Shown here one piece after another: positions 1 to 64,000 of a stretch of 64,000 nt of DNA (within the stretch, counting starts at the first letter, position 1; each line of letters begins with the position of its first letter). The position numbers and the translations under genes were made by a program. The DNA is taken from the NCBI GenBank assembly GCA_938027685.1, contig CALJAM010000009.1, positions 1 to 64,000 of the forward strand, read 5' to 3'. Source of the stretch: an uncultured Bryobacteraceae bacterium (lineage in GTDB: Bacteria > Acidobacteriota > Terriglobia > Bryobacterales > Bryobacteraceae). Under the pieces are notes generated by a model that was not told where the DNA came from, made no database searches, and worked only from the letters and a program-made list of their open reading frames with translations.

Positions 1-102
1 GCCCGCGCCTCCGTGCGCGACGGCGAAGCCGTGATCGAATGGCCGCAACCGGTGCGCATCGACGCGGGCGAGCGGCTGCGGGTGGTGCTTAAGCCTGCAT
101 AA
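1..102 (+). CDS. C-terminal end of an unidentified protein (partial)
   Basis: An open frame runs from the window edge and stops at TAA (100-102). Only 33 residues are visible, ending VRIDAGERLRVVLKPA. The alternating hydrophobic pattern suggests the last strands of a beta-sandwich domain, but no family can be named from so little. It lies on the same strand as the M14 peptidase gene, about 360 nt upstream of it. Confidence 0.55.
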   Translation, partial: ARASVRDGEAVIEWPQPVRIDAGERLRVVLKPA

Positions 103-464
103 AACGGCAGTTTTGCCATTTCGACGATTCCACAGCCCCGGCCTCGAGTTCCGTGTGCGCCGGACCAGGTCCCGCCGGCAAGGTGAGTGTGCCTCGCCGC
201 GTCCTTCGGGATCTCGGCTGAGGCGGGCCAGCTTGCCCCGCACGCTCGGATGGACCGCTCGTTGGCTGGTGGAACCGGGTAGGGTTTTCGAGCCACGGCC
301 GGTCCGTGGCAACGGTGCCCTGAGCGGGACTCCGACAGTGCGGCTCTCGCGTTGTCGCGGCGGGACGCTCGGTCAGCGGGTTGTCTCACTGCCGCTCGGG
401 CCACAGAGCCGCCGACGGGCGGGTTTGCGACCGCGTGCCAGCGGTGGCGTATCCTGAATAGCTT
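103..464. other. Intergenic region, no supported gene
   Basis: This 362-nt stretch separates the partial upstream gene from the M14 peptidase gene. A 114-codon open frame (113-457) is arginine/glycine/proline-rich, resembles no family I know and looks like a by-product of high GC. A TATCCT hexamer at about 449-454, just before the peptidase ATG, could be a -10 element. I see no RNA gene or terminator. Confidence 0.5.
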
Positions 465-3188
465 ATGAGGATGCATAAGATTTTGTGGGCCGTCCTGTTC
501 GCCGCGCGGGCTGGGGCCGCGGCCCAGCCGACGTGGGAGTTCTGGCCGGGCGCAAGCTACGATCCGCGCGTGCCCACCCATAGGCAGGTGTTGGGATACG
601 AGCCGGGTGAACGCATCACCCGTTACTCGGGCCTGCGGCAGTACCTGGAGGCGTTGGCTTCAGCCACCGGTCGGATCCGCCTTTTCGAGTATGGCAAGAG
701 TTGGGAGGGCCGGCCGCTGTTTTACGCAGTGATCGCGTCTGAGAGCAATCTTGGCCGGCTCGAGCAGATACGGGCGGCCTACCAGCAACTTGCCGATCCT
801 CGGAAAACCTCCGAAGCGCAGGCGCGCCAGCTCATCGAGCGACTGCCCGCCGTCGTCTGTCTGGCCAACGGCGTCCATGGCAACGAGATCTCGGGACCGG
901 ATGCCGCACTTCTGGTGGCCTATCACTTGCTCGCGGCGCGCAACGACAAACTGGTGGAGCAGGTCCGCGAGCACGTCGTCCTTCTGTTGATCCCTTCGCA
1001 GAATCCCGACGGGCGCGAACGATTCGTTCACCACTTCGAGCAGACCGTGGGCCTCGAACCCGACCCCAATCCGGCCGCGGCCGAGCACGTCGAACCGTGG
1101 CCGGGCGGCCGTGGCAATCACTACCTTTTCGATCTCAACCGTGACTGGGTGCCCCTGACGCAACCCGAGATCCGCAGCCTCGTCGCCGAGCTGCGCCGCT
1201 GGTATCCACTGGTCTTCGTCGATCTGCACGAGATGGGATCGGACAGCACTTACTACTTCGCACCCGAGGCCGATCCTTTCAACCCTCACATCACGCAAGA
1301 ACAGCGTCAGGCCCTGTTCTGGTTCGGGCGAAACAACGCGCGGTGGTTCGACCGTTTCGGCTTCGACTACTTCACACGCGAGGTCTATGACGCCTTTTAC
1401 CCCGGCTACGGCGCCAGTTGGCCGACCTATTACGGCGCCATCGCCATGACCTATGAACAGGCATCGGCGCGCGGGCTGCTCATGCGCCGCAGTGACGAAA
1501 GCGTCTTCCATTTCCGTGACACCGTGCGTCAGCAGTTCGTCAGCTCGATCTCCACGCTCGAGACGGCCGCACGGGAGCGTCGGAAACTGCTCGAGCTCTT
1601 CCATCGCTATCGCACGAGCGCGATCGAGGAGGCAGCGCGGGAGCCGGTGCGGGAGTATGTCCTCGTGCGACGCGGTGACACGAGCGCCGTGGATAAACTT
1701 GCGGCGGTGCTCGCCGAGCACGGCATCGAGCTCAAACGCGCTCTCGCGCCCTTCCGCAACGCCAACCGGGAGTTTCCAGCCGGCAGCTATGTGATCCCGC
1801 TCGCGCAACCCGCAAAGCGCTTGATTCGCACGCTGCTCGACCCGCACGTGCCGATGGAGGAAAAGTTTCTCCAGGAGCAGGAGCGCCGCCGCAAAAAGAA
1901 ACTGCCCGACGAAATTTACGACGTGACAGCCTGGTCGCTGCCGCTCGCCTACAACGTGGAAGCGGTCGCTGTGAGCGAAGAATCGCAAGGAAAGTTCGAA
2001 TCGGCGAACCCGGTCCGCATCCCGCCAGGCTCGGTGGACCGTCCGGACGCCCAGGTCGCCTTCCTCGTGCCGTGGGGCACCCAAGCTGCCGCGCGCCTGC
2101 TGGCCGCGGCACTGCGCGAGGGCCTGAACATTCTTTCCAGCGACAAGTCCTTCACGCTGAACGGGCGCAAGTACCCGGCCGGGACACTCATTCTGAAGGT
2201 GAAGGACAACCCCTCCGGTCTGGGCGAGCGCATGATCCGCTTGGCCCGCCGGACCGGCGCGGAGGTCTACGGTACTGATTCGAGCTGGGTCGACGAGGGC
2301 GTGAACTTCGGCTCCCGTCATGTCGTCCGCATGCGCGCACCCGCCGTCGCGCTGGCTTGGGACCGGCCAGTCTCGTCTACCTCGGCTGGATGGACGCGCT
2401 TTGTGCTGGAACGCCAGTACGAATACCCCGTGAGCGTGATTCGCACTCAGACGCTGGCCGCAGCCGATCTCGGTCGCTACCACGTCCTGATCCTGCCCGA
2501 TCAGAGCTTCGGCGAAGGCTACGCGCAGATCCTGGGAACCAACGGCATCCGTCGGTTGCGCGAATGGGTCGCCGCGGGAGGCACCGTGATCGGTATCGCG
2601 GGGGCGGTCGGGTTTCTCGCCGATTCACGCACCGGGTTGTTGCCCATCACGCAAGAGTATCTTGCGCGTCCCGGAGAGCCGCTGCGAAGGACGGAAGCGC
2701 CAAAGCCGGAAGCCGCCAAGCCCGAAGCTGCCGAGCCGCGCAGCCCCGGCAAGCTGCTGGCAAGCGAAGAGGACTACTTCAAGGAGATCCAGCCCGAGCG
2801 CGAGCTGCCTGACCGCGCGCTCGGCGTCATGGTCAGGGCCAAAGTCGATCCGGATCACTGGATCTCAGCAGGCGTCCATGAAACCGTCGTGGCGCTGGTC
2901 TCCGGACGGGCCATTTACTCGCCCATCAAGCTGGACAGGGGCGTCAACGCGGCCGTTTTCCTCGGGCCGGACCAGTTGCTCGCCAGCGGATATCTCTGGG
3001 AGGAAAACCGCAAGCAACTGGGCTTCAAGCCGTTCGTGGTGGTGGCGCGCGAAGGCCGCGGCTACGTGATCGGCTTCACGGCGGATCCGAACTTCCGCGC
3101 CGCCATGGACGGGCTCAACGTCCTCTTCCTGAACGCCGTCTTTCGCACGCCGCCGCGCACGCGCAGTGCGGGACTGGCCGGGGAGTGA
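465..3188 (+). CDS. Exported M14-family zinc carboxypeptidase-like protein
   Basis: A 907-residue protein with an N-terminal hydrophobic signal segment (residues 1-20, ending AAA-QP), so probably secreted or periplasmic. The M14 zinc peptidase fold is indicated by the ligand motif H138-G-N-E141, the NPDG stretch at about 180-183, DLNRD at 223-227 and the third ligand H255 in VDLHEMG. E331 in MTYEQ is a good candidate for the catalytic glutamate. The C-terminal half (about 420-907) is not assignable by eye; it resembles the long accessory regions of other large exported M14 proteins. The likely role is hydrolysis of external peptides. ATG 465 was chosen over ATG 471 because the latter would have its GAGG directly against the start. 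Its 3' end converges on rpoC with about 31 nt between and no obvious terminator. Confidence 0.85.
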   Translation: MRMHKILWAVLFAARAGAAAQPTWEFWPGASYDPRVPTHRQVLGYEPGERITRYSGLRQYLEALASATGRIRLFEYGKSWEGRPLFYAVIASESNLGRLEQIRAAYQQLADPRKTSEAQARQLIERLPAVVCLANGVHGNEISGPDAALLVAYHLLAARNDKLVEQVREHVVLLLIPSQNPDGRERFVHHFEQTVGLEPDPNPAAAEHVEPWPGGRGNHYLFDLNRDWVPLTQPEIRSLVAELRRWYPLVFVDLHEMGSDSTYYFAPEADPFNPHITQEQRQALFWFGRNNARWFDRFGFDYFTREVYDAFYPGYGASWPTYYGAIAMTYEQASARGLLMRRSDESVFHFRDTVRQQFVSSISTLETAARERRKLLELFHRYRTSAIEEAAREPVREYVLVRRGDTSAVDKLAAVLAEHGIELKRALAPFRNANREFPAGSYVIPLAQPAKRLIRTLLDPHVPMEEKFLQEQERRRKKKLPDEIYDVTAWSLPLAYNVEAVAVSEESQGKFESANPVRIPPGSVDRPDAQVAFLVPWGTQAAARLLAAALREGLNILSSDKSFTLNGRKYPAGTLILKVKDNPSGLGERMIRLARRTGAEVYGTDSSWVDEGVNFGSRHVVRMRAPAVALAWDRPVSSTSAGWTRFVLERQYEYPVSVIRTQTLAAADLGRYHVLILPDQSFGEGYAQILGTNGIRRLREWVAAGGTVIGIAGAVGFLADSRTGLLPITQEYLARPGEPLRRTEAPKPEAAKPEAAEPRSPGKLLASEEDYFKEIQPERELPDRALGVMVRAKVDPDHWISAGVHETVVALVSGRAIYSPIKLDRGVNAAVFLGPDQLLASGYLWEENRKQLGFKPFVVVAREGRGYVIGFTADPNFRAAMDGLNVLFLNAVFRTPPRTRSAGLAGE

Positions 3189-3219
3189 GATCCTCCGGCC
3201 ACTCCGCAGCCGACCAAGG

Positions 3220-7461
<4,242 letters not shown>

Positions 7462-7566
7462 TCCTGCTCCTCATCCCTTGGCCAAAGCGGCGAGCCTGCG
7501 GCGCGTAACGTCCCGCGGCAAAGCAGCGGGCCCGTTCCGCCGTCGGGCTCCCGCGCCGGTTCCTCC

Positions 7567-11907
<4,341 letters not shown>

Positions 11908-12221
11908 GCTTTCAAACTCCTCGGAACCTGAAAGCTGGATCCACGTTCCGGTTGACCGCGCTCAAACCGTCGAAACGGCCCATACCGCCGCTTCCGATCC
12001 AACCCCTTTCGCTGCGATGACAAACGCACCGACGGGCCCGGCGCGGCCGCCGGCCCGCACTGCCCGTTGCACAAACAGCGCAGAGGCTGCTGCGCAGACG
12101 GGATCGCTCGGAGAATCGTGCATGGGAATGCCGGCGTTGTCAGCCGTCGAGACACCCCTCCCGCGTGCTAGGGGCGTTGATCGAATCTTCGGATCCGGGT
12201 GATGCAAGAAACCCGCATCCT
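11908..12221 (-). other. rpoB 5' leader region without a supported gene
   Basis: About 314 nt between the predicted rpoB promoter and the rpoB start. Short frames on both strands (for example 11962-12207 minus) have no recognisable content. The GTTCCGAGGAGTTTGAAAGC sequence just before the ATG supplies a GAGGAG ribosome-binding site. Confidence 0.5.
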
Positions 12222-12251
12222 AGTGTAACAGACACGAACCCCGCCGGTCAA
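12222..12251 (-). promoter_or_regulatory. Candidate sigma70-type promoter for rpoB-rpoC
   Basis: On the minus strand TTGACC (12251-12246) and TACACT (12227-12222) are separated by 18 nt, a near-consensus housekeeping promoter. Transcription would start near 12214, leaving a leader of about 300 nt before the rpoB ATG at 11907. I see no convincing ORF or known regulatory RNA in that leader. A G/C-rich stretch with a palindromic CCCCCGGGGG core lies just after the rplL stop (about 12290-12300) and may act as a partial attenuator or processing site, though it lacks a U-run. Confidence 0.6.
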
Positions 12252-12300
12252 ACTGGCGGCGCCCCCTGGACCGGGTCGCACCCCACAACCCCCGGGGGCC

Positions 12301-12684
12301 TCACTTGATCTCGACTGTGGCTCCGACCTCGGCGAATTTCTGACGGATCTTCTCCGCCTCTTCCTTGCTGACGCCTTCCTTGATGGGTTTCGGCGCGCTT
12401 TCCACCAGGTCCTTCGCCTCCTTCAGGCCCAAGCTGGTGACCTCGCGCACCGCCTTGATCACGTTGATCTTGTTGGGTCCGACCGCCGTCAACACGACCG
12501 TGAATTCGGTCTGCTCCTCGGCGGCCGCTGCCGGGGCCGGACCAGCGGCAGCAACCGGTGCAGCGGCCACCGCGGCCGCGGCTGCCGAAACTCCCAATCT
12601 CTCCTCCAGCAGCTTGACGAGCTGGGATGCCTCCAGCAGCGTCAGGCTCTGGATTTGATCGGCAATTGCGTTGATATCTGCCAT
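12301..12684 (-). CDS. rplL: 50S ribosomal protein L7/L12
   Basis: A 127-residue protein of the usual L7/L12 length and layout: an N-terminal dimerisation helix ([18 protein letters not shown]), an alanine-rich hinge (about 35-57), and the C-terminal factor-binding domain with [16 protein letters not shown] and LKEAKDLVE. It forms the ribosomal stalk that recruits translation GTPases. It lies downstream of rplJ with a 58-nt gap, the standard order for balanced expression. Confidence 0.97.
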
Positions 12685-12742
12685 CTCTCGAGTCTCCTGC
12701 TCTGCAAATCTTCCTCGGGCGAAGACCCTTGCTGACGGTCAC

Positions 12743-13270
12743 TCAAGCCCGGAACTTTTCCTCTTTTACCGCCTGGTCCAGGACCACCGCCAGGTTGCGT
12801 CCCACCGCCTGGATGGCCGTCGCTACGCGCTGAGCCGGCGCCTGGATCAGGAACAGCAGCTTGGCAAGCAGTTCCTCGCGCGGCGGCAATTCAGCCAACT
12901 GCTGGATTGCGCCGACGTCGATCACCCGGCCCTCGACCATGCCGGCTTTGAAGGTCAGCACCGGGTTTTCCTTCGCGTACTTGGTCAGCGCCTTGGCCAG
13001 GGCCACCGGATCGCCGTCCGTGTAGGCCAGAGAGTTCATCCCGGTGAGACCCTTCAGCAGCGGGGCCGCCGGCGTCCCCTCCGCGGCCCGTTCCGCCAGC
13101 GTGTTCTTGATCACGCGGTAGCGTCCGCCCGCCGATCGCACGGCCTTGCGCAACTCGAAATCCTGCGCCACCGTGAGCTTGTCGAACGTGGTCAAGAAAA
13201 CGTGCGGACAGCGCTGCAGCTCCCGCCGCAGCTCCTCAACTTCCTGCCTCTTGATTTGCTTGGTCTTCAT
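12743..13270 (-). CDS. rplJ: 50S ribosomal protein L10
   Basis: A 175-residue L10, the stalk base protein that anchors L7/L12 dimers. The N-terminal rRNA-binding domain contains FLTTFDKLTVAQDFELRKAVR and YRVIKNTLAERA. The C-terminal helix that binds L7/L12 is at about 135-175. It sits between rplA (20-nt gap) and rplL on the same strand. Confidence 0.97.
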   Translation of the reverse strand: MKTKQIKRQEVEELRRELQRCPHVFLTTFDKLTVAQDFELRKAVRSAGGRYRVIKNTLAERAAEGTPAAPLLKGLTGMNSLAYTDGDPVALAKALTKYAKENPVLTFKAGMVEGRVIDVGAIQQLAELPPREELLAKLLFLIQAPAQRVATAIQAVGRNLAVVLDQAVKEEKFRA

Positions 13271-13289
13271 CGGTGCCCCTCGCCCCTTG

Positions 13290-13994
13290 CTAGACGACGC
13301 GCGTGTTATAGGGCGTAGTGTCCAGGGGAACGCCCGGCCCCATCGTCGAGCACAGCGTGGCGCTGCGCACGTACTTGCCCTTGGCGGCGGCCGGCTTGGC
13401 CCGCACCACGGCCTGAATCAGCGCCTGCGCGTTCTCGACGAGCTTGTCGTCGGAGAAGCTGGTCTTGCCGATGGGCGCATGGATGATGCCGGTCTTATCC
13501 ACGCGGAACTCGACCTTGCCCGCCTTGATTTCCTTCACCGCTTTGGCCACGTCCATGGTCACGGTCCCCGTCTTGGGGTTGGGCATCAGACCGCGCGGGC
13601 CCAGGATCTTACCCAGCCGGCCGACCACGCGCATCATGTCCGGCGTAGCCACGACCGCGTCGAAGTCCAGCCAGCCCTCCTGGATCTTCTGCACCATCTC
13701 CTCACCGCCCACGTAATCGGCGCCCGCTTCTTCGGCCTCGCGCTGCTTCTCGCCTGAAGCGATCACCAGCACGCGCTTAGACTTGCCCAGGCCGTTGGGC
13801 AGGACCACCGTGCCGCGCACCATCTGATCAGCGTGCTTGGGATTCACGCCCAGCCGGAGGTGAAGCTCGACCGTCTCGTCGAAGTTGGCGAACTTGATCT
13901 TCTTAACCAGGGCCACCGCCTCCTCGAGCGTGTGGAGCTTGCGCGGCACTTGCTGGGCGGCAGCCTGATACTTTTTGCCTACTTTACTTGCCAT
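13290..13994 (-). CDS. rplA: 50S ribosomal protein L1
   Basis: A 234-residue L1 of typical length, with [10 protein letters not shown] at the start, [24 protein letters not shown] and the signature region [17 protein letters not shown]. It binds 23S rRNA at the E-site stalk. It is the first gene of the rplA-rplJ-rplL unit here. Unlike the usual order, rplK is not immediately upstream, and the gene has its own promoter and a structured leader. Confidence 0.97.
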
Positions 13995-14015
13995 GAGGAC
14001 CTCGCTGGTGCAAAC

Positions 14016-14041
14016 GGTGACGGCGCTGCGGCGCCCTCACC
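14016..14041 (-). promoter_or_regulatory. Hairpin in the rplA 5' leader
   Basis: The segments 14016-14026 and 14031-14041 pair as an 11-bp stem with one C-C mismatch around a 4-nt loop. The hairpin lies between the rplA promoter and the start codon. Its position would suit an L1 autoregulatory site, since L1 represses its own operon in several bacteria, but the L1-site consensus was not confirmed. Confidence 0.35.
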
Positions 14042-14079
14042 TCCCACGGAAGGTTCCGGTCACTGCGGGTTGATCCTTC

Positions 14080-14109
14080 AGTGTAGCAGAACGGCGGCGC
14101 GCCCGTCTA
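14080..14109 (-). promoter_or_regulatory. Candidate promoter for rplA-rplJ-rplL
   Basis: On the minus strand TAGACG (14109-14104) and TACACT (14085-14080) are spaced by 18 nt. The -10 hexamer and spacing are identical to those upstream of rpoB, which supports both. The start would be near 14072, about 78 nt before the rplA ATG. Confidence 0.55.
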
Positions 14110-14123
14110 CCGCCCGTGGCAGT

Positions 14124-14372
14124 TCAAAGCAAGCCGCCGCCCACCATCAGCCGGATCGTCCCCAGAACTGCCGCCACTGCACACAACGCGAGACCGGCCA
14201 CCGCCGGGCCTTTCCGCGGGTCCTGCGTGGTCGCCACGGTGATGAGGCTCACGATCAGGCCGGCCGCCGAAAACGGGACGTTGATCCAGTTGAGCGCGCC
14301 GAGGCAAGGAAACTGGGCCACGAACATGCCGAGCACGGCCAGAATTCCCCACACGAGGCATACCACCTGCAT
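14124..14372 (-). CDS. Small integral membrane protein, unknown function
   Basis: An 82-residue protein starting MQVVCLVWGILAVLG, with three hydrophobic segments (about 3-20, 28-46 and 56-75) and a short polar DPRKGP loop. It resembles small DUF4190-like membrane proteins, but that family call is only a guess. ATG 14372 was preferred to the longer upstream frame because it starts one base after the stop of the DUF2752 gene and has a GGGGGG ribosome-binding run. The two genes are probably cotranscribed. Confidence 0.6.
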   Translation of the reverse strand: MQVVCLVWGILAVLGMFVAQFPCLGALNWINVPFSAAGLIVSLITVATTQDPRKGPAVAGLALCAVAAVLGTIRLMVGGGLL

Positions 14373-14373
14373 T

Positions 14374-14655
14374 TCAGACCCCCCGAATTCGCCCTCCTCG
14401 AACTCGGCGCACGACGCCGACCATGCACCATCCCGATACGGCAACCGGCACCGCAGGTGGCACGGGATGCCCGGCGAGTGCGCCTTCCCAGTCACCGTGC
14501 AGCAGACGGCAGACGTCTGGCGTCAATCCGCAAGAGGGACACCTTCGTTCCAGGCACTGCCGCGCAGGGCAGATCGGCGGGGCCGACTCAAGCCAGTAGG
14601 GAAGCAGGGCCGCCAGGATGCACAACGCAGCAATACCTGCAAACCTCCACCGCAT
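14374..14655 (-). CDS. DUF2752-family membrane protein
   Basis: A 93-residue protein, from the start MRWRFAGIAALC, with an N-terminal transmembrane segment. It has the DUF2752 signature CPSCGLTPDVCRLLHGDW followed by AALAGHP-type residues, then a second hydrophobic stretch. DUF2752 proteins are short, with an invariant CP-x-CGLTR-like motif; the Arg is Pro here. The function is unknown. An in-frame ATG at 14712 would add 19 unlikely residues, and the chosen start has GAGGAAAA upstream. It precedes the small membrane protein gene with 1 nt between stop and start. Confidence 0.65.
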   Translation of the reverse strand: MRWRFAGIAALCILAALLPYWLESAPPICPARQCLERRCPSCGLTPDVCRLLHGDWEGALAGHPVPPAVPVAVSGWCMVGVVRRVRGGRIRGV

Positions 14656-15123
14656 GCTCGATAGAGTTTTCCTCGGCGTCCCGCATGCAGGCGACGCCGC
14701 TGCAAAGAGCAAGACGAGACAAATTTACTCCAGTTGCGAAGACGCCGCAAGGGAGGGTGTAAACACCCAGCCGGTCTAGGCAGGCAGGCTCTACGCGCCG
14801 AGGGCGGGGCATTTTCCGCAGCCCAGGAACGTCGATCCAGTGTCCTGCCGGCCACGATACCGCCAAGAGACGCAAAATCATGACGTTGTGCGGGAACGGC
14901 GGACGTTGTGAAATCACGGTCGACTGGCACGTCCCTTGCACCCCAGGAAACCCGGAGCCGGCGCGAGCTGTCGACTGCCTCCCTCTATAACGGAGGCAAA
15001 GCTCCTATACTGGTAAGGTTGCCGACGACTCTGAATCACATCAGGCGGCTCGGCGGCGAACCCGCTCCGCCGGCCACCCGCAGGCGGAGGTTACCAGACC
15101 TACCTTGATTAGGTAAGACGACA
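14656..15123. promoter_or_regulatory. Intergenic control region upstream of nifJ
   Basis: This 468-nt divergent region has no supported gene. It carries an exact 9-bp direct repeat GACGTTGTG at 14882-14890 and 14902-14910 (period 20 bp, two helical turns), a TATACT -10-like hexamer at 15006-15011, and a dyad TACC-N7-GGTA at 15101-15115 just before the nifJ start. These could bind a regulator of pyruvate:ferredoxin oxidoreductase. No matching -35 box was found. Confidence 0.4.
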
Positions 15124-18100
15124 ATGACACGCAAGAAAGTCACCATCGACGGCAACGAAGCGACCGCTTACGTTGCCTACCACGTCAACGAAGTATGCGC
15201 GATCTACCCGATCACACCTTCCTCCCCCATGGGCGAATGGGCGGATGAATGGGCAGCCAAGGGCATCCCCAACATTTGGGGCACGGTACCCAAAGTCGTC
15301 GAGATGCAAAGCGAGGGCGGCGCCTCCGCAGCGCTGCACGGGGCCCTGCAAGGGGGCGCGCTGGCCACCACCTTCACGGCTGCTCAGGGCCTGCTGCTGA
15401 TGATCCCCAGCATGTACAAGATCGCCGGCGAGTTGAGCCCTGCGACGATTCATGTCTCCGCGCGCACCGTCGCCACGCACGCCTTGTCCATTTTCGGCGA
15501 TCACAGCGACGTGATGGCCGTGCGGCAAACAGGATGGGCGCTGCTGGCCTCCAACTGCGTCCAGGAGGCGCAAGACTTCGCCCTGATCGCACAGGCGGCC
15601 ACTCTGGAATCGCGCGTGCCGTTCCTGCACTTCTTCGACGGCTTCCGCACCTCGCACGAGGTGGCGAAGATCGAGCAACTGACGCTCGACGATATGCGCG
15701 CGATGATTCCCGAGGAATTGATCCGCGCGCACCGCGCCCGCGCCATGACGCCCGACAAGCCTGTGCTGCGCGGCACGGCGCAGAACCCCGACGTCTTCTT
15801 CCAGGCCCGCGAGGCCTGCAACCCTTACTATCTGGCCTGCCCGACGATCGTGCAGAACGTCATGGACAGGTTCGCGAAGCTCGTGGGCCGGCAGTACCAT
15901 CTTTTCGATTACCTGGGCGCGCCGGATGCCGACCGCGTCATCGTGCTCATGGGCTCCGGCGCTGAGGTGGCGCACGAGTTGGTCGAGTACATGACCGCGC
16001 GGGGCGAGAAGATCGGCATCGTAAAGGTGCGGCTCTTCCGACCGTTCTCGACGGAAGCCTTCCTCAAAGCACTGCCGCCCACCACCAAAGCCATCGCCGT
16101 CTTGGACCGCACCAAGGAGCCCGGCGCGATCGGCGAGCCGCTCTACCAGGACGTCGTGACGGCCCTCGTCGAAGGCCTGAATTCCGGCGTCGCTCCGTTT
16201 GAGAAAATGCCTCGCGTAATCGGCGGTCGTTATGGCCTCTCGTCGAAGGAGTTCACGCCCGCCATGGTCAAGGCTGTCTTCGATGAGCTGGCTGCCGAGC
16301 GACCGAAGAATCATTTCACGATCGGCATCAACGACGACGTTACGCACACCAGCCTCCCCTACGATCCCGACTTTTCGACCGAGGATCCGCAGGCCTTCCG
16401 CGGCCTATTCTTCGGGCTGGGGGCCGACGGCACCGTCAGCGCCAACAAGAACTCCATCAAAATCATCGGTGAGGAGACCGACAACTACGCCCAGGGCTAC
16501 TTCGTTTACGATTCCAAGAAGGCCGGCGCGGTCACGATTTCTCACCTGCGCTTCGGTCCCAATCCGATCCACTCCAGCTACCTGATCACCAAGGCCAACT
16601 TCGTCGCCTGCCACCAGTTCTCCTTCCTCGAGCGCTTCGACGTGCTGGAGGCGGCCATGCCCGGGGCCACGTTCCTGCTGAACAGCTATTACGGGCCCGA
16701 GGAGGTCTGGGATCATCTGCCCCGCACCGTGCAGCGTCACATCATCGAGAAAAAGCTGCGCTTCTACGTGATCGACGCTTACAAAGTTGCGGCCGAGACG
16801 GACATGGGCAGCCGCATCAACACCATCATGCAGACCTGCTTCTTCGCCATCAGCGGCATTCTGCCGCGCGACGAGGCCATCCAGAAAATCAAAGAGGCTA
16901 TCGAGAAGACCTGGGGCAAGCGCGGCGAGGCGATCGTGAAAAAGAACTTCGCCGCCGTGGACGCGGCCTTAGCTCACCTGCACGAGGTGAAGGTGCCCGA
17001 CCGCATCACCAGCACCTTCGACATTCGCCCGCCGGTGCCGCCGGAGGCGCCTGAGTTCGTGCAGCGCACGCTGGCGCCCATCATCGCCGGCAAGGGCGAC
17101 ACGGTTCCTGTCAGCGCCTTCCCGCCCGACGGCACCTTCCCCACCGCCACCTCCCAATGGGAGAAGCGCAACATTGCGCTGGAAATTCCGGTCTGGGACG
17201 AGCAGTTGTGCATCCAGTGCGGCAAGTGCGTGCTGGTGTGCCCGCACGCCACCATCCGCGCCAAGGTCTACGACGCCAAGTGGCTGGAGAGTGCGCCGCC
17301 CACCTTCAAGCACGCGCCGGCGCGCTGGCGTGAGTTCAAAGACATGAAGTACACGCTGCAGGTGGCGCCGGAGGATTGCACGGGTTGCGCGCTCTGCGTC
17401 GAAGCCTGCCCGGTCAAGAGCAAGACCGAGGTCAAGCACAAGGCCCTGAACATGGCGCCGCAACCGCCGCTGCGCGAGCAGGAGCGGGTCAACTGGGAAT
17501 TCTTCCTGAAGATCCCCGATATGGACCGGCGCCTGCTTAGCCCCGCGCAGGTCAAGGACAACCAACTCTTCCGTCCGCTATTCGAGTTCTCGGGCGCCTG
17601 CGCAGGCTGCGGCGAGACGCCGTACATCAAGCTGTTGACCCAGCTTTTCGGCGATCGGCTGGTCATCGGCAACGCCACCGGCTGCTCCTCGATTTACGGC
17701 GGGAACCTGCCCACAACGCCCTACTGCGTGGATCACAACGGACGGGGCCCGACCTGGAACAACTCGCTGTTCGAAGACACGGCCGAGTTCGCGCTCGGTC
17801 TGCGCCTTGCAATCAACCAGCAGACCGAGTACGCGCGCTGGTTGGTCCGGCAGCTCTCGCACATCATCGGCGACGAGCTGGCCGCTGCGTTGCTCGAGGC
17901 CGATCAGAGTACGGAGAAGGGCATCTACGAGCAGCGGGAGCGCGTGGCGCTGTTGCGGCAGAAGCTCGAGGGCGTGGAGACGCGCGAGGCTCGCGACCTG
18001 CGGGCCCTGGCGGACTCGCTCGTGCGCAAGAGCGTCTGGGGCATTGGCGGCGACGGTTGGGCCTACGACATCGGCTACGGCGGACTGGATCACGTGCTGG

Positions 18101-18726
18101 CCTCGGGCGAAAAGGTGAACTTGCTCGTGCTGGACACCGAGGTCTACTCGAACACCGGCGGGCAGATGTCGAAAGCCACGCCGCTCGGCGCGGTGGCGAA
18201 GTTCGCCTTCGGCGGCAAGCCGCAGCCCAAGAAGGACCTGGCCATGATGGCCATGACCTACGGCAATGTCTACGTGGCCCGGGTGGCCTTCGGCTTCAAT
18301 GACATGCAGACCGTGAAGGCTCTGCTGGAGGCCGAGGCCTACGAGGGTCCTTCCATCGTGATCGCCTACTGCCACTGCATCGCTCACGGCTACGATCTGG
18401 TTCACGGGCTCGATCAGCAGAAGGCGGCCGTCCAGTCCGGCTACTGGCCGCTGTTCCGCTACAATCCCGCCTTGCTGAAGGAGGGGAAGAACCCGCTGCA
18501 ACTGGATTCGAAGGCGCCCACGCTGCCGTTGGAAAAGTACATTTACAACGAGACCCGTTACTCGATGCTGAGGCACAGCAACCCCGAGGCGGCCAAGCGC
18601 CTGCTGGAAGCCGCGCAGGAGGCGGTTCTGCGCCGGTGGAAGCAGTACGAGTATCTGGCCGCCATGCCGGTTGCGGCGCCGGAATCCGTGGCCGCGGGGA
18701 ATCCCGGCGGCAAGGAGGGAGAGTGA
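15124..18726 (+). CDS. nifJ: Pyruvate:ferredoxin (flavodoxin) oxidoreductase
   Basis: A 1200-residue single-chain enzyme with all domains of the homodimeric family. It has the N-terminal TPP pyrimidine-binding region (YHVNEVCAIYPITPSSPMGEWAD), the central transketolase-C-like and gamma domains, and a two-[4Fe-4S] ferredoxin domain (CIQCGKCVLVCP at about 696 and CTGCALCVEACP at about 752). The C-terminal TPP-diphosphate domain follows, with the proximal cluster motif CAGCGETPY (about 826) and GDGWAYDIGYGG (about 976). It oxidises pyruvate and CoA to acetyl-CoA and CO2 while reducing ferredoxin or flavodoxin. This points to anaerobic or microaerobic metabolism. A dihydroorotate-dehydrogenase-like gene follows after 3 nt. 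Confidence 0.97.
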   Translation: MTRKKVTIDGNEATAYVAYHVNEVCAIYPITPSSPMGEWADEWAAKGIPNIWGTVPKVVEMQSEGGASAALHGALQGGALATTFTAAQGLLLMIPSMYKIAGELSPATIHVSARTVATHALSIFGDHSDVMAVRQTGWALLASNCVQEAQDFALIAQAATLESRVPFLHFFDGFRTSHEVAKIEQLTLDDMRAMIPEELIRAHRARAMTPDKPVLRGTAQNPDVFFQAREACNPYYLACPTIVQNVMDRFAKLVGRQYHLFDYLGAPDADRVIVLMGSGAEVAHELVEYMTARGEKIGIVKVRLFRPFSTEAFLKALPPTTKAIAVLDRTKEPGAIGEPLYQDVVTALVEGLNSGVAPFEKMPRVIGGRYGLSSKEFTPAMVKAVFDELAAERPKNHFTIGINDDVTHTSLPYDPDFSTEDPQAFRGLFFGLGADGTVSANKNSIKIIGEETDNYAQGYFVYDSKKAGAVTISHLRFGPNPIHSSYLITKANFVACHQFSFLERFDVLEAAMPGATFLLNSYYGPEEVWDHLPRTVQRHIIEKKLRFYVIDAYKVAAETDMGSRINTIMQTCFFAISGILPRDEAIQKIKEAIEKTWGKRGEAIVKKNFAAVDAALAHLHEVKVPDRITSTFDIRPPVPPEAPEFVQRTLAPIIAGKGDTVPVSAFPPDGTFPTATSQWEKRNIALEIPVWDEQLCIQCGKCVLVCPHATIRAKVYDAKWLESAPPTFKHAPARWREFKDMKYTLQVAPEDCTGCALCVEACPVKSKTEVKHKALNMAPQPPLREQERVNWEFFLKIPDMDRRLLSPAQVKDNQLFRPLFEFSGACAGCGETPYIKLLTQLFGDRLVIGNATGCSSIYGGNLPTTPYCVDHNGRGPTWNNSLFEDTAEFALGLRLAINQQTEYARWLVRQLSHIIGDELAAALLEADQSTEKGIYEQRERVALLRQKLEGVETREARDLRALADSLVRKSVWGIGGDGWAYDIGYGGLDHVLASGEKVNLLVLDTEVYSNTGGQMSKATPLGAVAKFAFGGKPQPKKDLAMMAMTYGNVYVARVAFGFNDMQTVKALLEAEAYEGPSIVIAYCHCIAHGYDLVHGLDQQKAAVQSGYWPLFRYNPALLKEGKNPLQLDSKAPTLPLEKYIYNETRYSMLRHSNPEAAKRLLEAAQEAVLRRWKQYEYLAAMPVAAPESVAAGNPGGKEGE

Positions 18727-18729
18727 GCC

Positions 18730-19728
18730 ATGGATCTGACCACGACCTACCTGGGCCTTCATCTGAAAAACCCCGTCGTCATCTCCGCCTCTCCGCTGTC
18801 GGAAGAGATCGACAACATCCGCAGGATGGAGGACGCGGGCGCGGCGGCCGTAGTGCTGCATTCGCTTTTCGAGGAACAGCTCACCCTGGAAAGCCAGGAA
18901 CTGGACCGGCGCCTGAGCGAAACCACAGGCGTGTTTGCGGAGGCTCTCTCGTACTTCCCCGATATGACCACGTACAACCTGGGGCCGGAGGGCTACCTGG
19001 AGCACATCCGCAAGGCCAAGGCTGCCGTCTCCATTCCTGTGATCGCCAGTTTAAATGCCGTCTCGAGCGGCGCCTGGATCCGTTTCGCCAAGTCCATCGA
19101 GGAGGCAGGGGCCGACGCGCTCGAGCTGAACATCTTCACGCTCCAGACCGATCCCACCGTCACGAGCGGCCAGATCGAGGACGCCTACTGCGAGCTCGTT
19201 CGCCAGGTCGCCGGCACGGTGAGAATCCCCGTGTCCGTAAAGCTGACTCCGTATTTCACCGCCATGGCCAACATGGCGCGCCGGCTCCAGCAGGCAGGAG
19301 CTCGGGGCCTGGTGCTTTTCAACCGGCTTTACCAGCCGGACTTCGATCTGGAGGCGCTCGAGGTCAAACACACGCTTCAGTTGAGCACTCCCTACGAGTC
19401 GCTGCTTCGGCTGCACTGGGTGGCGATCCTCTACGGACGCGTGAACGTCGATCTGGCGGTCACCGGCGGCTTCCACGGCGGTACGGACGTGATCAAGGCC
19501 ATGATGGCCGGCGCCAAAGTGGCGCAAGTGGCCTCCGCCGTACTTAAGAACGGCATACCGCACGTCGGCAGGATCCTCGAGGAGATGCGGACGTGGATGC
19601 AGGAACACGAGTACGAGTCCGTCCGCCAGATGCAAGGCTCGATGAGCCAACGCTCGGTGGCCAATCCCAACGCCTTCCTCCGCGCCAACTACATGAAGGT
19701 CCTCAGCTCCTACAGCCTGCGCGCCTGA
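18730..19728 (+). CDS. Dihydroorotate dehydrogenase-like flavoprotein
   Basis: A 332-residue TIM-barrel protein starting MDLTTTYLGLHLKNPVVISASPLSEE. It has the FMN-barrel features PVIASLNAVSSGAWIRFAKSIEEAGADALELN, PVSVKLTPY and a C-terminal GGFHGGTDVIKAMMAGA phosphate-binding region. It belongs to the class-1-like dihydroorotate dehydrogenase group, but this subgroup is commonly found beside pyruvate:ferredoxin oxidoreductase genes rather than pyr genes. A pyrimidine role is therefore uncertain; it may be a different flavin oxidoreductase linked to ferredoxin. It is cotranscribed with nifJ (3-nt gap), and a strong terminator follows. Confidence 0.85.
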   Translation: MDLTTTYLGLHLKNPVVISASPLSEEIDNIRRMEDAGAAAVVLHSLFEEQLTLESQELDRRLSETTGVFAEALSYFPDMTTYNLGPEGYLEHIRKAKAAVSIPVIASLNAVSSGAWIRFAKSIEEAGADALELNIFTLQTDPTVTSGQIEDAYCELVRQVAGTVRIPVSVKLTPYFTAMANMARRLQQAGARGLVLFNRLYQPDFDLEALEVKHTLQLSTPYESLLRLHWVAILYGRVNVDLAVTGGFHGGTDVIKAMMAGAKVAQVASAVLKNGIPHVGRILEEMRTWMQEHEYESVRQMQGSMSQRSVANPNAFLRANYMKVLSSYSLRA

Positions 19729-19741
19729 GGAGCGAAGACCC

Positions 19742-19780
19742 GGCCCGGCGACCGCGCATCGGGTTCGCCGGGCCCTTTTT
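19742..19780 (+). terminator. Rho-independent terminator after nifJ operon
   Basis: A perfect 10-bp GC-rich stem (19742-19751 with 19765-19774), a 13-nt loop and a T5 run at 19776-19780. It lies 14 nt after the stop of the dihydroorotate-dehydrogenase-like gene and is the clearest terminator in the window. Confidence 0.92.
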
Positions 19781-19804
19781 ATATCTGCTAAGAACAAAGG
19801 TACG

Positions 19805-21766
19805 ATGCGCAAACATTGGGTGTGTGCAATCCTGCCGGCCTGGCTGGCGTCAGCAGCACAGGAAGCGGTGAAAGTCACCAGTCCCGACGGCGGGATCGAG
19901 TTCTCTCTGCATGTTCCCGCCGCCGGCCCCAACGCGGGCTGGCTCACGTACGAAGTCTCCTTCCGCGGCAAACCGCTTATCGTCTCTTCGCGGTTGGGTC
20001 TGAAACTCGAGGGGCGAAGCCCGTTGGGCGAGAAGGTGACTGCCATGGAGTCCTCGACGGCTGCCGGCACGGACTCTTACCGGCTGCTGCACGGCCGAGC
20101 GAGCCGCGTCGAGCATCCCTGGCGCGGCTCGGTCGTCCGCGTGGAATCCGCGGGCGGCCCCCTGGAACTCGAGATCCGCGTCTACAACGACGGCGCGGCC
20201 TTTCGATACCGTCTGCCCGCGCCCGTCGGGAGTTTCGCCGTCGAGCGCGAGCTGACGCAATTCCAGGCGGCTCGCGAAGGCACGGCGTACCCGCTCATCC
20301 TGGCGAGCTTCCGGACCAGTTACGAAGACAACTACGTCTCGCTGCCGCTCACTGCGATCAAGCCGGACTACCTGGTGGCGCTGCCCTTCACGTTCGAAGT
20401 TCCCGGCACGGGCTGGGTCTCGATCACCGAAGCCCATCTGGAGAACTGGGCGGGGATGTATGTGACGCGGCCGCGCGGACGCATCCTGGAGGCGCGGCTG
20501 TCGCCGCGCCTGGACCGTCCCGAACTCGCGGTGATCGGCCAGGCCCCCGCCGCCTCGCCCTGGCGCGCGCTCATGATCGCGGAGGAACCTGCGCAGCTGA
20601 TCGAGTCCAATCTCGTCACCAGCCTGAGCCCGGAATGCCGGCTGCCGGATACGAGCTGGATTCGGCCGGGCAAGACCTCCTGGTCCTGGTGGTCGGGCAA
20701 TTTCGCGCGCGACGTCCCCTTCAAACCGGGGATGAACACGGAAACATTGAAGCACTATATTGATTTTTCCGCCCAAGCCGGGCTGGAATACTGTCTGATC
20801 GACGCCGGCTGGTCTGCCGGCCCGGTCGGGCAGGGAGGCGGCGGCCGCGACATCACCCGCTGGAACGATCGGGTCAATATCCCCGAGCTGCTCGAGTATG
20901 CGCGGGCCCGCAACGTGCGCCTGTGGCTGTGGGCGCATTGGACGGCGGTCGATGAACAGATGGACCGGGCCTTCCCGCTCTACGAGAAGTGGGGCGTGGC
21001 GGGTGTGAAGGTGGACTTCATGGACCGCGATGACCAGCAAATGGTGGACTTTTACCACCGCGTGGCGCGCAAGGCGGCCGAGCACAGGCTGATGGTGGAT
21101 TTCCACGGCGCCTTCAAGCCTTGCGGCATGATGCGTTACTACCCCAACGTGCTCACGCATGAGGGTGTGCTGGGACTCGAATACCTGAAGTGGTCCAACC
21201 GCGCCACCGCCGACCACAACGTGACGATAGCTTTCACCCGCCTGCTTGCGGGGCCGCTCGATTATACTCCGGGCGGCTTCGAAAACGTGCCGCCCTCGGA
21301 ATTTGCGCCGCGCAACGTCAATCCCACGGTCCCCACGACACGCGCGCATCAGATGGCCCTCTACGTGATCTTCGAGAGCGGATTCCAGATGCTGGCGGAT
21401 TATCCGGGCGCTTACCGGGGGACTCAAGAGCTCGAGTTTTTGAAGCAGGTCCCCGCAGCATGGGATGAGACACGCGGGTTGGGCGGCCGTCCCGGCGCCT
21501 GGGTCTCGGTGGCCCGGCGGAAGGGCGAAACCTGGTACGTCGGGACGATCACGGGCGCCGAGGGGCGGGAAATCGAGATTCCGCTCTCGCGAGTGTTGCC
21601 TACGGGCCGTCGCTACACGGCGGAAATCTGGGCCGACGCCCGGGATGCGGCCTTGAGCCCGAAGAATACGGTCCGCAGCACACAGACGGTGACGGCCGCG
21701 AGCACGCTGCGCGCCCGGTTGGCGCCGACCGGCGGCCACGTGGTCGTGCTGCGCCCGCGTCAGTGA
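19805..21766 (+). CDS. Glycoside hydrolase family 97 protein (alpha-glycosidase)
   Basis: A 653-residue exported enzyme; the signal segment is residues 1-17. The N-terminal GH97 beta-sandwich begins TSPDGGIEFSLHV. The catalytic TIM barrel contains SWSWWSG (292-298), YCLIDAGWS, VRLWLWAHW and G-VKVDFMDRDDQ (401-411), followed by LMVDFHGAFKP and LTHEGVLGLEY. The Asp at 404 sits where retaining GH97 alpha-galactosidases carry their nucleophile, and E453 may be the acid/base. This favours retaining alpha-galactosidase over inverting SusB-type glucosidase activity, which is an inference. AAAGG lies 4 nt before the ATG. Its 3' end overlaps that of dnaE2 by 7 bp, tail to tail. Confidence 0.9.
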   Translation: MRKHWVCAILPAWLASAAQEAVKVTSPDGGIEFSLHVPAAGPNAGWLTYEVSFRGKPLIVSSRLGLKLEGRSPLGEKVTAMESSTAAGTDSYRLLHGRASRVEHPWRGSVVRVESAGGPLELEIRVYNDGAAFRYRLPAPVGSFAVERELTQFQAAREGTAYPLILASFRTSYEDNYVSLPLTAIKPDYLVALPFTFEVPGTGWVSITEAHLENWAGMYVTRPRGRILEARLSPRLDRPELAVIGQAPAASPWRALMIAEEPAQLIESNLVTSLSPECRLPDTSWIRPGKTSWSWWSGNFARDVPFKPGMNTETLKHYIDFSAQAGLEYCLIDAGWSAGPVGQGGGGRDITRWNDRVNIPELLEYARARNVRLWLWAHWTAVDEQMDRAFPLYEKWGVAGVKVDFMDRDDQQMVDFYHRVARKAAEHRLMVDFHGAFKPCGMMRYYPNVLTHEGVLGLEYLKWSNRATADHNVTIAFTRLLAGPLDYTPGGFENVPPSEFAPRNVNPTVPTTRAHQMALYVIFESGFQMLADYPGAYRGTQELEFLKQVPAAWDETRGLGGRPGAWVSVARRKGETWYVGTITGAEGREIEIPLSRVLPTGRRYTAEIWADARDAALSPKNTVRSTQTVTAASTLRARLAPTGGHVVVLRPRQ

Positions 21767-24700
21767 AAGTCGTGAGACGCGACCGGGGCGGATGGGGCCG
21801 CGAGCGGCTCAAGCCGTGCGGCCTTGACCGAAATCACTCCGTCCACGTTCTGTAGCACTCCTTCCACCAGCAGGAAAGGCGCTTCGACGAGCACCAGCCG
21901 GTATCGTTCGAACGTATCCGGCTCGATGACCACGTTGGCGATGCCGGTTTCGTCTTCCAGGCTGAGGAACACGAAACCCTTCGCCGTGCCCGGGCGCTGA
22001 CGCACGATCACGGCGCCCGCCACACGCACCGGCCGCCCGTGCGGCAGCCGTTTCAGCTCGGCAGCGCGCCGTACGCCCAGCGCACGCAGGCTGTGACGGC
22101 AATAGGCCATGGGATGCGGCCCAATGGTCAGACCGGCGGTTTCGAAGTCGGCCAGCAGGCGCTCCTCCGGCGTCATGGGGCGCAGGGGCGACGTCTTCTC
22201 CGCCTCCGGCAGCGTCTCTAGCAGAGGGCCTGCTGGGCGCGCCGCGCGACTGACCTCCCACAACGCCTGACGCCGATGCTCGGCCCCGAGCGAGTTCAGA
22301 GCACCGGCTTCGGCCAGCCGCTCCAGCTCGTCCCGACGCAGCTCGGGAACCCGCCGCACAAGATCCTCGACCGAGGCGAAAGGCGCGCGGGCACGTTCGC
22401 GCACGATCGCGCGACCGGCGACCTCGCGCAACCCCTTCAAATAGGACAGGCCGAGCCGCAGCACCTTCTCCCCGTTTTCCTCTTCCAGCGTGCAGGGCCA
22501 GTCCGAGCGGGTGACGTCGATGGGGCGCACCTTCAGCCCGTGGCGTTGCGCGTCCTTGATGATGGTCGCGGGCGAGTAGAAGCCCATGGGTTGGTTGTTG
22601 AGCAGCGCGGCGGTGAAAGCCGCCAGGTAGTGGCATTTCAGGTAGGCGCTGGCGTAAGCGATCAGCGCGAAGCTGGCGGCATGGGATTCCGGAAATCCGT
22701 ACAGGGCGAAAGAGGTGATGGCCTCCACGATGCGGTCCTGGGTTTCGCCCGTGATGCCGTTGCGGTTCATTCCCTCGCGCAGGCGAACCTCGATCTGCTT
22801 CATGCGCGCTTCCGAGCGCTTGTGGGTGAAGGCGCGGCGCAGCTCCTCGGCCTCGCCGCCCGAGAAGCCGGCCGCGATCATAGCGATGCGCAACAGTTGT
22901 TCCTGGAAGATGGGTACGCCGAGGGTGCGGCGCAGCACCGGCTCCAGCGAGGGATGCAGGCAATCGGGCGGTTCGCGCCCCTGCCGGCGACGCAGATAGG
23001 GATGCACCATCTTGCCCACGATGGGACCGGGGCGCACAATGCCCACCTGCACCACCAGATCGTAAAAGCGCGAAGGGCGCATGCGCGGTAGGATCGCCTG
23101 CTGCGCCCGACTCTCCACCTGAAACATGCCGATGGTGTCGGCGCGCTGGAGCGCATCCCAGACGGCAGGATCATCCGGCGGCAGGTGCGCCAGATCCACC
23201 TCCTCGCCGTAGTGCTCGCGGATGAGGCGGATCGAATCCTCCAGTACCGCCATCATGCCGAGACCCAGCAGGTCCACCTTGATGATGCCCATGTCGGCGC
23301 AATCGTCCTTGTCCCACTGCACGACGACGCGGCCCGGCATGGCCGCCGGCTCGAGCGGCACGATCGAATCCAGTTGCCCCTGACAGATCACCATGCCGCC
23401 CGAGTGCTGACCCAGGTGGCGCGGCAGATCCTGGATCGCCAGATAAAGCTCTAGGAACTTGCGGACCTGAGGGTGAGACGGATCGAGCCCGGCGTCGCGG
23501 AACTGGCGCTCGGCGGTTTCCTGGGGATCCTTGAACTCCCACGGCCGTGCGCGGGAGGCCAGCCGCGCCGTGACCTCGGGCTCGAAGCCCAGAACTTTGC
23601 CCACTTCGCGGGCGGCCAAGCGATCGCGGTAGGTGATGACGTTGGCCGTCATGGCTGCGCCACGCGGACCGTAGCGCTGGTAGACATACTGGATGACGCG
23701 TTCGCGCTGCTCGCCGCTGGGCAAGTCCAGATCAATATCGGGCCACTCGCCGCGCTCCTCGGAAAGGAAACGTTCGAACAGCAGCTCCATGCCCACCGGG
23801 TCCACCGCCGTGATGCCGAGGGCGTAGCAGACGGCGCTGTTGGCCGCCGAGCCGCGACCCTGCACCAGGATTCCCTGCTCGCGGCAGAAACGCACCAGGT
23901 CCCAGACGATGAGAAAGTACCCCTCCAGACGGAGCTTCTCGATGACCGCCAGCTCGTGCTCGATCTGGCGGCGGGCGCGCTCATGATAGGGGCGGTAGCG
24001 CCGCCGCGCGCCCTCGTCCACCAGCCGGCGCAGCAGGGAACTCATGGTTTCGCCGGGCGGGACCGGGTAGCGGGGAAACTCGTAGCCCAGATCCTCCATG
24101 GTGAACTCCAGGCGGGCAGAGAGTTCGCAGGCCGCAGCCAGGGCTTCCGGCAGATCGGCGAACAGACGGGCCATCTCACGGGGCGAGCGCAAGTGACGTT
24201 CGGCGTTCGGCTCGAGCAGGCGACCTGCCGTGTCCAAGGTGCGCTTGTGACGGATGGCGGTGAGCACGTCAAGGATTTCGCGCTCTTCGGGGCGGGCGTA
24301 GCAGGCGCCGGAAGCGGCCACGACGGGCAGACGCAACGCGCCCGCGATCTCCCGGGCGGCCTGATTGCGGGCCTCCTCGTCGCGGCGGAAGTGGCGCTGG
24401 AGCTCGACGTAAACGTTTTCCCTTCCGAATGTTTCAATGAGACGTTCGACGGCGCGCCGTCCCTCCTCCAAGCCGCCGCGTTCGAGCGCGCGCGCCAGCG
24501 GCCCGGTTTCGTCGCCCGTCAGACACACCAGGCCGGCCGAGAACTCGGCGAGCTCTTCGGGCGTCGCCGCGCCCTCGCCCTTGCGGGCGCGCAACTTCAT
24601 GCGGGTGATCAGACGGCAAAGATTGCGGTAACCGGTGCGGCTGGCGGCCAACAGCGGGTAGCGCGCCCCGTCCGTACAGGTGATCTCGGCGCCGACGTGG

Positions 24701-24882
24701 GCGCGCAGACCGGCGCGGCGGGCCGCCATATGGAAGCGCGGCGCGCCATAGAAGCCGTCCCGATCGAGCAGGGCGATGGCAGGCAGCTCGAGTTGGGCCG
24801 CCCGCTCCACGAGGGTTTCCGGCAGGGAGGCGCCTTCGAGGAAGCTGAAGGCCGATCGGACATGGAGTTCGGCGTAGAGCAT
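21760..24882 (-). CDS. dnaE2: Error-prone DNA polymerase III alpha-like subunit DnaE2
   Basis: A 1040-residue C-family polymerase. The N-terminal PHP domain begins LHVRSAFSFLEGAS. The palm motifs include QGRGSAANSAVCY (341-353), PDIDLDLPSG (381-390) and KVDLLGLGMM. A helix-hairpin-helix region and a C-terminal OB fold complete the layout. The length and the sequence of the PHP region fit the translesion type DnaE2 (ImuC) rather than the replicative DnaE1. With ImuA and ImuB it makes the damage-induced mutagenesis complex. imuB and imuA lie just upstream but dnaE2 has its own promoter, carrying the same repeat operator as imuA. Confidence 0.94.
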   Translation of the reverse strand: MLYAELHVRSAFSFLEGASLPETLVERAAQLELPAIALLDRDGFYGAPRFHMAARRAGLRAHVGAEITCTDGARYPLLAASRTGYRNLCRLITRMKLRARKGEGAATPEELAEFSAGLVCLTGDETGPLARALERGGLEEGRRAVERLIETFGRENVYVELQRHFRRDEEARNQAAREIAGALRLPVVAASGACYARPEEREILDVLTAIRHKRTLDTAGRLLEPNAERHLRSPREMARLFADLPEALAAACELSARLEFTMEDLGYEFPRYPVPPGETMSSLLRRLVDEGARRRYRPYHERARRQIEHELAVIEKLRLEGYFLIVWDLVRFCREQGILVQGRGSAANSAVCYALGITAVDPVGMELLFERFLSEERGEWPDIDLDLPSGEQRERVIQYVYQRYGPRGAAMTANVITYRDRLAAREVGKVLGFEPEVTARLASRARPWEFKDPQETAERQFRDAGLDPSHPQVRKFLELYLAIQDLPRHLGQHSGGMVICQGQLDSIVPLEPAAMPGRVVVQWDKDDCADMGIIKVDLLGLGMMAVLEDSIRLIREHYGEEVDLAHLPPDDPAVWDALQRADTIGMFQVESRAQQAILPRMRPSRFYDLVVQVGIVRPGPIVGKMVHPYLRRRQGREPPDCLHPSLEPVLRRTLGVPIFQEQLLRIAMIAAGFSGGEAEELRRAFTHKRSEARMKQIEVRLREGMNRNGITGETQDRIVEAITSFALYGFPESHAASFALIAYASAYLKCHYLAAFTAALLNNQPMGFYSPATIIKDAQRHGLKVRPIDVTRSDWPCTLEEENGEKVLRLGLSYLKGLREVAGRAIVRERARAPFASVEDLVRRVPELRRDELERLAEAGALNSLGAEHRRQALWEVSRAARPAGPLLETLPEAEKTSPLRPMTPEERLLADFETAGLTIGPHPMAYCRHSLRALGVRRAAELKRLPHGRPVRVAGAVIVRQRPGTAKGFVFLSLEDETGIANVVIEPDTFERYRLVLVEAPFLLVEGVLQNVDGVISVKAARLEPLAAPSAPVASHDFH

Positions 24883-24923
24883 GGCGGGGCGGCTCCCGGG
24901 GGAGGCGGCGGACGCGCCGCGTA

Positions 24924-24976
24924 TTCGCCTTTTCTTCGCCTGATCCCAGTATGGCTCACTTGCCCGCAGCTGTCAA
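24924..24976 (-). promoter_or_regulatory. dnaE2 promoter with direct-repeat operator
   Basis: On the minus strand TTGACA (24976-24971) is 17 nt from CATACT (about 24954-24949). Immediately downstream, over the expected start site, lies GGCGAA-N5-GGCGAA (24940-24924). The identical 17-mer occurs in the imuA promoter. A repressor there would block the start, as LexA does at other imuA-imuB-dnaE2 loci. The 11-bp repeat period matches that of the alphaproteobacterial LexA site, though the sequence differs. Confidence 0.75.
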
Positions 24977-25063
24977 GGCGCGCGTAAGAACCGGGAACAA
25001 GAAGCGCCGACGACGGATCCGAATTCGCCTCGGTTGCCATCGAACAGCGGAGAGAAGCTTCGC

Positions 25064-26338
25064 TCAGTCGTAACTGCCCGCGACGAACCATCCGCCGCGC
25101 ACGAGGTCCCTGTAAATTCGGTACAGGCCGCCGTCGGCCAGCGCCACGTCGTATTCCTCCCGGGCGTAGGCGTCCGCGGTCCACCAGTCGCCCGAAATGC
25201 GCCAGGGCCCAGAGACCTTCACTACGCGGCCGTGTACGCCCTGAGCCAGTAGGAGGCGCGGGCGTCCCTCCTGCTCCACGACCCGCGCGGGTCGTGGCGG
25301 GCGGAAGCGACGCAAGGCCAAGGCCACGGCGATCTCCCGAGACGGTCCAGGTGACCGTGCCTCTGCCACCACGAAGCGCTTCAGCCGGAAGGCATCCGGG
25401 CGGTGGGTATCGACCGCCTCCGGCGCGCCCACACGTCCTTCACCTACCAGGTTGCCCAGTCGGGCCAGGGTCAGCTCCAGCTTTTCCGCCTCCGGCTCCC
25501 GGGGAATAAACAGTCCCTGCTGGACCGATCGCGGGGCGGCGGGCACGGCGTGAAGGCGGAGGGCGCACACCGGGGCACGGGGCGGATGGGCCTCCAGGTC
25601 GAGCTGGAACAGTTTCAGGAAGGAGCGGGAGGAAAGCATCGGGACTGGCAAACGGTGTCGCCGCGCGTGTTTGCTGCCGTCCTGCAATGCCAGCTCCAGC
25701 TCCAGCTCGTGTACTGCGAGGGCGCGCTCGCGCAGCCGCTCGCAGAGCTGCCGGATCAACTGCGCCACAAGGAACAGCAGGGGCTCAAGCAACGCCACGG
25801 GATGTTCGAGCTCGATGGTTTCTTCGAACTCGTCGCTCCGCACGAGCGGAACCAGCGGGCGTTGCGAACGGCCACGAGCGAGCGTTTGCAGGCGGATGCC
25901 TTCCGCTCCCAGCCGTTCCGCGAGACCTCGCTCGGGTAGAGTGGCCAGCTCCCCTACCGTCCGCACGCCCCATAAAGCGAGCTTGAAGGCGATTTCCGGC
26001 GGCGGAACCAGGACTTCGACGGGCAGCGGCGCCAGCCATTGCGCCTCGTCTCCCGGGGGAACGATAGTAATGCCGGGATAGCCGCGGGCCACCAGCAATG
26101 CTGTATCGGGATCCGCCGCCACGCCGACGCGCGCCCGGAGGCCGGCGGCAGCGGCGTGCTGTGCCATCCGTCGGGCGGCCTGCTCCGGCGCGCCGAACAG
26201 CCGAGCCGTGCCATCGAACTCGAGCGTCACCGCGTCGGGCGCAGTGCGCTCGACGACCGGCGAAAAGGCGAGGGCGCACTCGATGAGCGTCGCCTCTTGT
26301 GAAGACGGCATCTCCGGCACGTGGAGGCAGGCGAACAT
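25064..26338 (-). CDS. imuB: DNA polymerase Y-family protein ImuB
   Basis: A 424-residue protein beginning MFACLHVPEMPSSQEA, with the Y-family layout: a palm/fingers region with FDGTARLFGAPEQAARRMAQ, a helix-hairpin-helix region (VRTVGELATLPERGLAERLGAEG) and a little-finger-like domain. ImuB proteins lack the catalytic carboxylates of true Y polymerases and act as a beta-clamp-bound hub that brings in DnaE2. In keeping with this, the usual DxD/SxDE motifs are not evident here. The ATG is 3 nt after the imuA stop, so the two form one transcript. Confidence 0.88.
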   Translation of the reverse strand: MFACLHVPEMPSSQEATLIECALAFSPVVERTAPDAVTLEFDGTARLFGAPEQAARRMAQHAAAAGLRARVGVAADPDTALLVARGYPGITIVPPGDEAQWLAPLPVEVLVPPPEIAFKLALWGVRTVGELATLPERGLAERLGAEGIRLQTLARGRSQRPLVPLVRSDEFEETIELEHPVALLEPLLFLVAQLIRQLCERLRERALAVHELELELALQDGSKHARRHRLPVPMLSSRSFLKLFQLDLEAHPPRAPVCALRLHAVPAAPRSVQQGLFIPREPEAEKLELTLARLGNLVGEGRVGAPEAVDTHRPDAFRLKRFVVAEARSPGPSREIAVALALRRFRPPRPARVVEQEGRPRLLLAQGVHGRVVKVSGPWRISGDWWTADAYAREEYDVALADGGLYRIYRDLVRGGWFVAGSYD

Positions 26339-26341
26339 GAC

Positions 26342-27001
26342 TTACCTTGCCCAAGCGGTACGGGCCAGGAAGGAGGCCGCCTCTCGATGGGGCGGCTTTC
26401 GCGGCGCAACTTCAAAGACACCGCCGACGAGCAGGCGGGCATTGGGTGCGCCGGACCACATTCCCCGCGCGCCCTTCATTTCCACCACCAGCGCGGCGCT
26501 GGTTCCGGTCACGGGCTGCGGGGTCACGACCAGCAGGACGGTTGGCGTGCCCTCGATCGCCCGGCGCAGGCGGAACCAGCACACCAGCGGGATCCGGCGC
26601 AGGATGCGAGACGGAATGTCGGCCAGGTCGAGCGCGATCAACCCGAAGCCGCCGGCGTTCGCCACCTGGTCTGCGGCTTTCAGAGAGCGCTCGGGATCGC
26701 CGCCGCAACGCACCCAGAGCAGGCGATCCAAAGGCACGCCGGCCTCCGCAGCGGCCACGGGATCGAAAGCGTCCCCGGCATCCACCAGAGCGCAGGTTTC
26801 CTGACGGGTGGCGGCGGTTGCCAGGGCCGTCCAAAGGAGGCTGGTGCGTCCGGAACTGGGCGGACCGCAGATTTCCGTGAGCGCACCGCGCGGCAAGCCG
26901 CCGGTAAGGCGATCGAGGGCGGTCAACCCCGAGGGCGCATAGTCGAATCGCGGGGGTTGCAGGCGGCTGGCCGGCAGGAGGGGATGGGGGAAAACGGCCA
27001 T
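26342..27001 (-). CDS. imuA: ImuA/RecA-like mutasome protein
   Basis: A 219-residue RecA/SulA-like ATPase-fold protein. After a short N-terminus, FDYAPSGLTALDRLTGGLPRG leads into a Walker-A-like loop GPPSSGRTSLLW (GPPSSGRTS, with R where K is usual). It is the first gene of the imuA-imuB pair next to dnaE2, and the family interacts with RecA and ImuB in damage-induced mutagenesis. The predicted transcript start lies only about 23 nt before the ATG, and the operator ends 7 nt upstream of it. Confidence 0.85.
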   Translation of the reverse strand: MAVFPHPLLPASRLQPPRFDYAPSGLTALDRLTGGLPRGALTEICGPPSSGRTSLLWTALATAATRQETCALVDAGDAFDPVAAAEAGVPLDRLLWVRCGGDPERSLKAADQVANAGGFGLIALDLADIPSRILRRIPLVCWFRLRRAIEGTPTVLLVVTPQPVTGTSAALVVEMKGARGMWSGAPNARLLVGGVFEVAPRKPPHREAASFLARTAWAR

Positions 27002-27007
27002 GGCGTT

Positions 27008-27060
27008 TTCGCCTTTTCTTCGCCATTCCCAGTTTGCCCTATCCCGCCCGGCTCTGTCAA
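27008..27060 (-). promoter_or_regulatory. imuA-imuB promoter with direct-repeat operator
   Basis: On the minus strand TTGACA (27060-27055), an 18-nt spacer and CAAACT (27036-27031) precede GGCGAA-N5-GGCGAA (27024-27008). The 17-bp repeat is identical to that at dnaE2, and the bases between -10 and operator (ACTGGGAT/ACTGGGAAT) are also nearly the same. This is strong internal evidence for coordinated control of the mutasome genes. Confidence 0.75.
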
Positions 27061-27148
27061 GCCCCCCTCACGCGTCACCCAGCCGTTTTCCCGCAAGCCC
27101 CTTTTCTTCCGTCCGCGCCGGCATTATAATCATGGAATCCGCCTGGCC

Positions 27149-27457
27149 ATGGAGCCGGAAACCCCGTTCGACAGCATCGAAAGCGCCCAGCAGTTCGTCG
27201 AGCTGCTCTGCGAAGCCATCGAAGAAGCGCGGCGGGAGGTGGATGAAGAGATCGCGCGCATCACAGGCAGCGGCGAAGAGCGGCGGAAACAGGCGCTCCA
27301 ACTGGTGGCTTACAACCTAGCCAAGCTGGCCACACACATGGGAACCAGCCGCCGCATCCTTAACGACCTGCGCACGCTGCGTCGGTTGCTGCTTGGCGAG
27401 CGGGACATGGAGCGGGCCATGCTGGCCGCCGCCGGCGAAGACGACGCCGCCGGCTGA
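27149..27457 (+). CDS. Small alpha-helical protein of unknown function
   Basis: A 102-residue protein starting MEPETPFDSIESAQQFVELLCEAIEEARR. It is acidic, charged and predicted almost wholly helical, with a heptad-like pattern suggesting coiled-coil dimerisation. No family is recognised. The ATG at 27149 follows a perfect TATAAT (27125-27130) by 18 nt, so the transcript leader would be very short. The frame is open much further upstream, but that part is antisense to imuA/imuB. It diverges from imuA. Confidence 0.6.
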   Translation: MEPETPFDSIESAQQFVELLCEAIEEARREVDEEIARITGSGEERRKQALQLVAYNLAKLATHMGTSRRILNDLRTLRRLLLGERDMERAMLAAAGEDDAAG

Positions 27458-27510
27458 GCAGCGACGGTCTGTACTGGGTTGCCGATCGGCATCACCCGCA
27501 CACGCGCACA

Positions 27511-27568
27511 AAAAAAGCGGGCGCCGGGGTTGGGTTTGTTGGGGTGAAAGGGTGAGTGCGCCCGCTTT
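27511..27568 (-). terminator. Terminator after recR (SRP RNA-dnaX-ybaB-recR unit)
   Basis: A perfect 11-bp stem AAAGCGGGCGC (27514-27524) with GCGCCCGCTTT (27558-27568). On the minus strand it is followed by a T-run continuing to 27511. The loop is long (33 nt). It lies about 118 nt past the recR stop and faces the right way to end that transcript. On the plus strand the T-run is short, so it is a weak terminator for the small gene ending at 27457. Confidence 0.8.
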
Positions 27569-27685
27569 ATTGGGGTTTGCCTATTATGGCGCCGGCCGCG
27601 CCGGAAGGGTTACACGCCTACTGGGAATTTTTTCGGTGCGGTTCTGGGCAGCGCATTCGCGAACGAGGAGATCCCGCGCCCCGGG

Positions 27686-28285
27686 CTATATCTCCCGCCG
27701 GTTTTCCAGCGACTTGGTCATCGTTACTTCGTCAGCAAACTCCAGGTCGCTGCCGACCGGAATGCCCATAGCGATGCGTGTGACGCGCAATCCCAGCGGT
27801 TTGAGGAGGCGGGCCAGATACGCCGCCGTGGCCTCGCCCTCCGCAGTAGGGTTCGTCGCCAGGATGATCTCCTTGACCGCGCCCGACTCCAGGCGCGGGA
27901 AGAGGTTGGCGATCTTCAGATGCTCGGGCGTCACGCCGCGCAGCGGCGACAGCGCGCCATGCAACACGTGGTAAAGCCCGTTGTACTGGCGCGTCGTTTC
28001 GATGGGCAGGATGTTATGCGGCTCCTCGACTACGCAGATGAGCGAGGGATCGCGGTTCGGGTTCGCGCAGAAGGGACACAGCTCTCCTTCGCTGATGTTG
28101 TTGCAGACGCGGCAGAGCCCCAGCTTCTGCTTCACGTCGAGCAGCGCCTGCGCCAGGCGTTCGGCATCCTCGCGGGGCGCTCGGAGGACGTGGAAGGCCA
28201 CCCTCTGCGCCGATTTCTGCCCGATGCCGGGGAGGCGCTTCAGCTCCAGGATCAGGCGGGCCAGCGGCTCGGGATAATCCGGCAT
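27686..28285 (-). CDS. recR: Recombination mediator protein RecR
   Basis: A 199-residue RecR, full length. It shows the N-terminal HhH region ([17 protein letters not shown]), the zinc finger [16 protein letters not shown] and the Toprim domain ([11 protein letters not shown] and the acidic [11 protein letters not shown]). It works with RecF/RecO to load RecA on gapped DNA. ATG 28285 was chosen over the TTG-initiated frame that adds three residues. It is the last gene of the dnaX-ybaB-recR order conserved in many bacteria. Confidence 0.96.
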
Positions 28286-28301
28286 TGCTTGCAAAAGGGT
28301 T

Positions 28302-28619
28302 TCAGAACAGGCCCGGAGGCAGACCCAAGCCGCCGAGCACCCCGGCCATCTTCTCGCGGGCTTCCTCGTCTACTTTCCGCGCCGCTTCATTGCATGCCGC
28401 CATGACCATGTCCTGCAACATCTCCACGTCGCCCGCCACTTCGGGGTCGATCTTGACGGCAAGAACGTTCTTGTGGCCGTCCATGCGCACGGTCACCATG
28501 CCCCCGCCCGCCGAGGCCTCGACGCGGATCTGCGCGATCTCCTCCTGAATCTTCTGCTGCATCTGCTGGGCCTGCCGCATCATGGCCTGCATGTTGCCCA
28601 TGCCACCGGGTAATTTCAC
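28302..28619 (-). CDS. YbaB/EbfC family nucleoid-associated protein
   Basis: A 105-residue protein with a GTG start and a GAGGAG ribosome-binding site 7 nt upstream. It has the glycine/methionine-rich N-terminus [23 protein letters not shown], a long helix, then the [19 protein letters not shown] strand region typical of YbaB. The family forms tweezer-like dimers that bind DNA. Its place between dnaX and recR is the standard one. Confidence 0.94.
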
Positions 28620-28637
28620 GGCTCACTCCTCGTGTGA

Positions 28638-30179
28638 CTATTCTTTCAAATCGCGCACCCCGCGGATTTCGGCATCGGGGAAGATCTCGAGGAAGCGCTT
28701 GACCGCGGGGTTGGCCAGGGCGCGCTCCCTGGCTTCGACGTCCTGAGCAGTGTTCGCCGCAGCCGGCGCAGCCGCAGGCGGCGGGCTCCCGCTGAGGACG
28801 ACCCTGATCCGACGGGCACGCCCAAAGGCCTTCCGAACGGCTTTCTCCAGTTCGGCGCCCTTGAGCACCGCCGCGAACTCCTTGGGGGCGCGCACCTCCA
28901 GATCCGAGCCTATCTCGCGAATCTCGCAATGAAGGAGTGCGTCCGCGGTGAAGGTCAGCCCCAGCTCGAGCGCGGCGGCGTGAAGCCGCTGCCTGAGGTC
29001 TCCTGCGGGCGTTGCCGGCGCGGGCGGCGAAGACGCAGGTGCGGCGGTCGCGCCAGGCTCGAGGCTCGCCAGCACTTCCTCGATGGGCGTCAGCCTGCCG
29101 GCTTCGACCAGTCGGATCAGCCCCAGCTCCATGTGGAGCCGGGGATCGAAGGAGAACTGCAGATCGCGATAGAGATCGAGCGTCAGTTGCAGGTAACGGG
29201 TGAGATCCTCTTCGGAGAAGCCGGCCGCGATCTGACGCAGCCGCGCGCGCTGGCCCGCGGACGCCGCCACCAATCGCGGGTTGTCGCCGGCGACTTTCGT
29301 CACCAGCAGGTTGCGGAAGTAACGCGCCAGCTCACGGCAGAAGTGCTGCAGATGGCGTCCGTTTCGCACCAGCTCGTGGACCACTTCCAGCATGCGGCGC
29401 GAGTCGGAGGCGGCCAGCGCCTGCGTCACCTGCTCCAGCGCTTCGATGGAAAACATGCCCAACAGCTCGCGCACGGCGGCGGCCTCCAGCCGTCCTCCAC
29501 AACAGGCGATGGCCTGATCCAGCGCCGAGAGCGAATCGCGCAAGCTGCCGTCTCCCGCCTGAGCCAGCACCGCCAGCGCCTCCGGGTCAGCCTCGATCCC
29601 CTCGCGAGAGCAGATCCATTCCAGGCGTTCGAGGATCTCCTCGAAACCGAGCGCGCGGAAGCTGAAGTGCTGGCAGCGCGAGGCGATCGTGGCGGGGATC
29701 TTGTGCGCCTCGGTCGTGCAAAGCACGAAGACCACCCACTGGGGCGGCTCCTCCAGCGTTTTCAGCAGCGCATTGAACGCCTCGGTCGTGATCTGGTGGG
29801 CCTCGTCGATGATAAAGACCTTGTAGCGGTCGCGCGCCGGCCGATAGCGCACGTTTTCGCGCAGCTCGCGCATTTCGTTGATGCCACGGTTGGAGGCGGC
29901 GTCGATCTCGATAACGTCCACGGCATTGCCCGCTGCGATCTCGACACAGCTCGCGCAAGCCCCGCACGGTGTGACCGTGGGCCCCTGGACGCAGTTCAGA
30001 CAGCGGGCCAGGATTCGCGCCACCGTGGTCTTGCCCGTGCCGCGCTGCCCGGAAAAAATGTAGCCATGCGCGATGCGGCCTTGGCGTATGGCGTTTTCGA
30101 GCGTCGCGCGCACATGTTCCTGGCCCACCAGCTCGGCGAAGGTCTGGGGACGATACTTGCGCGCGATGACCTGATACAT
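28638..30179 (-). CDS. dnaX: DNA polymerase III subunit gamma/tau
   Basis: A 513-residue clamp-loader ATPase starting MYQVIARKYRPQTFAELVGQEHV. It shows Walker A GQRGTGKTT, a zinc site starting CLNC...C-x2-C-x2-C, Walker B IIDEAHQI, the LLKTLEEPP sensor region and the C-terminal domain III. An in-frame extension to 30443 runs through the SRP RNA gene and is not coding. No A-rich slippery site was seen, so separate gamma and tau forms by frameshifting are not indicated. It begins 24 nt after the SRP RNA and has no clear ribosome-binding site. Confidence 0.95.
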   Translation of the reverse strand: MYQVIARKYRPQTFAELVGQEHVRATLENAIRQGRIAHGYIFSGQRGTGKTTVARILARCLNCVQGPTVTPCGACASCVEIAAGNAVDVIEIDAASNRGINEMRELRENVRYRPARDRYKVFIIDEAHQITTEAFNALLKTLEEPPQWVVFVLCTTEAHKIPATIASRCQHFSFRALGFEEILERLEWICSREGIEADPEALAVLAQAGDGSLRDSLSALDQAIACCGGRLEAAAVRELLGMFSIEALEQVTQALAASDSRRMLEVVHELVRNGRHLQHFCRELARYFRNLLVTKVAGDNPRLVAASAGQRARLRQIAAGFSEEDLTRYLQLTLDLYRDLQFSFDPRLHMELGLIRLVEAGRLTPIEEVLASLEPGATAAPASSPPAPATPAGDLRQRLHAAALELGLTFTADALLHCEIREIGSDLEVRAPKEFAAVLKGAELEKAVRKAFGRARRIRVVLSGSPPPAAAPAAANTAQDVEARERALANPAVKRFLEIFPDAEIRGVRDLKE

Positions 30180-30202
30180 AGGAGGCAGCGCCCGCTTCCA
30201 GG

Positions 30203-30310
30203 ACCAGACTCCAGGTGATCCGCGGCACACGGGGGTTACCGCTACCGTTGCTTCCTTCCGGACCTGGCGGGGTTCACGGCTCCCCGTCGCACGGAGCCCG
30301 GAGTCTGGCC
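30203..30310 (-). ncRNA. ffs: Signal recognition particle RNA, bacterial small type (4.5S)
   Basis: The minus strand carries the diagnostic apical loop CAGGTCCGGAAGGAAGCA, which binds Ffh, within a long imperfect hairpin. The ends close by pairing CCAGACTCC (30308-30300) with GGAGTCTGG (30212-30204). The length is about 108 nt. A TACGAT -10-like box at 30323-30318 is correctly placed for a start near 30310. The position just upstream of dnaX is common in bacteria. The RNA forms the core of the SRP that targets membrane proteins. Confidence 0.93.
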
Positions 30311-30405
30311 ATCTGCTATCGTAACATGCAGCTTTCGCAGCGCCGGCAGCCGCACCACGCACGCCGGGCGGAGCGATGCAACTCACCGCCCGGGTCAGCC
30401 GGCGC

Positions 30406-31245
30406 TCAACTCGAGGCCTCGGCGCCTTCAAGGGCCAGCGCAATCTCGCGCCCGGTCTGGCAGACGGCCTCGATCATTTCGTTCTCCCGCTCCGGCGTCA
30501 AACGGACTACGGGCACTGAGACGCTTACCGCCGCCACGACGGGCGCGTCGCCGGCGCGGACGGGCGCCCCGAAGCAAATGCCCCCGGGAACGCTTTCCTG
30601 GCGATCCCAGGCGTAGCCGCGCCGCCGAATCTCCTCGAATTCGGCCAGCAGCGTGCGGCGATCGGTCACCGTGTGCTCAGTGCGGCGGTAGAGGCCGTAA
30701 ACCTCCAGAATGCGCTCGATGCGTTCGAGCGGCTGGAAGGCTGTTATGGCCTTGCCCAGCGAGCTGCAGTGCGGGGGTAGCACGCGGCCGGGCGTGTTCG
30801 AGAAGCGGATCCTCTGCAAGGACTCCACCGTATCGAGCACCTGAATCTTGTCCCCGAACAGGTAGGCCAGGCTGGCCGTCTCATCGAAGCGCGTGGCCAG
30901 CTTTTGCAAATAAGGACGCGCCACCCGCCGCATGTGCTCGGCGCGCTCGTGGAGTCTGCCGAAAAGCACTTTGGGAGTCAGCTCATAGGACCCGTCCGGG
31001 TTCAGCTTCAGGTAGCCGCGCGCCTCGAGCGTGACCAGGATGCGAAACAAGGACGATTCCGGCATCGGCACCAAGCGCCCGATCTCCTTGAGACTCAGGT
31101 TGGGATGGCGGTCGGAGAAGCAATCGAGCACGTCGAGGGCCCGCGCCACTGCCTTCGACAGGTAACTGCCGGCCCCGCACGCGGCTGCCTCCATACGGCT
31201 CCGTTTAGGACGGCGGCGGCGGCTGGACGCTGGCAGGCTCTGCAT
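30406..31245 (-). CDS. IclR family transcriptional regulator
   Basis: A 279-residue regulator. The N-terminal winged helix includes ALDVLDCFSDRHPNLSLKEIGRLVPMPESSLFRILVTLEARGYL (about 28-75), and the effector domain ends with typical IclR features (GGICFGAPVRAGDAPVVAAVSVSVP). ATG 31245 is supported by AAGGAGG 6 nt upstream; the frame's earlier start at 31314 is not. It diverges from the SUMF1/sialidase-like gene, and the two promoters face each other across 140 nt, so it may control that gene and itself. Confidence 0.92.
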   Translation of the reverse strand: MQSLPASSRRRRPKRSRMEAAACGAGSYLSKAVARALDVLDCFSDRHPNLSLKEIGRLVPMPESSLFRILVTLEARGYLKLNPDGSYELTPKVLFGRLHERAEHMRRVARPYLQKLATRFDETASLAYLFGDKIQVLDTVESLQRIRFSNTPGRVLPPHCSSLGKAITAFQPLERIERILEVYGLYRRTEHTVTDRRTLLAEFEEIRRRGYAWDRQESVPGGICFGAPVRAGDAPVVAAVSVSVPVVRLTPERENEMIEAVCQTGREIALALEGAEASS

Positions 31246-31285
31246 GGAAGCCTCCTTGGGAGCACCAGATTGCGATTGTCTCACA

Positions 31286-31350
31286 AGTTTAAAATGGCTG
31301 TTTTCACATTGCAAGCAGAATTGACAGATTTACTGCCGATCTGAAATAAT
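31286..31350. promoter_or_regulatory. Divergent, overlapping promoters (iclR-type gene and SUMF1/sialidase gene)
   Basis: Minus strand: TTGCAA (31314-31309), 17 nt, TAAACT (31291-31286) for the regulator. Plus strand: TTGACA (31321-31326), 18 nt, AATAAT (31345-31350) for the fusion gene. The two -35 boxes are only 6 nt apart, so a regulator bound here could control both. TTGCAA is itself palindromic. Confidence 0.65.
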
Positions 31351-31381
31351 GACCCTTCCCACACATCCGAGGAGCAACATC

Positions 31382-33760
31382 ATGCGGCTTCGTCCCTACC
31401 TGGCAGTTGGTTTGAGCGCCGGAGCGATCTGGGCGCTGGCCGTCACCCGGGAGCGGCAACCGCCAAAAGAGTATATCAATTCGCTCGGCATCCGCATGAT
31501 CCGGATCGACCCCGGGACGTTTCGAATGGGCAATTCCCTCCCCACCGATCCCGCCGTGCTGGGTCAGCTCGAACTCTTGCGTTATGGCGACTACGACGAG
31601 CAGCCTGTGCACGAGGTCCGCATTACATATCCTTTCTACATTTCCGAAACTGAGATCACAGCCCGTCAGTTTCAGGAGTTTCGCTACGACCATCAGGATG
31701 CCGGACGCTTCCCGCCCTACGCCACGGGGATGAGCTGGGACGACGCGGTGGCCTTCTGCCAGTGGCTGAGCCGCAAGGAGAAACGCAACTACCGGCTGCC
31801 GACGGAAGCCGAATGGGAGTATGTGGCTCGGGCCGGGACCGAAACGCACTTTTCCTCCGGCGACCGTCCCCCCGCGGATGAAACCCCGAATGCCTGGGGC
31901 GTCAAGAACATGCATACGGGGCCGCTCGAGTGGGTGCTGGACTGGCATGGACTCTATCCGGAAGAGCCGCAGGTGGATCCGGTGGGGCCTGCGACCGGGG
32001 TGGCGCGTGTCGTTCGGGGCGGGGGAATTATGGGGCCCTATCGCGGCAGCCAGCATGGCTTTCTACCCTATTACCGGCGCTCGGCCAATCGCGGCAGCGT
32101 CGCCCCTACCTATCGCGGCCAGCACCCCATCGGGTTCCGCATCGTCGAGGCCCCCCTGCCTCCCACGAAGCCCTGGCCCGTGGAAAGGGACTTCATCTAC
32201 GAGGCGGTCAAGCAGTCAGGCGTACCCGTCAAGGCCGGCCCGGATCCGAAAAAGCCCTGGTTCCGCCGCCGCGTACTGCTGCCCATCCCGCCGGAGAACC
32301 AGCCGTGGGAAGCCATCGTCGCCGCGGGCCTGCATCCCTCTCAGCTGGGTCACAATCACTCATCGAGCCTCGAAGTCTGCCCGAACGGCGACCTGTTCGC
32401 CGTTTTCTTTTCCTCTTCGACGCCCGCAACCGAGTACTACCCCAACACCAGCTTCATCGCGACGCGTCTGCGCTTTGGAGCGGAGCAGTGGGACATGCCC
32501 GGCCCCTTTTACGACTTCGCCGATGTGAACGATCAGTCCTCGCTGCTTTGGAACGACCGAGGCGTACTGCATCATTTCGGCGGAGGCATCGGGTTGTGGG
32601 GAGCGCCTTTCCGCTGGAACTCCTCTCGCGACAGCGGAGCCACTTGGGATGAATTGAAGTTTCCGCTCATCGTCGGTCCCGTCGGCGGCTACTCGACGCA
32701 GCCCATCAGCCACGCCTTCCGCGCTCCGGACGGCACCATCTACCTTTCCAGCGACGCCATCGAGGGAGAGTCGCTCCTCTGGGCCAGTCGTGATGAGGGA
32801 CGCACCTGGTTCGACACCGGCGGCCGCACCGCGGGCCGCCACACCGTCTTCGTACGCCTGAAGAACGGCTGCATCCTGGGCATCGGCGGCAAGAACACGG
32901 ACATCGACGGCTACATGCCGCAGACGACCTCGTGCGACGGCGGCAAGACCTGGTCTCCGCCCACCAAGACGCCTTTCCCGGCCCTGGGCAGCAACCAGCG
33001 CCCGAGCCTGGTACGGCTCGCCAGCGGCCGCCTGTTCTTCGCCGGCGATTTTCAGCGCCGCGACGGGGCGCAGCCGAAGGGCGTGACTGAGCGCGGCGTC
33101 TTCGTCGCTCTTTCCGATGATGAGGGCAGGACGTGGAAGATCAAGAAGCTGCCCGGCGCACTGCCGCACGAAGCCTGGACGCTGAAGGACCGCAAGGGAT
33201 GGAGCCGCTATTATCACGGCGACGCCACGCTGGGTTATTCGGTGGCCGTGCAGGCGCCCAACGGCGTCATCCACCTGACGACGAGCATGAACCATCCCTC
33301 GCTTCACTTCGAGCTCAACGAAGCCTGGATTCTGTCGGACGCCGGGGAGCTGCCGCCGCCCTCTGCGGGCCCCGGCCGCCCCATCAAAGGCGAAGAGAAA
33401 TATCCCGACGGCCGGATCAAGGCGCGGTGGTCGGGCAAGATACTCGCCGACGGCCGCTTCCTGCTGGATGGGACCGAGACCTGGTACTTCCCCAACGGCA
33501 GCCGGCAGTACGAGGTCCGGTGGGTCGACGGTTACAAGCGAGGCGCTGAAACGCTGTGGCGCGAGGACGGCAGCAGGGTCTGGGAGTGGGAGCACCGGCC
33601 TGACGGCGTCAGCGTGTGGACGCAGTATTGGCCGAACGGGCGCATCAAGCGGGTCTCCGAATGGCGGGAGGGCCGCTGCCAAGGTACGGTTCGCTATTGG
33701 GGTCCCGACGGCAGCCTGCGAGCGGAGTACCGCTTCCGCGACGGCGAGCTAGTGCACTGA
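31382..33760 (+). CDS. Exported SUMF1-like / sialidase-like beta-propeller / YwqK-repeat fusion protein
   Basis: A 792-residue protein with an N-terminal signal or anchor (LRPYLAVGLSAGAIWALAV). Residues about 35-260 form a SUMF1-type domain (MIRIDPGTFRMGN, ETEITARQF, YRLPTEAEWEYVARAG, ARVVRGGG...GFRIVE). It lacks the paired cysteines of true formylglycine-generating enzymes, so that activity is unlikely. Residues about 280-660 form a sialidase-like propeller with Asp boxes SRDSGATW, SRDEGRTW, SCDGGKTW and SDDEGRTW. The C-terminus (about 675-792) has repeats of the YwqK/MORN-like kind (GTETWYFPNGS, GAETLWREDGS, WTQYWPNGR, GTVRYWGPDGS). ATG 31382 has GAGGAG 8 nt upstream. The substrate is unknown. 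Confidence 0.8.
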   Translation: MRLRPYLAVGLSAGAIWALAVTRERQPPKEYINSLGIRMIRIDPGTFRMGNSLPTDPAVLGQLELLRYGDYDEQPVHEVRITYPFYISETEITARQFQEFRYDHQDAGRFPPYATGMSWDDAVAFCQWLSRKEKRNYRLPTEAEWEYVARAGTETHFSSGDRPPADETPNAWGVKNMHTGPLEWVLDWHGLYPEEPQVDPVGPATGVARVVRGGGIMGPYRGSQHGFLPYYRRSANRGSVAPTYRGQHPIGFRIVEAPLPPTKPWPVERDFIYEAVKQSGVPVKAGPDPKKPWFRRRVLLPIPPENQPWEAIVAAGLHPSQLGHNHSSSLEVCPNGDLFAVFFSSSTPATEYYPNTSFIATRLRFGAEQWDMPGPFYDFADVNDQSSLLWNDRGVLHHFGGGIGLWGAPFRWNSSRDSGATWDELKFPLIVGPVGGYSTQPISHAFRAPDGTIYLSSDAIEGESLLWASRDEGRTWFDTGGRTAGRHTVFVRLKNGCILGIGGKNTDIDGYMPQTTSCDGGKTWSPPTKTPFPALGSNQRPSLVRLASGRLFFAGDFQRRDGAQPKGVTERGVFVALSDDEGRTWKIKKLPGALPHEAWTLKDRKGWSRYYHGDATLGYSVAVQAPNGVIHLTTSMNHPSLHFELNEAWILSDAGELPPPSAGPGRPIKGEEKYPDGRIKARWSGKILADGRFLLDGTETWYFPNGSRQYEVRWVDGYKRGAETLWREDGSRVWEWEHRPDGVSVWTQYWPNGRIKRVSEWREGRCQGTVRYWGPDGSLRAEYRFRDGELVH

Positions 33761-33766
33761 GGCGCG

Positions 33767-34606
33767 TTAGCGCAGCAGCTCTTCCAGACGGATGCGCTCC
33801 TCGGTCCGCGGATCGCGGTACTTGACGATGACTGGCGTGTAAAGCGAAAGTCCCCAATCGCGTCCCGGGCCGCGCGTGACGGCGCGCGATCCAGGAACCA
33901 CTACGGCCTCTTCGGGAATCACCAGGGGCTGCTCGTCGGTCGCGGTGTAAACGGCGCCACGGACCAGATCGTAGACCGGCGTGGACCGCGTCAGGATGGT
34001 TCCTGCGCCCAGCACGGCTCGCCGCTTCACCACCGTGCCCTCGTAGACGCCGCAGTTGCCGCCCACCAGCACTTCGTCTTCGATGATCACGGGCAAGGCG
34101 CCCACCGGCTCGAGCACGCCGCCGATCTGCGCTCCCGCCGAGATGTGGCAATTGCGCCCGATCTGTGCGCAGCTTCCGATGAGCGCGTGGGAGTCCACCA
34201 TGGTGCCATCGCCCACCCAGGCCCCCACGTTGATGTACATGGGAGGCATGCAGGTCACGCCCCGGCCCACATAACAGCCGTCGCGAATGGCCGAACCGCC
34301 CGGCACTACGCGAACGCCGTCTTCCAAGCGGAGGCGTTTCAGAGGCCAGGTGGCCTTGTCGAAGAGCGGCTGTCGGCCTGGTCCCCAACCCATTTCGACC
34401 ATCGCGCCCATCCGAAAGCCAAGCAGAATGCCCTTTTTGACCCACGCATTGACCCGCCAGCCGCTGGGCGAGCTAGGATCCGGTTCGGCGGCACGCACGC
34501 GCCCTTCGTTGAGAGCCTGTTTGAAACGTTCGAAGAGCTCGAAGTGCGCCTCCGTGTATCGTTCGAGCTTCTCCTCGAAAAGCCGCTCGATCTCAGTCGC
34601 CAGCAT
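33767..34606 (-). CDS. dapD: 2,3,4,5-tetrahydropyridine-2,6-dicarboxylate N-succinyltransferase
   Basis: A 279-residue DapD of normal length: an N-terminal helical domain (MLATEIERLFEEKLERYTEAHFELFERF) and a left-handed beta-helix of hexapeptide repeats (VGRGVTCMPPMYINVGAWVGDGTMVDSHALIGSC in outline). It transfers succinyl from succinyl-CoA to tetrahydrodipicolinate in the succinylase branch of diaminopimelate synthesis. It is the last gene of the operon and overlaps dapA by 14 bp. Its stop is 6 bp from the convergent fusion gene. Confidence 0.94.
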   Translation of the reverse strand: MLATEIERLFEEKLERYTEAHFELFERFKQALNEGRVRAAEPDPSSPSGWRVNAWVKKGILLGFRMGAMVEMGWGPGRQPLFDKATWPLKRLRLEDGVRVVPGGSAIRDGCYVGRGVTCMPPMYINVGAWVGDGTMVDSHALIGSCAQIGRNCHISAGAQIGGVLEPVGALPVIIEDEVLVGGNCGVYEGTVVKRRAVLGAGTILTRSTPVYDLVRGAVYTATDEQPLVIPEEAVVVPGSRAVTRGPGRDWGLSLYTPVIVKYRDPRTEERIRLEELLR

Positions 34607-35495
34607 GAGCGGGGCGCGCCTCCACGAGATTCAATTCCATCAGCACACGTTCGATCCGTGCGAGACTCTCCGGCCGCGGCGGCGTCAGCGGCAGCCGCCA
34701 AACGGGCTCGAGCAGACCCATCAACGCCATGGCCGCCTTGACCGGGATAGGATTGGATTCGATGAAGTTGACCTCCATCAGGGGCAGGTACCGGTAGAAA
34801 AGCTCGCGCGCCGCCGCGAATTCGTTGCGCAGGCAAAAGCGCACCATGCGCGTCATCTCAGTGGGGATCTGGTTGGAGACCACCGAGATGACCCCGCGGC
34901 CGCCCAGTGCAATCAGGGGCAGCGTGACGGCGTCGTCGCCCGAGAGCACCACGAAGCTCTCAGGCACTTGCCGCAGAATGGAGGCGATCTGCGTGATGTT
35001 GCCCGAGGCCTCCTTGATGCCCACGATGTTCTCGATTTCGGCCAGACGCCGTACCGTAGCCGGCTCCACGTTGACGCCCGTGCGACTCTGCACGCTGTAG
35101 ACGACGATGGGCAAGGGCACGGCCTCGGCAATGGCTTTGTAATGCTGGTAAAGGCCTTCCTGCGTGGGTTTGTTGTAGTAGGGCGTGACGGAAAGCAGGC
35201 CGTCGACGCCCATCGCCGCCAGTTGTTTGCCCAGCTCGATCACCTCGGCTGTGTTGTAGCCGCCGCAGCCGGCCAGCACGGGCAGCCGTCCGCGTGCCTC
35301 CTGCAGCGTGATCTCGACGACACGAAGGTGTTCCTCGCGCGTCAACGTAGGGTTCTCGCCCGTGGTGCCGCAGGGCACCAGGAAGTCCACCCCGCCTTCG
35401 ATCTGCCGCCTGACCAAGCGCCGCAGCGCTTCCTCATCGAGCGACAGATCGCGGCGGAACGGGGTCACCAGCGCAGTGCCGCATCCCGTGAACAT
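34593..35495 (-). CDS. dapA: 4-hydroxy-tetrahydrodipicolinate synthase
   Basis: A 300-residue TIM-barrel aldolase starting MFTGCGTALVTPFRRD. It shows CGTTGENPTLTREEH, the catalytic Tyr in IVVYSVQSRTGVN and the Schiff-base Lys in IVGIKEASGN. It condenses pyruvate and aspartate semialdehyde, the first committed step to DAP and lysine. The frame is open upstream to 35594, but ATG 35495 is one base past the dapB stop, has GGGGAG upstream and matches the family's length. Confidence 0.95.
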   Translation of the reverse strand: MFTGCGTALVTPFRRDLSLDEEALRRLVRRQIEGGVDFLVPCGTTGENPTLTREEHLRVVEITLQEARGRLPVLAGCGGYNTAEVIELGKQLAAMGVDGLLSVTPYYNKPTQEGLYQHYKAIAEAVPLPIVVYSVQSRTGVNVEPATVRRLAEIENIVGIKEASGNITQIASILRQVPESFVVLSGDDAVTLPLIALGGRGVISVVSNQIPTEMTRMVRFCLRNEFAAARELFYRYLPLMEVNFIESNPIPVKAAMALMGLLEPVWRLPLTPPRPESLARIERVLMELNLVEARPAHAGD

Positions 35496-35496
35496 T

Positions 35497-36192
35497 TCAG
35501 AGCTCCCCCCACAGAATTTGGCTGAATTCGTAAAACCCCTTCTTTCCCCTGATCCAGCGCGCCGCCTCCAGCGCGCCGCGCGCGAAGCCTTCACGGCTGC
35601 GCGCCGTATGCCGGAGCGTGATGGTATCGGCCGCCGAATCGAAGCCGATCTCGTGCGTGCCGGGGTGGGCGCCCGCCCGGTTGCACCCGGTGCTCACCGG
35701 CCGCGCATATCCGGCCTGACGCATCTCAGCCACAAGCTTCAGCAGCGTGCCGGAGGGCGCGTCCTTCTTGGCGGCGTGGTGGATTTCCCAGGCCCACGCC
35801 CCGTATTCCTCCCGCGAGGCCAGCAGCCGGGCGGCCTCCGCCGCCAGCCGGAAGAAGATGTTCATTCCCACGGAATAGTTAGGACTCCATATCAATCCGA
35901 TCCCGGTTTTGTCGACGACTTCGCGCACATGGTCCAGGCGATCCGACCATCCCGTAGTCCCGACGACCAGGTTAACGCCCAGCGCCGCAATCCGCTCGAT
36001 GTTGCCGATGACCGCTTCAGGCGTCGAGAATTCGACCGCCACTTCGACGCCTCGGAAGTTCTCTTGCGTGATGCCGGCGCAGCCCGCGTTGTTGTATTCG
36101 TCCAGACGCAGGGCGATCTCGCAGCCGTACTCGGGCGCCAACTGCTCGATCAAGCGCCCCATCCTGCCGTAGCCCACGATGGCCAGCTTCAC
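35497..36192 (-). CDS. dapB: 4-hydroxy-tetrahydrodipicolinate reductase
   Basis: A 231-residue DapB, on the short side for the family. It has the nucleotide-binding start MKLAIVGYGRMGRLIEQLA, VVGTTGW, SVGMNIFF and the signature EIHHAAKKDAPSGT with its catalytic Lys/His region. It reduces the product of DapA using NAD(P)H. It overlaps lysC by 4 bp (ATGA), which suggests translational coupling. Confidence 0.95.
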   Translation of the reverse strand: MKLAIVGYGRMGRLIEQLAPEYGCEIALRLDEYNNAGCAGITQENFRGVEVAVEFSTPEAVIGNIERIAALGVNLVVGTTGWSDRLDHVREVVDKTGIGLIWSPNYSVGMNIFFRLAAEAARLLASREEYGAWAWEIHHAAKKDAPSGTLLKLVAEMRQAGYARPVSTGCNRAGAHPGTHEIGFDSAADTITLRHTARSREGFARGALEAARWIRGKKGFYEFSQILWGEL

Positions 36193-37559
36193 TCGAACAC
36201 CTCCGGATCCGCTTCGCGGAAAAACTCGTCGTGCAGGGCCCGCACGGTGCGCCGGGCGTCCTCGCCGGCAACCACGAAGCTCAGGTTTCGCAGCGAAGCG
36301 CCTTGCGAGATCATTCGCACGTTGATCCCCTCCAAGGCGCCGAAGGTGCGGGCCGCAATGCCCGGGGTGTAGCGGATGTTATCGCCGACCAGGCACACGA
36401 TGGCCTGATCATACTCCACTCCCACCTTGGCGAACCGGCGCAAGCGGGCGCAGATCTCGTCCAGGCGCGAGGCGTTGTCGATCGTCAGCGAGACGCTAAC
36501 CTCGGAAGTCGCCAGCAGATCCACGGCCGTCTCGCATTCGTCGAAGATCGCGAAGATCCGGTGCAAAAAGCCGTGGGCCATGAGCATGCGGGTCGAGTGG
36601 ATGTCCACCACGGTGATGCCGCGCTTGCATGCGATGGACTTGACGGGATTGCGGCAGGGCGGCGCCTGCGCCACGATCAGCGTGCCGGCGACCTCGGGCC
36701 GGCGCGAGTTGAGGATGCGCACCGGGATGTTCTTTTCGATCGCGGGCAACACGGTAGCCGGGTGCAGCACCCTGGCTCCGAAGTAGGCCAGCTCGGCTGC
36801 TTCGTCGAACGAGATGGTCTTGACGCGCCGGGCGCCCTCGACCAGATTGGGATCCGCCGTGAGCATCCCGTCCACATCCGTCCAGATCTGGATCTCGGCA
36901 GCCTCCAGCGCCGCGCCCACGATGGCTGCCGTAAAGTCCGATCCCCCGCGGCCCAGCGTCGTGGTCACGCCGTCTTCGGTGGCGGCGATGAAGCCGCCCA
37001 GGACCGGCACGGCGCGCTCGGCTAACGGCGGAATCTCGCGCGCCAGCCGGGAATAGGTTTGATCGTAGAGCGGCGCCGCCTGCGTGAACCGGCGATCCGT
37101 GACGATGAGCCGGCGGGAGTCGATCGCCTCAGCGGCTACGCCCGCGCTCCGGAGAGCCGCGGCCAGAATCACGCAGCTCAACCGCTCTCCGTAGCTGGCG
37201 ACCGCGTCCATCGACCGGGGGGTCAATTCACCCAGGATGGCCAGGCCGCGCAGCAGCTCCGCCAGCTCGTGAAAGTGATCGTCGAGGAACTGCTCGAGCG
37301 CGGGCCGCTCACGCGGGTCCGCCGGAGGCAACGCCTCCGCGAAGTGGAAGCGCTTCAGCGCCTCGCATTCGGCCAGGGCTTCCTCACGGCGGCCCTCCGC
37401 GGCCAGCCGCGCCATGGCCAGTAGCCGGTTGGTGGTCTTGCCCATGGCCGAGACGACCACCACCGGACGGGATTCAACCCGCGCGCGGACGATCGAACAG
37501 ACGCGCTGGATGGCGGCGGCCGACTCGACCGAGCTGCCCCCGAACTTCATCACGATCAT
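36189..37559 (-). CDS. lysC: Aspartokinase
   Basis: A 456-residue monofunctional aspartate kinase. The N-terminal motif is VMKFGGSSV, followed by GFIAATEDGVTTTLGRGGSDFTAAI and IWTDVDGMLTADPN. Two C-terminal ACT domains (about 310-456) should allow feedback control by lysine and/or threonine. It phosphorylates aspartate at the entry of the lysine, threonine and methionine pathways. It lies 1 nt after asd and overlaps dapB by 4 bp. Confidence 0.95.
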   Translation of the reverse strand: MIVMKFGGSSVESAAAIQRVCSIVRARVESRPVVVVSAMGKTTNRLLAMARLAAEGRREEALAECEALKRFHFAEALPPADPRERPALEQFLDDHFHELAELLRGLAILGELTPRSMDAVASYGERLSCVILAAALRSAGVAAEAIDSRRLIVTDRRFTQAAPLYDQTYSRLAREIPPLAERAVPVLGGFIAATEDGVTTTLGRGGSDFTAAIVGAALEAAEIQIWTDVDGMLTADPNLVEGARRVKTISFDEAAELAYFGARVLHPATVLPAIEKNIPVRILNSRRPEVAGTLIVAQAPPCRNPVKSIACKRGITVVDIHSTRMLMAHGFLHRIFAIFDECETAVDLLATSEVSVSLTIDNASRLDEICARLRRFAKVGVEYDQAIVCLVGDNIRYTPGIAARTFGALEGINVRMISQGASLRNLSFVVAGEDARRTVRALHDEFFREADPEVFE

Positions 37560-37560
37560 G

Positions 37561-38619
37561 TTAGGTCTCGAGCAACCCTTCCGAATGCATCAGCTCCGCG
37601 TTGAGCACCGCAGCGCCCGCCGCCCCGCGCACGGTGTTGTGCCCCATGGCGACGAACTTCCAGTCCAGCACGGGGCAGGGACGGAGGCGGCCGACGAAAA
37701 CGCTCATGCCTCGCTCCCGCTCCACGTCGCGCCGAGGCTGGGGCCGATCGTGCTGCTCCATGTAGATCAGCGGCTGGGGCGGCGCGCTCGGCAGACCGCG
37801 TTCCTGCGGCACGCTCCGGAACGCACGGAACGCCGCGATCAGCTCTTCGGCCGTAGGCTTGGAGGCCAGCTCGACTGAGACCGTTTCCGTGTGGCCGTCG
37901 ACTACCGGAACACGGTTGCAGTGTGCGCTGATGCGGGCCGGCAGCGGCTCGACGGTCTCGCCCGTGAAGCGCCCCAGGATCTTCAGCGGCTCGGTCTCCA
38001 CTTTCTCCTCTTCGCCGCCGATGAAGGGAATCACGTTCGCGTTGATGTCCATGCCGGCCACCCCGGGATAGCCGGCCCCCGAGATGGCCTGCATCGACGT
38101 CATGATCACCCGCTTGATGCCGAAGGGGCGTAAGGCGGCGAGGGCCATGGTCAACACGACCGTCGTGCAGTTGGGATTGGTAACGATCAGGCCGCGCCAG
38201 CCGCGATTACGCCGCTGCACGGGCGCAAGCTGCAAGTGATCCGGGTTCACCTCGGGAATGAGCAGCGGAACGTCAGGTTCCATGCGGTGATTCTTCGAAT
38301 TGGACACGACGAAGTGTCCGGCCTCGGCGAAGGCGCGCTCGATCTCGGTCGCCACCGAGGCGTCCATGGCCGAGAAGACCAGCCGCGGGGCGTTGCCGGG
38401 ACGGCACTCCTCGACCACGATGTCGCGCACCGCTTCCGGCATCTCGCCGTCCAGACGCCATGCGGTGGCTTCGCTATACCTTTTCCCGGCAGATCGATCA
38501 CTGGCCCCGAGCCACTTGACTTGGAACCAGGGATGATTCTGAAGAAACTTGATGAAGTTCTGGCCCACCATGCCGGTGGCGCCGAGAATGCCCACCTCGA
38601 TTTTTCCTTTCGGTGTCAT
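37561..38619 (-). CDS. asd: Aspartate-semialdehyde dehydrogenase, archaeal/fungal type
   Basis: A 352-residue enzyme with GATGMVGQNFIKFLQNHPWFQ at the NADP-binding start and the active-site cysteine in VTNPNCTTVV. A conserved HCNRVPVVDGHTE contains the catalytic His/Arg region. The sequence style (WFQVKWLGASDRSAGKRY) matches the archaeal/fungal branch rather than the E. coli type. It reduces aspartyl phosphate to the semialdehyde. It overlaps the upstream dapE-like gene by 4 bp. Confidence 0.94.
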   Translation of the reverse strand: MTPKGKIEVGILGATGMVGQNFIKFLQNHPWFQVKWLGASDRSAGKRYSEATAWRLDGEMPEAVRDIVVEECRPGNAPRLVFSAMDASVATEIERAFAEAGHFVVSNSKNHRMEPDVPLLIPEVNPDHLQLAPVQRRNRGWRGLIVTNPNCTTVVLTMALAALRPFGIKRVIMTSMQAISGAGYPGVAGMDINANVIPFIGGEEEKVETEPLKILGRFTGETVEPLPARISAHCNRVPVVDGHTETVSVELASKPTAEELIAAFRAFRSVPQERGLPSAPPQPLIYMEQHDRPQPRRDVERERGMSVFVGRLRPCPVLDWKFVAMGHNTVRGAAGAAVLNAELMHSEGLLET

Positions 38620-39632
38620 ACAGCCTCGTCCGAGAGTAGGGTCTTGACGATCCTCTGATAGATTTCAACGGCCTCCCGCAGTTGCGATTTGGCCACGTGC
38701 TCGTGCATGGTATGGGCGACGTGGATGCTGCCCGGGCCGATCAGCAGCGGTTCGCCCCAGGCGCCGTCGAACGCAGGAATATCGGTGGTGAAGGCCACCA
38801 CCGTGGAGGGGAAGCCTTCCAGAGCGCGGAGCCGCACCGCCGGCACCGTGAGAACCTCGCGGAGTTCGACGCGCCCCGCGGCGGCGCGCTGGAAAGCCTC
38901 CCGCACCGGCCCGACGTCGCTCACCAGTCGAACCATGATCTCGGCACGAGCCTCATCGGGAATCACGTTCGGGGCGCGGCCGCCCGAGATGGTTCCGATG
39001 TTGAGCGTGGAGGGACCCAGTACCGGGTCCACCGGCAGCGGCAGACGCCGGATGTCCTCGAGAAAATCGAGGAGCTTGTCGATCGCCGATTCGCCCAACT
39101 CGGGATAGGCCGAGTGGGCCATGCGACCGCGCGCCTCCGCCTCGTAGCGCAGCGCACCTTTAGAGCCTAGCGCCAGCTTGTTTTCCGTGGGCTCCCCGTT
39201 GACCAGCCAGCGCGAGCCGCGACCCGTGCGCGCGGCGGCGAACGCGCCTGCGCTGTTGCGTTCCTCGCCTACCACGAACAGCAGCGCGAACTCCCGCACG
39301 CCTTCGGCCAGCAGGCCTTCGGCGGCCTGAATCATGGCCGCGATGATGCCCTTCGCATCGCATGCGCCGCGTCCCCAGATGAATTCATCGTCCTCGCGTG
39401 ACGGAATATGGGGAGGCACGGTGTCCATATGCGTGGATAAAGTCACGCGCGGCTGCCCCCAATAGGCGAGCACGTTGAAGCGATCGGCTTCCACCTCGAG
39501 CCGCTCCACCGTCCCGCCGGTGCGCGCAGCAAGGCCGCCCAGACGGCCGAGCAGATAGAGGCCGACCTCTTTTTCCTCGCCCGTGATGGACGGGATGTCC
39601 ACCAGCGCCCGCGTCAGTTCGTACACGTTCAT
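38616..39632 (-). CDS. M20-family deacylase, probable succinyl-diaminopimelate desuccinylase
   Basis: A 338-residue M20 zinc peptidase. Metal-binding motifs are STHMDTVPPH, GRGACDAKG and VGEERNSAGA (Glu-Glu pair); the last His is in GPGSIHVAHTMHEHV. The family includes DapE, ArgE and LysK. Being first in an operon with dapD, which makes the succinylated intermediate, strongly suggests the DapE reaction. A role in arginine synthesis cannot be excluded from sequence alone. The operon promoter must lie in the 566-nt gap upstream. Confidence 0.82.
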   Translation of the reverse strand: MNVYELTRALVDIPSITGEEKEVGLYLLGRLGGLAARTGGTVERLEVEADRFNVLAYWGQPRVTLSTHMDTVPPHIPSREDDEFIWGRGACDAKGIIAAMIQAAEGLLAEGVREFALLFVVGEERNSAGAFAAARTGRGSRWLVNGEPTENKLALGSKGALRYEAEARGRMAHSAYPELGESAIDKLLDFLEDIRRLPLPVDPVLGPSTLNIGTISGGRAPNVIPDEARAEIMVRLVSDVGPVREAFQRAAAGRVELREVLTVPAVRLRALEGFPSTVVAFTTDIPAFDGAWGEPLLIGPGSIHVAHTMHEHVAKSQLREAVEIYQRIVKTLLSDEAV

Positions 39633-40198
39633 GGTCGCTCCGGCGGATCGGGAACGCAGAGACGAGGCGGGACCCCGCTAGCGCTCCATCCGCGATACCA
39701 CGGATGACAGTGGGCCGGTGTTAGCCGTACCCCCCAACCGCCGCCCGCGACGCCGCCGGCGACGATTTCGGCGGATTCCCGCGCCCGCAATCCCGGCACG
39801 CGGTTCGAAGCCCCTTTCGAGCGGGCGTCTCCGGCGTCGGAGAACTGCACGCCCGCCTACTGATGGCCTCCGCTCCTCTAGCCGAGTAAACGGTCAGCAT
39901 AACATGCCGCGGCGCGCTCGCGCAGGCGCCGTAAACTTTAGGCCGCCGTCTGGAGCACGACGTTCCGTAGTTGAGAGTGAAGTTCTCGGGCTTTGACTGC
40001 CCCCGAGGGAAGACGCCCTCTGTGAGCCGCGAAAGGGACCGATCGCGCCGCAGATGGTATAGCTCCAGCCGGCGACAAGAAAGAGCCGGCTGCCGGCCGC
40101 GGTTCTCCCGCAAGGCTGTGCGCATTGGGCCCTCAAGCGCTCTGCGCCTTGCAGGCTGGGCTTCCGAGTCGCCCCAGACCGCCTGCCGCGGGCGCCGC
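39633..40198. other. Intergenic region between dap operon and cytochrome operon
   Basis: 566 nt with no supported gene. A TATGCT -10-like box on the minus strand near 39894-39899 could start the dap operon, leaving a leader of about 260 nt. A 7-bp hairpin (AGCCGGC 40067-40073 with GCCGGCT 40085-40091) may be part of the end signal for the cytochrome operon, but no T-run follows. A short GCGGG/CCCGC hairpin lies just upstream of the dapE-like start. No lysine-riboswitch or T-box core was recognised. Confidence 0.45.
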
Positions 40199-41314
40199 TC
40201 AGGGCAGCAGGCGTTGGAGGCTTAGGAACACAACGCGCTGATCCTGCTCGGTGCGCGCCATGGGGGAATAGTAATAGGCCAGCGAAACTTTCACGGTGGC
40301 TTTCACGCTCGCGGGGAGCGGGAAGGCGAACTGCTCCGTCCGCCGTTCGTCCGGTTTCAACCGATTGTCGGAGAGCTCACGCGCGCCTCTCAGGAAAACC
40401 AGGTGTTCAAAGTCGAGTTCCCTGCCCTGCACGTCCGCTACCCGACGGGTGTAGGTCCTCTCTTGCTCAGCCCGGCTGCCGTCGTAACCTTCGACGCGCA
40501 CCACCAGGTTGAGCCTCCGAACGGGGGATCCGGAGGGCAGGCGATGGCCCGCCGCCCGATTGTGCAACTGTACGGTGACCAACACCTGGTCGCCCTGCCG
40601 CACGGCGTCCAGACGGGCCGCGATGGCGCGGGTCAGTTGTTGCAGGGAGCGGCTGCCCGGCATGGAGTGCAGGTTGATTCGCGCTTCGCGACTGCGCTGA
40701 ATCCGGGGGTCCACTACGTCGCCCGCGATTCGGGTCATGTGGCAGCTCTGGCAGGCCTGGCCGGACGCCGCAGCGGGACTTGCCTTCCACTCGGTGTAGG
40801 TCTGGAGCACCGAGAAACCTTGTGAGTTGGTGTACTCGTGGCAGGGAGCGCAAACCTCCGCGGTAGCGTGCAGGGGCGAGAATTCGGTGCCGTGAGCTCC
40901 CGAGGCTGCCTGCTGAATCGTGCCGCTCTTGAGCAGAGAAAACTCAACTCGCGCCTGGGGATTGCCGCCCGTCCAAGCGACCTGTCGAAGCGAGTGACAA
41001 AAGTCGCAGGTCACCCCCTCCCAGCTGACCTTGAGCCGAAGCGCATGATCTCCCAAGCGACTGCCCACCGGGGAGTGGCATTGCAGGCAAAGCTTACGGG
41101 CCTGGGATCCTCCTTCGGCTTCCGCTAACTCCAGGGCATCCTGGAAGAGCCGACTCTCCATGGCCACCGCGTGCGCGGATTGTTTCCAGGCCTCGTAAAT
41201 CGCCCGGTGGCAGCGACCGCAGAACTCGGCGCTGGCCGGGGCATCGGGCAGGGCCGACAGCACGTCGGTCGCTGCCAGCCACAGCATGCATGCCGCAAGC
41301 TTGCTCGGAGTCAT
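40199..41314 (-). CDS. Exported pentaheme cytochrome c
   Basis: A 371-residue protein with a signal peptide (residues 1-21). Five CxxCH haem sites are at C32, C76, C103, C155 and C188, all in the N-terminal half. The C-terminal half (about 215-371) is haem-free and beta-rich (VTVQLHNRAAGHRLPSGSPVRRLNLVV). This resembles the cytochrome c554/multihaem family with an Ig-like tail. ATG 41314 was chosen over a GTG at 41356: it forms an ATGA overlap with the upstream gene and follows a GGGGGG sequence. It is probably a periplasmic electron carrier for the upstream Rieske/cytochrome b complex. Confidence 0.85.
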   Translation of the reverse strand: MTPSKLAACMLWLAATDVLSALPDAPASAEFCGRCHRAIYEAWKQSAHAVAMESRLFQDALELAEAEGGSQARKLCLQCHSPVGSRLGDHALRLKVSWEGVTCDFCHSLRQVAWTGGNPQARVEFSLLKSGTIQQAASGAHGTEFSPLHATAEVCAPCHEYTNSQGFSVLQTYTEWKASPAAASGQACQSCHMTRIAGDVVDPRIQRSREARINLHSMPGSRSLQQLTRAIAARLDAVRQGDQVLVTVQLHNRAAGHRLPSGSPVRRLNLVVRVEGYDGSRAEQERTYTRRVADVQGRELDFEHLVFLRGARELSDNRLKPDERRTEQFAFPLPASVKATVKVSLAYYYSPMARTEQDQRVVFLSLQRLLP

Positions 41315-42540
41315 GTCTGCTTGCCCCCCGATTCGATCGCCCGCAATTTCATCCACAGGCCGGCGATGGCGACCGAGACCGTCACTAACGAAACCAGCAG
41401 CCCCAAGCGCCGTCGGTCTCGCTCACGGAGCGCCTGCTCTCCCGCCCGATAGCTCTGGTCGGCGATGCTCAGGCCCTCGTGGACCAGGGACGCGACGTTT
41501 TCCAATCGCACCGTGTGCACGGCGACTCTGGCCTTGACCAGCGCTTCCTGGCCGTCCTGGAGCCGCAGGGTAGCCTCGGAAACCTCCATGCCGTCGCGCG
41601 CGGCTCGGTTGAGAATCCCCTGGGCCCGAGCGAGCGCGTCCCGCAATTTTGCCAGTAAGCCTGCCATCTCGTTTGCTACCGCGGCGCCTTTCGACCCCGA
41701 CTCGTGGCACTGAGCGCATATCGCCTTCTCGCCCGCCAGCATCTCGGGGGACGCGCGCAGCACGCGGTGATGTCCGTGGCAGACGGTGCATCCGCCCCGG
41801 CCGCCGGCCTCGAAAGCCGCGCGATGCGGGCTTTGGCGGTACAGGTCCTCGACGAGCGCGTGGCATGTGCCGCATACGGCGGCCATGGAGTTGACCTCCG
41901 GCGGCGTGGCGCCATGGTTGCCGTGGCAGGCCGCGCAGCTCGGCGCAGAGGGATCACGTCGCCGGGCCAGCGCCTCCCAGTGCACACTCTGCCGGTATTG
42001 CTCGAACTGGTCGGTCGGCAATCCATAAGGCCTCATGTGTTGGGCATCGGCATGACAGCCCGCGCAAGTCTGCGGGAGCCGCAAGGGATGCACCGGCGAT
42101 TGGGGATCTTTCACTTCGCTGATGCCGTGGGCGCCGTGGCAGTCAGAACAGGTCGCCACGGCGGTGTCCCCCTTCATCAGCCGCTGGCCGTGCACGCTGG
42201 TCAGATACTGAGCCAGTTGATCGACACGCTGCTGCGGCCGATACTTGTGCATCAGGGCGGCATCGCTGTGACAACGCGCGCACAGCTTCGGGATGGCGGT
42301 GCGGGCAATCGCTCCCAGAAAGCCCCGCTGCTTGCTCATGGCGAGACCGGGATCGGTTTCCTGCGCATCGCCGCCGTGACAGGAAGCGCACGTGAAGCCC
42401 GCCCTTCGGTGCACGTCGCGCGCATAGGCTTGGGCAGGCGCAGCCAGCCGTCCGTCCAAAGCGGCGTGGCACTCCTGACAATTGTCGCGGCCCGGCGCGG
42501 CGGCAAGCCCGAAGGTCAACAGTAGCAGCCCGAGGCTCAT
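41311..42540 (-). CDS. Nine-heme cytochrome c, membrane anchored
   Basis: A 409-residue protein with a signal peptide ([17 protein letters not shown]). Nine CxxCH motifs: CQECH, CASCH, CARCH, CSDCH, CAGCH, CAACH, CGTCH, CTVCH and CAQCH. A coiled helical region follows, then a C-terminal transmembrane helix ([18 protein letters not shown]). The frame is open upstream to 43272, but that part is antisense/out of frame to cytochrome b. ATG 42540 overlaps the cytochrome b stop as ATGA. Context and anchor suggest it accepts electrons from the bc-type complex. Confidence 0.88.
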
Positions 42541-43628
42541 TTCAGGTACCCCAGCAAGGTGAAGCTGGAGAGCCAGGCCAACAGCAGTACGCCCGTGCCC
42601 GTGACCAGCCTCGTCCGTTCCCTCCCATCGGGGCGCACGCCCCAAAAGGGTAAAGCGGCCCACCACAGCCCCAGCAGGCCGAATCCGATCAGGCCCGCCT
42701 GCTCGCCCTCGAGAAAGGCCACGTGGCTGGGCAGTAGCTTTAGGGTGTAGAAAGGCGCCAAGAAATACCATTCCGGCCGGATGCCTGCGGGCGCAGGCGC
42801 GAAGGGGTCGGCCTTCTCTCCCAACGGCCACGGGAATAGCGCCGCCAGCACGCCGAGTGCGGCCAGCGCCGCGTACCACGCCATCAGCTCCCGCAGCAGA
42901 AAGTTCGGGACAAAGCGCATTTGAGGAACTTTGCCCTCGCTCGTCTTCAGCCACGGCGGCGAACTGATGCCGAACCGCTGCACGAGGGCTAAATGAACGG
43001 CCAATACGGCAGTCGTCACCGCCGGCAACACAGCGACATGGAAGCCGAAAAAGCGCGTCAGCGTGCCTCCCGTCACATCGTCGCCGCCGCGCAGGAATCG
43101 GGCCAGGGGCGGTCCGATCAGCGGTATGGAGCCGGCCAGATCCGTGCCCACCTTCGTGGCGAAATACGCGGTGGTGTTCCAAGGCAGCAGGTAGCCGCTG
43201 AAACCGAACGCCAGCGTCAACCCCAGCAGAACGATCCCGCTCAGCCACGTCACCTCTCGCGGCCGCCGCCACCCCCGGAGAAAGGCCACGCTGAACATAT
43301 GTACGAAAGCGGTCAGGATCATCAGATTCGCCGACCAGCTATGCAGCGAGCGGATGAGCCAACCGAACTCCACACGGGTCACGATGAACTGAACGCTTTC
43401 ATACGCCTCTGTGGCGGTTGGACGGTAGTACAACAGCAACAAGATCCCGGTAGCCACCTGGATGCCGAACAAAAACAGGGTGATTCCGCCGAAGTAATAC
43501 CAGATCGTGCCGGAATGCACCGGCACTGTCTTGTGCGCGAGAAACTCGCGAATACGGTCCAGTGCAAGCCGCTCGTCGAGCCAGGCTACAACGCGGGCCT
43601 TGCGCTGACTGAACACCGCTACCGGCAT
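42537..43628 (-). CDS. Cytochrome b of a bc-type quinol-oxidising complex
   Basis: A 363-residue fused cytochrome b (N- and C-terminal halves in one chain) with about seven to eight transmembrane helices. Haem-ligand histidines are seen in [19 protein letters not shown] and in [26 protein letters not shown]; the latter pair is 14 residues apart. A quinol-site-like PPWLK and WYFLAPFY (similar to the PEWY region: [11 protein letters not shown]) are present. It oxidises quinol and passes electrons to the Rieske protein encoded 12 nt upstream. GGGAG precedes the ATG. It overlaps the nine-haem gene by 4 bp. Confidence 0.93.
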
Positions 43629-43640
43629 GCCTGCTCCCTG

Positions 43641-44072
43641 TCAGCCCTTGCGTGCGATCACGATTTCCTGGCCGCGCGTTCTCACTGCGTACTCATCCAG
43701 GGGCCGCGGCGGCGGGCCCGAAACGACTCGCCCGTTGAGGTCGTAGAAACCGTTGTGGCACGCGCACCAGATCTGCTGGCTCTCCGGCCGGTACTGCACG
43801 GTGCAGTTCAGGTGGGTGCACGTGGCCCCGAAAGCACGCCACTCTGCCTCGCCCACGCGAATCAACAGCACCGGTTTGCTGCCGAACTTGACCACGCGGC
43901 CCGAGTTGGGCAGCATCTGTTGCGCGTTCGCCACCACCACCTCGTTCACCGGAGCCTCGGGCGTGGCAGGCGGGTTGAGGAAACGCATCACCGGATAGAC
44001 AAAGGAGGCCAGTGAACCCGCCACTCCGCCGCCCAGAAGCCAGTTCGCTGAGCGTCGAGTTACCTGCGGCAT
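43641..44072 (-). CDS. Rieske 2Fe-2S protein
   Basis: A 143-residue protein with an N-terminal RR-containing hydrophobic anchor (TRRSANWLLGGGVAGSLASF), suggesting Tat export. The Rieske boxes are CTHLNC and CACHNGFYDLNG, giving the two Cys/two His ligands. It is the first gene of the Rieske-cytochrome b-nonahaem-pentahaem operon and transfers electrons from quinol to the cytochromes. No strong ribosome-binding site is seen before the ATG. Confidence 0.94.
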   Translation of the reverse strand: MPQVTRRSANWLLGGGVAGSLASFVYPVMRFLNPPATPEAPVNEVVVANAQQMLPNSGRVVKFGSKPVLLIRVGEAEWRAFGATCTHLNCTVQYRPESQQIWCACHNGFYDLNGRVVSGPPPRPLDEYAVRTRGQEIVIARKG

Positions 44073-44528
44073 GCCAATAACGATTTAGTACAGCTCACGG
44101 AGAAAGTCAAGTTAATATAAAGAGGTCTTAAGATATCAAATACTCTTATGGCCGCCGGGCTCGATGTGGCAAACATTTTCGCCTCGACCTAGCTGCCTGA
44201 CATATAACGGGTTAGGGCGGCGGCAAAAGCGTTCTCGCGACGGACTAAGTACTGAGGTTATGATCGAACGAGAGGAGGATGATCTCCCAACGTTTCAAGC
44301 GGTCCAACGGAACAGCCGGAACGCCGGGCTTGATCTCACGGACCGTCCGTCGGCGATCGCGCACGCAGGCAGCTACGGTCTGCTGCGGCAACGAGGGCCG
44401 AGTGGTTCAGGCGATGGCGGCGGCCCGGCAGAGGGTTTGCGAAGCGAAATACCGCCGGCTTGTTAAGCCCGGGCAGACGAGACGGAAGGGCACGGCATGG
44501 TCGATCTCGCGAGCCCCGCAAGAGGGCC
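44073..44528. other. Divergent intergenic region with AT-rich dyad
   Basis: About 456 nt between the Rieske gene and the arsR promoter, with no supported gene. Residues 44100-44160 are strikingly AT-rich for this window and contain a perfect palindrome TCTTAAGA (44126-44133) flanked by ATAAAGAG and CTCTTAT in inverted orientation. This could be a regulator site for either divergent operon. Short frames (44164-44466, 44279-44548) lack family features. Confidence 0.4.
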
Positions 44529-44557
44529 TTGACGGCAGCTGTGTATGACCCTACACT
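44529..44557 (+). promoter_or_regulatory. Promoter of the arsR operon
   Basis: TTGACG (44529-44534), a 17-nt spacer and TACACT (44552-44557). The expected start is within a few bases of the ATG at 44567, so the mRNA may be nearly leaderless. The -10 is the same TACACT used before rplA and rpoB. Confidence 0.65.
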
Positions 44558-44566
44558 GATAGAGAG

Positions 44567-45082
44567 ATGGCGTCCCTGGCCGAACTCGAGGGGTATTTCA
44601 AGGGTCTTGCGGAGGCGACCCGCCTGCGTATCATCAACCTGCTTTTGTACGGCGAGCTGTGCGGTTGCGACATCCAGTACGTTTTGAATTTGACGCAGTC
44701 CAACGTTTCCCGGCACCTCACTTATCTCAAACATGCCGGGTTGGTGACGGATCGTCGCGAAGGATTCCGGGTGTTCCATCGGCTCACCGACGCGGCAAAC
44801 GACCGGCTCCGTCCTCTGTTCGAGTTCCTTCGGTCGGCTTTCGCAACCGACCGCATTTTCCAGAATGATCTACTGCAACTGAGGCAGGCCATCGAAAACG
44901 GCGTCTGCCAAATGCGTCCGGTGGCGATTCTGCCGCAGTTGGTGCGCTGGGAACCTCAGGCAGGCTCGGCTGGTACGGCGCAGTCAGGTTCGCCGCCGCT
45001 CCGCAGCGAGGGGCACGTGCAGGTTTCCTTCGCTGAAGCGGAGACGCCCGCGGGTTCGGGCAAACGGGCTTCTAAACGATGA
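44567..45082 (+). CDS. ArsR/SmtB family metalloregulator
   Basis: A 171-residue winged-helix repressor. Residues about 8-75 are the ArsR domain (FKGLAEATRLRIINLLLYGELCGCDIQYVLNLTQSNVSRHLTYLKHAGLV). The ELCGCDI segment carries the two adjacent cysteines typical of the alpha3 metal(loid) site. The C-terminal tail (about 110-171) is longer than usual and has another Cys (VCQMRP). It is likely released from DNA by a thiophilic metal(loid) and controls the CMD-permease genes downstream. Confidence 0.9.
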   Translation: MASLAELEGYFKGLAEATRLRIINLLLYGELCGCDIQYVLNLTQSNVSRHLTYLKHAGLVTDRREGFRVFHRLTDAANDRLRPLFEFLRSAFATDRIFQNDLLQLRQAIENGVCQMRPVAILPQLVRWEPQAGSAGTAQSGSPPLRSEGHVQVSFAEAETPAGSGKRASKR

Positions 45083-45412
45083 GGTCAGCGACTCTGGTGC
45101 AGCGAGCCGGGCATGATTGCATCCGTGGGGCGAGCAAGGGGAGTCACGACTGGTGGGCGAGAGGCACCTCGGTTGCGATAGCGCAGAAGACGGAACCGCC
45201 ACGCGATACCATGGGTGAGCTGATTGGGCAGCATTCCGTATCCGCAACCAGTGGCGCTGCGCCATGACCGGGCTGACGTCGCCTTGCGCGTCTCGCAGGG
45301 TACGCGCGAACCAGGCCGGGGCCGGGCAGGATGAACCTGCGGAGAACCGTGAAACGTAAGCTTGTGAAGCGGCCAGGAACGGTGTTTGGAAGAATGCTTG
45401 GAGGACAGAAGA
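45083..45412. other. Intergenic region between arsR and the CMD-permease genes
   Basis: 330 nt with no recognised gene or promoter. The region is odd because the flanking genes look functionally linked, yet the gap is long. No terminator was seen, so read-through from arsR is possible. A GGAGG ribosome-binding site lies at its end, 8 nt before the next ATG. Confidence 0.4.
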
Positions 45413-45676
45413 ATGTCTGAGGCTTTGGATCCGAAAACGAAGGAGCTGGTCGGCATTGCCGCCGCCGTGGCCGGTCATTGCCAGCCCTGCTTTGCTTACC
45501 ACTACAAGGAGGCCCTCAATCTCGGCGTTCCGATGGAAGCCATTCAGGCAAGTGTCGAGCTGGCGCGCGCCGTACGCGCTGCCGGGGACCGACACATGGA
45601 CGAGTTCGTCATGCGCCGGTTGGCGGAGGGGCGGCTGCCGACGGCGCTGGGAGGCATGAACGATGCCCGTGAATGA
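45413..45676 (+). CDS. Carboxymuconolactone decarboxylase/AhpD-like protein
   Basis: An 87-residue all-helical protein starting MSEALDPKTKELVGIAAAVAGHCQPCFAYHYKEAL. The CxxC with the following His (CQPCFAYH) is the AhpD-type redox motif. The best start is ATG 45413 (GGAGG 8 nt upstream) rather than 45386. Members act as alkylhydroperoxidase-like reductants; beside ArsR and a permease it may handle thiol or metalloid redox stress. It overlaps the permease gene by 14 bp. Confidence 0.85.
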   Translation: MSEALDPKTKELVGIAAAVAGHCQPCFAYHYKEALNLGVPMEAIQASVELARAVRAAGDRHMDEFVMRRLAEGRLPTALGGMNDARE

Positions 45677-47048
45677 TCCGCTTTTAACCAATCAGGAAGC
45701 CGTGGTCGAAACGCCGGTGAGCGTCGCTTCGCGCACCGGGTTCCGTCCCACGCTGAAGATGTGGCTGTATCTGGGGGCGGTCGCGGTCATGTATGCCAGC
45801 GGCCTCGTCTACGCGTATCTGCACGGGCTCTCGATCCGCTCCCTGTATCTCTACGGGCTGCTGCAGCCGCCCGGATTGCCGGAGGAGGAGGCTCGGCTGG
45901 CGGAAATCGCCACGCCGGTTTCCTGGAACATTCCCCAAGTGATCTGGTTCGTTTACCTGAAAGCCTCGGCCGTGCTGGTGGAGTTGTTCCAGTATTGGGC
46001 CATCGGCATGCTGATCGCCGCCGCACTGGTCGTCTTCGTTTCCTGGGAGAAAGTGAAAGCCCGGATGGGCTGCGGAGGCTTCAAAGCCAACCTACTGGCC
46101 ACCATGGCGGGGGCCGTGATCCCCATCTGCTCCTGCGGGATCGTGCCGGTGCTCGCCGGCATGGTCGAAGCCGGCATCCCGTTGGGCCCCACGATGGCCT
46201 TCCTCATTGCGGCGCCGATGCTAAACGTGCCCACGGTCTTCATGACGGCCGGCGTCCTCGGCTGGCCGATGGCGGTGGGCCGCGTCGTGGCAACTTTCGC
46301 CATTGCCTTGGGGGTGGGTGAGGTTCTTTCGCGCTGGCAGCGCAAGCACAGGAATCCCCGACGATTTCTCAAGATTCACATCCCTCCGCGCCTTTCCCCG
46401 GAATTGCAGCAGTTTGCCTTCCGCTTCGGGAAGCTCGCCGTCAAGCATGCCGAAGGCGTCCCGGCCGATCAGCTTGGTCCGGGCAGCGAGGCGAAGCTCG
46501 TGCTTTTGGAGGAGGCCGGCCTGGTCGAAAGGACCCGGGAAGGGCTGTGGAAGCTTGCTGAGAGCGAGCCCGCAGAGATCAAGAACGTGGGCGCCTGCGC
46601 CGTGCTGCCGGTAGGCGATGCTGCGTCCGGCAGCCTCGGACAAAGGTTCGCCGAGATGTTCCGGATGGGTTGGCGGCTGTTCATGCAACTGAACGGCTAT
46701 CTGCTGCTCGCAGTGCTCATCGCGGGAGCCATCAAGGTTCTGATACCCACTAGCGTGATCACCGAATGGGTCGGCGGAAAGGCCCTGAACAGCGTGCTGG
46801 TGGCCTCCTTGGTTGCGGTCCTGGCCTACGTCTGCACCTATGTAGAAGTCCCCACAGCGTTGGCCTTGATGAGCAAGGGAATGGGTCCAGGGGCGACCCT
46901 CGCCTACTTGCTTGGCGGCCCAGGGCTTTCTCTGCCGTCGATCGCGATGCTGACCGGAGTTTTCCGTTTCCGCTTGCTGGCGCTGTACGTGGGATTGTCC
47001 TTCGTCGGTTGCGTTCTGGCCGGCTATATTTTCAACCTGGTCGTTTAG
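45663..47048 (+). CDS. ArsP/DUF318-type permease
   Basis: A 461-residue membrane protein with about eight to ten transmembrane helices in two halves. The hallmark PICSCGIVPVLAGMVEAGIPLGP (Cys-x-Cys-Gly-Ile) and AAPMLNVPT are in the first half; YVCTYVEVPTALALMSKGMGPG is the matching repeat in the second. A cytoplasmic loop (about 235-330) contains a segment resembling part of a winged helix (EAKLVLLEEAGLVERTREGLWKL). The family exports arsenicals or other metal(loid) compounds. The substrate here is not known. Confidence 0.85.
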   Translation: MPVNDPLLTNQEAVVETPVSVASRTGFRPTLKMWLYLGAVAVMYASGLVYAYLHGLSIRSLYLYGLLQPPGLPEEEARLAEIATPVSWNIPQVIWFVYLKASAVLVELFQYWAIGMLIAAALVVFVSWEKVKARMGCGGFKANLLATMAGAVIPICSCGIVPVLAGMVEAGIPLGPTMAFLIAAPMLNVPTVFMTAGVLGWPMAVGRVVATFAIALGVGEVLSRWQRKHRNPRRFLKIHIPPRLSPELQQFAFRFGKLAVKHAEGVPADQLGPGSEAKLVLLEEAGLVERTREGLWKLAESEPAEIKNVGACAVLPVGDAASGSLGQRFAEMFRMGWRLFMQLNGYLLLAVLIAGAIKVLIPTSVITEWVGGKALNSVLVASLVAVLAYVCTYVEVPTALALMSKGMGPGATLAYLLGGPGLSLPSIAMLTGVFRFRLLALYVGLSFVGCVLAGYIFNLVV

Positions 47049-47064
47049 CGAGGAGTTCCGAGCT

Positions 47065-47427
47065 ATGAGCGAGAGCAATCGCGTCATTCGCCTCTATTAC
47101 CTGCCGCAGTCATTCCCTTGCGGCCCACAATCGGCTTGCTGCGGCCCGGTTGGTCAAAGCGAGGAGGAACTGCGAGAGTACGTCAGCCAATTGGAATCGG
47201 GCTTGCCCGGAATCAAGGTGGAAGTCATTGACGTGTCTCAGAAGCTCAGAGTCCAGCGCGACCAGGCCGCGATCAAGCTCCTCACAACGTTCGGACCCAG
47301 CGTCTGTCCCATCTTCGCTCTGGACGGCGAAGTGGTTTCGATAGGACCGCCCTCCATGCCTGACCTCATCGAAGAAGTGAAGGAAAAACTGGCCGCCGCC
47401 GGCGCGGGCGAGACCGCCACAGCTTGA
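47065..47427 (+). CDS. Cys-rich thioredoxin-fold-like small protein
   Basis: A 120-residue protein with FPCGPQSACCGPVGQ near the N-terminus (C at about 19, 25 and 26) and another Cys at VCPIFALDGE. The order strand-Cys motif-helix-IKVEVIDVSQ-strand-cisPro-like VCPIF resembles ArsD-type chaperones or small thioredoxins, but no clear family match is possible by eye. It starts 16 nt after the permease stop. It may deliver metal(loid) to the permease or keep thiols reduced. Confidence 0.7.
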   Translation: MSESNRVIRLYYLPQSFPCGPQSACCGPVGQSEEELREYVSQLESGLPGIKVEVIDVSQKLRVQRDQAAIKLLTTFGPSVCPIFALDGEVVSIGPPSMPDLIEEVKEKLAAAGAGETATA

Positions 47428-47999
47428 AGAGCCGCCGACTGAGGCGGACAACCGCGCCCCGTCGCGTCGCGCATAGGAGGGCTGGTAACCCACGGGCGGT
47501 GTCCTCCTCGAGTAGCGCTAGGGGCCACGGCAGCGGCGTGCCTCCGGCCGGAACGTGTGTGCCGCAGCCCAAGCCCCGGGATATGAACTAAGGACGGGCA
47601 ACCTCCCCTGCGAACCACCGTGCGGGCCAGGCGGCGCTTTTTCTTGCCGATGGACCACGCCCGGCGACGTAGCCCAGCCGGGCGGGCGATCGGGGTGCCG
47701 ATTCAGTTGGCGACGCTCCGATCACGGGGCGCGGACGCGAGGAGCAGCCTTTGCGGCGACACTTCGGATTCGTTTTAGAAGCTTGTTAACAAATTCTCAG
47801 CAGGCGCTTGCGCGATCGCGTGTTGCAGCCTAAAACCTGCCTAAATCAGCCACGTGGAGCACTTAATAAGTCGCGGGAGTAGCAACTTAACAGCTTTTCC
47901 AACAAGCTCTCGGCCGGCTTGCCGGACGGTGCTCCTGAGCCGTTCGCGTCCGAGGTTTGATCCGCCCTTCCGCATTCACGTGCCTGACGCTCGCCGGCG

Positions 48000-48133
48000 T
48001 TGAGAGTTTGCCGAAAATCCTCCTTCCGCCGGGGCGGTGATGCGCGGGCTGGGTCGGTGGGACTTAAGGCGACCAAGACCCGGAGAGAAACGGCCAGCCA
48101 CAACGATCCACCGGCCCGGGGGCAGACTCTCAA
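48000..48133. repeat. Inverted-repeat-bounded structured element
   Basis: The arms TTGAGAGTTTGCC (48000-48012) and GGCAGACTCTCAA (48121-48133) pair over 13 bp with one mismatch. Inside, GGGTC/GACCC with an inner GGT/ACC forms a hairpin (about 48050-48081), a CCGCC/GGCGG pair lies near 48026-48037, and GGCTGG/CCAGCC can form an alternative stem. It could be a small RNA, a leader or a MITE-like remnant. The ends look slightly like a glycine-riboswitch closing stem on the minus strand, but the conserved CACCGAAGG core is missing. Confidence 0.4.
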
Positions 48134-48255
48134 AACAGCGAGCCTCGGACGTAATGATACGCCGCTCCGTACCTGACTCTGTAAACAGTTAAGGAAAAGG
48201 AATTCGCCTTGACAATCGAACCCGCGCTCTGTGCTAAGACTTGACCGCTCACACA

Positions 48256-48316
48256 TCGCTCGAACCCGCAACCCCCGGTTACGAACCGGATGCTGTATGG
48301 CCGAGTTACTGCCGAA
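48256..48316 (-). pseudogene. tRNA-like remnant (anticodon arm CGT)
   Basis: The minus strand shows a perfect five-bp anticodon arm TCCGG-TTCGTAA-CCGGG (48290-48274; anticodon CGT, Thr-like). It is followed by GGTTGCGGGTTCGAG, as in a T-arm, and preceded by a degraded D-arm (TAACTCGGCCATACAGCA). The 3' half of the T stem and the acceptor stem do not pair, so it is not a working tRNA. It also resembles the intact tRNA-Asn at 54302-54376 over the same parts. It may be a decayed tRNA or an integration scar. Confidence 0.45.
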
Positions 48317-48723
48317 TAACCACCTCACGCAAAATCTGAGCAGGACAGGCGGGTTCTGCCAACTCCCGAGCCTTCACGCGATCGGTGACGAACGGCGGAG
48401 GCCGCACCCGAGCTTCGACCGCCGGTTCCGGGCGCGTCAACGGGCTCGATGAGCACGGCACTCCCTCCGGCGGCCGCTGCGCGCGGCGGCTCGGGAGGGC
48501 CCGGGGGCTTGCGTCCCATTGCCGCGGACGGATGTGCGATTCGACGCGACGGGACCGACGGCCTGATAGATGGGCTTGTGCAGGCATCCCCGGACAATCG
48601 CCGTCCCCGCCATGACTCCTGTCGCTCGTGACGCTCGAAGCTCCCGGGCTGAAGGCAGCTGGCAGGGTGGCAAAAGCTTTCACGCGGTGGTCGCCATGCC
48701 GGAGTGGACACGGTGTGGCGCCC

Positions 48724-48754
48724 TTGCGACGATTGCGCGCAAGGGGGGTATAAT
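48724..48754 (+). promoter_or_regulatory. Promoter of the Oar-like TonB receptor gene
   Basis: A perfect TATAAT (48749-48754) preceded by GG, with TTGCGA (48724-48729) 19 nt upstream as a weak -35. The start would fall about 15 nt before the ATG at 48775, which has AAGGGAGGG as a strong ribosome-binding site. Confidence 0.55.
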
Positions 48755-48774
48755 CCGCGTGAAGGGAGGGAACC

Positions 48775-51700
48775 ATGGCTCGACGTGCGCTTCCGACAAG
48801 CCTGGCGGCGTTCGTGCTGTGTATGGCGGCGCAGGATCCCCGTGGACGGATCGCAGGGCGGGTCTTCGACCAGGCGGGGGCCGCCGTGCCAGGCGTCGAG
48901 GTGGTGGCGCTTAACCCGGCCACCGGAGTACGCACCGTTGCCAAGACCAACGAAGTCGGTGTGTACGAACTGCCGTTTCTGAATCCCGGCATTTACACCC
49001 TCACTGCCTCGGCGCCCGGCTTTCGCACTTACGAGCGAACCAATCTCGAAGTCCGCGTGGCCGACCGGCTTACTGTGGACATTACGCTGGAGGTCGGGCA
49101 GGTCACCGAGTCGATCACTGTTAGTGGTCAGGCCTCGCTACTGGAGGCGTCTACAGCCAGCATCGGGCGAGTGGTCGACAGCAAACGGATTCTCGACCTG
49201 CCGCTTCCCGGCGGCAACGCGCTTTCCCTAGCCCGTCTGGCCCCGGGCGTGATCAACCTCGCCGTCCCGAATCATCCCTCGCTAGGACCGGCGACGGAGG
49301 TGCTCAGCCAGATCACCGTTAACGGGGTGCGCAGCGGCAACACCGAATTCACTGTGGACGGTACCCCGAGCATGTGGGGCACCAACGCCGCCTATGCTCC
49401 GCCCGCCGAGATGGTGGCGGAATTCAAGGTTCAGACCGCGACTTACGACGCCAGCGTGGGGCGTGCTCCGGGAGGCACTGTCAACATTGTGCTTCGCTCG
49501 GGCACCAACCAGTTCCGAACAACGTTCTACTGGTTCCATAACAACCAGCATCTGCAATCCCTGGACCTCTTTCAGCGGCAAAATTTTTACAATCCCCTGA
49601 CAGGGCCGCCGACCAAGGAGAAGGAAAAGACGATTAACCCGCTCAACGTCCTCAACCGCTTTGGCGCCATATTCTCGGGGCCGTTGCTCCTTCCCAAAGC
49701 CTACAACGGCCGAAACCGAACGTTCTGGGTCTACTCCTTTGAGGGACTGACGCGGCCGGGCGTCGAGCGCGGAAACACCTTCTTCACTGTCCCCACGCCG
49801 GCGCAGCGACGCGGTGACTTCTCCGAATTGCTGCGCGTCGGGCCTATCTACCAGATTTACGATCCCCTAACCACCACGCCCGCACCGGGCGGCCGCTTTT
49901 CTCGCCAGCCTTTTCCCGGCAACCTGATCCCCCAATCGCGCCTCGACAAGCTGGCCCTGAAATTGCTCGACTATTGGCCCGAGCCCAATCTCCCGGGAAC
50001 CGCCGACGGCCGCAATAACTATACCCGGCTCCAGCGTTCCTGGAACGAGTTCCGCTCTCACACGGCCAAGGTCGACCATAACTTCAGCGAGCGTCATCGG
50101 GTCTTCGGGCGATACAACCAGTGGTTCCAACTTTTCTCCTCCGGTCAGGTTTTCGAGAACATCGCCACCGGTCAGGACCGGTATCGGTACAACTACGGGG
50201 CCGTTTTCGACGACGTCTTCGTCTTTTCGCCAAGCCTCCTGAACAACCTGCGGGCCGGCTTCACCCGTTTCGAGCAGAGTTTCTATCCTCTTTCGGACGG
50301 CTTCGATTTGACCGGGGCAGGTTTCCATCCCTCCCTTCAGACTCGCATCGATCCGGCGGCGCGAAAGTTTCCGGGGCTTTCCATCGCCGGGTACCAGCCT
50401 TTGGGCGGCAACAACAAGAGCCGCGCGTTCACGAATTATTTCACGTTTTCCGACGACGTAAACTGGACGCGCGGGAAGCATGTCCTGAAGGTAGGCGCCG
50501 AGTATCGCCTCTATCGAGAGCACAGCTACAACTTCGCCAACATGACGCCGACCATGAGCTTCACGGCGCGTTGGACCGGCGGCCCGCTGGATAACTCGCC
50601 GGCTGCGCCGATCGGCCAGGGTTTGGCGTCGTTTCTGCTCGGTATACCTTCGGATGGTCAGGTGAATGTGAACGATTCGGCCGCCGAGCAGTCAGCCACT
50701 TGGGGGGTTTACATTCAGGATGACTGGCGCGTGAGCAGGAGCGTGACGCTGAATCTCGGGCTGCGCTACGAGCTGGACCGCCCTATCACGGAGCGGTTCA
50801 ACCGCTCCGTCAGCAACTTTGATTTTGCGACCGAGAACCCGATCGGCCCGCGGGCCAGGGTCAATTATAGCCGCAATCCCCTGCCCGAGCTGCCGCCGGA
50901 GCAGTTCAGGGTGGTCGGCGGGCTCCTGTTTGCCGGCGTCGGCGGACGTCCGCGCGGGTTGTGGCGTGCCGACCGGAACAACTTTTCGCCTCGCGCAGGC
51001 GTGGCGTGGAGTCTGCGGAAGAACACGGTCCTGCGCGCGGGCTACGGCCTGTACTACTTTCCGCTGGGTGCGGATCGTCAGTCGGTTAACCTCTCGGGAT
51101 ACACGCTGCGCACCTCGCTGGTGGCCTCGCTGGATAACGGGCAGACCTACATCGCGTCCCTGGCGAATCCCTTCCCGGAGGGATGGCCGAACCCGCCCGG
51201 CTCCTCGCTCGGACTGCTCACCGACGTAGGGAAGGCAGTGAGCTTCTTCCCCGAACACTTCGTGAACGGTTACGTGCAACGGTACTCGTTCGGCATCCAG
51301 CAACAACTGCCTGGCGAGTTCTTCGTGGATCTTTCCTATGTGGGCAACCGCGGCTCGAAGATGGCCGTGAGCCGCCAGTACACGCCCATTCCGCGGCAGT
51401 GGCTTTCCACGCTGCCGGTGCGGGACCAGAAGACGATCAACCACTTGAGCGCGCAGGTTCCGAATCCCTTTTATCCGCTTCCCGGAACCGATCTGGCGGG
51501 CGCCACAGTGGCCCGGAGCCAACTGCTGCGGCCTTACCCGCATTTTACTTCCGTCACCGCGAGCGAGCCCTCGGGGGCGTCGTGGTATCACTCCCTCCAA
51601 GCGGTCTTCGAACGACGTTTTCGTCGAGGCTACACCTTCCAGTTCAATTACACCTTCTCGAAATTGATCGAAGCCGCCGGCTTTCTGAACGATTGCGACT

Positions 51701-52263
51701 TGGCGCCCGAGCGCGTGGTGTCGGATCTGGACCGCACTCATCGCTTTGCCCTGAGCGGAATCTACGAGCTGCCCTTCGGTCCCGGCAAGCGGTATCTGCA
51801 CGGGCAGGGACCAATTGCCCGCCTTCTGGTAGGCGGCTGGCAGTTGCAGGCGGTTTGGCAATCGCATACCGGCGCGCCCTTGGGCTTCGGCAACGCGCTG
51901 CTGGTGGCGGACATGCGGGAGGTCGCCTTACCGCGGAAGCAGCGCACGCTGGACAGGTGGTTCAATACGGCGGCCTTTAACCGAAATCCCGCCGAGCAGC
52001 TGGCCTATAATTTGCGAGCGCTTTCCACACGCTTTTCGGGAGTTCGGGCGCCGGGAGTAGACGTTTGGGATCTCTCGGCAGTGAAGAATGTCCATCTCAC
52101 CGAGAAGTGGCGCTTGCAGTTCCGTGCCGAGGCGCTCAATGCGATGAACCATTCCAATCTGGCGGCGCCCAACACCGCTCCCACGAATACGCTGTTCGGC
52201 AGGATCACAGCGACGACGGGGTTCCCCCGCTACATCCACTTCGGGCTGAAATTGATTTACTGA
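48775..52263 (+). CDS. Oar-like TonB-dependent receptor with carboxypeptidase regulatory domain
   Basis: A 1162-residue outer-membrane protein. After a short signal, residues about 22-105 form a carboxypeptidase-regulatory-like beta-sandwich (RIAGRVFDQAGAAVPGVEVVALNP...YELPFLNPGIYTLTASAPGF). A plug domain (about 120-240: TVNGVRSGNTEFTVDG, APGGTVNIVLRSGTNQF) and a large beta barrel ending in GLKLIY follow. Such receptors are greatly expanded in Acidobacteria and presumably import glycans or other large nutrients. A sulfatase gene starts 8 nt after its stop, so the pair may act on a sulfated substrate. Confidence 0.9.
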   Translation: MARRALPTSLAAFVLCMAAQDPRGRIAGRVFDQAGAAVPGVEVVALNPATGVRTVAKTNEVGVYELPFLNPGIYTLTASAPGFRTYERTNLEVRVADRLTVDITLEVGQVTESITVSGQASLLEASTASIGRVVDSKRILDLPLPGGNALSLARLAPGVINLAVPNHPSLGPATEVLSQITVNGVRSGNTEFTVDGTPSMWGTNAAYAPPAEMVAEFKVQTATYDASVGRAPGGTVNIVLRSGTNQFRTTFYWFHNNQHLQSLDLFQRQNFYNPLTGPPTKEKEKTINPLNVLNRFGAIFSGPLLLPKAYNGRNRTFWVYSFEGLTRPGVERGNTFFTVPTPAQRRGDFSELLRVGPIYQIYDPLTTTPAPGGRFSRQPFPGNLIPQSRLDKLALKLLDYWPEPNLPGTADGRNNYTRLQRSWNEFRSHTAKVDHNFSERHRVFGRYNQWFQLFSSGQVFENIATGQDRYRYNYGAVFDDVFVFSPSLLNNLRAGFTRFEQSFYPLSDGFDLTGAGFHPSLQTRIDPAARKFPGLSIAGYQPLGGNNKSRAFTNYFTFSDDVNWTRGKHVLKVGAEYRLYREHSYNFANMTPTMSFTARWTGGPLDNSPAAPIGQGLASFLLGIPSDGQVNVNDSAAEQSATWGVYIQDDWRVSRSVTLNLGLRYELDRPITERFNRSVSNFDFATENPIGPRARVNYSRNPLPELPPEQFRVVGGLLFAGVGGRPRGLWRADRNNFSPRAGVAWSLRKNTVLRAGYGLYYFPLGADRQSVNLSGYTLRTSLVASLDNGQTYIASLANPFPEGWPNPPGSSLGLLTDVGKAVSFFPEHFVNGYVQRYSFGIQQQLPGEFFVDLSYVGNRGSKMAVSRQYTPIPRQWLSTLPVRDQKTINHLSAQVPNPFYPLPGTDLAGATVARSQLLRPYPHFTSVTASEPSGASWYHSLQAVFERRFRRGYTFQFNYTFSKLIEAAGFLNDCDLAPERVVSDLDRTHRFALSGIYELPFGPGKRYLHGQGPIARLLVGGWQLQAVWQSHTGAPLGFGNALLVADMREVALPRKQRTLDRWFNTAAFNRNPAEQLAYNLRALSTRFSGVRAPGVDVWDLSAVKNVHLTEKWRLQFRAEALNAMNHSNLAAPNTAPTNTLFGRITATTGFPRYIHFGLKLIY

Positions 52264-52270
52264 GGTGCTC

Positions 52271-53686
52271 ATGCTGCGACGTGATTTTCTCTGTTCACTG
52301 GCAGTGGGGTTGGCCGCCGCAGGTCAAACAAGGAAACACAATATCGTTTTGATTTTGGCCGACGATCTTGGTCAGCGTGATTTGGGCTGTTACGGCAACA
52401 GGTACTTCGCCACGCCCAACATCGATCGCCTGGCCGCCGAGGGAGCGCGATTTACCGACGCCTACGCCGCCTCCCCGGTCTGCTCACCCACTCGCGCCGG
52501 CATTCTCACCGGACGCCATCCGGTCCGGTACGGCGTGACGGACTGGATCCCTGGGCGACCGAGTCACGAGAAAGGCCCGATCCGCACGCCTCGCACGAAG
52601 ACCGAGTTGCCGCTGGAAGAAGTTACGCTGGCGGAGCGGTTGAAGGGCGCCGGCTACCGGTGCGCCGCGGTGGGGAAATGGCACCTGGGCGGCGAGGGAT
52701 TCAGTCCGCTGGAGCAGGGTTTCGACCTGAACATCGGCGGCACCAGCTCCGGCAGTCCTCCGCGCTCGGACACCCCGTATTTCGGGCCCTATCGGCTGCC
52801 GAATCTGGAGGGCGGGCCGGGCGAATTTCTCACCGAGCACCTTACGCGCGAAGCCTGCCGCTACATCCGAGAGAACAGCGCGAATGCGTTCTTCTTATAC
52901 CTCTCCCACTTCACGGTCCACATACCGCTTAACGCGCGCCCTGAGGATATCGCTCGCCACCGCGAGAAGTCGGCGGGACGCTACCACCCGGTATACGCAG
53001 CCATGGTCGAGAGCCTGGATGAATCGGTGGGACAGGTGCTGAAGGTCATCGAGGAAGCCGGGCTGAAGGATCGCACTCTGGTGATCTTTTACTCTGACAA
53101 CGGCGGGTTACGCTACGAAGGGACGAGCAAGGAGTGGGTGACCGACAACGCGCCGTTCCGGGCAGGCAAAGGCCACCTTTACGAGGGAGGGATCCGCGTG
53201 CCGTTGCTGGTCAGGTTACCGGGGGTCGTGAGGCCGGGCACGGTGGTTTCAACGCCGGTCACCAGCGTCGACCTGCTGCCCACGATATGCGAGCTGGCCG
53301 GCGTGCCGGCGGGCGAGGTGGACGGCGTGAGCCTGATGCCGCTGCTCAGAGGAAGCCGGATCCGCGAGAGGCCGCTTTTCTGGCACTATCCGCATTACTC
53401 GAATCAGGGCGGCGAGCCGGGCAGCGCCGTGCGCCTAGGTCCCTGGAAGCTGATCCGCTTCTACGACCGCCCGCGGCAGGAGCTTTACCACTTGGGCAAA
53501 GATCCCAGCGAGACGACGAATCTGATCGAGCGTGAAGCGGCGGTGGCGCGACGGCTGGCGGCGCTGTTGGATAAGTGGCTGAAAGAGACGCACGCCATCC
53601 TTCCGGAGCGCAATCCCGGCTACGACCCTTCCTGGCCGGGCTGGGGATTGACGGGGGCGGAGAAGCCTACGCCGCCCACGCGGTAG
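52271..53686 (+). CDS. Exported type I sulfatase
   Basis: A 471-residue arylsulfatase-family enzyme with an RR-containing signal (MLRRDFLCSLAVGLAAAG), probably exported. The metal site starts ILADDLGQRDLGCYGN, and the formylglycine site CSPTRAGILTGRHP is of the Cys type. HxxH-type and SDNGG (IFYSDNGGLRYEG) residues complete the active centre, and KGHLYEGGIRVPLLVR is typical. Activation needs a formylglycine-generating enzyme, which was not found in this window. The ATG at 52271 is preferred to a GTG two codons earlier. It is coupled to the Oar-like receptor gene (7-nt gap). Confidence 0.93.
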   Translation: MLRRDFLCSLAVGLAAAGQTRKHNIVLILADDLGQRDLGCYGNRYFATPNIDRLAAEGARFTDAYAASPVCSPTRAGILTGRHPVRYGVTDWIPGRPSHEKGPIRTPRTKTELPLEEVTLAERLKGAGYRCAAVGKWHLGGEGFSPLEQGFDLNIGGTSSGSPPRSDTPYFGPYRLPNLEGGPGEFLTEHLTREACRYIRENSANAFFLYLSHFTVHIPLNARPEDIARHREKSAGRYHPVYAAMVESLDESVGQVLKVIEEAGLKDRTLVIFYSDNGGLRYEGTSKEWVTDNAPFRAGKGHLYEGGIRVPLLVRLPGVVRPGTVVSTPVTSVDLLPTICELAGVPAGEVDGVSLMPLLRGSRIRERPLFWHYPHYSNQGGEPGSAVRLGPWKLIRFYDRPRQELYHLGKDPSETTNLIEREAAVARRLAALLDKWLKETHAILPERNPGYDPSWPGWGLTGAEKPTPPTR

Positions 53687-53702
53687 GCCGGCGCGAAACA
53701 AC

Positions 53703-53733
53703 GCGCCCGCCCGATGCCCGAATGGGCGGGCGC
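53703..53733 (+). terminator. Terminator-like hairpin after the sulfatase gene
   Basis: A perfect 10-bp stem GCGCCCGCCC (53703-53712) with GGGCGGGCGC (53724-53733) around an 11-nt loop, 17 nt after the sulfatase stop. No T-run follows, so it may be a processing or stabilising hairpin rather than an intrinsic terminator. Confidence 0.5.
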
Positions 53734-54301
53734 TGAACAGAGGCTGAGCGAAGCAAGGTTGGTAGGTACCGGCGGAACCCGTGCCCGCGATAGGGTGCGC
53801 CATCATGTCGTCATACGGGGCCACGACGCCGTGCGCCCTGCTGAACCGGCTGCGGCAAGGGCGCCAGATCCAGGCGCGGGTGAATCCGCGGCCGAAGGGA
53901 TGGCGGGCATCGACGCGAGGGTGCGGTTGCGTGCGGCGGGTCGCCGGGCCGTGGGCGCGGCTGCAGGAGACCCGGCCTCTCGCACGTTCCGCCTGAGGCC
54001 GGGCCGCGGGCAGAGCAGGACAAGCAGGCTTTGCGGTAGCCAGGCCGGTCGGCCTCAAGGCCCGGCCCTCGCAGCTGTCTCGCGGGCCGGCGACGAGCAA
54101 AGAGAGGGACATCCGCTGCGCCCGTGTCGGCCGAACCCGACAAGCGCGACGGCGAGAACCCGTGGAATCGAGGCGCGGCCGCGGGTTTCCGGTAGCGGGC
54201 AGCCAAGCGAAGGGAGCAGCGCGCAAGCGATCGCGTAGAATTGGAGCGGTCCGTGCAGGAACCGTTATCCGGTGAGGCCCGAAAAGCTCACCGACGGCAC
54301 G
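53734..54301. other. Intergenic region between sulfatase and tRNA-Asn
   Basis: About 570 nt with no supported gene. Frames on both strands (53714-54238 plus, 53435-54331 minus) are arginine/proline/alanine-rich and overlap each other. A GGCCGGGCC/GGCCCGGCC inverted pair near 53997-54070 may fold. A 7-bp hairpin CGGTGAG/CTCACCG (54270-54293), just past the tRNA 3' end, may mark its processing or termination. Confidence 0.45.
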
Positions 54302-54376
54302 TGGCTCCTCAGGCAGGACTCGAACCTGCAACCCTCCGGTTAACAGCCGGATGCTCTACCATTGAGCTACTGAGGA
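54302..54376 (-). tRNA. tRNA-Asn (GTT), CCA encoded
   Basis: A full cloverleaf of 75 nt: acceptor TCCTCAG/CTGAGGA, D-arm GCTC/GAGC, anticodon arm TCCGG-CTGTTAA-CCGGA with anticodon GTT, T-arm GCAGG-TTCGAGT-CCTGC, discriminator G and encoded CCA. A TTGACA box lies upstream at 54423-54418 with an AT-rich segment (TCAAATATAGG) downstream of it. Confidence 0.97.
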
Positions 54377-54500
54377 GCAGCCCATTCACCCTATATTTGA
54401 CCAAAGCTTGGGCGCTCTGTCAAACCCCCTGTGGTGAAGCGGTGAACTGAGCTCACAGCCGACGACCCACCGGCTCTTCCGCGCCTTTGCTGACGCCCGT

Positions 54501-55460
54501 TCAGCGTCCAGCAGGCCGAGCCGGTTGGAGCAGGCGCTCCATGAACAGGTCGAGGAACCGCCGCGCCTCGACCTCGGCGGCCACCTCGACGAGGCCTTTC
54601 GGATCGGGCCGAAACAGGGTCATGCCATAGGTGCGATCCGGCTGGCCGCGCGTCTCCACCTCGACCCTGCCACGCTGGAGCTTGACCAGATCGGGTCGGA
54701 ATGTCACAGCCACGGCCAGCGGATCGTGCAGAATGGGACGACGCTCCGGACGGCCGTCCTGCCAGATCGCGATGAGCTCACGCAGGAAGCGGACCGCGGG
54801 CAGCGTCGAAGCGGCTAAGCGCTCCATGTCCTGCGGCTCGAGCTGGCAGCGCAACGTCACATCGAGGCCAACGGTGACGATAGGGAGGCCGCTCGAAAAC
54901 ACGATCGCGGCAGCCTCGGGATCGCGCACCGTGTTGTACTCGAGCCGAGGGCTGAAGAACACTCCGTTCATCAACACCACTCGTTCGATCCGCTCGGTCA
55001 GCCGAGGCTCGGCCCTCAGCGCCAAGGCGACGTTGGTGAGCGGCCCGTACGCGAGAACCGTCACTTTGCGCGGCGATTTCAGACAGGTCTCCAGATACAG
55101 CTCGAGCCCGTTGCGCCGCCTGGCATCGGGCAGGCGGTCCGCAGCGGAAAGGGCCGCCGTCTGTCGCACCTCGCCGCGGCGGGCCGGCGCCAGCAAAGGC
55201 TGCTCGGCGCCCATGCCGACGGGGACGTCTTCCCGTCCGTAAAGTTGGAGGATCTTCCAAACGAGATCGGCGCGACGCTCGCGATGTTGCAAGACGGTCA
55301 CCACGGCGCGAACGTCCAGCTCGGGCGATTGCAGGGCGAACGCGAGAGCCAATGCATCGTCGATGTCGTCGCCGATGTCGGTATCGAGGATGACCGGGAC
55401 CGGGGCCTGGGCAGGGACGCACGAGGCCAACAGCGCGAGCAGCAATAGCGACTTCAGCAT
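54501..55460 (-). CDS. Exported inosine-uridine-type nucleoside hydrolase
   Basis: A 319-residue protein. The signal MLKSLLLLALLASC has a lipobox-like LASC, suggesting a lipoprotein. The calcium-binding motif PVILDTDIGDDIDDALALAFAL is the nucleoside hydrolase signature, and VLAYGPLTNVALAL and NGVFFSP are also typical. It would cleave nucleosides to ribose and base outside the cytoplasm, as part of nucleoside scavenging. It begins 43 nt after the TonB receptor gene on the same strand. Confidence 0.9.
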   Translation of the reverse strand: MLKSLLLLALLASCVPAQAPVPVILDTDIGDDIDDALALAFALQSPELDVRAVVTVLQHRERRADLVWKILQLYGREDVPVGMGAEQPLLAPARRGEVRQTAALSAADRLPDARRRNGLELYLETCLKSPRKVTVLAYGPLTNVALALRAEPRLTERIERVVLMNGVFFSPRLEYNTVRDPEAAAIVFSSGLPIVTVGLDVTLRCQLEPQDMERLAASTLPAVRFLRELIAIWQDGRPERRPILHDPLAVAVTFRPDLVKLQRGRVEVETRGQPDRTYGMTLFRPDPKGLVEVAAEVEARRFLDLFMERLLQPARPAGR

Positions 55461-55503
55461 CAGCGTTCAATTTACGCCCGTGCGCCCCCGCCGGGCAAGC
55501 GGC

Positions 55504-57747
55504 TTAGAAGAAACGGATCGTGTAATCGAAGCGGACGCCTCGCCCGATCTCGGGAGCAAATTCCTTGATCAGCGAGACATGGTTCCGGTAGAGCCGGTCG
55601 CCCGCGTTGAACAGCGTGGCCGAGAAAGAGTGTAGTTGGTGCGATCGCGCCCACACGTAGCCGAAGCCGAGGTTCACCGTCGCGTAGCCGGCCGTGCGGG
55701 ACTCGTTGGGATACAGCTGCGATTGCGGCGCGGCCAGCATGAGCTCGGGGCGCAACTGAAAGCCCTCCCAACGGGCGTCCAACCCGATGCGCCCGCGCGC
55801 CGGCGGAATCCTGGGCAGCGGCTGCCGTTCAGGGCGAAGCTGCGCATCCACGGCGTCGAAGCCCAGCCTGAGCCAAACGTCCCGGTGCAGGGCGGTCTCA
55901 AGGCGCGCCTCGGCGCCGAGATAACGACCGCCTCCTTGCAGGTAGGCCGCCTCGATCAGGCCGTGACGCACGAGGCCAGTCGGGGCAAGGTAGACGTAGT
56001 CATCCAATCGGTACGAGAAGGCGTGGAGCTCGCCGCGCACACGCGCGGCTCGGACGCGCCATGCCAGTTCCAGCCCCAACCCGCGCTCGCGCTTGAGCTC
56101 GGCGTTGCCGATTTCGAAGGCGAGGTTCCCGTGGTGCGGCCCGTAATTGTAAAGTTCCTCGATTGCGGGCGCGCGGTAGGAATGGCTGAAACTGGCAAGC
56201 AGGGAGCTCCACGAGCCGGTCGGTAGGATGGCCCCCACCGAACCCGAGAAACCCGTGAAGCGGCGAGCCGGGAGTCCTTCCGGGTCGTAGCGGTTCGTTT
56301 CTAAGCGCCCGCCAAACTGCAGGCGCACCCTTTCGAGTGCAAGCTCCTGCAAGCCGAAGGCCGCCAGCGCCCACTGCGTCACGGGAGGCGTCAGTTGCTC
56401 GTCCCCGCGGATGCGATAGCTGCGGCGCAGGCCGAAGAAGCCGAGGCTGCCCCGGAAGTTGCGCCGCTCTCGCTGCTCGAGGACACCGCGCCAGGCAAGT
56501 TGGCGGTTGAAGAACTGGGTACCGACGGCCTCGCCCACCAGTTCGCGGTGGTTCCAATCGGTGTAACTCAGGTGCAGGCGGAACTGCTCGAACAGCGAGA
56601 AGGGGTTCAAGAGGCCGGCCACCAAATGGGCGTTGTGACGCCGGAACTTGAGATCCACAAGTTCGCCGTGCATCTCGCGCCCGTGATCCACGTCCGGTTC
56701 GGATTCCTCTTCATGTTCGTGCTCAAGGGGCTGCGGAACGGCGGGGACTCCGTAGCGACCCTGGTGCAGACCATAGCCGGCGTGCCAGAAGCCGCGTTCG
56801 CCGTAGCGCGCCACGCTGCCAGCGCCGTTGCGCAAACCCGTATGACTGTTCGTGATCAGGCCGAGCGGGGTGCGGTAGTCTCCTGTGCGGAGCCCGCCGC
56901 CCGCCCCGGAAAACATCCAGCGGCCCTTGCCTGCCTCGAGACCGCCGCTGGCGCCGCCCAGGCCGTTGTTGCTCCCTCCGGAGCCGGTCAGGAAGCCGCG
57001 TAGACCCGCGTGCGGATGCCGGTGAATCTGGTGGTGCCCGGTGATCACGTTGACCACACCGCCCAGCGCGTTCGTACCGTACAGCAGGGTAGCGGGGCCT
57101 CGCACGACTTCGACCCGCTCGACCGCGGCGACGTTGACCGGTTCGCCGTGGTCGCCGGACTGCGAGGACAGCGTCCCCGTGGGCAGGCCGTCTTCCAGGA
57201 TCAGCACGCGATCCCCATCGAAACCGCGGATCACCGGACGACTGCTGCCGGGACCGTACGAACGTTTGGCCACGCCGGTCTCTCCCTCCAACACTTCGCC
57301 CAGCGACGCGGCCGCTCGCGGAACCAGATCGAGCAGCTCACGGGAGGTAACGGCCTGAAAGGCCTCCAGCGTCGTCTGCTCTCGGCCCGACGCGGTTACC
57401 GTGATCTCCTCGTGCACGGGAGCAATCGCCATGCGGAACTCGAGTTCGGCGACGCCGCCCGGAGGCACCTCTACGGTACGCCTGTTGTCGGCCAGTGGGT
57501 GCAGGTGAGCGACGACCGAATAGGCGCCGGGCGGCACGTTGGCGAATTCGAAGCGGCCTTCGGCGTCCGTTTCCGTGCGGCGCGAAAGCTCGACAATCAG
57601 CACGGCGGCGTGGTGGAGCGGATCGCCGGTCCGTTCGAGCACCACTCGACCACGCAGCACTCCCGTCGGCCGCGTTTGGCCGGTTGCCGCCGGGACCGCG
57701 GCGAAATGGATTAGGACGAAACAAGCGATGTGACGAATGCCTTTCAT
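55504..57747 (-). CDS. TonB-dependent receptor, ZnuD-like with His-rich loops
   Basis: A 747-residue outer-membrane receptor. It has a signal peptide, a carboxypeptidase-regulatory-like domain (about 28-110), a plug with RPVIRGFDGDRVLILEDGLPTG and VEVVRGPATLLYGTNALGGVVNVI, and a beta barrel ending DYTIRFF. Two metal-binding-like loops are seen: HHQIHRHPHAG after the plug and HEHEEESEPDVDHGREMH in the barrel. This pattern is known in zinc receptors such as ZnuD, so zinc uptake is the favoured role. AAGGAGG lies 6 nt before the ATG. Confidence 0.85.
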   Translation of the reverse strand: MKGIRHIACFVLIHFAAVPAATGQTRPTGVLRGRVVLERTGDPLHHAAVLIVELSRRTETDAEGRFEFANVPPGAYSVVAHLHPLADNRRTVEVPPGGVAELEFRMAIAPVHEEITVTASGREQTTLEAFQAVTSRELLDLVPRAAASLGEVLEGETGVAKRSYGPGSSRPVIRGFDGDRVLILEDGLPTGTLSSQSGDHGEPVNVAAVERVEVVRGPATLLYGTNALGGVVNVITGHHQIHRHPHAGLRGFLTGSGGSNNGLGGASGGLEAGKGRWMFSGAGGGLRTGDYRTPLGLITNSHTGLRNGAGSVARYGERGFWHAGYGLHQGRYGVPAVPQPLEHEHEEESEPDVDHGREMHGELVDLKFRRHNAHLVAGLLNPFSLFEQFRLHLSYTDWNHRELVGEAVGTQFFNRQLAWRGVLEQRERRNFRGSLGFFGLRRSYRIRGDEQLTPPVTQWALAAFGLQELALERVRLQFGGRLETNRYDPEGLPARRFTGFSGSVGAILPTGSWSSLLASFSHSYRAPAIEELYNYGPHHGNLAFEIGNAELKRERGLGLELAWRVRAARVRGELHAFSYRLDDYVYLAPTGLVRHGLIEAAYLQGGGRYLGAEARLETALHRDVWLRLGFDAVDAQLRPERQPLPRIPPARGRIGLDARWEGFQLRPELMLAAPQSQLYPNESRTAGYATVNLGFGYVWARSHQLHSFSATLFNAGDRLYRNHVSLIKEFAPEIGRGVRFDYTIRFF

Positions 57748-57845
57748 GAATTCCTCCTTTCCCCGATGAATTTGGCGTTTCGCCCCAAAAGTTGAGCAGC
57801 GTGAGATACAGACTCGGAGATCCGCGCGCTTCGGCGCGAATCAAA

Positions 57846-58154
57846 CTACGCGGCGCAGGCGAGGTGGGGGAAAGGAGGAGCGCGCGACTCGAAGCAGGCA
57901 AGCAGCGCGCGCGGCTCGGTCGGTGCTGCCGGAATGAACGCCCCCGTGTGTCCGGTTTGCGGGGGCTCAACGGCCACCGGCCTCGCGGCTACGCCCGTCG
58001 CGGTCCGGTACGCCTGGCAGACGACGCAACTGCGCTTGCCGTCTTCCTTATGCCAGGTATGGGGGACGACTATGAGGACGCTCAGGGCGATAAGCGCTAA
58101 CAACGCCGCACACGCGGCAAGGAACCGGCGGCTATTCGCCCTTGAAGCTCTCAC
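57846..58154 (-). CDS. Small membrane protein with His and CxxC motif
   Basis: A 102-residue protein with an N-terminal transmembrane/signal helix (FLAACAALLALIALSVLIVV), then HTWHKEDGKRSCVVCQAYR (H-x2-H...C-x2-C) and a proline-rich tail. It resembles DUF2946-type small proteins seen near metal-uptake genes, but the assignment is tentative. The start is GTG with GGGGAGG just upstream. It precedes the ZnuD-like receptor gene (98-nt gap, with a TTTGG/CCAAA hairpin) and is probably in the same operon. Confidence 0.65.
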   Translation of the reverse strand: MRASRANSRRFLAACAALLALIALSVLIVVPHTWHKEDGKRSCVVCQAYRTATGVAARPVAVEPPQTGHTGAFIPAAPTEPRALLACFESRAPPFPHLACAA

Positions 58155-58239
58155 TGCCTCCCCTCGGTTTTATGCTAACACGGCTCTCGCTTAAAGTCAC
58201 CGAGCTGCTGGTGGGGCCCAGAGCCACTCGCGCGCTTGC

Positions 58240-59595
58240 TCAGGCGAATTTCCAGCCTTTTCGGAACCTGGGCTTCAAGTATTCATTGGCCTCTGTGGGA
58301 CTGGAGAATCGCCCGCGCTCGGCGTCCCAGATGAGCTTACCTTCGAAGCGCATGGCGATGACGCCCAGCAGCATCCACTGGACGAACGGGCCGGCCACCG
58401 AAAAGTTCGAACAGGCGGACTCGCCTCCTTTACAGGCCCTGATCCAATCGCGGTAATGGCTTTGGGGAAACTTGCCCGGCGCTCGCGTCAGCAGCGGCGG
58501 CGGCAACTGATAGTCCTTCATCAACGAGGCAGGCACCAGGCGCGTATTCTCACCGTAGCATCCGGTGGTCAGCATTCCTTTCTCGCCGATGAACAGGCTG
58601 CCGTTGATGTTATCGTCGCCGAGTACTTCGTCGTCGGGGACCCCTTCGATATGCGGTCGCCTTTCCAGGCCGTCGTACCAGTAAACGGTCACCGGGGGCA
58701 TGGAGCCTCGCGCGGGGAAGTCGAAGCGGATGACCGTGCGCTGCGGAAAGGTATACTTGCCCACGCCTTCCTTCCTGATGCATTCGACGCTGGTAGGCGC
58801 GGTGAGCTTCAGGGCCATGTTGGCGGGGCCGAGGATGTGGCAGGCCATGTCGCCGATGGCGCCGCAGCCGAAATCGGGGAAGCCGCGCCAGTGATGGGGC
58901 ACGTAAGCGGGGCTGTAGGGCCGCCACTGAGCCACTCCCAACCACAGATCCCAGTCGAGGGTCTCGGGCACCGGCTCTTCCTTGGGAACGACGTCCGGAC
59001 CCTGGGGCCAGAATTTCAGCGGCCGGTTCGTCCAAGCGTGCACTTCGCGCACTGGGCCGATGTCTCCCGCCCAGATGATCTCGCAGCACTGGCGCGTGCC
59101 CTCGCTGGAGTAACCCTGGTTTCCCATTTGCGTGGCTACGCGATAGCGCGCCGCAGCTTCGGTCAGTTGCCGGGCCTCCCAGACGGTGCGGGTCAGCGGC
59201 TTCTGACAGTAGACGTGCTTGCCCCGTTCCATGGCCCACATGGAAACGATGCCGTGCATGTGATCGGGGCAGGAAACCAGTACGGCGTCGATATTCTTTT
59301 CCTCGCGGTCGAACATCCGCCGAAAGTCTTTGTACTTGGCCACGCCGGGATATTTGGCGAACGTCTCGGCGGCTCGCTTCGCGTCGGGGTCGCACAGGGC
59401 CACGATGTTCTCGGTGGCGGCGCAGGCGGCGATATCGCTGCGACCCTTGCCGCCCGCTCCGACGGCTGCGATGTTCAGTTTCTCATTCGGCGACTTGTAA
59501 CCGAGCCGGCTCAGCGAAGCCACGCTGCCGAATCCGCCCGCCGGCGCCGACCCGGCCAGCAGCGCTCCAAAGAAGAAGTATCTTCGCGTCAGCAT
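58240..59595 (-). CDS. Tat-exported Gfo/Idh/MocA family oxidoreductase
   Basis: A 451-residue protein starting MLTRRYFFFGALLAG, with a twin-arginine signal. The Rossmann domain has NIAAVGAGGKGRSDIAA, and the family motif CQKPLTR (variant of EKP) lies in YCQKPLT. The C-terminal substrate domain continues through HWRGFPDFGCGAIGDMACHILGP. Members oxidise sugars or inositols with NAD(P). ATG 59595 was chosen over a start at 59649: it fits the Tat signal and has GAGGA 6 nt upstream. Confidence 0.92.
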   Translation of the reverse strand: MLTRRYFFFGALLAGSAPAGGFGSVASLSRLGYKSPNEKLNIAAVGAGGKGRSDIAACAATENIVALCDPDAKRAAETFAKYPGVAKYKDFRRMFDREEKNIDAVLVSCPDHMHGIVSMWAMERGKHVYCQKPLTRTVWEARQLTEAAARYRVATQMGNQGYSSEGTRQCCEIIWAGDIGPVREVHAWTNRPLKFWPQGPDVVPKEEPVPETLDWDLWLGVAQWRPYSPAYVPHHWRGFPDFGCGAIGDMACHILGPANMALKLTAPTSVECIRKEGVGKYTFPQRTVIRFDFPARGSMPPVTVYWYDGLERRPHIEGVPDDEVLGDDNINGSLFIGEKGMLTTGCYGENTRLVPASLMKDYQLPPPLLTRAPGKFPQSHYRDWIRACKGGESACSNFSVAGPFVQWMLLGVIAMRFEGKLIWDAERGRFSSPTEANEYLKPRFRKGWKFA

Positions 59596-59670
59596 GTTCG
59601 TCCTCGTCAGAGTGTGCAGGCAGTCGATCCGCCGGACACCTTTGATCATGGTGCCCCCGCTGCGGCACTG

Positions 59671-60498
59671 TCAAGCCGTGCGGCGTTCCATACCCTCGCG
59701 ACCGGGAGGGAGGGGCTGGCACCGCGGACAGAAGTGGGAGCCGCGCTGGGCGATCACGATGCGGCTGATGGGAGTGCCGCATCTCAGGCAGGGGAGACCC
59801 GTGCGCCGATACACGCGATGCTCGAGCTGGAACCAGCCGGGTTCGTCGTCGGCGTTGACGTAGTCGGACACTGAGGAACCTCCGGCTGCAACGGCCTCGC
59901 GCAGCACGCGGCGAATGGCCCGATGCAACCGGCGGATCTGCTCCGGCCAGAGGGATCCGGCGGGAGTCAACGGATGGATGCCTGCACGGAAAAGGGCTTC
60001 GTCGGAGTAGATGTTCCCCACGCCGGCCAGGATCCGCTGGTCCATGAGAAGCGTCTTGATCGGCGCGCGGCGGCCCCTCAATCGGGACGCGAGTTCGCGC
60101 GCGGAAATTTCGAGCGCTTCCGGCCCCAGCTTCAGTACGCGGGGCGAGGGGCCCTCACTCACCTCGAGGCGACCGAACTTCCGCGGGTCGTCAAACAGCA
60201 GCCGCCCGCGGTCGAAAACGAGGACGGCCCGGGTGTGCGGGCCTAGACTTCCTCCCCAACGCAGCCGGCCCGTCATCCCGAGATGCAACGTCAACACGTA
60301 CCCGTCGAGCCGCATCAGCAAATACTTGCCGCGCCGACTGATCTGCCGGATGGGGCGTCCGCGCAAGCGGGCCCCGACGGCGCGCGCGTCGCCGGCGACG
60401 ATCTCGGGCGAAAGGATCTCGACGCGACGAATCTTCCGATTCATCAACCGCGGCGCCAGCATCCGCGCGATGGTCTCGACCTCAGGCAGTTCGGGCAT
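59671..60498 (-). CDS. mutM: Formamidopyrimidine-DNA glycosylase
   Basis: A 275-residue MutM. The N-terminal catalytic PELPEVETI (Pro1 after Met removal) defines the start at 60498 rather than 60588. The H2TH region (GVGNIYSDEALFRAGIHP) and the zinc finger CLRCGTPISRI...CPRCQ are present. It removes 8-oxoguanine and other oxidised bases in base-excision repair. Confidence 0.96.
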   Translation of the reverse strand: MPELPEVETIARMLAPRLMNRKIRRVEILSPEIVAGDARAVGARLRGRPIRQISRRGKYLLMRLDGYVLTLHLGMTGRLRWGGSLGPHTRAVLVFDRGRLLFDDPRKFGRLEVSEGPSPRVLKLGPEALEISARELASRLRGRRAPIKTLLMDQRILAGVGNIYSDEALFRAGIHPLTPAGSLWPEQIRRLHRAIRRVLREAVAAGGSSVSDYVNADDEPGWFQLEHRVYRRTGLPCLRCGTPISRIVIAQRGSHFCPRCQPLPPGREGMERRTA

Positions 60499-60545
60499 TG
60501 CTTTCAGAATAACTGCGCGGTGAGGAAATGTTAGGGTAGTTCTCG

Positions 60546-61838
60546 ATGCGGTCAACTCCCGGCAGATGGATGCTGTCGATGGCGACATCCCTTGCGCCGC
60601 TCATGGCCGGCGGCCCCGCTTTAACGCTGCGCGAGGCCGTCGAGTTGGCGCTTCAACAGAATCCCGATGTAGCACTGGCGCGGCTGGAGGAACGCAAGGC
60701 GGAGCGCGAAATCGAGATCGCCCGCGCGCCGTTCGTCCCTACGCTGGCGTTCGGCAGCGGGCTGGCATGGTCGAGCGGCTTTCCGATGAGCATCGAGGGC
60801 GCGACGCCCTCGGTGCTCATGGCGCGCGCCATCGGGGACGTTTACAACCGCCCGCAAAGCTACCGCGTGGCGGCGGCGCGCGAGAACCGGCGCGGGGTCG
60901 CCCTGGACGTGCAGGCCAAGCAGGAGCAGGTGGCCTTTCGCACGGCCGAGCTCTACCTCGAGGCGGAACGGGCGACGCGCCTGCTCGAGGCGGCCCGGCG
61001 ACAGGTGGAAAGCCTCGCTCGCGTTGCCGAGGTAATCGAATGGCGCGTCCAGGAAGGCCGTGAGCTTCCCATTGCAGCCAGGCGGGCGGCGCTGGATTTA
61101 GCCAAGGCGCGTCATCGGGTCGTCGTTTTGGAGAACGTGCGACGCAACGCCGAAGAAGCTTTGCGCATGGTCCTTGGCCTCGAGCGGGGCGAGTCGCCGC
61201 GGCTGGTCGGGGAGGAGCGGGCGGTGTGGCCCCTGCCGGCTTCGGCGGAGGCAGCCGTGGAGCAGGCGCTGGAACACAGCCGTGAGTTGCGGGCCCTGGA
61301 GGCGCGGCTGCGCGCCAAGGGGCTCGAAGTTCGCGCCGAGCGGGCCGCGCGGCTGCCGCGGCTCGAACTGGTCGCCCAGTACGGGCTGTTGGCGCGCTTC
61401 AACAATTATGAAGAGTTCTTCCGCAAGTTCGAGCGGCACAACGGCCAGCTCGGCGTATCCTTCCAGATCCCGCTTTTCGTCGGTCGTGTCGTCGAAGCTC
61501 GCGCCGGCAAAATCGAGGCCGAAGCCGCACAGCTCAGAATCGAGTTACGCAGGCTGCGGGAACAGATCGCGGACGAGGTGCGGCGCCTGCACCAGGCGGC
61601 GCGGGAGGCGGATGCAGCGGCCGAGGTGGCTCGGCTCGATCTGGAGGTTGCGCGCGAGCGCGTCTCGATGGTGCTGGCGCAAATGGATGAGGGACGGGCG
61701 AGCCTGCGTGAGCTCGAAGAGGCACGCTTCGAGGAAAGCGAAAAGTGGATCGCCTTCTACGATGCGCGCTACCGACAGGAACTGGCTCGCCTCGCCGTGT
61801 TGGCGCGGACGGGAAGCCTGATGGCGGCGCTCCGCTAG
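60546..61838 (+). CDS. TolC-like outer-membrane efflux protein
   Basis: A 430-residue outer-membrane factor with a signal peptide (about 1-25). It has two long coiled-coil halves, starting LTLREAVELALQQNPDVALARLEERKAE and, in the second repeat, AAVEQALEHSRELRALEARLRAKG. The layout fits TolC trimer channels for efflux or type I secretion. No inner-membrane partner is encoded next to it. It diverges from mutM. Confidence 0.88.
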   Translation: MRSTPGRWMLSMATSLAPLMAGGPALTLREAVELALQQNPDVALARLEERKAEREIEIARAPFVPTLAFGSGLAWSSGFPMSIEGATPSVLMARAIGDVYNRPQSYRVAAARENRRGVALDVQAKQEQVAFRTAELYLEAERATRLLEAARRQVESLARVAEVIEWRVQEGRELPIAARRAALDLAKARHRVVVLENVRRNAEEALRMVLGLERGESPRLVGEERAVWPLPASAEAAVEQALEHSRELRALEARLRAKGLEVRAERAARLPRLELVAQYGLLARFNNYEEFFRKFERHNGQLGVSFQIPLFVGRVVEARAGKIEAEAAQLRIELRRLREQIADEVRRLHQAAREADAAAEVARLDLEVARERVSMVLAQMDEGRASLRELEEARFEESEKWIAFYDARYRQELARLAVLARTGSLMAALR

Positions 61839-61857
61839 CGCCTGCACGAGCGCACCG

Positions 61858-62853
61858 TCAGCGTGCGGGATCTTTGGGGTAGCCGTCGGGGTGTGCGAGC
61901 CGCCAACGCCAGGCGGTCTCGATGATGGAGGCGAGCTCGGGATGACGTGGCTCCCAACCCAAGATTCGCCTGGCCCGTCGGGCATCCGCGACCAGGTGCG
62001 AGGGATCACCCGGCCGGCGCGCCTCCCACCGGGTAGGAATTTCACGACCGGTGACCTCACGCGCCGTGCGGACGACCTCCAGCACCGAATAGCCCTTGCC
62101 ATTGCCGAGATTCAGGAAAAGCGAGTGACCTCCCTGCCGGAGCCAGACCAGCGCGCGTAGGTGGGCGTCGGCGAGATCGCTTACGTGGATGTAGTCGCGT
62201 ACGGCCGTCCCATCGTGCGTGGGGTAGTCATGGCCGAAGATGGGCAAGAAAGGCAACTTTCCTAAGGCGACGGCCAGAACGTTCGGGATCAGGTGGGTCT
62301 CGGGATCGTGGTCCTCGCCACAGCGATCGGTGGCCCCCGCCGCATTGAAGTAGCGCAGCGCGACGAAACGGAGTCCGTGCGCGCGATCGCAGCTCTCCAG
62401 CACCTGCTCCACGAAATACTTCGACCAGCCGTAGGGGTTGGCCGGGCGGCGCGGATGGTCTTCGGGAATGGGAACGGTTTCCGGCTCACCGTAGACGGCG
62501 CATGTCGAGGAGAAGACGAACTGCCGCACGCCCGCCTCCAGAAGGCTTTCGATGAGCATCATGGCCTGGGCCGAGTTGTTCACGTAGTAACGCAAAGGCT
62601 GCTCGACCGATTCACCCACGTAGGCCAGGGCCGCGAAGTGGATGCAGGCCTCCAGATCGTGCTCGCGCGCGATCCGCGCCACCAGGTCGCGGTCGCCGGC
62701 TTCGCCCCGGTAGAAAGGCACGCCTTCGGGCAGGGCGGCGCGATGGCCGCGCCCTAGATTGTCCAGCACGATGACCCGCTCGCCCCGTTGCACCAACAGT
62801 TCGACCGTCACGCTGCCGATGTATCCGGCGCCTCCAGTGACCAGAATCGCCAT
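61858..62853 (-). CDS. galE: UDP-glucose 4-epimerase
   Basis: A 331-residue extended SDR enzyme. It has the NAD motif [21 protein letters not shown]-like residues, [10 protein letters not shown], and the catalytic Y-x3-K in [12 protein letters not shown]. Further GalE features are [23 protein letters not shown] and [11 protein letters not shown]. It interconverts UDP-glucose and UDP-galactose for galactose use or surface polysaccharide synthesis. Confidence 0.94.
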
Positions 62854-62875
62854 GGTTCCGCCTCGCCTTTGATTT

Positions 62876-63889
62876 TCAAGGGATCAGCCCCCGCCGGCGC
62901 AGCGCCGCCTGTAGCAGCGGCTCGATGTGCGCGCGGAGTGTTTGGTTCGCGTAGCCGACCCAGGCCACGTCCGCCTCGACGCACAGCGGCGCCTGCAAAG
63001 GGCCGCCCCGCTCGTCGGTGACGATGACGCCTGCCTCGCGCGCGATCAATTCGGCGGCCAGATCGTAGGGATGACAGCAAAGCCCGAGCGCTTGGCCCCG
63101 CTGCTCGAGCACAGGCCGCATGAGAGGACGCAGGTCCGCCACAAAGCGATCGTGCCCCATCATCAGCTCGTAAAGTTGACCGCCGCTGGAAATGTACTGG
63201 TCTTCGAAGCAGGCCGCCTTGCCGGGCGCCGTCGGGCCGACGGCGGCGCGCGCGATCTCGTCGTCGATGGCCGCCAGCTCGTCGCGGGCGCCGGGGAAAA
63301 ACCGGACGACGGTGGCGAAGCCGTGTGCGATGGTCGCGGCCCGCGAAGGGCGGGGAGCGAGCGGAATGCGCTCTCCGGTCAAGCGATTCCAGCGCTCGCC
63401 GCTAACCCCCGCGCCCCGGACGCACCAGAACATATCAGCCAAATGTTGTTTTAGCAGGGGAATCTCGGTCTGGACCGCCAGCTCGATGTCGGCCAGGGTG
63501 GTCGCGGCGCCGAGGTTGGGCGCGACGCCGGTAAGTATCCAGCCGCTGCGCTTCTGGTACATGAGACCGCGCGTGCCGTCGATGGGATCCACGATCAGGC
63601 GCCAGCGCGCCTCGGCTTCGGGGGCTCCGCAGGGCAGCGCGATCCGCCCGCGAGGCAAGCCCTCCGCGATGAGCACCAGGGGCAGATGTGCGGACAGCTC
63701 CTCTTCCACGAGCCTAACGAGCGTCTCTTCGCCGATGCGGTCCACTGCGTAGATGGTGTCGCCTTCGTCGTCACGCGCCACGGCAGCCAGCTCTTCGGCC
63801 GCAGCCTCTTCGAAAGCGGAGAGAATCCGCGCGCGAAGTCGCTCGTGCATCCGCCGCAAGCCGGTCAGCAGGTCAGCGGCGTCAGCCAT
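62876..63889 (-). CDS. Inositol monophosphatase-family phosphatase
   Basis: A 337-residue protein (start [19 protein letters not shown]). It has the metal-binding motif [13 protein letters not shown] and a downstream acidic/Gly segment before [18 protein letters not shown], as in IMPase/FBPase-like enzymes. Substrates may be inositol or sugar phosphates. It overlaps the stop of the upstream gene by 8 bp, which suggests coupled translation and gives the chosen start. Confidence 0.84.
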
Positions 63890-64000
63890 GACGCGCGACC
63901 TCGCGGTAATGCACGCCGGGCAAGGCACGGAGCTCGCGCGCCGTGGCCTCGGGGGCCGCGTCCAGCATGTAGTTGCCGCCGCCGATCTCGGCGCCGGCGA
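63882..64000 (-). CDS. C-terminal end of an unidentified protein (partial)
   Basis: The last 39 residues of a gene that runs off the window, ending in the tail [18 protein letters not shown]...VARHG before the TGA at 63884-63882. The [10 protein letters not shown] stretch looks conserved but I cannot name the family. It is translationally linked to the IMPase gene by the 8-bp overlap. Confidence 0.55.

Follow-up and report, generated by a model that had tools for sequence, protein, structure and literature searches.

A direct-repeat operator, probably read by LexA, at the imuA, dnaE2 and lexA promoters of a Bryobacteraceae (Acidobacteriota) genome

The induction of genes through RecA-driven self-cleavage is established for LexA in general. 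The imuA-imuB-dnaE2 mutagenesis cassette was reportedly found by Abella in 2004 and Erill in 2006 to be regulated by LexA, and the LexA box of Acidobacterium capsulatum is said, after Mazon et al. in 2006, to be GTTC-N7-GTTC, with recA inducible there without a box. Passages of PMC8565304 and PMC9578287 describe GTTC-N7-GTTC as the direct-repeat LexA box of Caulobacter and the Alphaproteobacteria and put the LexA motifs reported by 2021 at 17, and direct-repeat recognition by LexA is said, in a passage of PMC7739468, to have arisen several times independently. Binding of Bacillus subtilis LexA at an mraZ homolog had been shown earlier (passage of PMC3998124), and MrfA and MrfB of this bacterium jointly counter mitomycin damage (passages of PMC11194089 and PMC12345164). 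Our search of the open-licence literature for an acidobacterial LexA box returned nothing beyond citations of Mazon 2006, and the open-licence passages on mrfA, mitomycin and LexA reported no LexA control of mrfA.

We compared with these systems a stretch of 64,000 nucleotides (the window; positions 1-64000 of contig C9) from a genome of 3.93 Mb in 45 contigs, 96.7% complete, of the family Bryobacteraceae (Acidobacteriota). The gene order imuA-imuB-dnaE2 is present in the window (Table 1). Profile searches gave 1291 bits for the dnaE2 product against NF004225 (cut-off 939), 53 bits for the ImuA-like protein against NF033429 (cut-off 150) and 23.1 bits for the ImuB-like protein against PF00817 (cut-off 23.2). 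Since the imuA and imuB matches are below their cut-offs, both of these names lean also on the gene order with dnaE2.

Table 1. Genes, promoter hexamers and LexA-type operators of the imuA-imuB-dnaE2 cluster (positions in the window)
Feature	Positions	Strand	Basis
dnaE2, error-prone DNA polymerase, 1040 aa	21760..24882	-	NF004225 above cut-off
LexA-type operator of dnaE2, GGCGAAGAAAAGGCGAA	24924..24940	-	exact match
-10 CATACT of dnaE2	24948..24953	-	promoter scan; 17 bp from -35
-35 TTGACA of dnaE2	24971..24976	-	promoter scan
imuB-like gene, 424 aa, Y-family-like	25064..26338	-	PF00817 just below cut-off
imuA-like gene, 219 aa	26342..27001	-	NF033429 below cut-off
LexA-type operator of imuA, GGCGAAGAAAAGGCGAA	27008..27024	-	exact match
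-10 CAAACT of imuA	27031..27036	-	by eye, 18 bp from -35; absent from promoter-scan list
-35 TTGACA of imuA	27055..27060	-	by eye; absent from promoter-scan list

The first-pass annotation of this DNA had noticed an identical 17-mer, GGCGAA-N5-GGCGAA, right after the -10 boxes of dnaE2 and imuA. Both copies are exact and begin 7 bp and 6 bp past the -10 hexamer, respectively, and the imuA copy ends 6 bp before the ATG. The bases between the -10 and the repeat match as it had claimed (ACTGGGAT at dnaE2 and ACTGGGAAT at imuA), and TTGACA is common to both promoters, being found by the scan at dnaE2 and by eye at imuA. Both copies of the 17-mer would overlap the transcription start, and they are the only perfect GGCGAA-N5-GGCGAA repeats within the window. 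A stem-loop at 26990-27010 on the plus strand, flagged by the scan as terminator-like on that strand, spans the imuA start codon and extends into the operator.

Ranking the sites of the whole genome by their mismatches to the 17-mer placed dnaE2 and imuA first (no mismatch), the lexA promoter second (one mismatch) and, at two mismatches, only the starts of an MrfB-like and an MrfA-like gene. The lexA site (C9:132671-132687) has the TTTTC spacer of the window copies and reads CTTGACTTTCCCCTTTTCTTCGCCCACAATGG in the lexA direction, so that the box lies between the -35 and the -10 and in the orientation opposite to that at imuA. A single LexA gene was found in the genome. Its product is a full member of TIGR00498 (178.7 bits, cut-off 110.95) that also matched PF01726 and PF00717, and its cleavage site (A95-G96) and its serine and lysine of self-cleavage (S128 and K166) are invariant across six aligned LexAs. 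The two sites with two mismatches directly precede the start codons of a 417-aa RNase-H-like exonuclease, which matches MrfB (8un9, E 3.6e-30), and of a DEAD-box helicase, which matches YprA (6znp, E 2.3e-180), the MrfA of B. subtilis. At these mrfA- and mrfB-like genes the box stands after the -10, likewise at imuA and dnaE2.

Relatives were tested with the hexamers of the first-pass annotation, without refitting, and the gap of 5 was compared with control gaps of 0-4 and 6-15. At lexA, a box with at most two mismatches was present at 23 of the 40 loci of a first set (other gaps, 1-12) and at 76 of the 80 loci of a second, named set made up mostly of Bryobacteraceae and Bryobacterales (other gaps, 2-27); these 80 loci are nearest relatives and overlap in part with the other sets, and the sequences compared are related in general. 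When three mismatches were allowed at lexA, the control gap of 6 climbed to 59/80 through slippage along the T tract, and the stricter mismatch counts were therefore used. Upstream of imuA, the box was present in 31 of 41 regions at one mismatch or fewer (other gaps, 0-2) and in 35 at two or fewer (other gaps, 3-9), and it was not found in the remaining six, one within the family (G009), four in the sister family (G026, G031, G033 and G080) and G082.

Comparison of the lexA loci with the recognition helices of their LexAs was made on a class-wide set of 29 loci, comprising 23 ATVHKH, 5 PATVQDH and 1 SPNGVASHL LexAs. The box was found at lexA for 22 of the 23 ATVHKH LexAs (control gaps, 0-4 of 29) and for none of the six with other helices. 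All five PATVQDH lexA loci carry ACCGAAC-N4-GTWCGG when two mismatches are allowed; the palindrome ACCGAAC-N4-GTWCGGT is that of the lexA loci L336, L342, L343, L345 and L350 (family f5) and of imuA in G082 (L113). This genome is the sole PATVQDH genome of the imuA set, and its imuA is without the TTCGCC repeat and has ACCGAACATTTGTACGGT between the -35 and the -10, a type of palindrome seen in 1 of the remaining 40 imuA regions with three mismatches allowed. For LexAs of the SxNGVxxHL type, the box was absent in 4/4 and GTAA-N4-TTAC was present in 3/4. At L017, L018, L023 and L353, an E. coli-like helix (SxNGVxxHL) occurs beside the ATVHKH type or replaces it, and palindromes like GTAAATACTTAC adjoin the start.

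With a T-rich spacer required, the box was present at 72 of 78 ATVHKH and both ATIHKH LexAs among the 80 named loci, and at 14 of 25 ATVHKH LexAs in a first set of 30 lexA loci. The 11 ATVHKH misses in the latter set were eight genomes of g25, two of g29 and G004, and the sites of the g29 pair and of G004 are recognisable at three mismatches. The sister genus g25 showed no lexA box at two mismatches or fewer in nine genomes, eight of these with the ATVHKH helix, and no box in its eight mrf regions. From sequence comparison, the presence of the operator follows the LexA recognition helix, genus g25 excepted.

The 17-mer is very probably the LexA operator of this Bryobacteraceae genome. This reading, which the first-pass annotation had offered as a possibility, is supported by the site at the genome's own lexA promoter, by the frequency of the box at lexA in the nearest relatives and by its match to the recognition helix. 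The behaviour of recA speaks for a different DNA-damage regulator that reads the repeat at imuA, dnaE2, mrfA, mrfB and lexA, as recA, a usual LexA target, is mostly without the box: none was found upstream of the genome's own recA, and a T-spaced box within 110 bp was present in only 3 of 40 recA regions of relatives, with 6 of 40 reaching one mismatch or fewer anywhere in the fetched stretch. A box at recA is usual, not required, in LexA regulons. We consider such a regulator unlikely, because the box at lexA comes and goes with the recognition helix of LexA itself, because lexA and imuA share one different palindrome in the PATVQDH genome, and because TTC cores repeated directly every 11 bp are the form known to be read by LexA in Alphaproteobacteria. 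Many Bryobacteraceae genomes (G015, G044, G050, G052 and others) have two full recA genes, some of them in tandem.

The dnaE2 survey covered 31 genomes, with a box defined by two mismatches or fewer; dnaE2 was counted as lying behind imuA when the two are no more than 2.2 kb apart on one strand of one contig. Outside the genus of the window, dnaE2 lies apart from imuA in 11 genomes, 9 of which have a box, and behind imuA in 17, none of which has one; this indicates that the box goes with promoters. One of the two exceptions among the 11, G082, seems to carry dnaE2 directly after an imuB-like end. Within the genus of the window, dnaE2 had a box in 3/3 genomes, in two of them inside the cluster. 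Matches at one mismatch located 130-155 bp upstream of dnaE2 in G009, G023 and G051 were left uncounted, as dnaE2 follows imuAB there and the matches are probably imuB coding sequence. The first-pass annotation had named, as grounds for refuting its reading, an absence of the motif from lexA/recA or other SOS genes of relatives; the reading passes this check through lexA and imuA, while recA mostly lacks the motif.

This survey bears on whether the two window copies are alike merely through duplication of a promoter, with no common regulator. The -35, the -10 and the ACTGGGA stretch are alike too, and the other genera of the family lack a box where dnaE2 follows imuAB, so that the dnaE2 copy may be recent. 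However, lexA, mrfA and mrfB also have the repeat, in unlike flanking sequence, and its gap stays constant from genus to genus. Counting only sites with a T-rich spacer, we found the box in 23 of 30 mrfA regions and in 18 of 29 mrfB regions, the latter count leaving out G024 (control gaps, 0-4 for each gene). Duplication may account for the origin of the dnaE2 copy but not for its retention, and as an explanation of the likeness it is very improbable.

Copies of the 17-mer expected by chance were calculated with a first-order Markov model on both strands. The genome contains two exact copies, those of dnaE2 and imuA only, while 0.0013 were expected, and the judgement of the first-pass annotation that the shared 17-mer is unlikely to be fortuitous is borne out on the scale of 3.93 Mb. 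One site was observed at one mismatch (0.056 expected), two at two mismatches (1.17 expected) and 23 at three mismatches (15.4 expected; a backward control gave 18 at three or fewer). The class with two mismatches is not above chance, and it is therefore the positions of its sites that carry weight. We rejected the 23 sites with three mismatches as operators, since their number agrees with chance. Perfect GGCGAA-N5-GGCGAA occurs at five sites genome-wide; the spacers of the three beyond dnaE2 and imuA are unrelated, and L001 and L005, which are among these three, fall within long open frames. A degenerate form of the site, TTCNCYTTTTVTTYGCC, was found at six genome sites with one mismatch or fewer, namely the five top-ranked sites and one 30 bp before gyrA, and the same pattern reversed gave no site in the genome-wide scan. 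The gyrA site, TTCGCTTTTTATTTGCC (contig C27:46700-46716, L086), stands about 30 bp before the gene and has three mismatches to the 17-mer while fitting the degenerate consensus. Chance alone, for which it can be said that GGCGAA is common at 65% G+C, that the two hexamers with two mismatches allowed match the window 22 times where 15.1 are expected (which makes bare hexamers weak evidence) and that exact GGCGAA-N5-GGCGAA lies somewhere in at least 95 of 101 genomes (too common to serve as a search pattern), is a negligible explanation in view of the two exact 17-mers and of a conservation in relatives that exceeds the gap controls.

Each gene has its own pattern of half-site defects. Of 78 lexA sites, 73 have TTCGCC as the second half-site, and 39 have TTCCCC, TTCTCT or TTCCCT as the first. 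The second half-site is TTTGCC in 14/19 at mrfB and TTTGCT or TTTGCC in 16/25 at mrfA, and at imuA the first and second half-sites are TTCGCC in 25/36 and 29/36, respectively. The operators may accordingly be graded in strength by gene.

Other genes may belong to the same regulon in relatives. TTCGCC-N5-TTCGCC was present in 13 of 29 regions upstream of mraZ (loci L419-L448) at two mismatches or fewer in either orientation (other gaps, 0-4); mraZ was not found in the genome of the window at E 0.001. We also collected 40 loci of relatives by eye among the matches listed, mostly for their A-rich spacers, and these are therefore examples that give no rates. The repeat is seen before mraZ, in the division cluster, at L212, L220 and L234, and boxes precede radical-SAM genes (L216, L221, L230, L233 and L246) and DUF72 genes (L223, L232, L235 and L245), one call of each kind being verified by Pfam. 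In four loci of G075 (L225-L228), the operator precedes an A/T-rich block that is similar in all four and ends in TTTTCCACA; these may be copies of a repeated element. G058 (L217:1407-1445) has four consecutive half-sites in 11-bp register, equal to three overlapping boxes.

If LexA is the regulator, a dimer would sit on two TTCGCC half-sites placed 11 bp apart (consensus TTCGCY-TTTTN-TTCGCY) and would block transcription. At dnaE2 and imuA it would cover the transcription start, and at lexA it would lie between the -35 and the -10; operators in either position are consistent with repression. DNA damage would lead to RecA-stimulated self-cleavage of LexA and free these promoters, upon which the ImuA-ImuB-DnaE2 mutasome, the MrfA/MrfB repair pair and LexA would be made. 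We observe directly the sites and where they lie, their conservation with a gap of constant length, their co-variation with the recognition helix of LexA, and a LexA gene that is intact and encodes the self-cleavage residues, and we infer from these observations that LexA would bind, repress and, on damage, release these promoters.

A broader reading joins these results, and we hold the chances of its being right to be even. The class around Bryobacteraceae would have at least three LexA recognition types with an operator each (ATVHKH with TTCGCY-TTTTN-TTCGCY, PATVQDH with ACCGAAC-N4-GTWCGGT and SxNGVxxHL with GTAA-N4-TTAC), and imuA would have switched operator along with LexA. The TTCGCY regulon would take in the MrfA/MrfB pair and, in many genera, mraZ, and would mostly omit recA. 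The order of induction would be set by half-site defects that differ between genes and persist from genus to genus, with a consensus site at imuA and dnaE2, a weak first half at lexA and a weak second half (TTTGCY) at mrfA and mrfB. Acidobacteriota are abundant in soil and have had little bench study, and a reliable LexA box would make their SOS regulon readable from genome sequence. The box would connect repair by MrfAB with SOS control and would offer a natural series of graded operators, and the paired changes of helix and operator within one class would be a tractable case of how LexA shifts its site yet keeps its regulon.

Comparison with the known systems showed likenesses and differences for each. 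The helicase and the exonuclease are homologs of MrfA and MrfB, the mitomycin-repair pair described for B. subtilis in passages of PMC11194089 and PMC12345164, their function here being predicted from homology, but the two genes are separate here and each has its own box. The Balneolaeota motif given in a passage of PMC7739468 is likewise a direct-repeat LexA box, with an unrelated sequence, TTACACATATTTTWTACATA. The first-pass annotation was right that the 11-bp period is that of the alphaproteobacterial site, since GTTC-N7-GTTC repeats with this period (passages of PMC8565304 and PMC9578287); the direct repeat and the TTC cores are shared as well, with LexA the probable regulator here. Some sites of relatives fit GTTC-N7-GTTC exactly (L221), whereas here the position before TTC shows no conserved G (C in 31, G in 21 and A in 18 of the 70 lexA second half-sites), the window sites read ATTC or TTTC and CTTC, and it is the GCC after TTC and the T-rich spacer that are conserved. 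The cluster has the same genes behind a LexA-type operator as the LexA-regulated imuA-imuB-dnaE2 cassette, but the operator sequence differs and a single cluster holds two boxes in the genus of the window. The Acidobacterium capsulatum box comes from the same phylum; the title of the 2006 paper names neither the family of the window nor mrfA or mrfB. The suggestion of a new LexA site therefore stands in part, for the variant TTCGCY-TTTTN-TTCGCY without a conserved G, and fails in that 11-bp direct-repeat boxes are known and that the box of Acidobacterium capsulatum was reportedly published in 2006. We regard the box as a form, peculiar to this lineage, of an operator type already known, and what it adds is new members of the predicted regulon and the co-variation of LexA with its operator.
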